A DNA stretch of 50,019 bases from NCBI GenBank assembly GCA_013697635.1, contig JACCWM010000026.1:1-50019 (forward strand), given 5' to 3'. Positions 1 to 50,019 of this stretch are shown piece by piece. Under the pieces are notes generated by a model. The model did not search any database. It was not told where the DNA came from and saw only the letters and a program-made list of their open reading frames with translations. Each line of letters opens with the position of its first letter. Position 1 is the stretch's first letter. The translations under genes were made by a program, and so were the position numbers. This DNA is from Lujinxingiaceae bacterium. GTDB lineage: Bacteria; Myxococcota_A; Bradymonadia; Bradymonadales; Bradymonadaceae.

Positions 1-1614
1 GTGAGTTGTCGCGTCCAACCCTGCTCGCGCCACCAGGTTTGCAACGCGCAGACGGGCTTTTGCGAAGCGGACACGAACTGCGTAGCCGAGGGCTGTGAAT
101 CGGGCGCGCTGACCTGTGACAGCTCGAGCGGCCGCTGCGTGCCGCTGCCCTGCACGGGCGATGCGGGCTGCCCGGCAAGTTTTGTCTGCGGCGCGCAGGG
201 CACCTGCACGACCGGCTGTCGCCCCAACGGAGGCGCGTGCGCCGCCGGACAGTACTGTCGGGTGCTCACCGGCGAGAGTCTGGGCCAGTGCGTTCCCCAG
301 TGCGTGCGCGACATTGACTGCCCCTTTGGACAATCCTGTCAGCTCAGCGACAATCGCTCGACCTGCCAGCTCGAGCCGCCTTGCCAGAGCAGCGACGACT
401 GCCGCGGCGACGAGATTTGCTCGCAGTCGAGCTGCACGCAACCGCCTTGCACCGATGATAGCGCCTGTCAGGGCAGCCAGGTGTGCAACCGCTCAACCGG
501 CCTATGCGTCGGCGGTGACTGCACCGAAGACATCTTCGCACCCAACCATGCCCAACCCAACGCCGCCACGCTCTCGGTTGGCGTCTACTCTCCGCTGACC
601 TTGTGTCCCGGCCATGCCGACTGGTTTGCCATCGATGTGCGCTCGAGCGATGCGCTTCGCATTCACATCGAACATGGTGCCGGAAGCGACGTCGACATCT
701 ACCTCTTCGACCAAAGCGGCCAACTTCTCGCGCTCAATCAGCGCCCGCATAACGTCGTCATCTTGGAGCATGTCGCCACGCGCACGCAAACCCTGGTGTT
801 GAAGATCACGGCGACTAGTTACGCGATGACCAGCTACAGCCTCGACGTCACCCTCAATGCCAACCTCTTCTGCGTCGATGACGCCTTCGAGGAGAACGAC
901 ACCATCCACCAGGCCACGATCTTGCCGATCACGGCCGGCTCGCCGACGGAGCTGCCGCTGCGCCTTTGCGGCTTTGACGAGGACTGGTTCGTGCTGCCTC
1001 AACTCTCGGCTTCGAGCGGGCTGCATGTGCGCTTTCGAAACGCTCCTGCGGATTTTATCGGGCGTCTGCTCACTCCGGACGGCAAAGTCTTCACGCCGGC
1101 GCTTGGCGAAAGCCTGCGCTTTCGTCGCCTCGGCGTCTCCGGCAACTACTACCTTCAGGCGCGCACCAGCAGTGGGCGAGCCGCGAGCTACCGCATGCTC
1201 TACGACGTCGAGGCGCCCTGGCAGTGCAGCCCGGGCACGGCCCACTCGACCATCGAAACCGCGCGACAGCTCGAGCAAAACAGCACAAGCATCGTCTTGT
1301 TTTGCCCGATCGACGGCGGCTGGGAGGTCGGATGGTTTGCGCTGGAGCGTGGCGAAGACCCGGGCACCATTGGCATCGAGCTCATCCCATCGCCCAACGC
1401 GCCCACGCTCGATTTCACGCTCTTTGAGCTGATCGACGGCCAACCCGTGGTGATCCGCGCCGCCACGCGCCAGCTCGACGGGCGTCTGGCGCTGACGAGC
1501 CTGGTTCAAAGCGAACACCCCTTGCTGATTCGGGTTCTGGCCAATGAGCCAGCCGGGCGCATCCGCACCCAACCCAGCTATCAGCTCTCCTACGGCTTCG
1601 AGTATCTCAATTAG
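1..1614 (+). CDS. Secreted Cys-rich protein with PPC-like domains (5' end outside window)
   Basis: The reading frame is open from base 1, so the GTG there is probably not the true start and the signal peptide is likely upstream of the window. Residues 1-174 are a chain of short Cys-rich units (C-x6-C spacing, repeated CxxD and GxC patterns), like the Cys-rich modules of exported myxobacterial proteins. Residues 175-537 contain three beta-sandwich units of the bacterial pre-peptidase C-terminal type. The second shows the typical DAFEENDT entry and a later DEDWFVL; the others carry HADWFAID and GWFALE at the same place. The protein probably sits at the cell surface or is secreted. No enzymatic domain is visible, so its ligand is unknown. 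Its last 8 bases overlap the convergent methyltransferase gene. Confidence 0.75.
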   Translation: MSCRVQPCSRHQVCNAQTGFCEADTNCVAEGCESGALTCDSSSGRCVPLPCTGDAGCPASFVCGAQGTCTTGCRPNGGACAAGQYCRVLTGESLGQCVPQCVRDIDCPFGQSCQLSDNRSTCQLEPPCQSSDDCRGDEICSQSSCTQPPCTDDSACQGSQVCNRSTGLCVGGDCTEDIFAPNHAQPNAATLSVGVYSPLTLCPGHADWFAIDVRSSDALRIHIEHGAGSDVDIYLFDQSGQLLALNQRPHNVVILEHVATRTQTLVLKITATSYAMTSYSLDVTLNANLFCVDDAFEENDTIHQATILPITAGSPTELPLRLCGFDEDWFVLPQLSASSGLHVRFRNAPADFIGRLLTPDGKVFTPALGESLRFRRLGVSGNYYLQARTSSGRAASYRMLYDVEAPWQCSPGTAHSTIETARQLEQNSTSIVLFCPIDGGWEVGWFALERGEDPGTIGIELIPSPNAPTLDFTLFELIDGQPVVIRAATRQLDGRLALTSLVQSEHPLLIRVLANEPAGRIRTQPSYQLSYGFEYLN

Positions 1615-2407
1615 CGTCGCGGCCGGTGCGCTTCATGAACGCTTCGATCTCGGAGAAGATGCCGTGCCACAGCGCCGCCTCGCGTTTGTCGAGCCCGGCG
1701 CGCAGAAACATCGCCCGAACTGCACGCATGATATGAGGCCCGTTCTGGGTCTTGAAGAACTCGATCGCCGTCAGGGCACGTTCGGCCTGGCCAAACATCG
1801 GCTCGAGGCGCGCCAAATCTGCCGGCTCGCGGCCTCCGCGCGCCTGCACGGCATCGACGGCCTGCTCGACGGGAATCTGCTCGGCCACCCGAAAGATCTC
1901 CCAGGCCATCAAGAGCACGGCCTGGCCCAAATTCAGTGAGGAGTAGTCGGGGTTGGTCGGAACGGTCACGATCACATGGCAGCGATCGAGCACCTCGTTG
2001 GGTAGCCCGGCGTCCTCGCGACCAAAGACCACGGCCGCCAGGCCCTCGCTGGCGGCGCTCACAAGGTCGATCGCCGCGCCACGCGGCTCGACCACAGCCC
2101 AGCTAGCCTTGCGCCTGCGTGCGGTCAGCGCCGCGACGAAGGTGCAATCGCCCAGCGCCTCGTCGACGGTCTCGAAGCGCTCAATAGCGGCGATCACGTC
2201 ATCGGCCTTGGGCGCGCTGATCGCGATGCGTGCTGGATCGGCGCTCGCCGGCGCGACGAGGCGAATGCGCGTGATCCCGAAGTTCTTACAGGCGCGCACC
2301 GTGTTGCCGATGTTGATGTCGTCTTGAGGCTCGACGAGCACGACGACGATGTTATCGAGACGCGTCACCGTGGTCTGCCCCGTATTCTCGCGGCTGAAAT
2401 CCGTCAC
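1607..2407 (-). CDS. TrmH/SpoU-family RNA 2'-O-methyltransferase, TrmJ-like
   Basis: A 266-residue SPOUT-class methyltransferase. The N-terminal motif DDINIGNTVRACKNFG (about residues 32-47) and the C-terminal SAM-knot motifs VVFGREDAGL and NPDYSSLNLGQAV match TrmJ-type enzymes, which 2'-O-methylate position 32 of tRNA. About 100 residues follow the SPOUT core, as in TrmJ. The GTG start lies 3 bases after the ftsZ stop, so it is probably read with the end of the dcw cluster by translational coupling. No good Shine-Dalgarno sequence is seen. Family assignment is firm; the exact tRNA position is inferred. The 3' end overlaps the convergent gene by 8 bp with no terminator between them. Confidence 0.85.
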   Translation of the reverse strand: MTDFSRENTGQTTVTRLDNIVVVLVEPQDDINIGNTVRACKNFGITRIRLVAPASADPARIAISAPKADDVIAAIERFETVDEALGDCTFVAALTARRRKASWAVVEPRGAAIDLVSAASEGLAAVVFGREDAGLPNEVLDRCHVIVTVPTNPDYSSLNLGQAVLLMAWEIFRVAEQIPVEQAVDAVQARGGREPADLARLEPMFGQAERALTAIEFFKTQNGPHIMRAVRAMFLRAGLDKREAALWHGIFSEIEAFMKRTGRDAN

Positions 2408-2410
2408 CGC

Positions 2411-3727
2411 TCAGGAGTCGTTGCGGCGGCGAGGATTGCGAAGAAACGTGGGCACGTCCATCTGCTCTTCCTCAGTGGGCGACAAACCACCGCCTGCAGC
2501 CGCCGCGCCACCGTTGGTGGGCGTGCGAATAAAGGTCGCGCGTCGGTCCTGGCCACCTGGCTGATTGCTCGCGGCCGGCGCAGCCTCGGCGTGTCCGCGC
2601 TCAAAGGCGCGCACGACGCCTCGCGGCGCCTCGGCGTAGGCGACGTCTTCGGCGGCCTCGATGCGAACCGGCTCCTGGGCGACGACCTCGGCGACCACAG
2701 GCCGCCCCGATATCGTCGTCTCCCGGCGACGCCCGGTCTCCTGGACCTCGGGTGCTGCAGCGACGCGCTTTTTATCAAAGCCCGTGGCGATCACCGTGAT
2801 CAGGATCTCATCACGCAGGTTTTCGTCGATCACGTTGCCAAAGATGATGTTCGCATCCTCGTGAGAGGCCGACTCGATCAGGCTCATCGCCTCGTTGATC
2901 TCGGTGAGCGTCATGTCGACGCCGCCCGTGATGTTGACCAGAATGCCCGTGGCACCCTCGATCGAGACGTCCTCGAGCAGTGGCGAGGAGATCGCCATCT
3001 CGGCGGCCTCGAGCGCACGCGAGGGGCCCGAGGCGCGCCCGGTGCCCATCAGGGCCAGGCCCTTGCCCGTCATGATCGTGCGCACGTCGGCAAAATCGAC
3101 GTTGACCAGACCGCGCACGGTGATCAAATCCGAGATTCCCTGTACGGCTTGCAACAAAACCTCGTCGGCCTTCTTAAAGGCCTCGAGGATCGTCGTCTGG
3201 TCGCCGGCGATCGCAAGCAGACGCTGGTTTGGAATGGTAATCAGAGTGTCGACCGCAGCCGAGAGGTTCTTGATGCCTTCCTCGGCCTGGCGGCGCCGGC
3301 GCCGCCCTTCAAAGTGAAAGGGCTTGGTGACCACGCCCACCGTCAGCGCTCCGGCCTCGCGTGCCAGACTGGCGATGATCGGTGCCGCGCCGGTGCCCGT
3401 GCCGCCGCCCATGCCCGCCGTCACGAACACCATGTCCGAGCCCTTGAGCGCCTCGGTGATCCGGATCTGATCCTCGAGCGCCGAGTTGCGGCCCACGTCC
3501 GGGTTGGCGCCGGCGCCCAGGCCCTTGGTCAGGTTGTTGCCCAACTGGATCTTGATCGTCGCCAGGTTGGTCTCGAGCGCCTGCAAATCCGTATTCGCCG
3601 CAATAAACTCGACGCTGTTGACACCTTCCGTAATCATCGTGTTGACCGCGTTACCGCCGCCGCCACCTACGCCGATAACCTTAATCGTCGCCGATCGGAG
3701 CACTTCGGCATCATCAAACTGGAGCAT
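2411..3727 (-). CDS. ftsZ: Cell division protein FtsZ
   Basis: This 438-residue tubulin-like GTPase polymerises into the cytokinetic Z-ring. Visible features are the N-terminal [13 protein letters not shown] nucleotide-binding loop, the GTP signature [10 protein letters not shown], the T7-loop NVDFADV, a long variable linker rich in Ala, Glu and Gly, and the conserved C-terminal peptide [12 protein letters not shown] that binds FtsA and ZipA-type anchors. The start is the ATG at 3727: it has AGGA eight bases upstream and gives the family N-terminus [10 protein letters not shown] longer reading to 3817 adds 30 unrelated residues. A putative promoter lies about 100 bp upstream, in the 158-bp gap after ftsA. 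Confidence 0.97.
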
Positions 3728-3826
3728 AGTATTTTCCTGCACTGCGAAGGATACGGACACAAACGAAACAAACGGCTCGAGAACAACACCATACGACGCG
3801 AAGCGGCATTCGAGCAAGACCGTGCG

Positions 3827-3855
3827 AAGATATCATCCCCGATTGACGGCTTCAA
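3827..3855 (-). promoter_or_regulatory. Putative ftsZ promoter
   Basis: On the minus strand, TTGAAG (3850-3855) and TATCTT (3827-3832) are separated by 17 bases. It lies inside the 158-bp ftsA-ftsZ gap, an unusually long spacer for this cluster, about 100 bp before the ftsZ ATG. Extra ftsZ promoters are common in dcw clusters. Supported by sequence match only. Confidence 0.4.
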
Positions 3856-3885
3856 GCACTGGGCAATGGCGCGCGCTTTAAAAGA

Positions 3886-5112
3886 TCAGAACATCTCGGC
3901 AAACCAGCGGCGCATGCGCAGCGCAACCTTGCGGTAGACGCCTTCCTCGCGCACCCGAAACAAGTTGGTTTCCGGGTGCTTGGCGCCGTATTGCACAAGG
4001 CCCACGCCGGTGGCGAACTTGGGATTTCGCACCACGTCGACCAGGCCGCCGATACCGCGCGGCACGCCCCGGCGAACCGGAAGGCCGAGCACCTCCTCGG
4101 CGATCTCGGGCATGAACTCGAGGATCGTGGTGCCACCCGTGATCACTACCCCGCTGGCGATCAGATCCTCGCAGCCAGCATTCTTGATCTCGCGGGCGAC
4201 GTAGGCAAAGATCTCCTCGACGCGCGGCTCGATGATCTCACTCAAGATCTGTCGGCTCAAGATGCGCGGCGGACGTCCACCGACCGAGGGCACCTCGATC
4301 GTCTCCTCCGGGCTGACCTTGCTGGTCATCGCACATCCGTAGCGCTGCTTGATACGCTCGGCCTCGGCCATCGGCGTGCGAAGGCCCACGGCGATGTCGT
4401 TGGTCAGGTGATTGCCACCGATCGAGAGCACGGCCGTGTGCACCAGGCTGCCATTGGCATAGATCGCGATGTCGGTCGTGCCGCCACCGATGTCGACCAC
4501 AGCCACGCCCAACTCGCGCTCGTCGGCGCTGAGCACGGCTTCGCTGCTGGCGAGCTGCTCGAGTACGATGTCGGCCACGTTGAGCCCGCAGGCGTTGGCG
4601 CACTTGATGATGTTTTGAGCGCTGGTCACCGAGGCGGTCACGATGTGCACCTTGGCTTCGAGGCGAACGCCGGTCATGCCGATCGGCTCCTTGATGCCCT
4701 CTTGCTCATCGATCATGTACTCCTGAGGGATCACGTGGATCACCTCACGGTCCATCGGGATCGCCACGGCGCGAGCGGCGTCGACGACGCGGGCAAGATC
4801 GCTGGCTTTGACCTCTTTGTCTTTGACCGCGACGATTCCATGGGAGTTGAATCCCTGGATATGGCCACCGGCGATGCCGGCAAAGACCGTATTGACCTCG
4901 CAGCCTGCCATCAGCTCGGCCTCTTCGACGGCCTTTTTGATCGAATTGATCGTCGCGTCGATGTTGATCACCACACCCTTTCGCAGCCCCGTCGAGGGAT
5001 GGCTGCCGATGCCAATGATGTCGATGCCGTCCGGCGTCACCTCCCCGATGATGCACGCGATTTTTGTCGTTCCAATGTCCAGCCCAACAACGATTTCATT
5101 TTGACGTCCCAT
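3886..5112 (-). CDS. ftsA: Cell division protein FtsA
   Basis: This 408-residue actin-like ATPase tethers FtsZ to the membrane. The phosphate-1 loop GLDIGTTKIACIIGE lies near residue 10, phosphate-2 DIGGGTTDIAIY near 205, and the adenosine motif ITGGTTILEF near 335. The 1C subdomain is present, and the C-terminus ends in an amphipathic, Arg- and aromatic-rich helix (MRRWFAEMF), the expected membrane-targeting sequence. The ATG at 5112 follows GGAAGGGAG at suitable distance. It lies between ftsQ and ftsZ, the classical order. Length and motifs are normal. Confidence 0.97.
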   Translation of the reverse strand: MGRQNEIVVGLDIGTTKIACIIGEVTPDGIDIIGIGSHPSTGLRKGVVINIDATINSIKKAVEEAELMAGCEVNTVFAGIAGGHIQGFNSHGIVAVKDKEVKASDLARVVDAARAVAIPMDREVIHVIPQEYMIDEQEGIKEPIGMTGVRLEAKVHIVTASVTSAQNIIKCANACGLNVADIVLEQLASSEAVLSADERELGVAVVDIGGGTTDIAIYANGSLVHTAVLSIGGNHLTNDIAVGLRTPMAEAERIKQRYGCAMTSKVSPEETIEVPSVGGRPPRILSRQILSEIIEPRVEEIFAYVAREIKNAGCEDLIASGVVITGGTTILEFMPEIAEEVLGLPVRRGVPRGIGGLVDVVRNPKFATGVGLVQYGAKHPETNLFRVREEGVYRKVALRMRRWFAEMF

Positions 5113-5235
5113 ACCACTCCCTTCCTTGGCAACGGTCTCGCACTAAGCCACTAGCTCGCACACCCAAATAAAGTCTTCCACACACCCATCCCATGCCTTG
5201 CCACCGCAACTGCCGCCCTGCCCCGCAGCAAACCA

Positions 5236-6111
5236 TCACGGTGTTGCGCGAACCCCACCCCCGTCGCCACTCCCTGGCTCCGGGCGCCGGCCCACGGCCA
5301 CGCGTCCAAGGTCCCCGTCCTGATCGACGAGCACATAGTCGGCGTCCATCCCACGGCGAATCAGCGTCGACTGCACGACCCGCAAGCGCTCCAAGCGCTC
5401 GCCATAGCGGCCCCACCCCAGACGCACTTCGGTGCCGGTCTCCTCGGTCACGAGCGAAACGCCCATGACCGCATCGACGTGCACCTGGCTCAGCTTTTGG
5501 AGCTGGCCAAGTCCCATCTCGTCGTAAATGCGCGCAACCTCGAGCGCATGACCAAGCAGCACCACACTGCGCTCGCTTGCCAGGTCGGCCCGGGTCAACC
5601 CACTGATCAACGGCAGATCGATCAGGGCGCCCAGGGGCGCGCCTGCCGCAAGCTTCAAGAAGCCCTTGCCCTCGGCATCAATGACGGTATAGCCGTCTTC
5701 AACCAACAAAGCCGCCGGCACGTACTCCTCGATGCGCACCTCCACCCGATCGGGCAGACGCCGCTCGACGCGCACTGCTTTGACGAAGTCCAATCCACTG
5801 ATAACCGCTTCGCTTCGGCTCGTGTCGACAGAAAAGACGTTCATGCCCACAACAATCTGAGCAGCAGCCAAGATCTGGTCTTGCCCGACACGGTCATGAC
5901 CGCGCACCTCAACGTGCTTGAGCGCGAAATAGCTGCTCGAGACCGTGTGCACGTAGGCTTGAAAGGTCAGGTAGGGAAGGCCCAGGGCGACGACGGCCAA
6001 AAAAGCAAAGGGCAAAGCCGCGCGGATCAGTGCCCAGCTGCTGGCAGCAGCCCCTCGGAGCTGCTCTCGGCGATCGGGTCGCCTTCGGTTGCTTTGACGT
6101 TTGCGTACCAC
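5236..6111 (-). CDS. ftsQ: Cell division protein FtsQ/DivIB
   Basis: A 291-residue bitopic protein of the divisome FtsQBL subcomplex. It has a basic cytoplasmic tail (RKRQSNRRRPDRRE), one membrane helix about residues 30-50, a POTRA domain starting with FALKHVEVRGHDRV, and a beta domain ending near VLVDQDGDLGRVAV. I chose the GTG at 6111, preceded by AGGGA about 8 bases upstream. The longer frame to 6231 would run over the end of ddl and adds 40 residues of poor quality. The C-terminal tail is Gly/Pro-rich. It lies between ddl and ftsA with a 123-bp gap to ftsA in which I see no gene. Confidence 0.9.
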   Translation of the reverse strand: MVRKRQSNRRRPDRREQLRGAAASSWALIRAALPFAFLAVVALGLPYLTFQAYVHTVSSSYFALKHVEVRGHDRVGQDQILAAAQIVVGMNVFSVDTSRSEAVISGLDFVKAVRVERRLPDRVEVRIEEYVPAALLVEDGYTVIDAEGKGFLKLAAGAPLGALIDLPLISGLTRADLASERSVVLLGHALEVARIYDEMGLGQLQKLSQVHVDAVMGVSLVTEETGTEVRLGWGRYGERLERLRVVQSTLIRRGMDADYVLVDQDGDLGRVAVGRRPEPGSGDGGGVRATP

Positions 6112-6172
6112 GTGGTCTTCCCTGACAAATCCGCCCTCGTCCGTGAGGGCAGCACTAAACAACCGACGCCGT

Positions 6173-7147
6173 TTACAGCGTCGCCATCTCACAGCTGGCC
6201 GAATCCAACATCCACTCGGCAAATTGCGCAAAACTCATGCCCTTTCGAGCGGCCAACTTCGGCACCAAACTGGTCTCGGTCATGCCCGGAATCGTGTTGA
6301 TTTCCAGCACGAACAGCTCGCTTGCACCGCGGGCCTTGACGTCGACGCGCGCCACACCGCGACAGCCCAGTGCGTCGTAGGCGGTGCGCCCGATGCGCTC
6401 GAGGCGCGCCAGCAGGCTTGGTTCTTCAACGAAGCGATAATCGGTCTGCTTCGACTCGTATTTGGCTGCAAAATCATAGAAGGCCTCACCGGGCACGATC
6501 TCGATCGCGCCCAGAAAAACTTCATTGGAGTAACCGATGCTGTACTCGGGACCATCGAGATAGGACTCGACCAAAATCCCCGAGGAGGCAGCGTGGCCGA
6601 GCTCGGGCTCGAGCGTACTCACCGCCGTATAAGCCTGCTCCAAATCCTGGCAGATATAGACGCCCAGGCTGCTGCCGCCATCGTTGAGCTTGATCACCAG
6701 CGGCAGATCGAGTCCTGCCTCGTCGAGGCGCGCTTTCAAATCGGCTGCGCTTGTGACGCTCCTGACGCCCAGGCGCAGCCCGAGCGCAACGGAGGTGCCG
6801 CATGCTGCCATGACGGCCTTGGCACGCGCCTTATCCATCGCCAACGCCGAGGCCAGCGGACCGCTGCCTGTATAGGGAATCTTGAGCGCCTCGAGGTAGC
6901 CCTGCAACACGCCGTTCTCGCCGATGCCGCCGTGCACACCCAACACCATCGCTGCCGGCGCTTCTGCGGCCAAGCGGCCCAGGTCCGTGGCGATATCGTA
7001 TTCGCAAACCTCGTAGCCCAAGGAGCGCAACGCTTCGGCCAGCGCGCGCCCGGTTTTAAGGCTGATGGCGCGCTCGGCGGAAACGCCACCCAGCGCTACA
7101 CCGATCATTTTGTCGCGAAATACATGCTGCTGCGTTGGCTCTAACAT
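6173..7147 (-). CDS. ddl: D-alanine--D-alanine ligase
   Basis: This 324-residue ATP-grasp enzyme joins two D-Ala residues for peptidoglycan precursor synthesis. The family N-terminus appears as VALGGVSAERAISLKTG. VHGGIGENGVLQG (about residues 93-105), the ATP-grasp region with LVIKLNDGGSSLGV, and the C-terminal EINTIPGMTETSL with its metal-binding Glu and Asn are all present. The ATG at 7147 overlaps the murB stop by 7 bp and has GGAAAG upstream; an internal Met at residue 14 would give a more usual N-terminus but lacks a ribosome site. murB and ddl are adjacent, as in many dcw clusters. Confidence 0.96.
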   Translation of the reverse strand: MLEPTQQHVFRDKMIGVALGGVSAERAISLKTGRALAEALRSLGYEVCEYDIATDLGRLAAEAPAAMVLGVHGGIGENGVLQGYLEALKIPYTGSGPLASALAMDKARAKAVMAACGTSVALGLRLGVRSVTSAADLKARLDEAGLDLPLVIKLNDGGSSLGVYICQDLEQAYTAVSTLEPELGHAASSGILVESYLDGPEYSIGYSNEVFLGAIEIVPGEAFYDFAAKYESKQTDYRFVEEPSLLARLERIGRTAYDALGCRGVARVDVKARGASELFVLEINTIPGMTETSLVPKLAARKGMSFAQFAEWMLDSASCEMATL

Positions 7148-8181
7148 CCGTGTCTTTCCAAATCACGCTCGATCTCGAGCATCTGTGACCAACCATCAAA
7201 ACCGACAAATCGAACTTCTGGCCGAAGCTCTACGCCGAAACTTCGTCGGACTCTCACGCGTGCCAGAGCCATCAAGGAGAGAAAATCCTTCGCGCTGGCT
7301 TCGGCCTCGTTGATGAAGAAGTTGGCATGCAATGGGCTGATTCGCGCACCGCCGATGCTTACTCCTTTCAAACCAACGGCCTCGATGAGGCGTCCTGCAA
7401 AATCACCGGTCGGGTTGGCAAACGTACTTCCTACACTTGCCAGCCTGTAGGGCTGCGTTTCGTTGCGACGATCCTTGTCGAAACGAATATTCTTGCGCGC
7501 TGCATCGACGTCTCCCCGCACAACCTCGATACAACCCGCAACGACTATCGCGTCCTCGGGGAGCTCGGCGTGGCGATAGGACATCGACAAGCCACTGCGC
7601 TCCACCGTTTGACGCTGCCAGCGCCCGGTCTCGGTGTTGAAGACCATCAAATCGACGCTTTGCAAAATACTCTCGATCTCGTGCTCTTTGGTCCCGGCAT
7701 TGAGCGCGATCGCGCCGCCCAATGTTCCGGGTATGAGCGAGAGAAACTCCGCGCCCACAAATCCTTGCTTGAGCAATCCTTTCACGAGATGGGCATTGAT
7801 CGCCCCACCACCGACCCAAAAACTCGCCTTATCACCGCTCGCTGCGACTCGCTCCCAGCCCGCAAGCTCGCCGCCAAGGCGCAATACGACACCCATGACG
7901 CCGTCGTCCCCAAAGAGGACGTTGCTACCAAGCCCGACCAGATGAATTGCCAGGCCTTCCCCGCGGGCCAGACTCAAAATCGCTTCCAACTCACCGATCG
8001 AATCAACCTCAGCCCAGATGGCCGCTGGCCCTCCGATGCGAAGGCTGGTGTGTCGACTCAGCGGCTCGTCCATGCGCAGGCGATTGTCCATCTTGGCATC
8101 GCTTGCCAGGGCTTTGAAGGCCGCGCTGAGTTTCGAAATCACCGAATCCGTTCGATTGAGTTGGTCTGAGCAGTGAGTCAC
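7141..8181 (-). CDS. murB: UDP-N-acetylenolpyruvoylglucosamine reductase MurB
   Basis: A 346-residue FAD enzyme that reduces UDP-GlcNAc-enolpyruvate to UDP-MurNAc with NADPH. It has a FAD_binding_4-type N-terminal half (HTSLRIGGPA, then LVGLGSNVLFGDDG, IPGTLGGAIALNAG) and the MurB C-terminal domain with SVGSTFANPTGDFAGRLIEAVGLKG, which contains the catalytic Ser, and HANFFIN. The GTG start at 8181 has GAGGA 7 bases upstream. A promoter with its own -35 and -10 lies immediately ahead. The expected upstream neighbour murC is absent. The 3' end overlaps ddl. Confidence 0.97.
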   Translation of the reverse strand: MTHCSDQLNRTDSVISKLSAAFKALASDAKMDNRLRMDEPLSRHTSLRIGGPAAIWAEVDSIGELEAILSLARGEGLAIHLVGLGSNVLFGDDGVMGVVLRLGGELAGWERVAASGDKASFWVGGGAINAHLVKGLLKQGFVGAEFLSLIPGTLGGAIALNAGTKEHEIESILQSVDLMVFNTETGRWQRQTVERSGLSMSYRHAELPEDAIVVAGCIEVVRGDVDAARKNIRFDKDRRNETQPYRLASVGSTFANPTGDFAGRLIEAVGLKGVSIGGARISPLHANFFINEAEASAKDFLSLMALARVRVRRSFGVELRPEVRFVGFDGWSQMLEIERDLERHGC

Positions 8182-8203
8182 AGTGTTTCCTCAAGACGCG
8201 GAC

Positions 8204-8231
8204 AGAATACACCAACCGATCTGACCTGCAA
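8204..8231 (-). promoter_or_regulatory. Putative murB promoter
   Basis: On the minus strand, TTGCAG (8226-8231) and TATTCT (8204-8209) are separated by 16 bases. The predicted transcription start is about 15 bases before the GTG of murB, leaving just enough leader for its GAGGA ribosome site. It probably drives murB-ddl-ftsQ-ftsA as a sub-operon. Confidence 0.5.
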
Positions 8232-8452
8232 GGCTCATAGAAACAATCAAGCAATCGAAAAAAGATACTATTTTTCAGACACTTGAGCCAAAAAACACCC
8301 ATGACCTACAGGACAAACGCCCAAAGTTCATGTCGATTCTTGCCCCTCTAAAAATTCTTTAAAGTATCGCCTCAACCACCACGCGCTTCTGCGCGACTGA
8401 CATGGCAGTCATTTTTCAAGAACCACTTCAAAGATGGTCCCGCAAATGGCAT
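8232..8452. other. Gene-free gap in the usual murC position
   Basis: With the murB promoter this forms a 271-bp gap between murG and murB, AT-richer than the surrounding genes. It holds short hairpins, including GACTG-6-CAGTC followed by ATTTTT on the plus strand and CGCGC-4-GCGCG, but no convincing terminator for murG. No ORF resembling MurC or a MurC remnant is visible on either strand. Confidence 0.6.
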
Positions 8453-9556
8453 CTATTTCATCAATTCCATGATCTTTGAGGCGATCGTCTGCGCGGCCTC
8501 CGGGCGTCCCAGCCCTTTGGCGCGATGAGCGATATTGGCGAGCGCGACCGGATTGCCGATCAGACCGGCCAAAAGACGCTGTGAGCGATCGCTTGTGATC
8601 TCGACATCGTCGATCATGATCCCTGCGCCGGCCTCAACGACGGCCAGCGCGTTTTTTTCCTGATGATTGTCGGCCGCGCCGGGAAACGGAATATAGATCG
8701 CCGGTACGCCCAAGATCAGCACCTCGGCGATCGTGCTGGCGCCGGCGCGACAGATCAGCAAGTCGCACCAGGCGTAGGCCTCAGCCATGTCGTCGATGAA
8801 CTCGACGACCTCAGCCTTGCCGGCAAATCCCTCATAGCGCTGCACGACTTCGCCGCCGCGATTGCGCCCGGCCTGGTGGCGCACGTGGATGTTCTGCGCG
8901 AGCTTACCCATGTTCTGCATCCAGTCAGGTACGCCCTGGTTGAAGCTGCCTGCGCCGCCACTGCCACCGATCACCAGGATGCGAAATTCGCCGTTTGGCG
9001 CTGGCTCCTTGTACTGGAAGCCGGCGGCACGCTCGACGATTTGTCGGCGAACCGGGTTGCCCACCACCTCGCAGCGCGTCTTGCCAAAGTAGCTTTTGCT
9101 CTCCTCGAAGGTCACGAAAGCGCGATCGACGAGTCTACCCAACATCTTGTTGGTCAGCCCGGGCGTGGCGTTTTGCTCCATGAGCGCCGTCGGCACGCCA
9201 GCGAGCGCGGCGACCATGGTAAACGGCCCGGCTGCATAGCCGCCCACGCTGATCACGGCGTCGGGTTGGATGGCGGTGAGAATTTTTCGCGATTGCAGCG
9301 CGCTCGCTGGCAGGCGAGTGAGCCCCTTGGCCAGGCCAGATGCTCCGGCGCCCTTGAGCGAGGCGACATCGACCAGGTGTAGATCGTAGCCGAGCCTGGG
9401 AATGACCCTGGCCTCAATGCCCTTTGCGGTGCCGACAAAGCTTGCGCGAAGGCTGGGCACGAGCTCCTCGAGCGCCTCGACCACGGCGATGCCGGGAAAC
9501 AAGTGGCCACCGGTACCACCTCCAGCAATGACGACGTGCGGATTCTCTTTGCTCAT
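8453..9556 (-). CDS. murG: UDP-GlcNAc:undecaprenyl-PP-MurNAc-pentapeptide GlcNAc transferase MurG
   Basis: This 367-residue GT-B glycosyltransferase converts lipid I to lipid II on the inner face of the membrane. The N-terminal G-loop AGGGTGGHLFPG (residues 11-22), the second G-loop SVGGYAAGP, the EQNATPG motif, the C-domain GGSGGAGSFN, and the UDP-GlcNAc-binding segment CRAGASTIAEV through PFPGAADNHQ are all clear. Its ATG lies 26 bases after the ftsW stop. Downstream, the usual murC is missing. Confidence 0.97.
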   Translation of the reverse strand: MSKENPHVVIAGGGTGGHLFPGIAVVEALEELVPSLRASFVGTAKGIEARVIPRLGYDLHLVDVASLKGAGASGLAKGLTRLPASALQSRKILTAIQPDAVISVGGYAAGPFTMVAALAGVPTALMEQNATPGLTNKMLGRLVDRAFVTFEESKSYFGKTRCEVVGNPVRRQIVERAAGFQYKEPAPNGEFRILVIGGSGGAGSFNQGVPDWMQNMGKLAQNIHVRHQAGRNRGGEVVQRYEGFAGKAEVVEFIDDMAEAYAWCDLLICRAGASTIAEVLILGVPAIYIPFPGAADNHQEKNALAVVEAGAGIMIDDVEITSDRSQRLLAGLIGNPVALANIAHRAKGLGRPEAAQTIASKIMELMK

Positions 9557-9582
9557 GGAAAGTCTCGTGGGATGGCTGTCGG

Positions 9583-10833
9583 TCAGCGGCGGCGATCTCT
9601 GGAGCGCATGATCTTCTCGCGTTTCTTCTCCCAGCGCCGCTCGAGGCGCTCGCCATCGCGCTCCTCGCGCTCGAGCTCCCAGTGATCGGGGGCATTGCGC
9701 GAGATGTTGAGTAGCACACCGATTGCGAACAAGCCCATGATCATCGAACTACCGCCAAAGCTGACCAGCGGCAAGGTCAGGCCCTTGGTCGGCAGCATTC
9801 CGGTGACGACCCAGAGGTTGGCCATGGCCTGCAGCCCGAACATGGCCGTGATGCCAAACGCCAGATACATGCCAAACGGGTCGTCACAGCGAAAGGCGAT
9901 GCGCAGGCCGCGCCAGACGAGCAAGGCGAACAGGCCGGCCAAAAAGACGATGCCAAAAATCCCCAGCTCCTCGGCGATGATCGTGCCGATGAAGTCGTTC
10001 CAAAGCTCGGGCACGTAGCCGAGCTTTCCGGTGCCGTTGCCCAGCCCGCGCCCGTACAAGCCGCTGGCGCCGATGGCGATCAGCGACTCGCTGATCTGAT
10101 AGCCGATGTCCTGGCGATGACTCCAAGGGTCGAGAAATGCCAGGATGCGCTTCATGCGGTATTCGCTGCCGCTGATCGCGAAGTAGGCGCCGACCGCCCC
10201 AGTCAGAGTGAACATGAACAGATACGAGAGCTTGGCGCCCGAGACAAAGAGTAGAATCATCATCAGCGCGAGCAGCATCACCGAGCTGCCAAAATCCGGC
10301 TGCAGCATCAACAGCCCGACCATAAAGCCGATCACCAGCAGATGGGGCACAAAGCCAATGGTGAAGCTACCCATGCGCTTGCCCTTCTTACTCACCGAGT
10401 AGGCCAAATACATCACGGCCGTGACCTTGGCGACCTCGGCCGGCTGAAAGCTCATGCCGCCCAGGCTAAACCAGCGCTGAGCGCCATTTTGAATGATGCC
10501 GATCCCGGGAATGAGCACCAAGACGAGCAGGACAACAGTGCCAATGAGCATCGGGTAGATCATCCGCTTGTACCAGCGGTAGTCCACACACAGCGCGCCG
10601 GTGAGCAAAACCATGCCCAAAACCACCTTTTGAAGCTGGTTTTGCAACAAGACCAGATGGCCGCCCATCCTCTGCTCGGCCATCACCGCGCTCGACGAGT
10701 AAAGCATGATCAGCCCGAGGGCCACGAGCAGCAAGACGATCAACAACAGCCAACGATCCCAGCCCTGCTCGGAGTCATCGGTCTGCTCGCTCGCCATGGG
10801 GCGAGTGATCGTGGTTAAGAGGTCGGTACTCAT
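9583..10833 (-). CDS. ftsW: SEDS-family peptidoglycan glycosyltransferase FtsW
   Basis: A 416-residue polytopic membrane protein of the SEDS family that polymerises lipid II at the septum together with FtsI. It has a cytoplasmic N-tail, about ten membrane helices, LQPDFGSSVM around residue 150, and the family signature near the C-terminus, LPTKGLTLPLVSFGGSS. The C-terminal tail is very basic (many Arg and Lys). The start is the ATG at 10833 with GGAGGG six bases upstream; the earlier in-frame ATG at 10845 overlaps that ribosome site. murD, which usually separates mraY from ftsW, is absent. Confidence 0.96.
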   Translation of the reverse strand: MSTDLLTTITRPMASEQTDDSEQGWDRWLLLIVLLLVALGLIMLYSSSAVMAEQRMGGHLVLLQNQLQKVVLGMVLLTGALCVDYRWYKRMIYPMLIGTVVLLVLVLIPGIGIIQNGAQRWFSLGGMSFQPAEVAKVTAVMYLAYSVSKKGKRMGSFTIGFVPHLLVIGFMVGLLMLQPDFGSSVMLLALMMILLFVSGAKLSYLFMFTLTGAVGAYFAISGSEYRMKRILAFLDPWSHRQDIGYQISESLIAIGASGLYGRGLGNGTGKLGYVPELWNDFIGTIIAEELGIFGIVFLAGLFALLVWRGLRIAFRCDDPFGMYLAFGITAMFGLQAMANLWVVTGMLPTKGLTLPLVSFGGSSMIMGLFAIGVLLNISRNAPDHWELEREERDGERLERRWEKKREKIMRSRDRRR

Positions 10834-10864
10834 GAGGCCCTCCATGGCCGCACTTGGTGCGAAT

Positions 10865-12004
10865 TCAGCGCAACTTGAGCGACATCAGCGCGATGAGGCT
10901 CAACATGATCGAGATGATCCAAAAGCGCACGATAATCTTTGGCTCAGGCCAGCCCTTCATCTCAAAGTGATGATGAATCGGCGCCATGCGAAATACCCGC
11001 TTGCCGGTGGTTTTATAACTGATCGTCTGGGTGATCACGCTCAGCGCCTCGACCAAGAAGATGCCGAAGATGATCGAGCTCAACAGCTCATGCTTGGTCA
11101 CGACCGCGAGCGTTCCCAGCGCGCCACCAAGCGAGAGGCTACCAACATCACCCATGAAGACCTGCGCAGGAAAGGTGTTGTACCAGAGAAAGCCTACCCC
11201 GGCGCCGATGATCGCCGCGCAGAAGATCGCAAGCTCTTGCACCCCCTCGACCTTGGGTATCATCAAATACCTGGCTACATCGAAGCGGTGAATCACGCGC
11301 ACCCCCTCGATGATCTCCTCTTGCTGCAACACCGTCGCCGTACCCCAGGCCAGCACCAAGAAGGTGCCGGCGGCGACGATCACAGGCCCGATCGCGAGCC
11401 CGTCGAGTCCGTCGGTCAGGTTCACCGCGTTGGCCGTTCCCACGATCACCACCAGCGCAAAGGGCACGTAGATCCAAAGCGGCAGGGTCAAGCTGAAGCG
11501 CTCCGTGCTCACAAACGGCAGGTAGAGCTGGGTTGAGTAGCTAAACGCCTCGGACTTGAACATGACCAACATCAGAACAAAGGCGCAGGCAAACTCGATG
11601 GCCAGGCGCGTCTTTCCCGACAACCCCTTGCTCGACTTGCCGCGAAGCTTGGAGGCATCGTCAAAATAGCCCACCACCGCAAACGATACGGTGATGCCCA
11701 GCACGACCATCACATAGGAGTTCTTCAAATCCGCCCACAAGATCGTCGAGATCACCACGGCAAACAGGATCAAGACCCCACCCATCGTCGGTGTACCGGC
11801 CTTGCTGAAATGGCTCTTGGGGCCGTCCTCGCGGATGACCTGGCCAATCTGCTGCATCTGCAATTTGCGAATGAACCACGGGTACAAGAAGAAGCTGATC
11901 GCAAGCGAGGTCAACATCGCCGCGACGACGCGAAAACTGACATAGCGAAAGACGTTAAACGGGGTGAAGTCGTCTTTAAGCCAGAAGAAGAGTTCGAACA
12001 ACAT
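10865..12004 (-). CDS. mraY: Phospho-MurNAc-pentapeptide transferase MraY
   Basis: This 379-residue integral membrane enzyme transfers phospho-MurNAc-pentapeptide to undecaprenyl phosphate, forming lipid I. It has about ten helices. Key motifs are KAGTPTMGG near residue 68, the Asp-rich NAVNLTDGLDGLA, the catalytic-loop FMGDVGSLSLGG, and PIHHHFEMKGWPEPKI in the large cytoplasmic loop. The ATG at 12004 follows GAGG at nine bases. Sixty-seven bases separate it from murF. Normal length. Confidence 0.97.
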   Translation of the reverse strand: MLFELFFWLKDDFTPFNVFRYVSFRVVAAMLTSLAISFFLYPWFIRKLQMQQIGQVIREDGPKSHFSKAGTPTMGGVLILFAVVISTILWADLKNSYVMVVLGITVSFAVVGYFDDASKLRGKSSKGLSGKTRLAIEFACAFVLMLVMFKSEAFSYSTQLYLPFVSTERFSLTLPLWIYVPFALVVIVGTANAVNLTDGLDGLAIGPVIVAAGTFLVLAWGTATVLQQEEIIEGVRVIHRFDVARYLMIPKVEGVQELAIFCAAIIGAGVGFLWYNTFPAQVFMGDVGSLSLGGALGTLAVVTKHELLSSIIFGIFLVEALSVITQTISYKTTGKRVFRMAPIHHHFEMKGWPEPKIIVRFWIISIMLSLIALMSLKLR

Positions 12005-12071
12005 AGCAATCTACCTCGGAACAGCCTGTGATCTGTGGCCTGAAATCATGATCTTGGACCTGCCTTGCTGC

Positions 12072-13502
12072 TCACCCACCTTCGGCGTCCTGCTTGAGCG
12101 CCTCGATCACGCGCTCGAGCCGACTTCCGCGGCTGGCCTTGAGCAAGACCAGGGCGCTTGGACGCTGACGAAGCCAGACGACGACCTCCTCGATGCCTGC
12201 CAGCGCGACGATCTCGAGTTGATCGCTGCATACCTCGGCGGCGGCCTGGGCCATCGCCTGGGCATGCGTGCCCACGGCGACAAACGCCGACAACTCCTTG
12301 GTCGCGCCGATATGACGCGCGACCTCTTCGTGATGCCGGGCGCTGTCCACGCCAAGCTCCAACATCTCTCCGACAATCGCTACGCGCCCCAATTGCCCGG
12401 CGGGCCACGGAGCACCCATAAACGCGTCGAATGAGGCTCTCACACTCGAGGGGTTGGCGTTGTAAGCGTCGTCGATAAAATGCAATCCGCCGACTTGCTC
12501 GATGCGCCAGCGCCCTTGAGGCAACGTCAAGCGAGTAAGTCTCAAAGCACAATCGGACTCCTCGACGAGAACACCGCGCGCAATCAGCGTCGCGAATGCC
12601 GCCGCCAAATTGTCCGCATTGTGCACGCCCAACAGGGGTAGAGACAATGTCCACTTTCGAGAATCCACTTCAATACGCACGCCAAGCGAGCCCGCCGGCG
12701 CGCCCGCATCGAGCACATAGCGTACATCGGCCTCGGCCTGTCCACCGAAGGTCAGGATGCGCCCGGCAAAACCTTCGAGCTTTACTTTAAGGCGCTCCTC
12801 GTAGGGCACGATCGCCGCCGTGTTGGCGTCGCTCGCCAGAAAGATCTCGGACTTCGCCCGGCGCACGCCTTCGAGTGAGCCAAAGCCCTCGACGTGTGCA
12901 TAGCCGATTGAGGTGATGATGCGCTCACTTGCCGGTGCAAGCTGGATCAGCCGCTCGATGTCGCCCACGGCGTTGGCTCCCATCTCGACGATGAGATGAT
13001 CACAGACCAGTGGGAGCGCGCAAAGCGTCAGCGGAACGCCAATGTGATTGTTGAGGTTTCCACGCGTGGCATGCACGACGCCAAAGCCGCTCCAAAGATT
13101 GGCCAATATCTCTTTGACAGTGGTCTTGCCGTTGGAGCCGGTCACGGCCACGGTGTGCATGCCCTGCGCCGTCGCCTCGAGCCACAGCGCGCGGCCGAGA
13201 TCGCCCAGCGCGCGCTCGGGATCGTCGACCTCGATGAGCACGAGGCCTGCAATCGAAGCTGCCCGGCCGTGAGCGACAATCGCCGCCGTGGCTCCGAGCT
13301 CGGCTGCGCGCCCAAGAAAGTCGTGGGCATCGAAGTTCGGACCGGACAGCGCCACGAAGAGCGCACCGGGTGTTATCTGGCGCGTGTCGGTCGAAACCCC
13401 GGTCGCGCTAAGGGCGCGAGCGTGCTCGCTGGCAATCTCACCGCCGATGGCATCCGCGATTTGCCCAAGTGTCCATGTCGCGATCCGAAGGGTGCTGTTC
13501 AT
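12072..13502 (-). CDS. murF: UDP-MurNAc-tripeptide--D-Ala-D-Ala ligase MurF
   Basis: A 476-residue ATP-dependent Mur ligase that adds D-Ala-D-Ala to the UDP-MurNAc tripeptide. The N-terminal substrate domain contains VSTDTRQITPGALFVAL, the central domain has the P-loop VTGSNGKTTVKEI (about residue 119) and the carbamylated-Lys region, and DDAYNANPSS marks the start of the C-terminal domain. The start overlaps the murE stop as ATGA, a sign of translational coupling. Confidence 0.96.
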   Translation of the reverse strand: MNSTLRIATWTLGQIADAIGGEIASEHARALSATGVSTDTRQITPGALFVALSGPNFDAHDFLGRAAELGATAAIVAHGRAASIAGLVLIEVDDPERALGDLGRALWLEATAQGMHTVAVTGSNGKTTVKEILANLWSGFGVVHATRGNLNNHIGVPLTLCALPLVCDHLIVEMGANAVGDIERLIQLAPASERIITSIGYAHVEGFGSLEGVRRAKSEIFLASDANTAAIVPYEERLKVKLEGFAGRILTFGGQAEADVRYVLDAGAPAGSLGVRIEVDSRKWTLSLPLLGVHNADNLAAAFATLIARGVLVEESDCALRLTRLTLPQGRWRIEQVGGLHFIDDAYNANPSSVRASFDAFMGAPWPAGQLGRVAIVGEMLELGVDSARHHEEVARHIGATKELSAFVAVGTHAQAMAQAAAEVCSDQLEIVALAGIEEVVVWLRQRPSALVLLKASRGSRLERVIEALKQDAEGG

Positions 13503-15022
13503 CGACGCCCCCAGAGCGCCCGTCGGGCCTCGTCGAGATCGTCGAAGTCGTAGCGTACGCCGCCGATCTCCTGATAATTCTCGTGGCCTTTGCCGGCAAT
13601 CAGCACGACGTCATCGTCTGCAGCCCCGGCGATCGCTTGCGCGATCGCCAGATGGCGATCGGGCTCGCAGCGAAGTTGAGCGTTGCTCTCAGCTGCGGCC
13701 ACGCCGCTCACGATCGCGGCGATGATCGCCTCCGGGTCTTCGTTTCGAGGGTTGTCCGAGGTCACGACCACCTGGTCGGCAAGGCGCGCGGCAATCCCAC
13801 CCATTAAAGCGCGCTTGTGACGATCACGATCACCGCCGCAGCCAAAGACGACGATTAGCTTTCCGGTGACCAGCGGGCGCAAGGTCACAAGCGCGCGCTC
13901 GAGGGCGTCGGGCGAGTGTGCGTAATCGACAAAGGCTGCCGGCAGCGACGAGGCGTCGACGCGCTCGAGACGGCCGGCCACGCCCGCAAGACTCGCCAGA
14001 CCTCGGCGAATGGCCGACAGTTCCACGCCCATGGCCAGCGCTGCACCGATGGCGGCCAGACAGTTCGATACGTTGAACTCGCCTAGCAGCCCCGTCTCCA
14101 CGCTCAACTCGCCAGCGGGCGTCTGGACGGTGAACGACGTGCCCTCGATATGCTCGCGGATGTGCAGGCAATGCACATCCGCACCCGCTGAGCGAAGCGA
14201 ATAGGTCAAGAGCGCGACGTCGTTTCGAGCGGCCAAGAGCGTTGCGAGCGCGCGTCCCTCTTCGTCGTCTAGGTTGACCACGGCGCGCGGGCGTTTGGTC
14301 TGGGCGGCGGCCGGCAACAACTCCAGGAACAGTCGGCGCTTGGCGTCGCGATAGGCCTGCATGCTCAGGTGAAAGTCCAGATGGTCCTGGCTCAAGTTGG
14401 TGAAGACGGCGACATCGAAGAGCACGCCGCCAAGGCGGTGGCTCGACAAGCCGTGGCTGGAGACCTCCATGACGACATCGGCCACGCCGTCGGCCTCCAT
14501 TTGCGCCATCAGCCGGTGCAACACCAGGCTCTCGGGCGTCGTATTTGGCGCAGCGAGCACGTGGCCTGGCCAGCGATAGTTGATCGTTCCGATCACGCCC
14601 GGCGCGCGACCGGCGGCCTTGAAGATCGCCTCGATCAGATACGACGTGGTCGTCTTTCCGTTGGTGCCCGTAATCCCAATGACACCCTGGCGCGACGAGG
14701 GCGCGCCGTAGAAGGCCGAGGCCAGCGCTCCGAGGCTTGCGCGCGTATCGACTGCCGAGACGACTGCGCACGAGAGCGCTTCGGCGGGCAGCCGGCTGCG
14801 ATTGACGAGTACGGCCGTTGCACCTGCACCAGCGGCGGCCTCGACAAAATCGTGGCCGTCCTGGCGAGCGCCTTCGAGCGCGACGAACAAGGTGCCGGCG
14901 CCGACCTGGCGCGAATCGAAGCTCACCTGTGAGATCATCGCGCTCGCGCCGTGCGCGCCCTCGAGCACGAGGCCCGGTACGGCTTGGATGATCTCTTCGA
15001 GGCTCTTCAAAGGTGGCTCCAC
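13499..15022 (-). CDS. murE: UDP-MurNAc-L-Ala-D-Glu--2,6-diaminopimelate ligase MurE
   Basis: This 507-residue Mur ligase adds the third residue of the stem peptide. P-loop ITGTNGKTTTS (about residue 117), MEVSSHGL with the following His, and VDYAHSPDAL are present. The specificity loop reads TSDNPRNEDP; the DNPR form is characteristic of meso-diaminopimelate-adding enzymes, so the wall is probably mDAP-type. The reported GTG start lacks a good ribosome site. A TTG four codons later (15010) has GGAG six bases upstream and could be the true start. It overlaps murF by ATGA. Confidence 0.96.
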   Translation of the reverse strand: MEPPLKSLEEIIQAVPGLVLEGAHGASAMISQVSFDSRQVGAGTLFVALEGARQDGHDFVEAAAGAGATAVLVNRSRLPAEALSCAVVSAVDTRASLGALASAFYGAPSSRQGVIGITGTNGKTTTSYLIEAIFKAAGRAPGVIGTINYRWPGHVLAAPNTTPESLVLHRLMAQMEADGVADVVMEVSSHGLSSHRLGGVLFDVAVFTNLSQDHLDFHLSMQAYRDAKRRLFLELLPAAAQTKRPRAVVNLDDEEGRALATLLAARNDVALLTYSLRSAGADVHCLHIREHIEGTSFTVQTPAGELSVETGLLGEFNVSNCLAAIGAALAMGVELSAIRRGLASLAGVAGRLERVDASSLPAAFVDYAHSPDALERALVTLRPLVTGKLIVVFGCGGDRDRHKRALMGGIAARLADQVVVTSDNPRNEDPEAIIAAIVSGVAAAESNAQLRCEPDRHLAIAQAIAGAADDDVVLIAGKGHENYQEIGGVRYDFDDLDEARRALWGRR

Positions 15023-15057
15023 GACATCTTCAACTCAGGCCACTTGGCCACGGGGGA

Positions 15058-17151
15058 TCACTGCAAGGTGCCCGTCGAGGGCTCATCGGAGATGAGCCCC
15101 TGGCCGGAGGCAGGTGACAAGACGAGCGTCAAAACGAGCGGCACTGGCAAGGGGTCGCCGGCCTTGGGCTCCTGGGAGACGACGCGTCCCCAGCCCTCAA
15201 TGCTTGGCGAAGTACCCAGATCCTGGGCGCGGCGCATGGCCTGGCGAAGCGTCATCTGGCGAAAGTCCGGCACCTTTGGCCCGCCCTGCTCCTCTTCTCC
15301 GTCTTCGAGCAGACCATCGCTCTCGCTGTCGAGCACTCGCATGGCCGGGAGCATGAACACGGCGGCCGGCGCGGCCGGCTCGAGCGCGGACTTTTGGGCG
15401 ACCGGGCGCTTGCCGACCTGAAAGCGTTGCTCCTCGGGCATCGGAAAGACGCCGCGAAGCGCCAGGGTCTCGCGGGCAATGGTCGCAAAAGCCGGACCGG
15501 CGACGACGCCGCCGTAATGCATCTTCTTGGGCTCGTCGATGATCACGACCACGACGATTTCGGGCTTCTCGGCCGGCGCAAAGCCCACGAATCCGGCCAT
15601 CCACAGGTTCGGATCGTAGCGGCGGGTCTCGGGATTGACCTTTTGCGCCGTACCGGTCTTTCCGGCCACGGTAAAACCCTCGATGGCGGCGCGCTGGCCC
15701 GTGCCGCCCTCGACGGTGACCAGGCTCATCGCCCAGGCCACGTCGCGCGCGACCTCCGGCGAGATGACGCGGCGAACCAGCGTCGGCGGGTTGTGGCGAA
15801 CGATTTTGCCGTCGCGATCGAGCACGGCATCAATGATGCGTGGCTTGAGCAGCATGCCGCCGTTGGCGATAGCGGCCGTGGCAGCCGCCAATTGAATGGG
15901 CGTCGTCGTCAAGCCCTGACCAAAGGCGACGTTGGCAAACGAGATCTCGGCCCAGCGGTCAGGTGGCCACAACATGCCCGGTTGTTCGCCTCGAAGCCCC
16001 ACGCCGGTGCGCCCGCCAAATCCAAAGGAGCGGATATACTCGTAGTAGCGCTCGCGCCCGATCGTCTGGGCGATCTTGTAGGAGCCGATATTGCTCGAAA
16101 CCTGCTGAATCTGGGCTGCGGTCAACGTGTTGTGACGTTTGACGTCACGAATCGTATAGCCGCCCACACGCATGCGCCCACCTTCGCAATCGAAGGTCGA
16201 GTTGAGCGTGATTGTCTTCTCCTGCAAGGCGGCAGCGAGCACGAAGGGCTTGAAGATCGAGCCCGGCTCGAAGGTATCCGTTACGTTTCGAAGTCGCCAA
16301 TCATCGGAGATGAAATCGCCTACGCGGTTGGGATCGAAATACGGCGTGTTGGCCATCGCCAAAATGTCGCCTGTGTGCACGTCGAGCACCACGGCATAGC
16401 CGCCGCGGGCGCTGAACTGCTCGACCTGACGCGCGATCGCGGCCTCGGCAACGGCCTGGATCTTCTCGTCGATGGTCAATTGCACGCTGTAACCCTCGAA
16501 ATCACGAAAGCGAGGGGTCTCGTTGGTGATCATGGGCCTTCCCTGAGCATCGCGCGAGACGTTCATCTGGTAGGTGGCGCCGGCCATCTCCTTATTGAGC
16601 ATGCGCTCGATGCCTTCGAGCCCATCGCCATCGATGCCGACGAAGCCCAAAATTTGACCGGCGCGCTCGCGCAGCGGGTAGTACCGCTTGAATTCGTTGG
16701 TTATTCCGATGCCGGGGATGCCCAGATTGGTGATCGCCTCAGCCGAGGGTGGCCGGGCCTGGCGTTCGAGCCAGACAAAATTCGACTGCGACGAGAGCTT
16801 CTCGACCAGGGCTTCGTAGGTGGTGTTGAGATGGGGCAGCAGACGGCGCGCTTCGCGCTCCGGATTCTCGATCGAGCGTGGCCGCGCAAAGACACTGGGC
16901 ACCTCGACCGAGACGGCCAGCTCCGTGCCATTGCGATCGACCACGTTGCCGCGGCGCGCCTGGCGCGTCACATCGCGGTTGAGCTGGGTGGCCGAGCGCT
17001 TGCTCAAGGCCTCGGCCTCAACCGTTTGCAGGTAGTAGACGCGGCCGACGACGCCGACAAAGCCCAGCACGAAGACCGACGCGATGAGTCCCATGCGCAC
17101 TTTCATCCACTTGCGCGCTTTCTCGTCGTCGCCCTGGCTTCTCATGGCCAC
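15058..17151 (-). CDS. ftsI: Division transpeptidase FtsI (PBP3) with C-terminal PASTA domain
   Basis: A 697-residue class B penicillin-binding protein that crosslinks septal peptidoglycan. It has one N-terminal membrane helix (about 21-42), a dimerisation/pedestal domain starting near RRGNVVDRNGTELA (67-80), and a transpeptidase domain. The catalytic triad motifs are SIFK (Ser298, Lys301), SSN (352-354) and KTGT (498-501). Residues about 629-690 form a PASTA domain (PDFRQMTLRQAMRRA..., ending in LVLTLVLSP). PASTA tails are usual in Gram-positive PBPs and Spo-type PBPs and occur in some deltaproteobacterial FtsI. Start is ATG 17151; ATG 17145 is equally possible. Confidence 0.95.
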   Translation of the reverse strand: MAMRSQGDDEKARKWMKVRMGLIASVFVLGFVGVVGRVYYLQTVEAEALSKRSATQLNRDVTRQARRGNVVDRNGTELAVSVEVPSVFARPRSIENPEREARRLLPHLNTTYEALVEKLSSQSNFVWLERQARPPSAEAITNLGIPGIGITNEFKRYYPLRERAGQILGFVGIDGDGLEGIERMLNKEMAGATYQMNVSRDAQGRPMITNETPRFRDFEGYSVQLTIDEKIQAVAEAAIARQVEQFSARGGYAVVLDVHTGDILAMANTPYFDPNRVGDFISDDWRLRNVTDTFEPGSIFKPFVLAAALQEKTITLNSTFDCEGGRMRVGGYTIRDVKRHNTLTAAQIQQVSSNIGSYKIAQTIGRERYYEYIRSFGFGGRTGVGLRGEQPGMLWPPDRWAEISFANVAFGQGLTTTPIQLAAATAAIANGGMLLKPRIIDAVLDRDGKIVRHNPPTLVRRVISPEVARDVAWAMSLVTVEGGTGQRAAIEGFTVAGKTGTAQKVNPETRRYDPNLWMAGFVGFAPAEKPEIVVVVIIDEPKKMHYGGVVAGPAFATIARETLALRGVFPMPEEQRFQVGKRPVAQKSALEPAAPAAVFMLPAMRVLDSESDGLLEDGEEEQGGPKVPDFRQMTLRQAMRRAQDLGTSPSIEGWGRVVSQEPKAGDPLPVPLVLTLVLSPASGQGLISDEPSTGTLQ

Positions 17152-17186
17152 GTTCCGTCTGTCAAAGGTCTAATAACACAATGGTT

Positions 17187-17543
17187 TTAGTAGTCCAGGC
17201 TTGCGTGCTCGACGCCGGCCTTCGGGTTGGGCGGCGCGATGTCAGTCAAACGAATCGTGACCACCTGGTGTGCGCGCACCTGCTCGAGGCCGAAGCGCTC
17301 GCGCGCCACCATGGCGATGCGCTCGGTGCGTCCCTGCACGGCCGCCTCGATGCTCAGCTTCTTGTTCTCCTCGAGCATCGCGCGGTGCTCGCGCGTCACG
17401 TCAGCAATCTCGTAGCCCAGGCTGACGATGCGGTACTCGTTCCACACATGAAAGAGCAGAATCGTCATCGGCACGGCCACGATTACGGCGGTGCGCGCGA
17501 CAACCGCGGCATCCTTGAGCGAACTCTTGAAAAACTCGAACAT
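17187..17543 (-). CDS. ftsL: Cell division protein FtsL-like
   Basis: A 118-residue small bitopic protein. A short N-tail is followed by one membrane helix (about 17-36: VIVAVPMTILLFHVW) and a coiled-coil stretch with heptads (YEIADVTREHRAMLEENKKL). A C-terminal segment GLEQVRAHQVVTIRL is typical of FtsL/FtsB-type proteins. Identity rests mainly on position between rsmH and ftsI plus topology, since FtsL sequences diverge strongly. The ATG at 17543 has GAGGA seven bases upstream and is preferred over the frame's first Met at 17588. Confidence 0.85.
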   Translation of the reverse strand: MFEFFKSSLKDAAVVARTAVIVAVPMTILLFHVWNEYRIVSLGYEIADVTREHRAMLEENKKLSIEAAVQGRTERIAMVARERFGLEQVRAHQVVTIRLTDIAPPNPKAGVEHASLDY

Positions 17544-17606
17544 CACTTCATCCTCGACATGAACCGCAACCGAGCGCGGCAAAAACAACCTTGATCTCTT
17601 GGCAAC

Positions 17607-18572
17607 CTACAGCACGCGCGCGGCGCGCAACCTGGCACTGCGCGCGCGTGGATTCTCTTGAAGCTCTTCTTTTGATGCCATGACCGGTTTCGAGGTCAAG
17701 ATTTCGACCTGCGAGACATGGTCGCACGAACAAATCGGCAAGCCCGGCGGACAGATGCACTGCCTGCTGAGTTCGCGAAAGCCGTGTTTGACGACGCGAT
17801 CCTCGACCGAATGAAAGCTGATGAAGACCGCGCGACCGCCTGGCCGAACCACCTTGGGCACGGCCGCCACGGCCAGCTCGAGGTGCTCAATCTCGCGATT
17901 GACCGCAATTCGAAGCGCCTGAAAGACGAGCGTTGAGGGATCGATGCCGGTCTTTCGCCCACTGCCGGCGCCGCGACCGACGATCTCGGCCGCGCACTCA
18001 CGAAGATCGGCGGTGGTCTCGAGCGATCCCTTTGCAAAGGCGTCGAGGATTGCCGCAGCCACGCGCGAGGCCGATCGGATGTCACCGTAGGTGCGAAGCG
18101 CATAGGCCAGCTCACCGTGGGTGGCATTTTGCAGGTATTCTTCGAGACTGGGGGTGTCGCGGCCCATACGCATATCGAGCGGGCCGGGACGCGAGAAGCT
18201 AAAGCCGCGCTCGGCCGTGTCGATCTGGTGGGAGCTGATGCCCGCGTCGACCAGAAAGCCGTCCACCGGTCCAAAGCCCGCCTCAGCGACGATCTCTGTG
18301 GCGTTTGCGTAGTTGCCCTCGACAAAGATCACGCGGCCGGCCTGCTCGCCCAGGCGCGCTCGAGCGGCGGCAATCGCCTCAGGGTCGCGGTCGATCGCCA
18401 GCACCAGGCCATCGGGCGCCGAGGCATCGAGGATCGCCGCGGTATGTCCGCCGCCGCCCAGGGTGCCGTCGACGTAGCGGCCACCGGGCACCACTGCAAG
18501 CCATGCCAGCACCTCGTGCACGAGCACGGGCACATGGTAGTCGCTTGCATAAGGTGTGGAATTGGACGACAC
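17607..18572 (-). CDS. rsmH: 16S rRNA (cytosine(1402)-N4)-methyltransferase RsmH (MraW)
   Basis: This 321-residue SAM-dependent enzyme N4-methylates C1402 of 16S rRNA. HVPVLVHEVL at the N-terminus, the SAM motif VDGTLGGGGHTAAIL (about residues 35-49), DAGISSHQID, and RGFSFSRPGPLDMRM are hallmark sequences. FQALRIAVNREIEHLE and ISFHSVEDRVVKHGF follow in the expected order. I chose the GTG at 18572 because AGGAG lies five bases upstream. The frame extends to 18662, but that part does not resemble RsmH. A 307-bp gap separates it from mraZ. Confidence 0.96.
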   Translation of the reverse strand: MSSNSTPYASDYHVPVLVHEVLAWLAVVPGGRYVDGTLGGGGHTAAILDASAPDGLVLAIDRDPEAIAAARARLGEQAGRVIFVEGNYANATEIVAEAGFGPVDGFLVDAGISSHQIDTAERGFSFSRPGPLDMRMGRDTPSLEEYLQNATHGELAYALRTYGDIRSASRVAAAILDAFAKGSLETTADLRECAAEIVGRGAGSGRKTGIDPSTLVFQALRIAVNREIEHLELAVAAVPKVVRPGGRAVFISFHSVEDRVVKHGFRELSRQCICPPGLPICSCDHVSQVEILTSKPVMASKEELQENPRARSARLRAARVL

Positions 18573-18879
18573 GACAGCTCCTGACGACAACGAGCAGGGT
18601 CTTTTTGGACCCAGACAAAGCGAGGCCTGCCCGATCGCCAAAGCGGCGAAAAGACGACCCATCCACCAAACAACCCGTGGAACGATACTTGAGGGAAAAT
18701 ACTATGAAGAAGGAGGCAGCCCATCCTTGGGCATTTGCCGTCGCGCCGTCTAAAGCACGCCGTCAACCCTTCATCCGTGAAGAACTCCCTTTCGACTCGT
18801 CCGTGAGCCTGCGCCACGACAGAAGGTGGCCAACTCATCCCTGAGTTAAAAACAAATCATTGTGCTGCACATGCCTGCT
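18573..18879. other. 307-bp mraZ-rsmH spacer without a gene
   Basis: mraZ and rsmH are normally nearly contiguous; here 307 bp separate them. The spacer has a perfect 6-bp hairpin just after the mraZ stop (18832-18847, AACTCA-TCCC-TGAGTT) and a GGGTC-6-GACCC hairpin near 18597-18612. Neither is followed by a T-run in the direction of transcription. I see no convincing promoter or coding frame on either strand. Confidence 0.55.
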
Positions 18880-19338
18880 CTACAGACCCAGCTCCGACAT
18901 GGCCTCGGCCAATGCCTTGGGGTCTTGCAGTGCTTCTTCAACCGCGCCGTTCCAACGCTCTTTGGCCCACAACTCACAGGTATCCAACTGCCCGACCCAG
19001 ATACACTCGCGATCCAGCCCCGCGAAATCACGCATGGGCTGAGGTACCAGAAGCCGGCCGTGGCTATCGATGGAACACTCAATCGCCCCGGCAATGTAGA
19101 CCCGCTTGAGATGCTGAACGTGCGCGTTGAACTGAGGCAACTTTCGAATCTTTTCTTCAAAACCGAGCCACTTCTCCAGCGGATAAACCACCAGGCATTG
19201 CTGGAAGGTACGCGTCAGAATGATTCGTTCAGCCTGGCTGCTCGAGCCGTCCACGTCGCCGAGCACCTCGCGATAACGAGCTGGAACGCTGATCCGTCCC
19301 TTCCCGTCCATCGTATGCTCGTATTGCCCTCGAAACAT
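18880..19338 (-). CDS. mraZ: Transcriptional regulator MraZ
   Basis: A 152-residue protein with two AbrB-like SpoVT/MraZ repeats. The first runs FRGQYEHTMDGKGRISVPARYRE (about 2-24), the second GAIECSIDSHGRLLVPQPMRD (about 84-104). MraZ forms ring oligomers and represses dcw clusters by binding short direct repeats ahead of its own gene, and such repeats are visible upstream here. The ATG at 19338 gives the standard MFRG N-terminus, although its ribosome site is weak; the frame runs on to 19461, across the operator region. Confidence 0.95.
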   Translation of the reverse strand: MFRGQYEHTMDGKGRISVPARYREVLGDVDGSSSQAERIILTRTFQQCLVVYPLEKWLGFEEKIRKLPQFNAHVQHLKRVYIAGAIECSIDSHGRLLVPQPMRDFAGLDRECIWVGQLDTCELWAKERWNGAVEEALQDPKALAEAMSELGL

Positions 19339-19447
19339 GGATTTGCGCTCTGACAACAAGACCGACTTGGGGCCCATCCTTGGGCCCAACGCCATCCTGA
19401 CAAGCCGCGCCATCCTTGGCACGACCGGGGTATCCTTCGTCGCGTAG

Positions 19448-19490
19448 CCACCCCATGCCACCGTATGGGAATCTATCCCACTGCGGCCAC
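19448..19490 (-). promoter_or_regulatory. Putative MraZ operator: phased GTGG boxes
   Basis: Reading the minus strand from 19490 to 19448, GTGG boxes begin at offsets 1, 10, 30 and 40, with an inverted copy (TTCCCA) near offset 20. The roughly 10-bp period puts the boxes on one helix face. The region begins at the -10 element and covers the transcription start. MraZ is known to bind TGGG- or GTGG-type direct repeats at this position, so autorepression is likely. Confidence 0.6.
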
Positions 19491-19517
19491 TATAAGGTTG
19501 CGCAGATCGAGCGTCAA
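19489..19517 (-). promoter_or_regulatory. dcw cluster promoter (PmraZ)
   Basis: TTGACG (19512-19517) and TATAGT (19489-19494) lie 17 bases apart on the minus strand, a near-consensus sigma70-type promoter and the best in the window. It predicts a transcription start near 19482 and a leader of about 145 nt before mraZ. The -10 overlaps the first GTGG box. Confidence 0.75.
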
Positions 19518-19763
19518 GAAAGTAATCGGCCTCCCGGCGGTTTTTTTACCATCGAAGGATCAGAGCATAGCCGAGCCTGCCCAAGAAGCAAGATAAATCT
19601 TTTGTTATCAACACCTTATGCGATATTTTGGCGTTTCGCGCGAAGCGCGTTCGCCCGGCATTTTGACGGTGTCGAGGGATCGGTGGGGTAAAGTGGCATG
19701 CAGGTGGGATGGAAGCACACGATGGGGTGGCAGGTGGGGGCAGCGCAGCCGGGGCCAAAGCGC
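19518..19763. other. Gene-free region with a plus-strand GTGG-rich array
   Basis: No gene is visible between PmraZ and the terminator at 19764. The stretch 19683-19740 carries five GTGG boxes on the plus strand, starting at 19683, 19693, 19704, 19727 and 19734, amid runs of 3-5 G. It also shares GTGGCATG with the mraZ operator, in the opposite orientation. A CGCGC-3-GCGCG hairpin lies near 19635-19655. Confidence 0.5.
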
Positions 19764-19801
19764 AAAAAAGCCCGGCGCCGCAATGCGGCGCCGGGCTTTT
19801 T
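19764..19801. terminator. Strong bidirectional rho-independent terminator
   Basis: AAAAAA, then the 12-base arm GCCCGGCGCCGC, a 3-base loop, the perfect complementary arm GCGGCGCCGGGC, and TTTTT. It has T-runs in both directions. It lies 20 bp after the stop of the 58-residue protein gene on the minus strand and insulates that gene from the dcw promoter region. Confidence 0.9.
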
Positions 19802-19821
19802 GGTGAACTGGACGCGATGCG

Positions 19822-19998
19822 TCAGCCAGCGACGGCCTGGTCGTACTTGATGTACTTGGGCAGCACGCGAACGCGCTTGTGACCCTGGTACTCGATCTCG
19901 ACCGTCTGCTCGATCGCAACCATCTGCTTCGAGATGAAGCACATGATCTTCTCGCTGGCCTTGGTCTCTTCGGTGCCTTCCTTGCTCTCGTCTGCCAT
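19822..19998 (-). CDS. Small 58-residue cytoplasmic protein of unknown function
   Basis: A charged N-terminal stretch (DESKEGTEETKASEK) is followed by a compact, strand-rich core with MCFISKQM, VEIEYQGHKRVRV and LPKYIKY. It has one Cys, no signal peptide and no membrane helix. The ATG at 19998 is supported by GGAG eight bases upstream; the GTG at 20004 is too close to that site. A strong terminator follows, so it is probably a monocistronic and possibly well-expressed gene. The upstream 134 bp contain TTGACG/TTGACC hexamers but no clear -10. I do not recognise a named family. The core looks like a conserved mini-domain rather than chance sequence. Confidence 0.7.
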   Translation of the reverse strand: MADESKEGTEETKASEKIMCFISKQMVAIEQTVEIEYQGHKRVRVLPKYIKYDQAVAG

Positions 19999-20132
19999 GG
20001 TCACTTCTCCGTTTTGCGTATGTGATGGAACTGTTTTGGGTCAATGGGCTGAGGCGCCTGGCTGCCTCGCTTGCGCGGCACGTGCACTAGCAGGGATGTC
20101 AACGTGCGTCAACCTGGCTCGATTCCGATCGT

Positions 20133-21881
20133 TTACTGTCCGGCACGATTTCTCACCGGGTCGAGCGCGTTGAACAGCTCGGCATTGTCATGGGCGGTCG
20201 CGTCGCCACCGTCGACGCCGGCCAGGACCAGGATATGGCCATTTTGCAACATCACGGCGCTGGCGCCGTGTCGGTTCTCAACAAAGCTGCCCTGGGTCTC
20301 GGCGACAAAGGGCGTGGCATCGGCCAGTCCCTTGTAGCGAAGCCGCTCAGCGCTTGCTACGGGGCTCGTCGCGGCGACACCGCCGATGACCATGACGTCG
20401 GTGGAGTTGGGCAGCTCGATGGCCGTGAACGCACCACGCGCAGCCTTGAGTGTCCAGTCGGCCTGCTGAAAGAAGGCATCACGGGCAAAGCCGCCGATCT
20501 CAAACGAGCTCAGGGCCGCGCCGGCGGTGTCGCTGAAACCACCGATGACCAAAACGTCGTTTCCGCCCGTGGCCGACAGCCGCACGGTCGAGGCTCCAAA
20601 GCGCGCCCGGTTGAGACGAACGCCGACCGTGCTCACGGTCGCCTCACCCTCGGGGCGCAGGGTCTCGGTCGATGCCAGCGCGCCGCTGGCATCGCGCCCA
20701 CCGATAAGCCAGATGTTCGTGCCATCGGCCGACAACACGGCCGAGTGGTCGGTGCGCGCTGCGTTGAGCTTGGGCGCGCTGGCCGTGATCGTGCCGCGGG
20801 CGATGTCGATCACCTCGAAGCTGTCGATCACGTCGGTCGCGCCGTTGTGGCCGACACCGCCGGCAACGATAAGCTTGCGATCACTGCTTCGAAGCGTTGC
20901 GCTGTGAAATGCGCGGTGCGTGGTCAACAACGCCGGACCCGCGTCGCCGCGTAGCTCTTGGATGCGCGTGCCTGCCGGCGCCTTGAGGTCGATGATCTCC
21001 ATGCTGTTGAGCGCGCGAATTCCGCCCTCGCGCAGGGTCAGGCCGCCGACCACCAAAAAACGGTCCGCGCCAAGCGGCGTGATCGTGTGAAAAGCGCGCG
21101 CGACGCGCAGCTTGTCGGTGCCCGTCGACTGCACCGCGCGCGCCTGGTCATCAAAGGAGAGGTCGGTAAAATAGCCCGTGGCCGGATCGAAGATTTGGAT
21201 GTCCGAGAAGGTCTGGCGAAGCGAGGGCGTCGTGCCCGGCTGATGAAACGCCGCCGGCTCGGCACCACCGACGATCAGTACCTGGCCATCGTCGGTCATC
21301 GCGACGGCCTGGCCGATGCGTCCAAGCCAGATGCGGCTCGCCCCGCTGGCCGTGATCGCGCTGTAGTCAAAGCGGCTTTGAACGAGCTTGTTCGCCCCCG
21401 TTTCACGGTCGGCCACCAGTGAGCCAACCGGCGCGAATCGGTTGGTCGGCGTCACCAAAACGCGAAACGCGCGGCGTGTGTCGCCTTGCTCGAAGCTGAA
21501 AATCGGCGTGGCACCCGATGCGACGACGGCGAGATTGGCGTCGAGCACCTCGAGATCGACGCGAAGGTTCTCACCGAAGGTCACGTCTGGAAGGCTACCC
21601 TTGTGTGCACCCACGGTAAACGTCTCGGTGCTCAAAATGCGTTGGTCACGCGGTTGCGTCACCTTGAGGCGAAGGCTGCTGGCCTGGCTGAAATCGGGCA
21701 ATCCCATCACGAAGCCATCGCTGCCAGCGCCGGTCGGGCCCCAGCCGTGGATCTCGATGCTCAGCTTGGGCTGGGCGGTCGGCTCAGGGCCGCAGGCCAC
21801 AAGCGAGGCCGTGGCCAACACGAGGATCAGAGCTGTCGCCATGCGTCGAGCGCGGGCGTCTTGCGGCACAAAGTTTTTCAC
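20133..21881 (-). CDS. Kelch-type beta-propeller lipoprotein
   Basis: A 582-residue exported protein. The signal peptide ends in the lipobox LVAC (Cys30), so it is probably a lipoprotein. Residues about 40-150 form an Ig-like or carbohydrate-binding-like N-domain. From about 185 to 570 there are six or so Kelch/galactose-oxidase-type repeats with recurring pattern hydrophobic-VIGG or LVVGG, e.g. VLIVGGAEP, FLVVGGLTL, LIVAGGVGHNG, IWLIGGRD, VLVIGGFSD, VMVIGG and ILVLAGVDGG. The catalytic Tyr-Cys pair of galactose oxidase is not evident, so a binding or structural role is more likely. The start overlaps the stop of the upstream PEGA-domain gene as ATGA, implying coupled translation and a joint role. 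Confidence 0.85.
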   Translation of the reverse strand: MKNFVPQDARARRMATALILVLATASLVACGPEPTAQPKLSIEIHGWGPTGAGSDGFVMGLPDFSQASSLRLKVTQPRDQRILSTETFTVGAHKGSLPDVTFGENLRVDLEVLDANLAVVASGATPIFSFEQGDTRRAFRVLVTPTNRFAPVGSLVADRETGANKLVQSRFDYSAITASGASRIWLGRIGQAVAMTDDGQVLIVGGAEPAAFHQPGTTPSLRQTFSDIQIFDPATGYFTDLSFDDQARAVQSTGTDKLRVARAFHTITPLGADRFLVVGGLTLREGGIRALNSMEIIDLKAPAGTRIQELRGDAGPALLTTHRAFHSATLRSSDRKLIVAGGVGHNGATDVIDSFEVIDIARGTITASAPKLNAARTDHSAVLSADGTNIWLIGGRDASGALASTETLRPEGEATVSTVGVRLNRARFGASTVRLSATGGNDVLVIGGFSDTAGAALSSFEIGGFARDAFFQQADWTLKAARGAFTAIELPNSTDVMVIGGVAATSPVASAERLRYKGLADATPFVAETQGSFVENRHGASAVMLQNGHILVLAGVDGGDATAHDNAELFNALDPVRNRAGQ

Positions 21882-23374
21882 CAGGACACCTCGGCTTCGA
21901 AGCCAACCGGCTTGGATGGATCGTCGCCCGAGGCGGCGAGCAAGTAGATACTACCGGCAATGGCGCCACCGATGAGCACGGCCGCGCTGCCCCATCCCAC
22001 ATAGGTCCATGTGTCGCTTCGGCTCTCCGAGGGCATGACCTTGGGCGGCGGAATGACTTCATCCTCGCCAGGCTGGCGCACGACAGCGGGCCGCGCCTTG
22101 GTGGCCGGATCAGCCTTGGGCGCGACGGCAACCGCAGGCTGCTCCGATTTTGCCGGGTTGAGATCGACCACACTGATCGCCTGATCCATGGGCATCTGCT
22201 CGACGGCGATAATGATCGCATCGCTGAGCTGATTGACACCGGCGCGCAGATTGGACAACTCCATATTGAACTTGATCTTGGTAGCCTGCACGATCAGCCC
22301 GTCACTTGCGCGGTAAACAAAGGGTGCGGCCACATAGTTCGAACCCTCGCGCACCATGACGACCCAGGCCACGAACTGTCCGCCCGTGCGCCCGACCACC
22401 TCGCGCAGATAGGGTTGTTGCTCGACACCGAACTTGCCGGTACGCAGCACCTCACGAAGATCGGTGTAAAAGGCCGGCAGCTCACCGTCGGCTGCTCGGC
22501 CCGCGGCCACAGGCGCTGCGGCCTGCCCTTCGCCGAGTTTGACATCCATGACCTGCTCACGACCACGCCCGCGCACGCGGATCTCCTCGGACCAGGTGCC
22601 GCCGCGCTTGTCGCGAACGACCAGATAATGCGTGCCAAAGCCGACGTCCTCAATCGTTACCGGCGTCTCGCCCTTGGCCACGCCATCGATGAAAACGGCG
22701 GCACCCGCGACGTTGGCGTTGACCACGAGCTTGCCGTTTCCAGCTTTTTGTACGCGATCCTGCTCATCGGTGGCGATTTCGATCACTCCCTTGGGGAACT
22801 TGGCGGCGTCAAACTTGGCCGCAGGTCGCAGGTGTGCGTACTTGTGCATATACTTGCGTGAATCGAGATCGAAGCCCGCCTGAAAGTAGGCCAACGCGAG
22901 GTTGACCAGCGCGTCGGCCAGCACGTCGAAGTTATGCAGATCGCCGATGTTTTGCTCCATCAAGTCGACGGAGCGCTGAAAGGTCTCGGCGGCGCGCTGA
23001 TTGTCGCCTGCGGTCAACAAACCGATGCCTGAGGTGTAGAGGCGCTCGGCCTCGGCGATCGTCGCGCTCGAGTGCTGGCCACCGCCCTCGAGCTGGCGTT
23101 GAATGTCGCGAAAGCTGCCCAAAAGCTCAATGCGTCCGTCGGCGCGAAGCCGCTCGCGCAAGCTCTCACCGACGCGCTCGGTGACGATCGGCGTGATCTC
23201 GGCACGTACGCTGTCGGTTGGAATCAAAAAGACTTTGGGCCGTGGGCCCTGGACGCCCTCAGGCGCGGCCTCCTGCGCGGCGAGCATCGATGGCAGCAAG
23301 CACATCCCCAACAGCACGCCCAGAAGAAGCGTGGGGCGCGCGTGACGGCTGAAACGGTTTCGTCGATACATCAT
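21878..23374 (-). CDS. Exported PEGA-domain protein with TPR-like region
   Basis: A 498-residue protein with a signal peptide (about 1-33, ending LAAQ). The N-terminal module SVRAEITPIVTERVGESLRERL resembles the start of periplasmic proteins that detect or report a computed score. A TPR-like helical region lies at about 104-180, and a PEGA domain at about 214-280 (GKLVVNANVAGAAVFIDG...GETPVTI). A Pro/Ala-rich linker leads to a C-terminal membrane helix (about 455-480) and a short tail. PEGA domains are thought to bind surface or wall components. It is translated together with the Kelch lipoprotein (ATGA overlap). The start could be either of two adjacent ATG codons. Confidence 0.85.
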   Translation of the reverse strand: MMYRRNRFSRHARPTLLLGVLLGMCLLPSMLAAQEAAPEGVQGPRPKVFLIPTDSVRAEITPIVTERVGESLRERLRADGRIELLGSFRDIQRQLEGGGQHSSATIAEAERLYTSGIGLLTAGDNQRAAETFQRSVDLMEQNIGDLHNFDVLADALVNLALAYFQAGFDLDSRKYMHKYAHLRPAAKFDAAKFPKGVIEIATDEQDRVQKAGNGKLVVNANVAGAAVFIDGVAKGETPVTIEDVGFGTHYLVVRDKRGGTWSEEIRVRGRGREQVMDVKLGEGQAAAPVAAGRAADGELPAFYTDLREVLRTGKFGVEQQPYLREVVGRTGGQFVAWVVMVREGSNYVAAPFVYRASDGLIVQATKIKFNMELSNLRAGVNQLSDAIIIAVEQMPMDQAISVVDLNPAKSEQPAVAVAPKADPATKARPAVVRQPGEDEVIPPPKVMPSESRSDTWTYVGWGSAAVLIGGAIAGSIYLLAASGDDPSKPVGFEAEVSW

Positions 23375-23437
23375 GATGTCTGGGTATCCTTTGATGATTT
23401 ATTGCCGACCAGCCAAACAAAAATTTGGTTCAGAATC

Positions 23438-23465
23438 ACTATCATGGCGCAATTTTCAACGTCAA
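23438..23465 (-). promoter_or_regulatory. Putative promoter of the PEGA/Kelch operon
   Basis: TTGACG (23460-23465) and GATAGT (23438-23443) on the minus strand, 16 bases apart. The start would lie about 55 bases before the PEGA-protein ATG. Located in the 181-bp gap to the divergent histidine kinase gene. Confidence 0.4.
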
Positions 23466-23555
23466 CCGTCGCTCGACAGACAGCGATGCAAGACCTAGAG
23501 TCGCGCGGGCTGAATCGAGCGCCCGCACGCGCTTTTCTTGCGAAACCAGGAAGCC

Positions 23556-25124
23556 ATGCGTCTGAGCATCGCCACAAAGATCTTCATCGCTTTTGCCGGC
23601 ATCACGGTCGTCTTTACGAGCGTCTTGATGTTCGGCGCCTTTCGCACCCAGGCGCTGCACAGCCAGATCCGCGCGATCAATTTGCGCATCGTGCCGCTCT
23701 CGCTGGTGTTGAGTGACGTTCAGACCGACCTTAAGAGCTTTCACGTCGTGCTCAACGAGCGCGACCCACTGGTCTTGCGCCGCACGCTGCAGTTTACCCG
23801 GCTGGTCTTCTCGCTGCCCGAGCGCTTCGACGAGCGCATCCGTGCGGCAGCGGCGATGGCCGAGCCCGGCGCAGCCCGCGAGCTGCTCGGCCCCGAGCTT
23901 GCCCACATGCAGGGCGTGCACCAGCGCCTGGGCGAGCTACACGAGCAAGCGCAGCACTTCTCGCGCCGATCGATGGAGTTCTCCGATCTGGTTTTGAGCG
24001 AGCGTGCCCAAGACGGAGCGCAAGCGGCCGAAGCGCTGGCAAAGGCCCAGAACCAGTTGCGCATCGACGCGCGAAGCCTCGATCAGAGCATCACCAGCCT
24101 GAGAAACGACCTGCGCGTGCTCACGGATTTGGCGCTCACACGGGCCAATGACAACGAGCGATCGAGTCTCTACGCGCTGGGCGCGCTCAGCGGCCTGGCC
24201 TTGGTGATGGCTATCGCGCTGCTGATCGTCGTCTTGCTCACCGTGCGCCCGCTGACGGTCTTGACCGAGGCGGCCCGGCGCATCGGCCAGGGCGACTACC
24301 GCCCGCTCAATAACCTGCAAAAGCGCGCGCTGGGCACCGATGAGATCGCGCTTTTGACGCGCGAGTTCAACTCGATGGCCGTCAGCCTGGGCGAGCGCGA
24401 TGCCCGCATTCACACCCAGCACGCCGCTCTGATCCGAAGCGAGCGCCTGGCGACCATCGGGCGCATGACGAGTCTGATCACCCACGAGCTTCGAAACCCG
24501 CTCTCGAGCATCAACCTCAACGCCGAGATGCTCATGGATTCACTCAACGAGCACGGCATCAACGAGGCCGATCCGGAGGTCATGCCACTGCTCGAGACGA
24601 TCATCGGTGAGGTCGATCGCCTGCGCGACATCACCGAGGAGTATTTGGTCTATGCGCGCCTACCCACGCCCAAGCTCGAGGTCGAGAACGTGCGCGACAT
24701 CATCCAGGGCCTGATCGATTTTCACGTTTGGGAGTGGGCACAGCAGGAGGTCGCGATCGACTTCGACGTCGAGTCCGACGAGGTGCTCGTTGAGGTCGAC
24801 GCCAACCAACTACGCCAGGCCCTGCTCAATATCCTCAAGAACGCCATTGAGGCCAGTCCACCCGAGAGCACGGTGTTCATCGAAGTGCGCTGTGAAGCCG
24901 AGCGCGCGCTCATCGAGGTGCGCGACGCCGGAGCGGGAATCGGCGAAGACGTGCGCGAGCACATCTTCGAGCCCTTCTTTACCACCAAAGGAAACGGCAC
25001 TGGCCTGGGTTTGCCGATGACCCAGCAGATCATCGAGCAGCACGCCGGCCAGATTCACATCACCTCGACCGGTGGCCAAGGCACGACCTTTACGATCGCG
25101 CTGCCGCTGGCGCAAAGACCCTAG
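23556..25124 (+). CDS. Membrane-bound sensor histidine kinase (orphan)
   Basis: A 522-residue two-component sensor. Membrane helix 1 is at about 4-25 and helix 2 at about 205-230, flanking an all-helical periplasmic sensor of roughly 175 residues. A HAMP domain follows (about 230-285, ending GERDARI), then the HisKA dimer with SLITHELRNPLSSI (His310). The catalytic domain has the N-box NILKNAIEAS, G1 DAGAGIGEDV and the F/G2 boxes FFTTKGNGTGLGLPM. The ATG at 23556 has AGGAAG directly upstream; a TTG at 23538 is less likely. No response regulator gene lies beside it, so its partner is elsewhere. It converges on the aminotransferase gene with a 12-bp gap. Confidence 0.93.
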   Translation: MRLSIATKIFIAFAGITVVFTSVLMFGAFRTQALHSQIRAINLRIVPLSLVLSDVQTDLKSFHVVLNERDPLVLRRTLQFTRLVFSLPERFDERIRAAAAMAEPGAARELLGPELAHMQGVHQRLGELHEQAQHFSRRSMEFSDLVLSERAQDGAQAAEALAKAQNQLRIDARSLDQSITSLRNDLRVLTDLALTRANDNERSSLYALGALSGLALVMAIALLIVVLLTVRPLTVLTEAARRIGQGDYRPLNNLQKRALGTDEIALLTREFNSMAVSLGERDARIHTQHAALIRSERLATIGRMTSLITHELRNPLSSINLNAEMLMDSLNEHGINEADPEVMPLLETIIGEVDRLRDITEEYLVYARLPTPKLEVENVRDIIQGLIDFHVWEWAQQEVAIDFDVESDEVLVEVDANQLRQALLNILKNAIEASPPESTVFIEVRCEAERALIEVRDAGAGIGEDVREHIFEPFFTTKGNGTGLGLPMTQQIIEQHAGQIHITSTGGQGTTFTIALPLAQRP

Positions 25125-25136
25125 ACTGTAGAGCAC

Positions 25137-26405
25137 TCACCGCGCCGCGCGAATCATCTTCTCCATGCGATCGAGCCCGGCGCGAAGGCTGCTCTCGCAG
25201 GGCCCGAAGCTGAATCGGATGTGGTCCTTGAAGCGGCTTGGCCTGCCGGCGCGGCGCTGGCCCGGATTGACGTCGAAGAACTCGCCGGGCACGCAGATGA
25301 TCTGGTTGTCCAGACAGGCCCGAAAGAACTCCATGCCGGTGTTGAGCCCCTCGGGCAGCGCAACAACGTTGCCCCAGACATAGAAGGTGCCCTCTGGGGC
25401 GACGTCAACCTTGATGCCCATGGCGATCAGGCGCTCGAGCAGCATGTCGCGCTTGCTTCGAAAGGCGGCCTGAATGGCGGCCATCTCAGCGCGCGTGTTC
25501 TCTTCGCTCAACAAGCCGATCGCCGCGCGCTGCAAAGGCCTGGACGCACCGCCGTCGAGGAAGCTGCCGGCGCTGGCCAGCCGATCGATCACGGCGCGTG
25601 GTCCCAGCGTCCAGGAAAGCCGCCAGCCCGGATAACGCCAACTCTTGGTCAGGCCGTTGACGATCACCACCGGGTCGCGCTCGACGTCCTCGACATAGCG
25701 CGCGGCCGTGGCCGCCTCGCAAGGCCCATTCCAGATATAATGGCTGTAGAACTCGTCGAGGATCAGCGTGCAATCCATCGAGCGCCCAAGATCGATCCAT
25801 TGGCGCAGCATCTCGCCGCAGATCAGGCGTCCCGTGGGATTGCACGGGTTGGACAGCAAGATGGCCGAGAGTCCGCGGCCCAGGATCTCGCTCTTGAGCT
25901 CATCGAGCGAGAACTCGTAGCCGCGGCCGGGATCGAGCAAAATCGGGATCGGCGAGAACATGCGAAACAGATCGAGCAGCTCCTCATAGGCCGTGTAATC
26001 GGGCAGCATGTGACCAAGGTTGATGTTTCCAAGCGAGGCGGCCACACGCGTCAGGGCGGTGCGCCCTCCCCCGCAGATGCTGACGTTCTCGGCGCTGTAC
26101 TGCGAGCCCATGCCGCGCCGATACATCGCGTTGTAATGATCGGCCACGGCCTCGCGAAGCTCCCACAGGCCCGAGACCGGCGAGTATTCGTGGTCGTCGG
26201 CCAGGATCTCGATCGACTCGATGCGCGCCGGCGCGCCGGGCAGCGCGCCGGTCTCCGGCTGGCCCTGGCCAAAGTTGGTCCAGTCCGCTGAATCCGCCCG
26301 GTAACCCCAACGGGCTGCCTCCGACATGACGAAGATCACGCCGGTCTTGGGCACTTCACGAAACGTCGAATTGAGCGCGTTCTCTGTGTCTTTTAAATAC
26401 AACAT
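25137..26405 (-). CDS. Class I/II pyridoxal-phosphate aminotransferase
   Basis: A 422-residue fold-type I PLP enzyme. Motifs include the N-terminal substrate segment FGQGQPETG, the PLP-phosphate region GGGRTALTRV, SNPCNPTGRL (the NPTG motif), DEFYSHYIW with the PLP-ring Asp, and NGLTKSWRYPGWRLSW with the Schiff-base Lys. The C-terminal Arg lies in FKDHIRFSFG. The amino-acid substrate cannot be told from sequence. I prefer the ATG at 26405; the frame extends to a TTG at 26537, but the extra 44 residues have low quality and run up against the divergent gene. Confidence 0.9.
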   Translation of the reverse strand: MLYLKDTENALNSTFREVPKTGVIFVMSEAARWGYRADSADWTNFGQGQPETGALPGAPARIESIEILADDHEYSPVSGLWELREAVADHYNAMYRRGMGSQYSAENVSICGGGRTALTRVAASLGNINLGHMLPDYTAYEELLDLFRMFSPIPILLDPGRGYEFSLDELKSEILGRGLSAILLSNPCNPTGRLICGEMLRQWIDLGRSMDCTLILDEFYSHYIWNGPCEAATAARYVEDVERDPVVIVNGLTKSWRYPGWRLSWTLGPRAVIDRLASAGSFLDGGASRPLQRAAIGLLSEENTRAEMAAIQAAFRSKRDMLLERLIAMGIKVDVAPEGTFYVWGNVVALPEGLNTGMEFFRACLDNQIICVPGEFFDVNPGQRRAGRPSRFKDHIRFSFGPCESSLRAGLDRMEKMIRAAR

Positions 26406-26547
26406 CGTCTGGGATCGGTCTCCAACCTTGGGTGAGTCGATTGTTTCGACATCGGCCACTTGAGATGTAGCATAGGTGCGAGCAGATTTGAAAAGGAGTT
26501 CAGCGCCCTGAGCCGCAACACCTTTCTCATGAGACAAAGGTCTTCAA

Positions 26548-27243
26548 ATGCGCATCATGACCTACAACATTCGCCTTGGCATTCAGCAGGGCCTCGAGCC
26601 CATCGCTCAAATCGTGCGTGCGGCCGGCGCCGACATCGTGGCCTTGCAAGAGGTCGGCTGCCACTGGTCGATGGGGCCGCCCGGCGATACCCTGGCGACC
26701 CTCGCGGTGTTGAGCGGGCTTGAACACAGCGTCTATGCGCCAGCGCTCGTCGTGGACCAGCCCGGCGGTGGCAAGGAACGCTATGGCCATGGACTGCTGT
26801 CGCGCTGGCCGATCAGCGCATCGCACATCGTCAAGCTCGCGCAAATCGAGGATGAGCCGCGGGTCTTGCTCTATTCCACGGTGGAAACCAGCGGTGGTGC
26901 CCTAAAAATCCTCTCGACTCATCTCTCCCATCTGCCCTCGGACCGCCCCACCCACGCGGGCGAGCTCCAGCGCGCTGGCGGCCTGCTCGCGGCCGAGGGC
27001 GTGGCGGCCGTGATCATGGGCGATCTCAACGAGAGCCCGGAGGTGGAGTGGGTCCAGATGCTGCAGCGCACATGGACCGATGCCGATGCCACAGCCTCAC
27101 GGCTGACCTTTCCCGCGCCCGAGCCCAATGTTCGAATTGATTATCTGTTTTGCCAGCGAGGCCGCTGGCACGATGTGGAAGTGATCGACGAGCGCGAGGC
27201 CTCCGACCACCGAGCGGTGGTGGCGCGCCTCGCGCTCATTTGA
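26548..27243 (+). CDS. Endonuclease/exonuclease/phosphatase (EEP) family protein
   Basis: A 231-residue metal-dependent phosphodiesterase of the DNase I-like fold. Motifs in order: MTYNIRLG (Asn7), ALQEVG with the metal-binding Glu, THLSH, GDLNESPE (Asp and Asn) and SDHRAVVA (Asp-His). No signal peptide, so probably cytoplasmic. Could act on nucleic acid, inositol phosphate or lipid head groups; the sequence does not tell. The ATG follows AAAGG. It ends 7 bp from the convergent FHA gene. Confidence 0.88.
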   Translation: MRIMTYNIRLGIQQGLEPIAQIVRAAGADIVALQEVGCHWSMGPPGDTLATLAVLSGLEHSVYAPALVVDQPGGGKERYGHGLLSRWPISASHIVKLAQIEDEPRVLLYSTVETSGGALKILSTHLSHLPSDRPTHAGELQRAGGLLAAEGVAAVIMGDLNESPEVEWVQMLQRTWTDADATASRLTFPAPEPNVRIDYLFCQRGRWHDVEVIDEREASDHRAVVARLALI

Positions 27244-27250
27244 ACCAAAC

Positions 27251-29896
27251 CTACTTCTTTCGCAGCTGATCTTCGAGCTTGTCCTTCTCCATGATCAGCT
27301 CGGCCAGCGTCGTCTCGAGGGCGGCCTTCTCATCTTGCAACTTGGCCGCTGAGCTGGCGAGCTGCTCGCTCTCGGCGAGTTTGGCCTCGAGCTCTTCGCG
27401 ACGGGTATTGAGGGCCTCGTGCTCGGCGGTGAGCGCCTCGAGCGCCTCGCGGCTGCTCTCACTGGCGGCCGTGAGCCCGTCAAGCTCCTCCTGGCGAGCC
27501 TCGGCGGCAGCCTCGAGCGCGCTGACCTGGGTGCTGAGGCTGTCTCGCTCGCTGCCCGCCTGCTCGAGTTGCTCGGCCAGACCCTCCTGTGCCGCCTCCA
27601 GTGCATCGCGCTCCTCGGTGAGCGTCTCTTTAGCCGCTTCGAGAGCGACGATCGTTTCTTGAAGCGTCGTATCCTCGGCTGCGGCGCGAAGCGTAACCAG
27701 CTCCTCGTCGACCGACTCGAGGCGCTCGGCCAACTGATCGCGCTCGTCGGCGATCTGTCCCAGCTCGCGGGTCAGGCGCGTTGAATCGCCTTCGAGTTCA
27801 CTTAGCTGCGCCTGGGTCTCCTCGATCTCACGGTTAAGATCTTCGATGAGCGCCTCGAGATCGCTGAGCTGGTCGAGCTTCGGCGCTTGTGCCAGCGACT
27901 CTTGCAGCTTGGCTATCGTCTCGTGGTGCTTGTTGTTCTCCTCGATCAGGCCGCGCAGATCGCGCGAGAGCTCCTCGAAGACCTGCTTTTTGCGCTTGCG
28001 ATCCTTGTCGAGCGTCTCGACGCGGGCCGTGAGATCGTTGATCTGGTCGACATATTTGCGGCGCTCGACTTGCAGATAATCGGTCTCACGCGCAAAGGCG
28101 GCCTTCTCCTGCTTGAGCCCGTCGCGCTCACGGCGCAGCTCGTCGCGCTCACCGCCGATCTTATCAAAGCGCGCTTGCAGATCGCTCAGCACCTGACGGG
28201 TCTGACCCAGCGAGGCTTCGAGCTCGTCGCGCTCGCGCTGCAGGCGATCGCGCTCGGCGCGCACCTGGGTGAGATCGGCATTGATCTGGCCGAGGTTGGC
28301 CTGAAGACCGTCGAGCTCGTCGAGGCGCGGGCGCGAGGCCAGCTCCGTCTGCAGCTCGTCGGCGCGCAATTGAGCCGCGTTGCGCTCGTTGGTCAGAGTT
28401 TCGATGCTGGCGAGCATCGTCTCGATGCGCTCGTCGCTTTGCTCGATGTCTTTGTCGCGCTGATCGATGTTGGTGTTGAGCTCGACGATGTTCTCCTCGT
28501 GTTGCTCGATGGTCTGGCGAAGCGCGCCGATCTCCTGGTAGCTGGCGTGCGCCTCCTCCTCGAGTCGCCCGATGGTCTCGCGCGCCGTGTTGTAGCTCTG
28601 TTCGAAGTTTTGCAGGCTCTCTTGCATGTCGCTGAGCTGATCGCCCAGCTGTGAGCGTTGATTGTCGCCTGCTGCGCGCTCCTGCTCGGTTTGCGCATAG
28701 CGCGATCGCAGTTGAGCGAGCTCGCCGGTGAGCGATTCATTGGATTCTTGCAGGCCTTCGATCGCGCTCTCCTGCTCGGAGACGGTTGCATAGGCCGTTT
28801 CGAGCTGGCTGTCGCGAACGCCGAGTTGCTCCTGGGTGCTGGCGAGATCCTCTTGCAGTTGCACGAGCAGCTCGGCCGAGGGAGCCTCGTCGAGCTGTTG
28901 TTTTACGTCGGCCAGCTGGCGCATCAAGTTGCGCCGTTCTTCGGCCAGTCGGTCGCGCTCCTTGCGCATGCGATCGACCTGGGGATTGCCGCCGACGGGG
29001 CCGCCACCCTCGATCTTCTCGAGCGCCTGTGAGAGTTCCTGATTGTCCTGCTCGAGGCGAGCAGCATGGCTGCGAAGTGCCTCGAGTTCGCCGTTGAGCT
29101 GGGAGAGGTCCGCGCTCGCTGGCTCGTCCCAGCCGTTGAGCGAGAGCATGTGCTCGCCGCCCTCGTCCTGCTCGTCGTCGTCGAGATCCGCGCCAAAACC
29201 CGCATAGTTTGGCGCGTCGTTGGCCATATCCATCTTGAGCGAGGCGATGCTCGCTGCGATGTCGTCGGCCGATGCGTCGACCGTGTCGTCGCGCTGCTCC
29301 TCGACAAAGCTTATCGACTGCGCACCGTACGATATCGGATCGAGCTCGAGCTCGGGCACCATCTCTTCGGGCTCGAGTTCGTCGAAGTCCTCGTCGTCTA
29401 AGATCAATGCCATGGCATCTTCTTCTTCGTCGGGCTCCGGACCCCAATGGGCCGAGGAGGACGAGATCGCCGCGCCGGTGACCTGATCGAGGCCGGGCTG
29501 ATCGTAGTTGCCAAAGAGTCCGGGGGCTTCGAATTGGCCCTCGCGGTGGCCAAGGCCCATACTCGTGGGGTTTCGCGACTGTGCAGAGTTGGCGCCCGCG
29601 AGATGCTCGGCGAAATCGAGCGGAAACTCACCCACGCGCACGCGGTCACCATCGTTGAGCACCTGGCTCATGATGCGAATCCCGTTGACGTAGGTGCCGT
29701 TTGAGCTCTCCAGATCGTAGAGCGTGCACCGGCCCGCCTCAAAGACAAACTTCGTATGACGTCGCGAGATGGAAGGATTATTGATACGAATGATGTTGCC
29801 AGGATTGCGCCCGACCGTTACTTCGGGCAGCTCGTAGCTGAGCTCGACGACAACCTGTTCTCCCAGCTCCGGATCTTCGTAGATCAACTTGGCCAC
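27251..29896 (-). CDS. FHA-domain protein with a 600-residue coiled coil
   Basis: An 881-residue protein. An N-terminal FHA domain (about 20-95) has the phosphothreonine-binding signature: GRNPGN (Arg30), SISRRHTKF (Ser43, His47) and SSNGTYVNG (Asn66). Residues about 150-265 are a very acidic linker (EEEDAMALILDDEDFDE). From about 265 to the end there is an almost unbroken heptad pattern rich in Glu, Gln, Leu, Arg and Ala, predicting a long rod-like coiled coil. No signal peptide or membrane helix. It could be a scaffold recruited to phosphorylated partners, as with known myxobacterial coiled-coil polarity proteins, but that is inference. GTG start with AAGGTGA upstream; divergent from the MinD-like gene. 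Confidence 0.88.
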   Translation of the reverse strand: MAKLIYEDPELGEQVVVELSYELPEVTVGRNPGNIIRINNPSISRRHTKFVFEAGRCTLYDLESSNGTYVNGIRIMSQVLNDGDRVRVGEFPLDFAEHLAGANSAQSRNPTSMGLGHREGQFEAPGLFGNYDQPGLDQVTGAAISSSSAHWGPEPDEEEDAMALILDDEDFDELEPEEMVPELELDPISYGAQSISFVEEQRDDTVDASADDIAASIASLKMDMANDAPNYAGFGADLDDDEQDEGGEHMLSLNGWDEPASADLSQLNGELEALRSHAARLEQDNQELSQALEKIEGGGPVGGNPQVDRMRKERDRLAEERRNLMRQLADVKQQLDEAPSAELLVQLQEDLASTQEQLGVRDSQLETAYATVSEQESAIEGLQESNESLTGELAQLRSRYAQTEQERAAGDNQRSQLGDQLSDMQESLQNFEQSYNTARETIGRLEEEAHASYQEIGALRQTIEQHEENIVELNTNIDQRDKDIEQSDERIETMLASIETLTNERNAAQLRADELQTELASRPRLDELDGLQANLGQINADLTQVRAERDRLQRERDELEASLGQTRQVLSDLQARFDKIGGERDELRRERDGLKQEKAAFARETDYLQVERRKYVDQINDLTARVETLDKDRKRKKQVFEELSRDLRGLIEENNKHHETIAKLQESLAQAPKLDQLSDLEALIEDLNREIEETQAQLSELEGDSTRLTRELGQIADERDQLAERLESVDEELVTLRAAAEDTTLQETIVALEAAKETLTEERDALEAAQEGLAEQLEQAGSERDSLSTQVSALEAAAEARQEELDGLTAASESSREALEALTAEHEALNTRREELEAKLAESEQLASSAAKLQDEKAALETTLAELIMEKDKLEDQLRKK

Positions 29897-29926
29897 TTAA
29901 ATCACCTTTTCGAGAAGCGAATTTCT

Positions 29927-29955
29927 TTTTAATTTCAACACGTTGAATACTTCAA
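29927..29955 (-). promoter_or_regulatory. Putative FHA-gene promoter with internal palindrome
   Basis: TTGAAG (29950-29955) and TTAAAA (29927-29932) are 17 bases apart on the minus strand, with the predicted start about 24 bases before the GTG. The spacer contains the inverted repeat TTCAAC-2-GTTGAA (29934-29947), a typical placement for a repressor site. Confidence 0.45.
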
Positions 29956-30097
29956 AGCAAACGAATTCGTAGTTCTTCGGGCTGCCATTGTTCGTAGGGT
30001 AGCGCGCTCAACCATCGCTTGCCAAGTGACGATCTCTCAGCGAACATGGGTTTGTGATCACATCGTGCCGTGCGCACAGTCCATGTGAAAGGCAGCA

Positions 30098-31753
30098 TTG
30101 AATAACATCGGTCCTCCCATACACTCCGATCGCCCCAAAGTCGTCACCTTCGGGGGCGGCAAAGGCGGCGTCGGTCGAAGCACGCTTTGCGCTGATATTG
30201 CCCGTGGGCTCTCGCGCCACAACCAACGTGTCCTGTGCCTCGATGCCTCTTGGAGCTGTCCGACGCTGCACATCTTGTTGGGATGCGAGGAGCCGAGCTT
30301 CGCCCCGGATCGCAGCGCTGCTGCGCTCGGGGAGGAAGGCTCGCACATCGCCGATTTCATACGCACCACGGCCAATGCCAATATCTGGCTGTCCTCCCTG
30401 GCCTGCGGGAGGCGTTTTCCATTCGTGCGCCCGAAATTACACGCAGATGAGCTCCTTGCGCAACTTTATGAGCTGGATTTCGACTGGGTTTTTGTCGATC
30501 TGCCCTCCCAGTGCGATCCGCTCTCGGTGGGCCTGTTCACTTTGAGCGACATTCCGATCATGATGTGCACCCCCGAGCCTGCGGCGGTGCGCGAGTCAAC
30601 CCAGTTCATGCGCGCCGTCTTATACCAGGCGATAGGCTACCATCCTGAGGCCCACGAGGTCCAAGAGGAGCTCGTCGACATGCTGGTAAGCCAGCCCTTG
30701 ACCTACAACGCCCAGTCGCTGCGCTACGATGCGCCCAGTGCGATTTGTCGGCGCGTCGTCGAGGAGACCAGCCAGCGCCTGGAGACCTATCTGGTCGTCA
30801 ACATGGTGCGCGAAGGCGCCGAGCACGATCTGGGATTCGTGCTGGCCCACGCCTGGTACCGTGAACTCAATATGTATCCGCGTGTGCTCGCCACGATCGA
30901 CTATCAGGACAGGCGCTGGTTCTTCAATCGGCGCACAACTGGAATCAACCCGGGCCGAAGCGACGAGGCGCTGACCAGCGACATTGAGCTGCTCGCCCGC
31001 CATATCCGCGACATCGCGCTCGTCGACATGAAGTATCCACGCCCGGTACCCCAGGGCCCCGACGTGCATCCGGCGCTGCGCATGGGAGTCAGCCCGGAGA
31101 CGAGCCGCAACGAGGTGCGCCAGCACTGCCGCAGGCTCTGGGAGGGCTACAGGCGAGAGACCACCGTCTCGCTGGTTTTCAGTGATCCGAGTCGACGGCT
31201 GAGCACCGCCGAAGAGCTCGAGGAGCTCTACCGAAAGGTGCTCGTCATGCCCAGCGAGAGCTTCTCGCGCTCCGACGTCGAGGCCGCCACTCGCGCCGCC
31301 GCTGAGGAGGCCGAGAGCCAACGCCAGAACCGCGCCGGCGCAGCCGCCGACAAGGCCTCCAACGTTCGACCCTTCGAGCGCTACATCAGCTCGTCGCCCA
31401 CCGCTGCACCCAGCGCCGAGCGCGCAGCGTCAGCACAAAAGGATCCCGCCAGCGCCACGACCCCGCCCTCGAGCGCGCCCAACGACGAGCCTGAGAGCAT
31501 GCCGCGCGCCAAGAAGCCCTCGCCGGGGCGCCTGGTCGAGAATTTGCGCCGCCAAAACCAGATGAGCCTCCAGGAGCTCAGCTCCAGGACGCACATCGGC
31601 GTCAAATACCTGGCCGCGATCGAGGAGGTCGACCTGCAAGTCTTGCCACGCGATGTCTATCTGCGCGGCTATTTGCGCGAGATCGCGCGTGTCTTCGAGG
31701 CCGACCCCCAAGAATTGATCGAGCGATACTTTCGTTATCTGCAAGATACGTGA
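30098..31753 (+). CDS. MinD/ParA-like ATPase fused to a RodZ-type helix-turn-helix
   Basis: A 551-residue protein. Residues about 13-310 are a MinD/FlhG-like P-loop domain. The deviant Walker A reads GGGKGGVGRST (residues 19-29): the signature Lys22 is kept, but the P-loop Lys is replaced by Arg27. LCLDASW and VFVDLPSQCDPLS follow as Walker A' and Walker B regions. A middle part (about 325-385, GVSPETSRNEVRQHCRRLWEGY...AEELEELYRKVL) looks helical, faintly like a degenerate J domain. After a low-complexity linker, residues about 478-551 match the RodZ cytoplasmic HTH (LVENLRRQNQMSLQELSSR, then DVYLRGYLREIAR). There is no membrane helix. TTG start with AAAGG upstream. Probably a spatial or cytoskeletal regulator. 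Confidence 0.85.
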   Translation: MNNIGPPIHSDRPKVVTFGGGKGGVGRSTLCADIARGLSRHNQRVLCLDASWSCPTLHILLGCEEPSFAPDRSAAALGEEGSHIADFIRTTANANIWLSSLACGRRFPFVRPKLHADELLAQLYELDFDWVFVDLPSQCDPLSVGLFTLSDIPIMMCTPEPAAVRESTQFMRAVLYQAIGYHPEAHEVQEELVDMLVSQPLTYNAQSLRYDAPSAICRRVVEETSQRLETYLVVNMVREGAEHDLGFVLAHAWYRELNMYPRVLATIDYQDRRWFFNRRTTGINPGRSDEALTSDIELLARHIRDIALVDMKYPRPVPQGPDVHPALRMGVSPETSRNEVRQHCRRLWEGYRRETTVSLVFSDPSRRLSTAEELEELYRKVLVMPSESFSRSDVEAATRAAAEEAESQRQNRAGAAADKASNVRPFERYISSSPTAAPSAERAASAQKDPASATTPPSSAPNDEPESMPRAKKPSPGRLVENLRRQNQMSLQELSSRTHIGVKYLAAIEEVDLQVLPRDVYLRGYLREIARVFEADPQELIERYFRYLQDT

Positions 31754-31800
31754 TAGGCTCGCCAGCCTGTGTCACGATCAGACCCTGCAATGAGGATGTC

Positions 31801-32073
31801 ATGAGCAAGATCACCGACGAAAAGAAAGCTGCCCAGCGTGCGCGCGTCATCGCCTCCGATATGGCGATTTACCCCGACATCCAGCGCAAGATCGAGCAGG
31901 GCATCAAGAATGACACCCTCTTCGAAGAGCTCGAGGGTCTGATGCGTGAAGCGCGAAATCACTTCGCCATGTATGTCAGCGATGAGATCATCGAGAACAC
32001 CAATATTCTCGAGAAGGCCTTCATCGACATCGTCTTTGCGCCCACCGGGCACATCGAAAGCACCATCTGGTAG
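31801..32073 (+). CDS. Small conserved-looking protein, 90 residues, unknown function
   Basis: All-helical and charged: KKAAQRARVIASDMAIYPDIQ..., then EELEGLMREARNHF, and a C-terminal ILEKAFIDIVFAP. No Cys cluster, signal peptide or membrane helix. The ATG at 31801 is supported by GAGGATGTC. It sits between the MinD-RodZ fusion and the pseudouridine synthase, and its TAG stop shares a base with the RluD GTG start, so translation of the two is coupled. I recall similar short proteins in this gene context in other deltaproteobacteria, but give no function. Confidence 0.75.
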   Translation: MSKITDEKKAAQRARVIASDMAIYPDIQRKIEQGIKNDTLFEELEGLMREARNHFAMYVSDEIIENTNILEKAFIDIVFAPTGHIESTIW

Positions 32074-33017
32074 TGCAACCCACCGAGTTCAGCTTCATCG
32101 TCGATCCCGAAGACGAACACACCCGCCTCGACGTCTATCTAGCCGAGCAGGAAGACCCGCCCTTGACCCGCTCCCAGGTGCGAAAGTGCCTGGATCGCGG
32201 CGACATCCTCGTCAACGGCCAGCTGGTCAAGTCCGGCTACAATCTTCGCGCCGACGATCTGATCGTCTGGGCCTATCAGCCCCCCCGTGAGCCCTCGCTC
32301 GAGGCGCAGAACATCCCGATCGACTTTCTCTTTGAAGACGAGCACCTGGCGATCGTCGACAAGCCCGCAGGCCTGGTCGTCCACCCCTCGCCGGGCCACC
32401 CCGACGCCACGCTCGTCAACGCCTTGCTCTACCACTTCGGCGGCCTGGCAAGCGTCGGCGGCGAGCTTCGCCCCGGCATCGTGCACCGCATCGACAAGGA
32501 CACCAGCGGCGCGCTTGTGGTCAGCAAAACCGACCGCGCCCACCACCACCTGGCCGAGCAGTTTCGCGCCCACACGATCGAGCGCATCTACCACGCCCTG
32601 GTCTTTGGCCCCGGCCTGCCCGACGCCGGTCGCTTCGACACCCTGCACGGGCGCGACCCCCACGAGCGCAAACGCTTCTCGCCCAACGTCCCAACCGGCC
32701 GGCGCGCCGTCACTCACTACGAAGTGCTCGAGCGCTTCTACAGCGGCGCAAGCCTGGTCAAATGCTGGCTCGAGACCGGGCGCACCCACCAGATCCGCAT
32801 GCACTTCATGCACGCCAACGCCCCGCTCTTAGGCGACGCCCTCTACGGCGGCCCCCGCACAGCCCAGAGCCCGCTCATTACCCGCCAGGCCCTGCACGCC
32901 TTCGTCATTGGCTTTGAGCACCTCGACGGCACACGCATTCGCCGCGAAGCGCCCTATCCGCCCGACTTCGCCCACGCCCTCGAAGCGCTCCGCGCCGGCA
33001 AGGACTGGCGCCCGTAG
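32073..33017 (+). CDS. rluD: RluA-family 23S rRNA pseudouridine synthase, RluD-like
   Basis: A 314-residue enzyme isomerising uridines in rRNA. An N-terminal S4 RNA-binding domain (about 18-75, LDVYLAEQ...RSQVRKCLDRGDILVNG) precedes the RluA catalytic domain. That domain has DEHLAIVDKPAGLVVHPSPGH, the catalytic motif HRIDKDTSGALVVSKT (Asp in RIDKDTSG), and ETGRTHQIRMHF near the C-terminus. S4 plus this motif pattern matches RluD, which modifies helix 69 positions 1911/1915/1917; RluC- or RluA-type specificity is less likely. GTG start overlaps the upstream stop by one base. A hairpin pair and a terminator follow. Confidence 0.9.
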   Translation: MQPTEFSFIVDPEDEHTRLDVYLAEQEDPPLTRSQVRKCLDRGDILVNGQLVKSGYNLRADDLIVWAYQPPREPSLEAQNIPIDFLFEDEHLAIVDKPAGLVVHPSPGHPDATLVNALLYHFGGLASVGGELRPGIVHRIDKDTSGALVVSKTDRAHHHLAEQFRAHTIERIYHALVFGPGLPDAGRFDTLHGRDPHERKRFSPNVPTGRRAVTHYEVLERFYSGASLVKCWLETGRTHQIRMHFMHANAPLLGDALYGGPRTAQSPLITRQALHAFVIGFEHLDGTRIRREAPYPPDFAHALEALRAGKDWRP

Positions 33018-33022
33018 GAAAC

Positions 33023-33074
33023 CCCTCCACACGCCGTAGGCGAAGGGGAGGTGGCTCGAAGAGCCGGTGGGGCC
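33023..33074. repeat. Palindromic intergenic repeat-like element (two hairpins)
   Basis: CCCCT...CGCC-3-GGCG...AGGGG forms one hairpin, directly followed by GAGGTGGCTC-3-GAGCCGGTGGGG forming a second. This layout (CCCCTCC, GGGGAGG, GGTGGGG blocks around a GGCTC/GAGCC core) is typical of dispersed REP-like intergenic repeats in GC-rich Proteobacteria. Only one copy is seen in this window. Confidence 0.5.
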
Positions 33075-33099
33075 TTGTTCGTGGCGCCATACCTGGAGC

Positions 33100-33126
33100 G
33101 TCGGGTCCCTTGAGGTCCCGACTTTT
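33100..33126 (+). terminator. Rho-independent terminator after rluD
   Basis: Stem GTCGGG (33100-33105) / CCCGAC (33117-33122), extended inside by CC/GG, followed by TTTT (33123-33126). It lies 83 bp after the rluD stop. Confidence 0.65.
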
Positions 33127-33699
33127 GCGTACACCTTGCCAATCACCATCGCGCCAGTCTGCCCGAGCCAAGCGACCTGGAATTCAGCGAAAACGAGACC
33201 GTCACGCCGACTAATTTGGTCCAGGCCGCCCTCGAAGACGCCTGACGATCCCAGGCGCGCCCCCAATTCCCTTCGCACCCGCGCCCGCCCGAACCCACCG
33301 TCTCAAATCCAGCCCGCGACCGAACGATTCGGACCAAGAGCGGCGAAACCTTCAATTGGAGCGAGCGATTCGGGTCTAAACATCTGCAATCTGGCCCCAG
33401 CCACCACCCGCCGACCCAAGCACCCTCCCAACCCAATTCGGGAGCACGCTGTGACCACGAGCACGCCCCAAAACGCCGTTTGGAACAACTTTGATCCGCC
33501 AGCTTGCGCCCCCACCTGGATTTCTAGCGTGTTTCACTCGCCGCCGATCAGCAAGCCGTGGTTCCAGAGCTGTTTCAGTGGGGGGAGCAATCACACCAAG
33601 AACGTGCGCGTGTTTGGCATGGTCCAGAGCCCAAGACGAACGTTTTGCGCCTACTTCAAAATTAAGAGCACGGACACTGTGCGGGGCAAGGTCAAGGTC

Positions 33700-33723
33700 A
33701 ACAACCGGGCCAGGGATGGCCCG
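33700..33723 (-). terminator. Terminator-like hairpin after the kinase gene
   Basis: On the minus strand, CGGGCC-6-GGCCCG followed by GTTGTT, about 11 bp after the stop codon. The T-tract is weak. Confidence 0.4.
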
Positions 33724-33733
33724 TGCTACGGGG

Positions 33734-36700
33734 CTACTCGCTCTCGACCGGCTGGCCTCTCACGAGCTGGGCAACCGAGAGGATCTGGCGGTTGATCTGG
33801 CGGCTCATGAAGGCGCTGCGGTCGCTCTCGTCGGGGATCTGGTCGCGGCGGTGCAGGACGACCTCGCGGGCGCGGCTGATCGCCAGAAGGCGTTCTTCGC
33901 GGTAGGCGGGTTCGTCGGGCAGGATCTGAAAGTGATTGTAGAGCACGTCTTCCATGGCGAAGAGCTCGCCCTGGTCGAGCAGCGCGACGGCTTTGCGCGA
34001 GCGCTCGATCGCGGCATCACGGCGGCCGAGCAGTTTTTGGGCGCGGGCCATCAGGGAGTTGGCAAAGGTTGCGCCCCAGCGCATCTCGGCGGCCTCGGCG
34101 CGCTCCATGGCGTCTTCGGCCTGCATCAGGGCGATCTTGGCGTCATCGCGGGCGGCGCCGGCGAGTTTGACCTGGGCCAGGGCCAGCGTGGCGTGAATGC
34201 TCAAATAGGCATGCGGGATCGAGTCGGCCAGGCGCAAACCCTCGTGCAAGCAACTCTCGGCGGCCGGTAGGTCGCCGGCATCGAGATAGCACACGCCCAG
34301 CGATATCTGGCCGTCGGCGACAACGGCCGTGTTGGCCGTCTTTCGAGCAAGGTGGATGCCGCGCTGCAAATTGGAGAGCGCGCTCTTGTGTTGGCCGAGC
34401 AAAAAGTGGGCGTGGCCGATATTGACGAGCAGGGCCGATTCGTCGCGGCGGTGACCCAGGCGACGGCATTGCTCGAGGGCCGCATCGTAGCGCGCGAGCG
34501 CCTCGGTGAACTCGCCCAGATAGACCAGGGCCAGGCCGGAGTTGAGCAGCAGATAGCGAATCTGCTTGCCGTTCTCGCTGATGCGGGCATGCACGAGCGC
34601 CTCTTCATAGGCCGCAAGCGCCTCGCGATGGCGGCCGGCCTGGCGCAAGATCACGCCGCGCAGGTTGTGGGAGGCGGCAAGGCCCTCGGTCTGCTCGACG
34701 CCCTCGCTGCCACGGTAGACCTCAATGGCGCTTGCCAGCAGCTCGAGGGCGCGCTCACGATGGCCTTCGGTCATCGCGATCATCGCCTTCATGCGCCAGA
34801 TGCGCGCGCGGCCAAGGCGGTCTTCGGCCTGCTCGGCGATCGCGTGGGCGCGGTCGATGAAGCTACGTGAGGTTTTCAAATCCGAGACATCGAAATGATG
34901 GCGAGCCAGACGGATGAGCACGTCGATTTGCTCGCTGGCATTGCCGATCTCGAAGACCAGATCGTGGAGCTGTTCGAGGGTCTGGTGGCTTCGCTCCTGG
35001 TGGCCCAGCTCGAGCAGGGCCGCCTCGCGCAGCTTGAGCACCTTGAGGCGATGAACGTCGAGCTCGCCGGTGCGCTCGAGCACCTTGTCGCAGAGGCGGA
35101 CGCACTCGGCCGCGCCAAAGTGCTCGAAGGCCGCCTGAGCGGCGTCGGTATAGTGTTCGACGGCGGCCTCGCGATCACCTGCGCCATCGAAGTGGCGCGC
35201 GATCAGGGCGCTGCCGTGCAGGCCGAGCTGGTCACGACGTGCGAGCAGGACATTGGCTATGGTGCGATGCAGCGCGGTGGCCTCGTCGGGCACGAGGTTT
35301 CGGCCAGCGACCTCCTGGGTCAAGGCGTTGCAAAAGCGGTACAGGCGCACCTCGGCTGCGACCTGCTCGGGGTCGAAGGCGTCCTCGCCAGGATCCTGGC
35401 CCGGCACATCGGCGCGGTGCAGCAGGCCGAGCTTGACGAGCTGCTCGAGGCCGTCGCTGCTCACCACGGCCTCGTCGAACACCAGCGCGGCATCGGCCAT
35501 GGTAAAGGGCGACCACAACAGCGCGAGCCTTTGCAGGGCCACCCGGTCGGCCAGAGCCAGGTGATCGATGCGCGCGCTGATCAGCCCCTCGACGCTTGCG
35601 GGCAGCCAACGCGCCTCCTCTTCGGCGGTGTTGACGCCCAGATCCTCGGCCTTGTTCTTGAGCAGGCCGCGATCGCCGAGCACCTCGATCACCTCTTTGA
35701 TGTAGAGCGGATTGCCGCCCGAGCAGCGCAGAATCTCGCTGACCAGGTGCTCGTCGTCGATCATGTGCACGCGCAACATGTCGCGAACGAGCCCCTCGGC
35801 CTCCTTGGGGCTGAGCTCGAGCAAGGGCTCGACTTTGACAAAGCGCGCAGCGGCAAACTCCTTCCACTGGCGCTGCTCGAGGTGGGGGCCGCTGTCGCTG
35901 GCCGTGCACAAAAAGAAGGTCGGCGCGCCCTGTCGCGCCTCGAAAAACTGGCCAAGGAACTCGAGCGTCATCGGATCGATGTAGTGGGCATCCTCAATGG
36001 CCAGGATCAGAGGCTTTTTGCCCGCAAAGCGCGAGGTCACCTTGGTGATCGTCAAGAACGTGCGCCGGCGGCGCTCCTCGCCGTCGAGCTCGGCAAAGCG
36101 CCCGGAAGGCGACTTCAGGTTGAAGAGGCTGCCCATCGAGTGCACGAGCAGCCCAAGCTCGGTGTCGTCCTCGTCGGGAAAGAGCGCTTTGATGCGCGTC
36201 TCGAGCGTGTCGCGAAGCTGGCGCAGGTCGTCGCGACCGCCCAGGCGCAGCATCTCGGCCAGCAGCGCGGCGGCGCTGCCCAGGGGCACGTCTTTGTCAA
36301 AGGGGGTGACCACGCCGCGCACCACACGCACGTTTCGCGAGTCCAGGCCGCTCAGGAAGTCCTCGACCAGGGTGGACTTGCCCACGCCCGAGGCCCCCAC
36401 GATGATCAGGGCCGAGGCCGCCTCGTCGAGCAACGTCTGGCGGTAGGCTGCGCGCAGCACCTTGCGGGCAATCTCGCGGCCGTAAAAGGAGTGGTAGGAG
36501 CGACGAAGCTCCTGGATCTGGTCGCGCGGGCTCTTGGGCGCCTCCAGGCGGTAGGCCTGCACGACGTAGCTCTCACCGTCGGTCTCGGAGACGCGCACCT
36601 CGTCGATCTCCTCGCAGTGAAAGTCGCGGCGCACGCGGCGAAACACCTGGCCGCCGAGCAGGCTCTCGCGCGCCATGGCCGACTGCGCCAGGCGCTCGGC

Positions 36701-38191
36701 CAGCTCGTAGCTCGAGCCGTAGAACGACCAGGTGTAGCGTCGCCCGCCGTTGTCGATCTCCTGCTCGAGCAGCACGTCGCCAATCGCGATGCCCAGCGCC
36801 AGGCGAATGGGACTGTCCAGGCTCAGGTTCATGCCGGCCACGGCCTCATGCAGATCCATGGCCATGCGTGCGGCGCGCTCGGAGTCGTTCTCGCTCGAGA
36901 CCGGCACGCCGAGCAAGATCACAAAACCGTTCTCGTTGATCCGGTGGATCACGCCGTCGTTTTTGAACGCGATCGAGTCGACGATTCGCGTGTACTCCTG
37001 GAGCACCTGCAGCCAGCGATCCTGGCCAAGCGTGCTTCGCAGCTCGAGCAGCCCGTGCACCTCGCCGGCGATGATCACGACCTCCTTTCGCTGGCGCGCG
37101 AGCAGCTCGACGCCCTGCTCGCTGAGCTCGGTGGCGATCGGGGTGATCGGCGTGTGGACGTGCTGCACGCGGGTGCCCAGCTCGGCGGTGGTCGCCGAGC
37201 CGCGCTGAAGACTGGTCATCGCCGTGTTGAGCGCGGTCGATCCGGCGCGCGTCGGCCCCGTCGTCGAGGTCTCGTCGAGGTAGGCTTCCACACCCTTGAG
37301 GTGGGCGGCCGTCGAGACGGCGTCAAAAATGTCGCCCAGGCCGTAGAGCACACGCGTCAACTCGACCTGCAGCTCGCGCGCGGTCGCCGACCGATCCTCG
37401 GGCCGCCGCGAGAGCACCTTGTAGAGCAGGTGCTCGAGCGGCGCGGGGATCGCCGCGTTGAGGCTGGCGATGTCCGGAACGACCGCGGACTTGACCAGGC
37501 TCAGGGTCTCCTCTTGCGTGCCCGGGCGAAAAAGCGCTCGCCCGCAGACCATCTCAAAGAGCACCACGCCCAGGCTGAACAGATCGCTGCGCTGATCGAC
37601 GGGCTTTCCCGAGGCTTGCTCGGGGCTCATGTAGCCGAACTTGCCCTTGACGATAAGCGGCGTCTCATCGGCCACGCTGGTCGCCTTGGCGATCCCGAAG
37701 TCGACGATCTTGACCGTGCCGTCGCGCGAGACGAGCAGGTTTTGTGGGCTGATATCGCGGTGCACAAGCTCCAGGCTGTTGCCATAGCTGTCGCAGCGAC
37801 GGTGGGCGTAGTCGAGGCCCTTGGCAAGCTCGACGCCGATGTAGACGGCATCGCCAATGCTCAAGGCGCGTCCAGACTTCTGGCACGCGCGAAGAAGCTG
37901 GCCGATGTTGACCCCGTCGACGTACTCCATGGCCAGATAGTAGTCGGCCCCGACTTTGCCAAAATCATAGATCTGCACGATGTTGGGGTGATTGAGCCCC
38001 ATCGCGATCTTGGCCTCGGCGATGAACATGTCGATAAAGCGCGGGTTCTCCGAGAACTCCGGCAAAATCTTCTTGATCACCAGGATCTTTTCGATGCCCT
38101 CGGCGCCAAAACTCTTGGCCAAGAAGACCTCGGCCATGCCGCCGATGCCGATCTTCTCAATCAGTTGGTATTTGCCAAATTCCGTCGTCAC
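33734..38191 (-). CDS. Giant Ser/Thr kinase with cyclase-homology, AAA ATPase and TPR domains
   Basis: A 1485-residue multidomain signalling protein. Residues 6-285 are a Hanks-type kinase: GIGGMAEV glycine loop (15-22), ATP Lys40 or 41, HRDISPQN with catalytic Asp146, and DFG at 164-166. Residues about 370-550 match class III nucleotide-cyclase homology domains, but the metal-binding Asp positions are not Asp (AGEVHG at 375, NENG at 419), so it is probably catalytically dead. At about 568 an AAA/NACHT-like ATPase starts (YGRE; Walker A GASGVGKST 599-607; LILAIEDAH as Walker B). From about 980 to 1460 there are TPR-type helical repeats. I prefer the GTG at 38191 with AGG upstream, giving the usual VTTEFGKYQL start; a TTG at 38239 is possible. 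Confidence 0.9.
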   Translation of the reverse strand: MTTEFGKYQLIEKIGIGGMAEVFLAKSFGAEGIEKILVIKKILPEFSENPRFIDMFIAEAKIAMGLNHPNIVQIYDFGKVGADYYLAMEYVDGVNIGQLLRACQKSGRALSIGDAVYIGVELAKGLDYAHRRCDSYGNSLELVHRDISPQNLLVSRDGTVKIVDFGIAKATSVADETPLIVKGKFGYMSPEQASGKPVDQRSDLFSLGVVLFEMVCGRALFRPGTQEETLSLVKSAVVPDIASLNAAIPAPLEHLLYKVLSRRPEDRSATARELQVELTRVLYGLGDIFDAVSTAAHLKGVEAYLDETSTTGPTRAGSTALNTAMTSLQRGSATTAELGTRVQHVHTPITPIATELSEQGVELLARQRKEVVIIAGEVHGLLELRSTLGQDRWLQVLQEYTRIVDSIAFKNDGVIHRINENGFVILLGVPVSSENDSERAARMAMDLHEAVAGMNLSLDSPIRLALGIAIGDVLLEQEIDNGGRRYTWSFYGSSYELAERLAQSAMARESLLGGQVFRRVRRDFHCEEIDEVRVSETDGESYVVQAYRLEAPKSPRDQIQELRRSYHSFYGREIARKVLRAAYRQTLLDEAASALIIVGASGVGKSTLVEDFLSGLDSRNVRVVRGVVTPFDKDVPLGSAAALLAEMLRLGGRDDLRQLRDTLETRIKALFPDEDDTELGLLVHSMGSLFNLKSPSGRFAELDGEERRRRTFLTITKVTSRFAGKKPLILAIEDAHYIDPMTLEFLGQFFEARQGAPTFFLCTASDSGPHLEQRQWKEFAAARFVKVEPLLELSPKEAEGLVRDMLRVHMIDDEHLVSEILRCSGGNPLYIKEVIEVLGDRGLLKNKAEDLGVNTAEEEARWLPASVEGLISARIDHLALADRVALQRLALLWSPFTMADAALVFDEAVVSSDGLEQLVKLGLLHRADVPGQDPGEDAFDPEQVAAEVRLYRFCNALTQEVAGRNLVPDEATALHRTIANVLLARRDQLGLHGSALIARHFDGAGDREAAVEHYTDAAQAAFEHFGAAECVRLCDKVLERTGELDVHRLKVLKLREAALLELGHQERSHQTLEQLHDLVFEIGNASEQIDVLIRLARHHFDVSDLKTSRSFIDRAHAIAEQAEDRLGRARIWRMKAMIAMTEGHRERALELLASAIEVYRGSEGVEQTEGLAASHNLRGVILRQAGRHREALAAYEEALVHARISENGKQIRYLLLNSGLALVYLGEFTEALARYDAALEQCRRLGHRRDESALLVNIGHAHFLLGQHKSALSNLQRGIHLARKTANTAVVADGQISLGVCYLDAGDLPAAESCLHEGLRLADSIPHAYLSIHATLALAQVKLAGAARDDAKIALMQAEDAMERAEAAEMRWGATFANSLMARAQKLLGRRDAAIERSRKAVALLDQGELFAMEDVLYNHFQILPDEPAYREERLLAISRAREVVLHRRDQIPDESDRSAFMSRQINRQILSVAQLVRGQPVESE

Positions 38192-38338
38192 GTTTGCCTG
38201 GCGTTCTACAATCTTGGAAACCACCTCGATTTCGTACAAATCGGCGTGGCTCGGATCTTACGCGCAAACACTTCGCAAAAAAACAGGCAATTGTTAAACA
38301 TCTCACCTATGGGCTACGCGAAGATGGCCCGTCGGCGC

Positions 38339-38890
38339 CTATAAAATCGGCGCCCAAGCTTGTTGGCGCAGCGCCTCGTAGGTCACGATCGCCACGGCAT
38401 TGGAGAGATTGAGGCTTCGCACCTTGTCGGTGGTCGGGATGCGAAGGGTGCGATCGGCGAAGCGCTCGAGCATTTCGTCGCTCAAGCCGGTGGTCTCGCT
38501 GCCGAAGACGAGCACACTGCCCGGGCCGAGATCGGCGTCGGTGTAGATTGCGGCGGCCTTTTTGGAGAGAAAATACATGCGCTCGCGCCCGAAGATCGCC
38601 TCGATCGAGGCAAAATCCGGGTGGACGCACAGCTTGACGTTGGGCCAGTAGTCAAGCCCTGCGCGTTTGAGATAGCGGTTGTCGAGCTCAAAGGCCATCG
38701 GGCGCACCAGGTGCAACCAGATGTTCGAGCCAGCACACAGGCGCCCGACGTTTCCGGTGTTGCCCGGTATCTCGGGCCGGTGCAAGACCACGTGCAGGCT
38801 GTTGTCCTCGGGCCCGCCCCAGTGGGGCTGAGGCGGGTGAATGACAAACTGGTAGGGATTTTTGGGGTCGGGCGCGCTGGCGTCGGTCAT
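38339..38890 (-). CDS. trmL: tRNA (cytidine/uridine-34-2'-O)-methyltransferase TrmL-like
   Basis: A 183-residue minimal SPOUT methyltransferase. Motifs LHRPEIPGNTGNVGRLCAGS, LVRPMAFELDNRYLKRAGLDYW, VLVFGSETTGLSDEM and the C-terminal VRSLNLSNAVAIVTYEALRQ match TrmL (YibK), which 2'-O-methylates the wobble base of some tRNA-Leu isoacceptors. TrmL lacks extra RNA-binding domains, as here. I chose the ATG at 38890. The frame stays open to 39811, but that part overlaps the antiporter gene and is a shadow. It lies 35 bp after the antiporter stop and upstream of the kinase gene. Confidence 0.9.
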   Translation of the reverse strand: MTDASAPDPKNPYQFVIHPPQPHWGGPEDNSLHVVLHRPEIPGNTGNVGRLCAGSNIWLHLVRPMAFELDNRYLKRAGLDYWPNVKLCVHPDFASIEAIFGRERMYFLSKKAAAIYTDADLGPGSVLVFGSETTGLSDEMLERFADRTLRIPTTDKVRSLNLSNAVAIVTYEALRQQAWAPIL

Positions 38891-38925
38891 CGGCTGGCAT
38901 CGCAATAGGTGGAAGAAGTCGAAAA

Positions 38926-41034
38926 TTATGAGGTTTCGATCGGACGGCCAATCAGCCTCAAAACCCCGGCAAGGCTCAAAATACCCAAGAGCAGGGCAAC
39001 CCAGGGCGATAGGCCAAAAGCCACGCCAAGGTAGCCAAAGGCGCCGGCCGCCGCCATCACCGTGAGCGCGTAGGGAAACTGTGTGCGCACGTGGTCGACG
39101 TGGTCGCACGAGGAGGCGATCGAGCTCATCACCGTCGTGTCGGAGATGGGCGAGCAATGGTCGCCAAAGATCGCGCCGTCGAGCACGGCGGAGAAGCAGA
39201 GCATGAGGATGATCGGGCCCTGCGCTGAGCCGTCGCCCAGATGAAAAGCCAGGGGTATCATGGTCGGTAGCAAAATGCCCATCGCGCCCCAGCTCGTGCC
39301 CGTGGCAAACGCGACGCCGGCGGCGAGCAGAAACGTCAAGATCGGGAGCATGGCAAGCGAGATCAGATCCTGAACGGCGCCGACCAGATAGATGCTGGTG
39401 CCCAGATCGTCGCACACGCTGCGGATCGACCAGGCCAGCACCAAAATCGCCACGGCCATCCACATCGCCGGAATCGCCTTGAGCCAGGCCGAGAGCGCCT
39501 CGCGCACATTCAAGAGACGTTGGCCGACAGCCAGCGCCAGGGCGACGAGGCTGCCCACGACGGCGGCCCAGAAGAGCACCAGGGCGTTGTCGGCGTTGGA
39601 GAAAGCGTCGCGCCAGGCCTGGGCGTTGAACATCTCCGAGGCGGCCACGCTCCAGGCCGAGGCAAGCTCGACTGGCGAAGCTTTGCCGGCGAAGAGATCG
39701 CCCAACGCCGGGATCGCCTCGATCGCGCCTTTGCCCGACCATCCTGACCAATACATGCCGAAAAAGGTCACCGCGATCACGGCGAAGATCGGCGCCATCG
39801 CATTGTACCAACGCGGCTCGACGCCCTCTTTGACGCGCACGCTGCTAAAGGCGGCGCTCGTCAGCGCAACGGCCCCCGGGCGAAGCACCTCACCGGTCTT
39901 AAAGGCGCGCCGCTCGGCCTTGAGCATCGGGCCAAAATCGCGTGAGAGCAAGACGTTCAAAAAAACAAAGGCCAGGGCAAACAGGCAGTAAAAGCGCAGC
40001 GGAATGATGCTCAAAAAGATCTCGTAGCCGCTCTGGTTGATCCCAAGCTGGCGCGCCAGATCCTCGAAGAGGCCGACCTCATAGCCAATCCAGGTCGAGA
40101 TGATCGCGATGCCCGCGATCGGCGCGCTGGTCGAGTCGACCAGGTAGGCCAACTTCTCGCGGCTGATGCGTTTTTGGTCCGTAAGCGGGCGCATGGTGGT
40201 GCCGACGACGATCGTGTTTGCGTAGTCGTCGAAGAAGACGACAAAGCCCACCAGCGCCGTCGCCAGGCGCGTCGATCGCGCGCTGGTGGCCAGGCGCGAG
40301 AAGATCGCGAGCACGCCGGCCATGCCCCCCATGCGGGTGATGATGTGGACCATGCCGACCAGGCCAAAGGTAAAGCCGATGATGTAGAGGTTGAACGAAT
40401 CGGTGACGTTGGAGAACAGATAGCCCACGGCACTCTTCGTGCCCTCGATCGGCGCGAGGTTGGCGTTTACGACGGCGCCCAACCAGACGGCAAGGCCCAT
40501 GGCGATGAGCAATTGGCGCAAAAAAAGCGCGACCAAAATGGCGATCAGCGGGGGCAAAATCGCCGTCCAGCGCCCTACCCTGCGCGCGTCGTCGAGCAGG
40601 GTCTCCTCGGCGGCTGCGCCCGGCGGCGTCCACGTGCTCTGCAGGCGCAATTGCTCGGCCTCGATTGTGGCAACGCTGTGCAAACGATGTACGCCAGGCT
40701 CGGAGCCGATGATCTCGACGCCCTGAATGCGGGCGAGCTCGGCGCGAATGGCCGACGATGCGCCCGGGGGGCCGTCGACGCTGAGCGCCACCCGAAGCGG
40801 CCCATCCAAGGCTGCGGCGTCGGCGCCGACGAGCTCCGAGAGCTGGGAGGCGTGGCCGCGAGCGATGACCTGGGCCGTGAGCGCCTGCGCGGTGTCGGTG
40901 TCGGCCTCAGCCATCGGGAAGACCACCACCGAGGTGACGATCGCCAGTGCCAGGCCCAAAAGCCGCCAGCGCCAGGCAAGCCACAGCGCGCGTGGCGAGC
41001 GATCTTCGGGTGGCGCCGGCGAGCCAACTTCCAT
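38926..41034 (-). CDS. NhaC-family Na+/H+ antiporter with extra N-terminal domain
   Basis: A 702-residue polytopic membrane protein of the Na_H_antiporter (NhaC) family. Family motifs are VVFFDDYANTIVVGTTMRPLTD (the DDYAN core, about 265), DSTSAPIAG (about 302), and the C-terminal GDHCSPISDTTVMSS. About a dozen helices are seen from residue 155 on. Unusually, a signal-anchor helix (about 24-43) is followed by about 110 extracytoplasmic residues before the transport core, not found in standard NhaC. Substrate could be Na+/H+ or an organic acid or amine exchange as in related members. A minor AGAGC ribosome site precedes the ATG. Confidence 0.88.
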   Translation of the reverse strand: MEVGSPAPPEDRSPRALWLAWRWRLLGLALAIVTSVVVFPMAEADTDTAQALTAQVIARGHASQLSELVGADAAALDGPLRVALSVDGPPGASSAIRAELARIQGVEIIGSEPGVHRLHSVATIEAEQLRLQSTWTPPGAAAEETLLDDARRVGRWTAILPPLIAILVALFLRQLLIAMGLAVWLGAVVNANLAPIEGTKSAVGYLFSNVTDSFNLYIIGFTFGLVGMVHIITRMGGMAGVLAIFSRLATSARSTRLATALVGFVVFFDDYANTIVVGTTMRPLTDQKRISREKLAYLVDSTSAPIAGIAIISTWIGYEVGLFEDLARQLGINQSGYEIFLSIIPLRFYCLFALAFVFLNVLLSRDFGPMLKAERRAFKTGEVLRPGAVALTSAAFSSVRVKEGVEPRWYNAMAPIFAVIAVTFFGMYWSGWSGKGAIEAIPALGDLFAGKASPVELASAWSVAASEMFNAQAWRDAFSNADNALVLFWAAVVGSLVALALAVGQRLLNVREALSAWLKAIPAMWMAVAILVLAWSIRSVCDDLGTSIYLVGAVQDLISLAMLPILTFLLAAGVAFATGTSWGAMGILLPTMIPLAFHLGDGSAQGPIILMLCFSAVLDGAIFGDHCSPISDTTVMSSIASSCDHVDHVRTQFPYALTVMAAAGAFGYLGVAFGLSPWVALLLGILSLAGVLRLIGRPIETS

Positions 41035-41064
41035 GACGTGCTCTCGTTTGAGGGGGCGCTGGGC

Positions 41065-41097
41065 AAAAAAAGAGCCCGGCCTCTCGGCCGTGCTCTT
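41065..41097 (-). terminator. Rho-independent terminator after the 307-residue membrane protein
   Basis: On the minus strand, arm AAGAGCACGGCC, loop GAGA, arm GGCCGGGCTCTT (one mismatch), then a run of T. It starts about 38 bp after the stop of the gene at 41136 and precedes the antiporter ATG by about 30 bp, so the antiporter probably needs its own promoter or read-through. Confidence 0.8.
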
Positions 41098-41135
41098 CGA
41101 TCGTAGGTGGAGCTCAAATCAATCTGTGCGCAGGC

Positions 41136-42059
41136 TCACTTGGCGACTTTGAGGCCCTTGTCGTTGAAGTCGATCGTGATGAAGGCCGCACCAAGCGCTA
41201 TCCAGCCGATGTAGCCAACCACCGTGGTCGCGCCCCACTGGCCGATCTGGGCGACATACTGACCCCAATGGCCAACGGCCATGGTCGCCGCAAAGTTGAT
41301 GATCGCGCCGAAGATACCAACGGCAAAGCCCACGCCGATGAGTACCACGACACAGGCCAACAAGACGGGCACGTTGGCCTTGGCAATCTCGACGGCTTCT
41401 TTCATCGCGCTGACCAGATCGAGATCGTCGCGCGTGGCCGCAAGATAAGCCGCCGGCAGGAGCAAAAAGGCCGCGATGAAGCCCGGCACGATGCAAAAGA
41501 GCATGCCCACCATGACCACGACGCCAGTCGCGCAGGAGACGAGCAGCACGTTGACGGCGCGCTCCATGGCCATGCGGATCAGAGTCTGCACATCGGGCAC
41601 GGCCTGGGGGCCGTGCAGCATGACCAGGCGCATGGGACGATAAAAGGCCGTGCGCACGGCGTTGACCAGCACGAGGCTGACGATGCCCAACAGGCCGATG
41701 AAGAACGAGCCGATGCTGGCCAGCCCAAAGAGGCCCAACGAGCCCGAGCCGGCGCTGGTCACGCCCATGGCCAGCACGATGGCCGCAGCGATCAGCATGA
41801 TCACCAGCATGAGCTCGACGCCGGCTGCAATCAGCCAGCCATACAGCAGCGGACCCTTGGAGCGCTCGAGCAGCAACTTGGCGTTATCAATCACATCGCC
41901 AAAGGTCGCTTCGTTGACGATGTGGGGTGGGGGGGCATCGCTCGCCGGCCAGACACTGCCGTGTGGCTGTGCCGGTGGCGTTTGGGGTTGTCCCGGGGGT
42001 TGTCCCGCACCAGGCGCATTCCAATCGTTGCCACCGTTGTTGCTGTTCCAATCGTTCAC
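41136..42059 (-). CDS. Polytopic membrane protein of unknown function
   Basis: A 307-residue protein. A hydrophilic N-tail (1-50) rich in Asn, Gly, Pro and Gln is followed by about six membrane helices. The pattern, with an amphipathic segment near LIRMAMERAVNVLLV and the Cys-Pro-containing FCIVPGFIAAFLLLPAAYL, resembles the membrane domain of the glycerophosphoryl-diester-phosphodiesterase-like/YesL-type integral proteins (the IVPGF pattern occurs in several such families). I cannot assign a function. GTG start with AGGAG seven bases upstream; a clear terminator follows, so the unit is monocistronic. Confidence 0.8.
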   Translation of the reverse strand: MNDWNSNNGGNDWNAPGAGQPPGQPQTPPAQPHGSVWPASDAPPPHIVNEATFGDVIDNAKLLLERSKGPLLYGWLIAAGVELMLVIMLIAAAIVLAMGVTSAGSGSLGLFGLASIGSFFIGLLGIVSLVLVNAVRTAFYRPMRLVMLHGPQAVPDVQTLIRMAMERAVNVLLVSCATGVVVMVGMLFCIVPGFIAAFLLLPAAYLAATRDDLDLVSAMKEAVEIAKANVPVLLACVVVLIGVGFAVGIFGAIINFAATMAVGHWGQYVAQIGQWGATTVVGYIGWIALGAAFITIDFNDKGLKVAK

Positions 42060-42187
42060 GCTCTATCTCCTGTGACGGTCATGCAAAAATGCCTGACAAT
42101 TCAATTCATCTTCAAGTCCTGACCCATAGCCGCTCCATTGTGGCGACGGCCACGGCCAACGTCAAGCAGCCAGCTTGAAAGGCGCGG

Positions 42188-42216
42188 TTTACAGGCTCAC
42201 TTCAAGAGGTTAAGCT
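42188..42216 (+). promoter_or_regulatory. Putative promoter of the ketopantoate-reductase-like gene
   Basis: TTTACA (42188-42193) and TAAGCT (42211-42216), 17 bases apart, about 80 bases before the GTG start. The rest of the 242-bp divergent gap contains an AT-richer stretch toward the membrane protein gene but no clear second promoter. Confidence 0.4.
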
Positions 42217-42301
42217 GCACGCTGTCTACGCCGTTTTTGGTCCTGGCGACGCCATGAGGCGATCGCCTGAGTTGAGCCATATCGAGCAAAGGAGTGCGCT
42301 G

Positions 42302-43282
42302 GTGAACGTTCTGGTGGTCGGTGCAGGCTCGGTGGGCCAGGTCTTCGGGCACCATTTGCAACTGGCCGGCGCCCATGTGACGTTTTTCGTGCGCGAGCAG
42401 TACGTCGCGGCCACGGGCCAAGGCTTTACCCTCTACCCGCTCAACGATCGCGGTGCGCGCGATCGCCCGGTGCGCTTTGAGGACTTCGAGGTGCTCAGCG
42501 ACATCGCCGCCGTCGCCGAGCGGCCCTGGGACCACGTCTATCTTTGTATCCCGGCCACCGGTCTTCAGGGCGCCTGGTTCGAGGCCCTGGTCAAGGCCGT
42601 CGCCGATGCCGTGCTCGTGAGCCTGACGCCGGGGCTCAACGACCGCGCCTATGTGCACGCACACTTTCGCTCCGAGCGGGTCGTCACCGGCATGATCGGC
42701 TTCTCGAGCTATCCCGGCCCGCTCGAGGGCGAATCGTTGCCCGAACCCGGCACGGTCTACTGGTTTCCGCCCCTGATGCCCTCGCCATTTGAAGGCGCGC
42801 GCGGCTCCGTCGAGAGCGTGGTCGGCCTGTTGCGCCAGGGCGGTCTGCCGGCCACCGTCGACCAGAAGCTGCCCCAAAAAGTGGCCTACCCTACAGCGGC
42901 GTTGATGAGCTTCATCAGTGGCCTCGAGCTCGAGGCCTGGAGCTTCGATGCGCTTCGAAAGAGCGCGCGGCTCAAGGTCGTCTCCGCAGCGATCCGCGAG
43001 ACCGTGGCGATCCTCAACGCGCACCAGAACAGCCGCGCGCCGCTGGCACTTCGCCTGATCGGCTCGCCGGTGTTCAAGCTCGGCTTGCCGCTTGCCCAGG
43101 GCGTGACGCCTTTTGATTTCGAGGCCTTCTTGCGCGTGCACTTTCTCAAGGTGCGCGCCCAGACGCTGGTTCTACTCGCGGACTACATCGCGCTGGCCGA
43201 AAAACACCACCTTCCCTCAAAGCATCTGCAGGCTCTGGCCGGCGATCTCCAGAGCCTGCCCGAGCAAGTCGAGGCCGCTTAA
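42302..43282 (+). CDS. Ketopantoate reductase (PanE/ApbA)-like oxidoreductase
   Basis: A 326-residue NAD(P)-dependent protein. The Rossmann motif VLVVGAGSVGQVFG (residues 3-16) starts the protein, as in PanE, and the C-terminal helical domain (about 185-326) is of the ApbA_C kind. The classical PanE Lys/Glu motif around KxxxN is not clearly matched (QKLPQKVAYPTAA stands in place), so the substrate may differ from 2-dehydropantoate. The GTG at 42302 has AGGAG eight bases upstream; the frame also contains an earlier ATG at 42254 without one. The last 4 bases overlap the convergent aldehyde dehydrogenase gene. Confidence 0.8.
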   Translation: MNVLVVGAGSVGQVFGHHLQLAGAHVTFFVREQYVAATGQGFTLYPLNDRGARDRPVRFEDFEVLSDIAAVAERPWDHVYLCIPATGLQGAWFEALVKAVADAVLVSLTPGLNDRAYVHAHFRSERVVTGMIGFSSYPGPLEGESLPEPGTVYWFPPLMPSPFEGARGSVESVVGLLRQGGLPATVDQKLPQKVAYPTAALMSFISGLELEAWSFDALRKSARLKVVSAAIRETVAILNAHQNSRAPLALRLIGSPVFKLGLPLAQGVTPFDFEAFLRVHFLKVRAQTLVLLADYIALAEKHHLPSKHLQALAGDLQSLPEQVEAA

Positions 43283-44646
43283 CTGCTGCGCAGGTGCCAG
43301 GCCTTGGGCCGGGTGAAGGCGCGAATGCCTTCGACGGACAAGGTAAGGCCCACGCCGGAGTGTCCGCGCCCTGACCAGGGAAGGCGCGGGCTGACCCGAT
43401 CGCAGCAATTCCAGTAGGCGGTGCCCACCGAGATGGACTCGAGAATGCGCTCGGCGCGCGCACGCTCCTTGGTGTAGACACCGGCCGTCAAGCCGTACGG
43501 GGTGTCTTGCATGAGCGCGACGGCTTCGGCGTCGTCTTCGACGCACTGGATGCCAATGACCGGCCCAAAGCTCTCCTCGCGCATGATCTCCATGCTGTGA
43601 TCGACACCGACAAGCACGCTGGGCTGGAAGAAGTTGCCCTTGCCGCCGATGGTCTTGCCGCCACAAAGCAGCGAGGCGCCCTTTTGCAGAGCGTCGGCGA
43701 TTTGCAACTCGAGCACGCTCATCTGATCTTTTCGGGCGAGCGGCCCGATGTAGGTCTCGGCGTGGCGCGGATCGCCGATGTTGAAGGTCTTGACGCGCGC
43801 GACGAAGGCCTCGACGAAGGCATCGAAGACGGCCTCGTGCACGTAGAGGCGCTCGACCGCACAGCAGCTCTGTCCGCTGTTGTAAAACGGCCCGTCGGCC
43901 AGGTTTTGGGCAGCAGCAACCACATCGACGTCGTCGGCGACGTAGACCGGGTCCTTGCCCCCTAGCTCGAGCTGCAGGTGAATCAGGCGCGGGGCGACCT
44001 TCTCGGCTATCTTTTTGCCCGTGGCGTACGAGCCGGTGAAGAACACCGCGTCGACCGCTTCGTCGAGCAGCAGCGAGCCGACCTCGCCGGCGCCAACAAC
44101 CGGCTGGAACACCTCGCGCGGCACGCCGGCCTCCCAGAGCAGCTCGGCTATCGCCAGACCGGTGAGGGTGGCAAACTCTGAGGGCTTGTAGAGCACGGCG
44201 TTGCCGGTCAAGAGTGCCGGCACAAAGACATTCGCACCGACAAAGTAGGGATAATTCCATGCCGAAATATTGGCAATCACACCCAGCGGCTCACGGGTGA
44301 TGCGCTCGACCATGCTCGCCGACTCCGCAAGCGTCTCGGCTGCAAGCGCTGCTGCGACGTGCTCGACAAAGAAGTCGATTCGATCGCCTGTGGCACGCAC
44401 CTCGCCCAGCGCCTGGCTGATCGGCTTGCCCATCTCGAGGCTCAAGGTCGCCGCCAGAGACTCGGAACGCTCGCTGAGCAAATCACGCAATTTGACGAGC
44501 GCTGCCGTGCGCTCCGTTAGTGGCCGCGCGGCCCATGCGGGCTGAGCACTTTTGGCATCGGAAAACTTCTGGGCAACCGAGGCCTGCGTGTCGGTCTCGA
44601 CGCGCTGAATGAGCTCGCCGCTTGCCGGATTTAAGAGTTCGAGCAT
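43279..44646 (-). CDS. Aldehyde dehydrogenase of the gamma-glutamyl amine/amino-alcohol operon
   Basis: A 455-residue NAD(P)+-dependent ALDH-superfamily enzyme. Motifs are ISAWNYPYFV (about 127), FTGSYATGKKIAEK (nucleotide fold, 203-216), LELGGKDP with the general-base Glu227, and NSGQSCCAVERL with the catalytic Cys261. EESFGPVIGI is also present. It is last in the four-gene operon. Inferred role: oxidise a gamma-glutamyl aldehyde, for instance gamma-glutamylaminoacetaldehyde to gamma-glutamylglycine, or, as PuuC, a gamma-glutamyl-aminobutyraldehyde. The ATG at 44646 has GGAG seven bases upstream; the frame's earlier ATG at 44685 would overlap the upstream gene. Confidence 0.92.
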   Translation of the reverse strand: MLELLNPASGELIQRVETDTQASVAQKFSDAKSAQPAWAARPLTERTAALVKLRDLLSERSESLAATLSLEMGKPISQALGEVRATGDRIDFFVEHVAAALAAETLAESASMVERITREPLGVIANISAWNYPYFVGANVFVPALLTGNAVLYKPSEFATLTGLAIAELLWEAGVPREVFQPVVGAGEVGSLLLDEAVDAVFFTGSYATGKKIAEKVAPRLIHLQLELGGKDPVYVADDVDVVAAAQNLADGPFYNSGQSCCAVERLYVHEAVFDAFVEAFVARVKTFNIGDPRHAETYIGPLARKDQMSVLELQIADALQKGASLLCGGKTIGGKGNFFQPSVLVGVDHSMEIMREESFGPVIGIQCVEDDAEAVALMQDTPYGLTAGVYTKERARAERILESISVGTAYWNCCDRVSPRLPWSGRGHSGVGLTLSVEGIRAFTRPKAWHLRSS

Positions 44647-44681
44647 GTGTTTCTCCAAATGAATTGAACGGTCGGGTTGAA

Positions 44682-45487
44682 TCAAAGGTCTCGTCGCAGC
44701 CTGACGGCGCGAAGAAAGTCTTCCATGATGGGGCGACGATCGAGCAGGCTTGTGTCCTCGGGATGCTGAAACTCAGGATGCCACTGCACGCCGACGACGT
44801 AGGGACCAAAGCTCTCCGAGCTCTGCAGGCGTACGGCCTCGATGATGTCGTCGACCACCGAGCGGGCCTGGACTACTAGCCCCTGGCCCAGTTCGGCGAT
44901 CGCCTGATGGTGAACACTGGGTACGAGGGCGCGCACGACGCCCGGATAAAGATGTTGCAGCCAGGAGCCCTCGGTGATCACGATCTCGTGGCGGTTTCGC
45001 TCGTAATTGCCGGCGTGGCGATGGCACAGCTCGCTTGGAACCTGGGTGGGCAGATCCTGGTAGAGCGTGCCTCCCAGCGCTACGTTGACCACCTGGTGGC
45101 CGCGGCAGATGCCCAAGACGGGCTTGTTTTTGGCGATACAAAGGCGCACTAACTCGAGCTCGTAGGCATCGCGCACGGCGTCACCGGACCACTCCGGGCG
45201 AAGCGGCTGTTGCCCATAGCTGAGCGGGCTCATATCGACGCCGCCCTGCAAGACCAGGCCATCGATGCACTCCACGGCGTCGGACAAACCAACGGAGAAC
45301 TCCCGCGGATCGCTGGCCACGGGGATCATCATGGGCAGCGCCGCGCTTGCCATGACGTACTCGGCCATGGACTGCTCCAAATAGAGCAAGGGCCGGCCAT
45401 TGAAGGTCGTGCGTTCTGCGTCCTGGTGAAACAAGCAGGCCGAGACGCCAATGATCGGTATTCGGCCCTCCTTGCGTTCGGGGCTAC

Positions 45488-45491
<4 letters not shown>
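44682..45491 (-). CDS. PuuD-like class I glutamine amidotransferase (gamma-glutamyl amide hydrolase)
   Basis: A 269-residue peptidase C26-type enzyme. VLGICRGHQVVNVALGG contains the nucleophile Cys129, and VVGVQWHPEF supplies His238 and Glu240 of the triad. The family hydrolyses gamma-glutamyl amides such as gamma-glutamyl-GABA. In this operon it would release glutamate from the oxidised product. Its ATG overlaps the alcohol dehydrogenase stop (ATGA), so the two are translationally coupled. Thirty-five bp separate it from the aldehyde dehydrogenase. Confidence 0.92.
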
Positions 45492-46630
<1,139 letters not shown>

Positions 46631-46673
46631 ACTTACTCGTTCCTCGCAAAATTAAGGTGGGGGCGCCACGTGC

Positions 46674-48044
46674 TCAGATGATTTCGAAATAACGTTTGAG
46701 TTCCCAGTTGGTTACCGCGCGTTGGTGCTGCTCCCACTCCCACTGGCGGGTGGCGGCGAAGTGGTCGATGAACGTGTCGCCAAAGAGCTCGCGGGCGAGC
46801 TCGGAGCTGCGCATGGCCTGGGTCGCCTCACCCAGGTTGACCGGCAGCGCGCGCGCGCCTTCGACCTCGTAGGCGTTTCCGACCACCGCCACGTCGGTGA
46901 GTTTGAGCCCTTTCTTGATCCCATACAAGCCGCTGGCGAGCGCGGCGGCAATTCCAAGGTAGGGATTGATGTCGGCGCCCGAGATGCGCGTCTCGAGGCG
47001 CGTGGATCTAGGCGATCCCGGGATCACGCGCAAGGCCGGCGTGCGGTTGTCCACACCCCAGGTCACGTGCGTGGGCGCCCACAACCCCTTGACCAGGCGC
47101 TTGTAGCTGTTGATCGTCGGCGCATAAAAAGGCAGCAGATCGCTCAGGCCCAGCAGTTGGCCTGCCAGATAGCTCTCGAAGATCGCGCTCATCGTGTGGC
47201 GACCCTTGGCGTCGTAGAAGAGGTTCTCGCCGGCCTCACTCCACAGACTCTGGTGCATGTGCCCGCTGCATCCGGGCAGCTTGGAGTCGACCTTGGCCAT
47301 GAAGGTCGCCATGATCCCAAAGCGGTAGGCGATCTCCTTGGCCGCCGTCTTGAACAAGACGCCGCGATCGGCGGCCTCGAGCGGATCGTCATAGAGGATG
47401 GCCACCTCATAGACGCCCGGGCCGGTCTCGGTGTGCAGGCCCTCGATCGGGATGCCAAAGGCCTCCATCTCTTCCATCAGCGCGCGAAAAAACCCGGCGT
47501 TGTTGCTCGTTCGCAAGATCGAGTAGCCGAACATGCCTGGCGTCAGGGGCTCGAGTCCCACAAAACCCTTGTCGTTGGCACTCTTGGGTGTCTCCAAGAA
47601 GTTGAACCACTCGAACTCCATGCCAAATTTCGGGCTAAAGCCCATGTCTTTGGCCTCGGCGATCGTGCGCTTGAGCAGTTGGCGCGGGCAGATCGCCAGC
47701 GCTTGGCCGTCGGCGTCGACGAAATCACCGAGAAAAAACGGAACGTCGTTATCCCAGGGCACCTTGCGGTAGGTCGACAGGTCGATTTTCGCGAGCACGT
47801 CTGGATAGCCCGTATGCCAGCCCGTGTAGTCGACCTTGTCGTAGCAGACATCGGCGCTGTCCCAGCCAAAGACGACGTTGCAAAAACCAAAGCCGCTCTC
47901 GGCAGCCGAGAGAAACTTCGAGGTGTGCATGAACTTGCCACGCAGGATCCCGTCGATATCGGCCGCCGCCACGCGCACGCGCGAGGTGCCGCTGGCCTTG
48001 ACCTGCTCTAAGATTTCCTCGGCTGATAGCCCTCGCGTTGCCAT
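46674..48044 (-). CDS. Glutamine-synthetase-like gamma-glutamyl amine ligase (PuuA/GlnA4-like)
   Basis: A 456-residue glutamine-synthetase-family enzyme. The short Gln-synt N-domain carries DIDGILRGKFMH; the catalytic domain has the metal-binding KFGMEFEWF, ETGPGVYEVAI, SGHMHQSLWS, then SYKRLVKGLWAPTHVTWGVDNRTPALRV and the Arg flap region ETRISGADINPYLGIAAALASGL. It lacks the adenylation loop and strict ammonia pocket of housekeeping GlnA, and resembles PuuA and the actinobacterial GlnA4 gamma-glutamylethanolamide synthetase. It would attach glutamate to an amine. The ATG at 48044 has GGAG upstream and is preferred over the earlier ATG at 48068. First gene of the operon. Confidence 0.9.
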   Translation of the reverse strand: MATRGLSAEEILEQVKASGTSRVRVAAADIDGILRGKFMHTSKFLSAAESGFGFCNVVFGWDSADVCYDKVDYTGWHTGYPDVLAKIDLSTYRKVPWDNDVPFFLGDFVDADGQALAICPRQLLKRTIAEAKDMGFSPKFGMEFEWFNFLETPKSANDKGFVGLEPLTPGMFGYSILRTSNNAGFFRALMEEMEAFGIPIEGLHTETGPGVYEVAILYDDPLEAADRGVLFKTAAKEIAYRFGIMATFMAKVDSKLPGCSGHMHQSLWSEAGENLFYDAKGRHTMSAIFESYLAGQLLGLSDLLPFYAPTINSYKRLVKGLWAPTHVTWGVDNRTPALRVIPGSPRSTRLETRISGADINPYLGIAAALASGLYGIKKGLKLTDVAVVGNAYEVEGARALPVNLGEATQAMRSSELARELFGDTFIDHFAATRQWEWEQHQRAVTNWELKRYFEII

Positions 48045-48097
48045 GATCGCTCCATGATTTTGGGACAATGTATTTTGTACGACTGACGATGCGCGCT

Positions 48098-48126
48098 ATT
48101 ATGCCACGGCGTGTGGCCCAAAACAA
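48098..48126 (-). promoter_or_regulatory. Putative promoter of the gamma-glutamylation operon
   Basis: TTGTTT (48121-48126) and CATAAT (48098-48103), 17 bases apart on the minus strand, with the start about 45 bases before the ATG at 48044. The spacer contains the inverted repeat GCCAC-5-GTGGC, a possible regulator site. Confidence 0.5.
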
Positions 48127-48165
48127 CGTGCGCCACAGGTGCGTCTTTGCCCATAGCCACGAGCA

Positions 48166-48194
48166 TTGACATGATCTGCGGGCGCGACTAGCGT
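48166..48194 (+). promoter_or_regulatory. Putative promoter of the 580-residue exported protein gene
   Basis: Consensus TTGACA (48166-48171) and TAGCGT (48189-48194), 17 bases apart on the plus strand. The -10 is weak. The start would be about 47 bases before the ATG. Confidence 0.4.
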
Positions 48195-48247
48195 GGCGCG
48201 CGCTCATGAATTTCGTCCGTTTATAGTCCGAGCAGTCAGGAGTTAGA

Positions 48248-49990
48248 ATGTACCGACTTACCACAGCATCCATCGTCGCCTTGGTCGCCCTTGTGGCCAC
48301 CAGCGCCCTTGCGTGCCAAGTTCATAAACACACGGTGCCTCAGCCACCGGTCGTTGAGATTCCCCAGGCCCCGATTGAGGGCGAAGAAGAAGACGCGGTC
48401 GATCAAGGCCCGATCTATCTTTCAACGGCGATGCGCGTGCAGTCCGACGTCGAGCTTGCCGCCAACCCCGCGCACTTCGGCCAGTTCAAAGGTCGAACCG
48501 ACCTCTTGCTTCGTCGCGACTACGGCATCAATCGCAACACATGCGACGGCTACATCGCGCGCCGCCCGGCCATGGTCGTCGATGCGCCCAACGGCTACGA
48601 ACACCTCAAGATCACCGCTCATGGCGACGTCGACGTTTTGTTCGTCGAATTCTCCAACCGTGAGTATCTGTGCACCATTCGTCGCCCCGGTGGCCAAGAC
48701 CCGGCGATCGAGACGCGCAATTGGCCCAAGGGGCCCTATCGTATCTATGTCGGCCACCGCGAGCAGCTCAAGGAGATCGACTACTCCTTGACCTTCGAGA
48801 ATCTCTCCAAGCCGATTACGGTCGATTGGCTCGATGCCTCGCTGCCGACCATCACGATCGACAGCGATATGAGTAAGCCCTCATTTGTCCCTGTCAACCT
48901 GGCCGGTGAGCCCAACGCCGATCGCGACGCCCAGCATGGCGACCACTCGTGCGCCAGCCACAGCGGGCCGATGAAGTATTTGCTCACCCCCGATGTGCGC
49001 CTCGATGTGCGCCAACAGGCCGTGGTCACGCTGGGTATTCGTGCCAACGCCCCGGCGATGATGACCTTGATTGGCCCGGTACCCTCGGACCGACGCAACA
49101 TCCCGGTGCAGTGTTTGCCCAGCTGGAACGAATCACTTGATCTGGCACCGGGCACCTACTTTGTGCGCGTGGGCGTCGATCCAGACAAGGCTCCGAGCAC
49201 TCTCAACTTCTTTGCACACGGCGCGGCGGCCGGCCTCGATCCGCTGGCCACCTTCCCCAACGTGCCCGAAGGCCGCCCGGTTGCCGAGCGCATGCTCACG
49301 CTGCACTACCCCTTCCTCAAGACCAACGACTTGCTGACCGACGATCGCATCCGCCAGCAACTCTTCGTCAACGCGCCTTCGTCACTCTATGTCGTGGCGC
49401 GCGAGAACCTTGGAAGCAACTCGCCGGCGACCGTCTTTTTGGGCTCGCCGGTGCCAGGCGATCACATCCTCGACGACGGGCGCGCCTTTGAGTTTCCCGT
49501 CAAGGACGAGCTCTTGCTCATGCTCAATGAGGAGAATCTCGTGCTCGCCGCCGACGGCAGCCTCTTTGTCATCGACAGCAAGCACCTCAAGCCGGCCCAG
49601 CAGGCCGACGCCATCGCCCTGCCCCCGGCAGCGCGCAACTCGCAGAGCTACTTTCGCCATGCGATGACCCTGGCCGGCACCGACGATCAGGGACGCATCG
49701 AGCAGCATGCCCAGCGCCACGATCGCTACAAGCAGTGCGCCGACGGCATCATGGTGCGCATCCAGCCCCAGATCGAAACGCTTAACAAAGACGCCGCGGC
49801 CAACCGCGACCAGATCGAGCGGATCACGACCGAAGCCGAGCAGCGCGCCCAGCGCAACTGCGGGCTCGTGCGCCTCGAAGAAGAGGATCGCCGCATGTGG
49901 CGCCAACTCGAGGACAGCCGTACCCGTCGTCGCACGGACGCCCTGCAGCAGGTGCGTGCTCGCCTGGCCGACCTGGTGCTCGTCAAGTAA
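48248..49990 (+). CDS. Exported protein, possible lipoprotein, of unknown function
   Basis: A 580-residue protein. The signal peptide (about 1-23) ends SALAC; the Cys at +1 with Ala at -1 could be a lipobox, though the -3 position is not the usual Leu, so plain secretion is also possible. The body has three or four beta-rich units with PPC-like flavour (NGYEHLKITAHGDVDVLFVEF; LDLAPGTYFVRVGVD). The last 110 residues form a charged helical, probably coiled-coil, tail (QIETLNKDAAANRDQIERITTEAEQRAQRNC...). No catalytic motif recognised. AGGAG lies six bases before the ATG. Shares its upstream region with the divergent gamma-glutamylation operon. Only 29 bp follow to the window end. Confidence 0.8.
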   Translation: MYRLTTASIVALVALVATSALACQVHKHTVPQPPVVEIPQAPIEGEEEDAVDQGPIYLSTAMRVQSDVELAANPAHFGQFKGRTDLLLRRDYGINRNTCDGYIARRPAMVVDAPNGYEHLKITAHGDVDVLFVEFSNREYLCTIRRPGGQDPAIETRNWPKGPYRIYVGHREQLKEIDYSLTFENLSKPITVDWLDASLPTITIDSDMSKPSFVPVNLAGEPNADRDAQHGDHSCASHSGPMKYLLTPDVRLDVRQQAVVTLGIRANAPAMMTLIGPVPSDRRNIPVQCLPSWNESLDLAPGTYFVRVGVDPDKAPSTLNFFAHGAAAGLDPLATFPNVPEGRPVAERMLTLHYPFLKTNDLLTDDRIRQQLFVNAPSSLYVVARENLGSNSPATVFLGSPVPGDHILDDGRAFEFPVKDELLLMLNEENLVLAADGSLFVIDSKHLKPAQQADAIALPPAARNSQSYFRHAMTLAGTDDQGRIEQHAQRHDRYKQCADGIMVRIQPQIETLNKDAAANRDQIERITTEAEQRAQRNCGLVRLEEEDRRMWRQLEDSRTRRRTDALQQVRARLADLVLVK

Positions 49991-50019
49991 TTGCCCCCCG
50001 CTTTGCGGCGCGCGCGCCC

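What the first reader, a model, noticed from the sequence alone, without database searches (positions are those of the whole stretch)
43279..48126. Four-gene operon that could catabolise an amino alcohol by gamma-glutamylation
A glutamine-synthetase-like ligase, a Fe-type alcohol dehydrogenase, a PuuD-like gamma-glutamyl hydrolase and an aldehyde dehydrogenase lie in one minus-strand unit, with ATGA coupling between two of them and one promoter. The putrescine Puu route needs a flavin oxidase (PuuB) and none is here; an alcohol dehydrogenase sits in its place. The simplest reading is gamma-glutamylation of an amino alcohol, oxidation of its OH to aldehyde then acid, and hydrolysis to glutamate plus an amino acid (glycine, if the substrate is ethanolamine). 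Actinobacterial GlnA4 performs a comparable first step. The complete set as one compact operon outside Actinobacteria looks little described.
Basis: partly seen in the sequence, partly recalled or inferred. Interest (0 to 1): 0.7.

Follow-up and report, generated by a model that had tools for sequence, protein, structure and literature searches.

The report
Ethanolamine gamma-glutamylation operon, PuuD-type hydrolase
Four neighbouring genes most likely let this bacterium turn ethanolamine, a piece of membrane lipids, into glycine by attaching glutamate to it first; the route is already known from other bacteria, but here it comes in a version with a different last enzyme that turns out to be common in several bacterial phyla.

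Summary
The operon is real: ligase (glutamine-synthetase fold), iron-type alcohol dehydrogenase, PuuD-like hydrolase and aldehyde dehydrogenase, all on the minus strand. The ligase is not a glutamine synthetase: it lies outside GlnA in a tree, and the ammonium-pocket Glu327 is Trp in all 34 sequences checked. The genome has no PuuB-type oxidase and no ethanolamine ammonia-lyase, this is its only Fe-ADH, and it encodes one ethanolamine permease (604 bits, cut-off 382) on another contig. In other genomes the same four genes occur in the same order (40 of 65 loci with enough sequence), and a gene of a family named ethanolamine permease sits directly upstream of the ligase in 36 of 68. So ethanolamine to glycine plus glutamate is the best reading. 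What differs here is a separate ligase clade, a PuuD-type (PF07722) instead of a formylglutamate-amidohydrolase-type (PF05013) hydrolase, and an APC permease instead of a TRAP transporter: a widespread variant of a known pathway for which I found no description. No enzyme was assayed.

The parts
46674..48044 (-). glutamine-synthetase-fold ligase, proposed gamma-glutamylethanolamide synthetase (456 aa, P0001)
   Evidence: Pfam Gln-synt_C 325.7 bits; below every NCBIfam equivalog cut-off for GlnA and PuuA; metal, Glu and ATP residues kept, E327 replaced by W322; tree outside GlnA
45488..46630 (-). iron-type alcohol dehydrogenase, proposed gamma-glutamylethanolamide dehydrogenase (380 aa, P0002)
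   Evidence: Pfam Fe-ADH; metal-ligand motifs DALSH at 198 and HSLAH at 266; only Fe-ADH over the cut-off in the genome; 42% identical to the Fe-ADH of a Rhodobacteraceae TRAP/ligase operon
44682..45491 (-). PuuD-like class I amidotransferase-fold hydrolase, proposed gamma-glutamylglycine hydrolase (269 aa, P0003)
   Evidence: Pfam Peptidase_C26 190.3 bits; GICRGHQ at 127 and HPE at 238/243 motifs; 29% identical to E. coli PuuD
43279..44646 (-). aldehyde dehydrogenase, proposed gamma-glutamyl-aminoacetaldehyde dehydrogenase (455 aa, P0004)
   Evidence: Pfam Aldedh 450.6 bits; LELGGK at 226 and GQSC at 258; 40% identical to the ALDH of the Rhodobacteraceae operon, 32% to PuuC
45488..45491 (-). 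ATGA stop-start overlap between the dehydrogenase and hydrolase genes
   Evidence: sequence

Best explanation
An ethanolamine utilisation operon working by gamma-glutamylation. Step 1 (inferred): the ligase joins the gamma-carboxyl of glutamate to ethanolamine, using ATP, giving gamma-glutamylethanolamide. Step 2 (inferred): the Fe-ADH oxidises the free hydroxyl to the aldehyde. Step 3 (inferred): the ALDH oxidises this to gamma-glutamylglycine. Step 4 (inferred): the PuuD-like hydrolase splits it into glutamate, which is recycled, and glycine. Ethanolamine probably enters through the ethanolamine-permease-family protein encoded on contig C42 of the same genome. It is a variant of the known Chromohalobacter/Phaeobacter pathway, with a ligase of a separate clade and a PuuD-type hydrolase in place of a formylglutamate-amidohydrolase-type one. 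Shown here: gene content, order, conservation, residues, phylogeny, genome context. Not shown: any activity or substrate.
For: Ligase not GlnA: tree; E327 to W in 34 of 34 aligned sequences, with metal, Glu and ATP residues kept; Trp at this position is also reported for PauA7, and a nonpolar Phe for GlnA4 (PMC6529630). Genome: no EutB; DAO-family oxidases resolve to two ThiO, a GlpD-like protein and a DAO-Rieske fusion, not PuuB; single Fe-ADH; one TIGR00908 ethanolamine permease at 603.9 bits, cut-off 381.75. Context elsewhere: same four genes in the same order in 40 of 65 loci; a permease gene directly upstream in 36 of 68, four of four scored full-length members above the TIGR00908 cut-off at 424-625 bits. 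Among 95 related genomes, 7 of the 9 with the permease also have the ligase, against 7 of 86 without it (Fisher p about 1e-5). Precedent for every step: PMC10132767, PMC9397018.
Against: The permease is not linked to the operon in this genome (contig C42), and no regulator or transporter sits in the operon. The co-occurrence count is not corrected for kinship: the seven shared genomes fall in four genera, and one (G062) has a ligase of the other clade. The ligase clade is not sister to the Chromohalobacter ethanolamine ligase. In 9 mostly burkholderial loci the neighbours are 2-aminoethylphosphonate genes, and in Mucilaginibacter the ligase stands without the other three genes, so the clade need not have one substrate. 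The family name 'ethanolamine permease' is an annotation, not a test.
Confidence: 0.8

Rival explanations
1. Same chemistry, but the natural substrate is another amino alcohol such as 3-aminopropanol, alaninol or a hydroxylated aminophosphonate; the end product would be another amino acid.
For: Sequence does not fix the substrate; the ligase clade is separate from the Chromohalobacter one; in some Burkholderiales the cluster lies beside PhnW and the PhnU2 transporter gene for 2-aminoethylphosphonate. Related ligases can be promiscuous (1-naphthylamine ligase, PMC11335346, title and abstract).
Against: The recurrent neighbour is a TIGR00908 ethanolamine permease, and this genome has one.
Confidence: 0.13
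2. A putrescine or polyamine (Puu-type) pathway whose oxidase lies elsewhere.
For: PuuD-like and PuuC-like homology (29% and 32%).
Against: Ligase scores 194.8 bits against the gamma-glutamylputrescine synthetase cut-off of 650; no PuuB-type oxidase found; an alcohol dehydrogenase is conserved in the cluster and has no role in Puu chemistry.
Confidence: 0.03
3. Alkylamine route of the isopropylamine (Ipu) kind.
For: 42% identity to a ligase annotated IpuC; a hydrolase and dehydrogenases also lie near that gene.
Against: The annotated IpuC locus carries cytochrome P450 and ferredoxin genes that could hydroxylate the alkyl group; none is in the window operon.
Confidence: 0.02
4. The ligase is a second glutamine synthetase and the other genes are unrelated.
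For: Fold and metal/ATP/Glu residues of glutamine synthetase.
Against: Below the GlnA cut-off (224 of 429 bits); E327 lost; a standard GlnA sits on contig C205; four-gene set conserved across phyla.
Confidence: 0.01

Closest known systems
Gamma-glutamylation pathway for ethanolamine in Chromohalobacter salexigens (ligase Csal_0679, PDB 5dm3) and Phaeobacter MED193_10026-10056
   Same: Ligase PF00120 + Fe-ADH PF00465 + ALDH PF00171 + a gamma-glutamylglycine hydrolase; same proposed four steps (PMC10132767; PMC9397018 Table 2).
   Different: Hydrolase is PF07722 here, PF05013 there; TRAP transporter EtoVWX there, APC permease family here (unlinked); ligase in another well-supported clade, about 38% identical to a ligase of that clade; gene order differs.
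Streptomyces coelicolor GlnA4 cluster (SCO1611-SCO1615)
   Same: GlnA4 was shown to glutamylate ethanolamine; the later steps are proposed to be the same (PMC6529630).
Legionella lytica plasmid cluster L029:8977-13624 (ligase, ALDH, Fe-ADH, amidotransferase-like protein)
   Same: Ligase 48%, Fe-ADH 43%, ALDH 38% identical; the same kinds of genes.
   Different: Different gene order and only a short match in the hydrolase.
E. coli Puu pathway (PuuA, PuuB, PuuC, PuuD)
   Same: Glutamylate, oxidise, hydrolyse logic; hydrolase and ALDH homologous.
   Different: PuuB flavin oxidase replaced by an alcohol dehydrogenase; ligase only 30% identical to PuuA.

Membership tests
Ethanolamine gamma-glutamylation pathway (Chromohalobacter/Phaeobacter type) | PF00120 ligase that is not a glutamine synthetase | tested here: met
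Ethanolamine gamma-glutamylation pathway (Chromohalobacter/Phaeobacter type) | Linked PF00465 Fe-ADH and PF00171 ALDH | tested here: met
Ethanolamine gamma-glutamylation pathway (Chromohalobacter/Phaeobacter type) | PF05013 gamma-glutamylglycine amidohydrolase in the operon | tested here: not met
   PF07722 protein instead; the genome's one clear PF05013 protein is on contig C174 and only 25% identical to the operon type
Ethanolamine gamma-glutamylation pathway (Chromohalobacter/Phaeobacter type) | Linked EtoVWX TRAP transporter | tested here: not met
   none among the operon genes or the flanking ORFs searched against Pfam; an APC ethanolamine permease lies elsewhere in the genome
Ethanolamine gamma-glutamylation pathway (Chromohalobacter/Phaeobacter type) | Ligase in the same clade as Csal_0679 | tested here: not met
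   separate supported clades
Ethanolamine gamma-glutamylation pathway (Chromohalobacter/Phaeobacter type) | Ligase makes gamma-glutamylethanolamide | not testable with these tools
   needs an enzyme assay
Puu putrescine pathway | PuuA above the equivalog cut-off | tested here: not met
   194.8 of 650 bits
Puu putrescine pathway | PuuB flavin oxidase | tested here: not met
Glutamine synthetase (GlnA) | GlnA equivalog score and E327/Y179 ammonium pocket | tested here: not met
   224.4 of 429.15 bits; W322 at E327, Y179 loop deleted
Eut ethanolamine ammonia-lyase pathway | EutB | tested here: not met
   no match in the genome

The most novel reading that the evidence does not exclude
A second lineage of the ethanolamine gamma-glutamylation pathway, with its own ligase clade, a PuuD-type hydrolase and often an APC ethanolamine permease, is widespread in Bacteroidota, Burkholderiales, Bdellovibrionota and Myxococcota and has been overlooked because surveys tracked the TRAP binding protein EtoX.
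Probability: 0.6. Interest if true: 0.45.

Novelty: new variant of a known kind. Interest (0 to 1): 0.35.

Why it matters
If right, B12-independent use of ethanolamine, the head group of a major membrane lipid, is more common among soil and freshwater bacteria than counts based on Eut or EtoX suggest. The ligase clade plus the four-gene order gives a usable marker, and several carriers of the full set (Pedobacter, Chitinophaga, Niabella) are cultured strains, so growth tests are straightforward.

Tried and rejected
Putrescine/Puu reading: rejected on the PuuA score and lack of PuuB. Housekeeping glutamine synthetase: rejected. Eut pathway: no EutB; nor in the two related genomes that have the permease without the ligase, so EutB does not explain those. 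Convergent downstream gene 42254-43282 (ApbA/PanE-like weak match): on the other strand, not part of the operon. An alignment with two loci on the wrong strand was discarded and redone. Vetting et al. 2015 could not be opened; its content is taken from papers that cite it. The predicted ligase structure (mean pLDDT 88.8) matches glutamine-synthetase folds including Csal_0679 but does not discriminate substrates. GlnA4 of S. coelicolor was not in hand for the tree.

Full report
Observation. The four genes are there as described: ligase 46674-48044, Fe-ADH 45488-46630, PuuD-like hydrolase 44682-45491, ALDH 43279-44646, all on the minus strand. Gaps are 43 bases, an ATGA overlap, and 35 bases. 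The claimed promoter is not supported by a consensus scan. The window is the whole of contig C202 of a 6.2 Mb draft genome. Operon G+C (63.1%) equals that of the window (62.8%).

Ligase. It belongs to the glutamine-synthetase fold but is below all NCBIfam equivalog cut-offs for GlnA and PuuA. The genome's ordinary GlnA is elsewhere, on contig C205. Against E. coli GlnA, all metal ligands, the Arg residues and the ATP-binding His/Arg are kept, while E327 of the ammonium pocket is Trp322 and the Y179 loop is missing. Trp322 is invariant in 34 of 34 aligned sequences. A paper on GlnA4 describes the loss of E327, with Trp in PauA7 and Phe in GlnA4, as a feature of these amine ligases (PMC6529630). 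In a maximum-likelihood tree the ligase sits in a supported clade of 17 rows (100/99), next to a Legionella/Burkholderia/Paracoccus group; the Chromohalobacter 5dm3 type forms another supported clade. Placement of PuuA is unsure because of its long branch.

Known pathway. Csal_0679 is the 5dm3 protein (title) and its neighbour by locus number, Csal_0678, is the ethanolamine-binding TRAP protein used in PMC10132767. That paper reports a Phaeobacter operon, induced on phosphorylethanolamine, with ethanolamine gamma-glutamylase, gamma-glutamylethanolamide dehydrogenase, aldehyde dehydrogenase and gamma-glutamylglycine amidohydrolase, and says that closely related genes act in C. salexigens and Agrobacterium. 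PMC9397018 Table 2 gives the Chromohalobacter families: PF00120, PF00465, PF00171, PF05013. Annotated relatives on alphaproteobacterial plasmids show the set with Fe-ADH. The pathway outside Actinobacteria is therefore not new.

Variant. The window's hydrolase is PF07722 (PuuD-like), not PF05013. Carriers include records labelled Bacteroidota, Burkholderiales, Bdellovibrionota and Planctomycetota. The same order is seen in a genome of the window's own order (L033). None of 20 genomes of the same family has the ligase, so the operon is patchy.

Substrate. Directly upstream of the ligase in 36 of 68 loci is one permease family. Four full-length members score 424-625 bits against TIGR00908, ethanolamine permease, cut-off 381.75. 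The window's genome has one such protein at 603.9 bits on contig C42, not linked to other ethanolamine genes that I recognised. It lacks EutB. Among 95 relatives, the permease is in 9 genomes and the ligase in 14, both in 7; the Fisher p of about 1e-5 ignores kinship, the seven falling in four genera. Two genomes with the permease lack both the ligase and EutB.

Other enzymes. The Fe-ADH is the only one over the cut-off in the genome. In a tree the window-type Fe-ADHs and those of the Rhodobacteraceae/Legionella ligase operons are placed together, apart from FucO, EutG and YiaY, with moderate support (85/77). The DAO-family flavoproteins of the genome with full-length matches are two ThiO-type proteins, a GlpD-like protein and a DAO-Rieske fusion 26% identical to PuuB.

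Conclusion. Ethanolamine to glycine by gamma-glutamylation is the most likely function (0.8). All catalytic steps are inferred. The interest lies in the spread of a variant with its own ligase clade and a swapped hydrolase; I found no paper on it in the held library, which lacks most subscription journals.

Noticed in passing
L115:5092-12740, L094:6830-9332, L095:5113-12570 and other mostly burkholderial loci: In 9 loci the ligase cluster lies next to 2-aminoethylphosphonate genes (PhnW transaminase above its cut-off, PhnU2-type permease), suggesting a link between aminophosphonate and ethanolamine use or another substrate.
   Followed up: partly
L106:9369-10487, L125:5034-5888, L120:236-1021 (Mucilaginibacter and relatives): In 12 loci a ligase of the same clade stands without the three other enzymes but beside a protein without an NCBIfam match that looks like a phosphotransferase; 10-11 loci also have a second glutamine-synthetase-like protein and a HAD-like phosphatase nearby. 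Possibly a different glutamylation pathway.
   Followed up: no
window 42254-43282 (+): ApbA/PanE-like protein, weak match only, convergent with the operon and ending against the ALDH gene.
   Followed up: no
window 34895-38344 and 48248-49990 (+): Two large proteins (1149 and 580 aa) without any Pfam match; the second is divergent from the operon and begins like a secreted protein.
   Followed up: no
G000 contig C45 (L021:1246-2931): DAO oxidase fused to a Rieske-like domain; nearest to PuuB in this genome but only 26% identical.
   Followed up: partly
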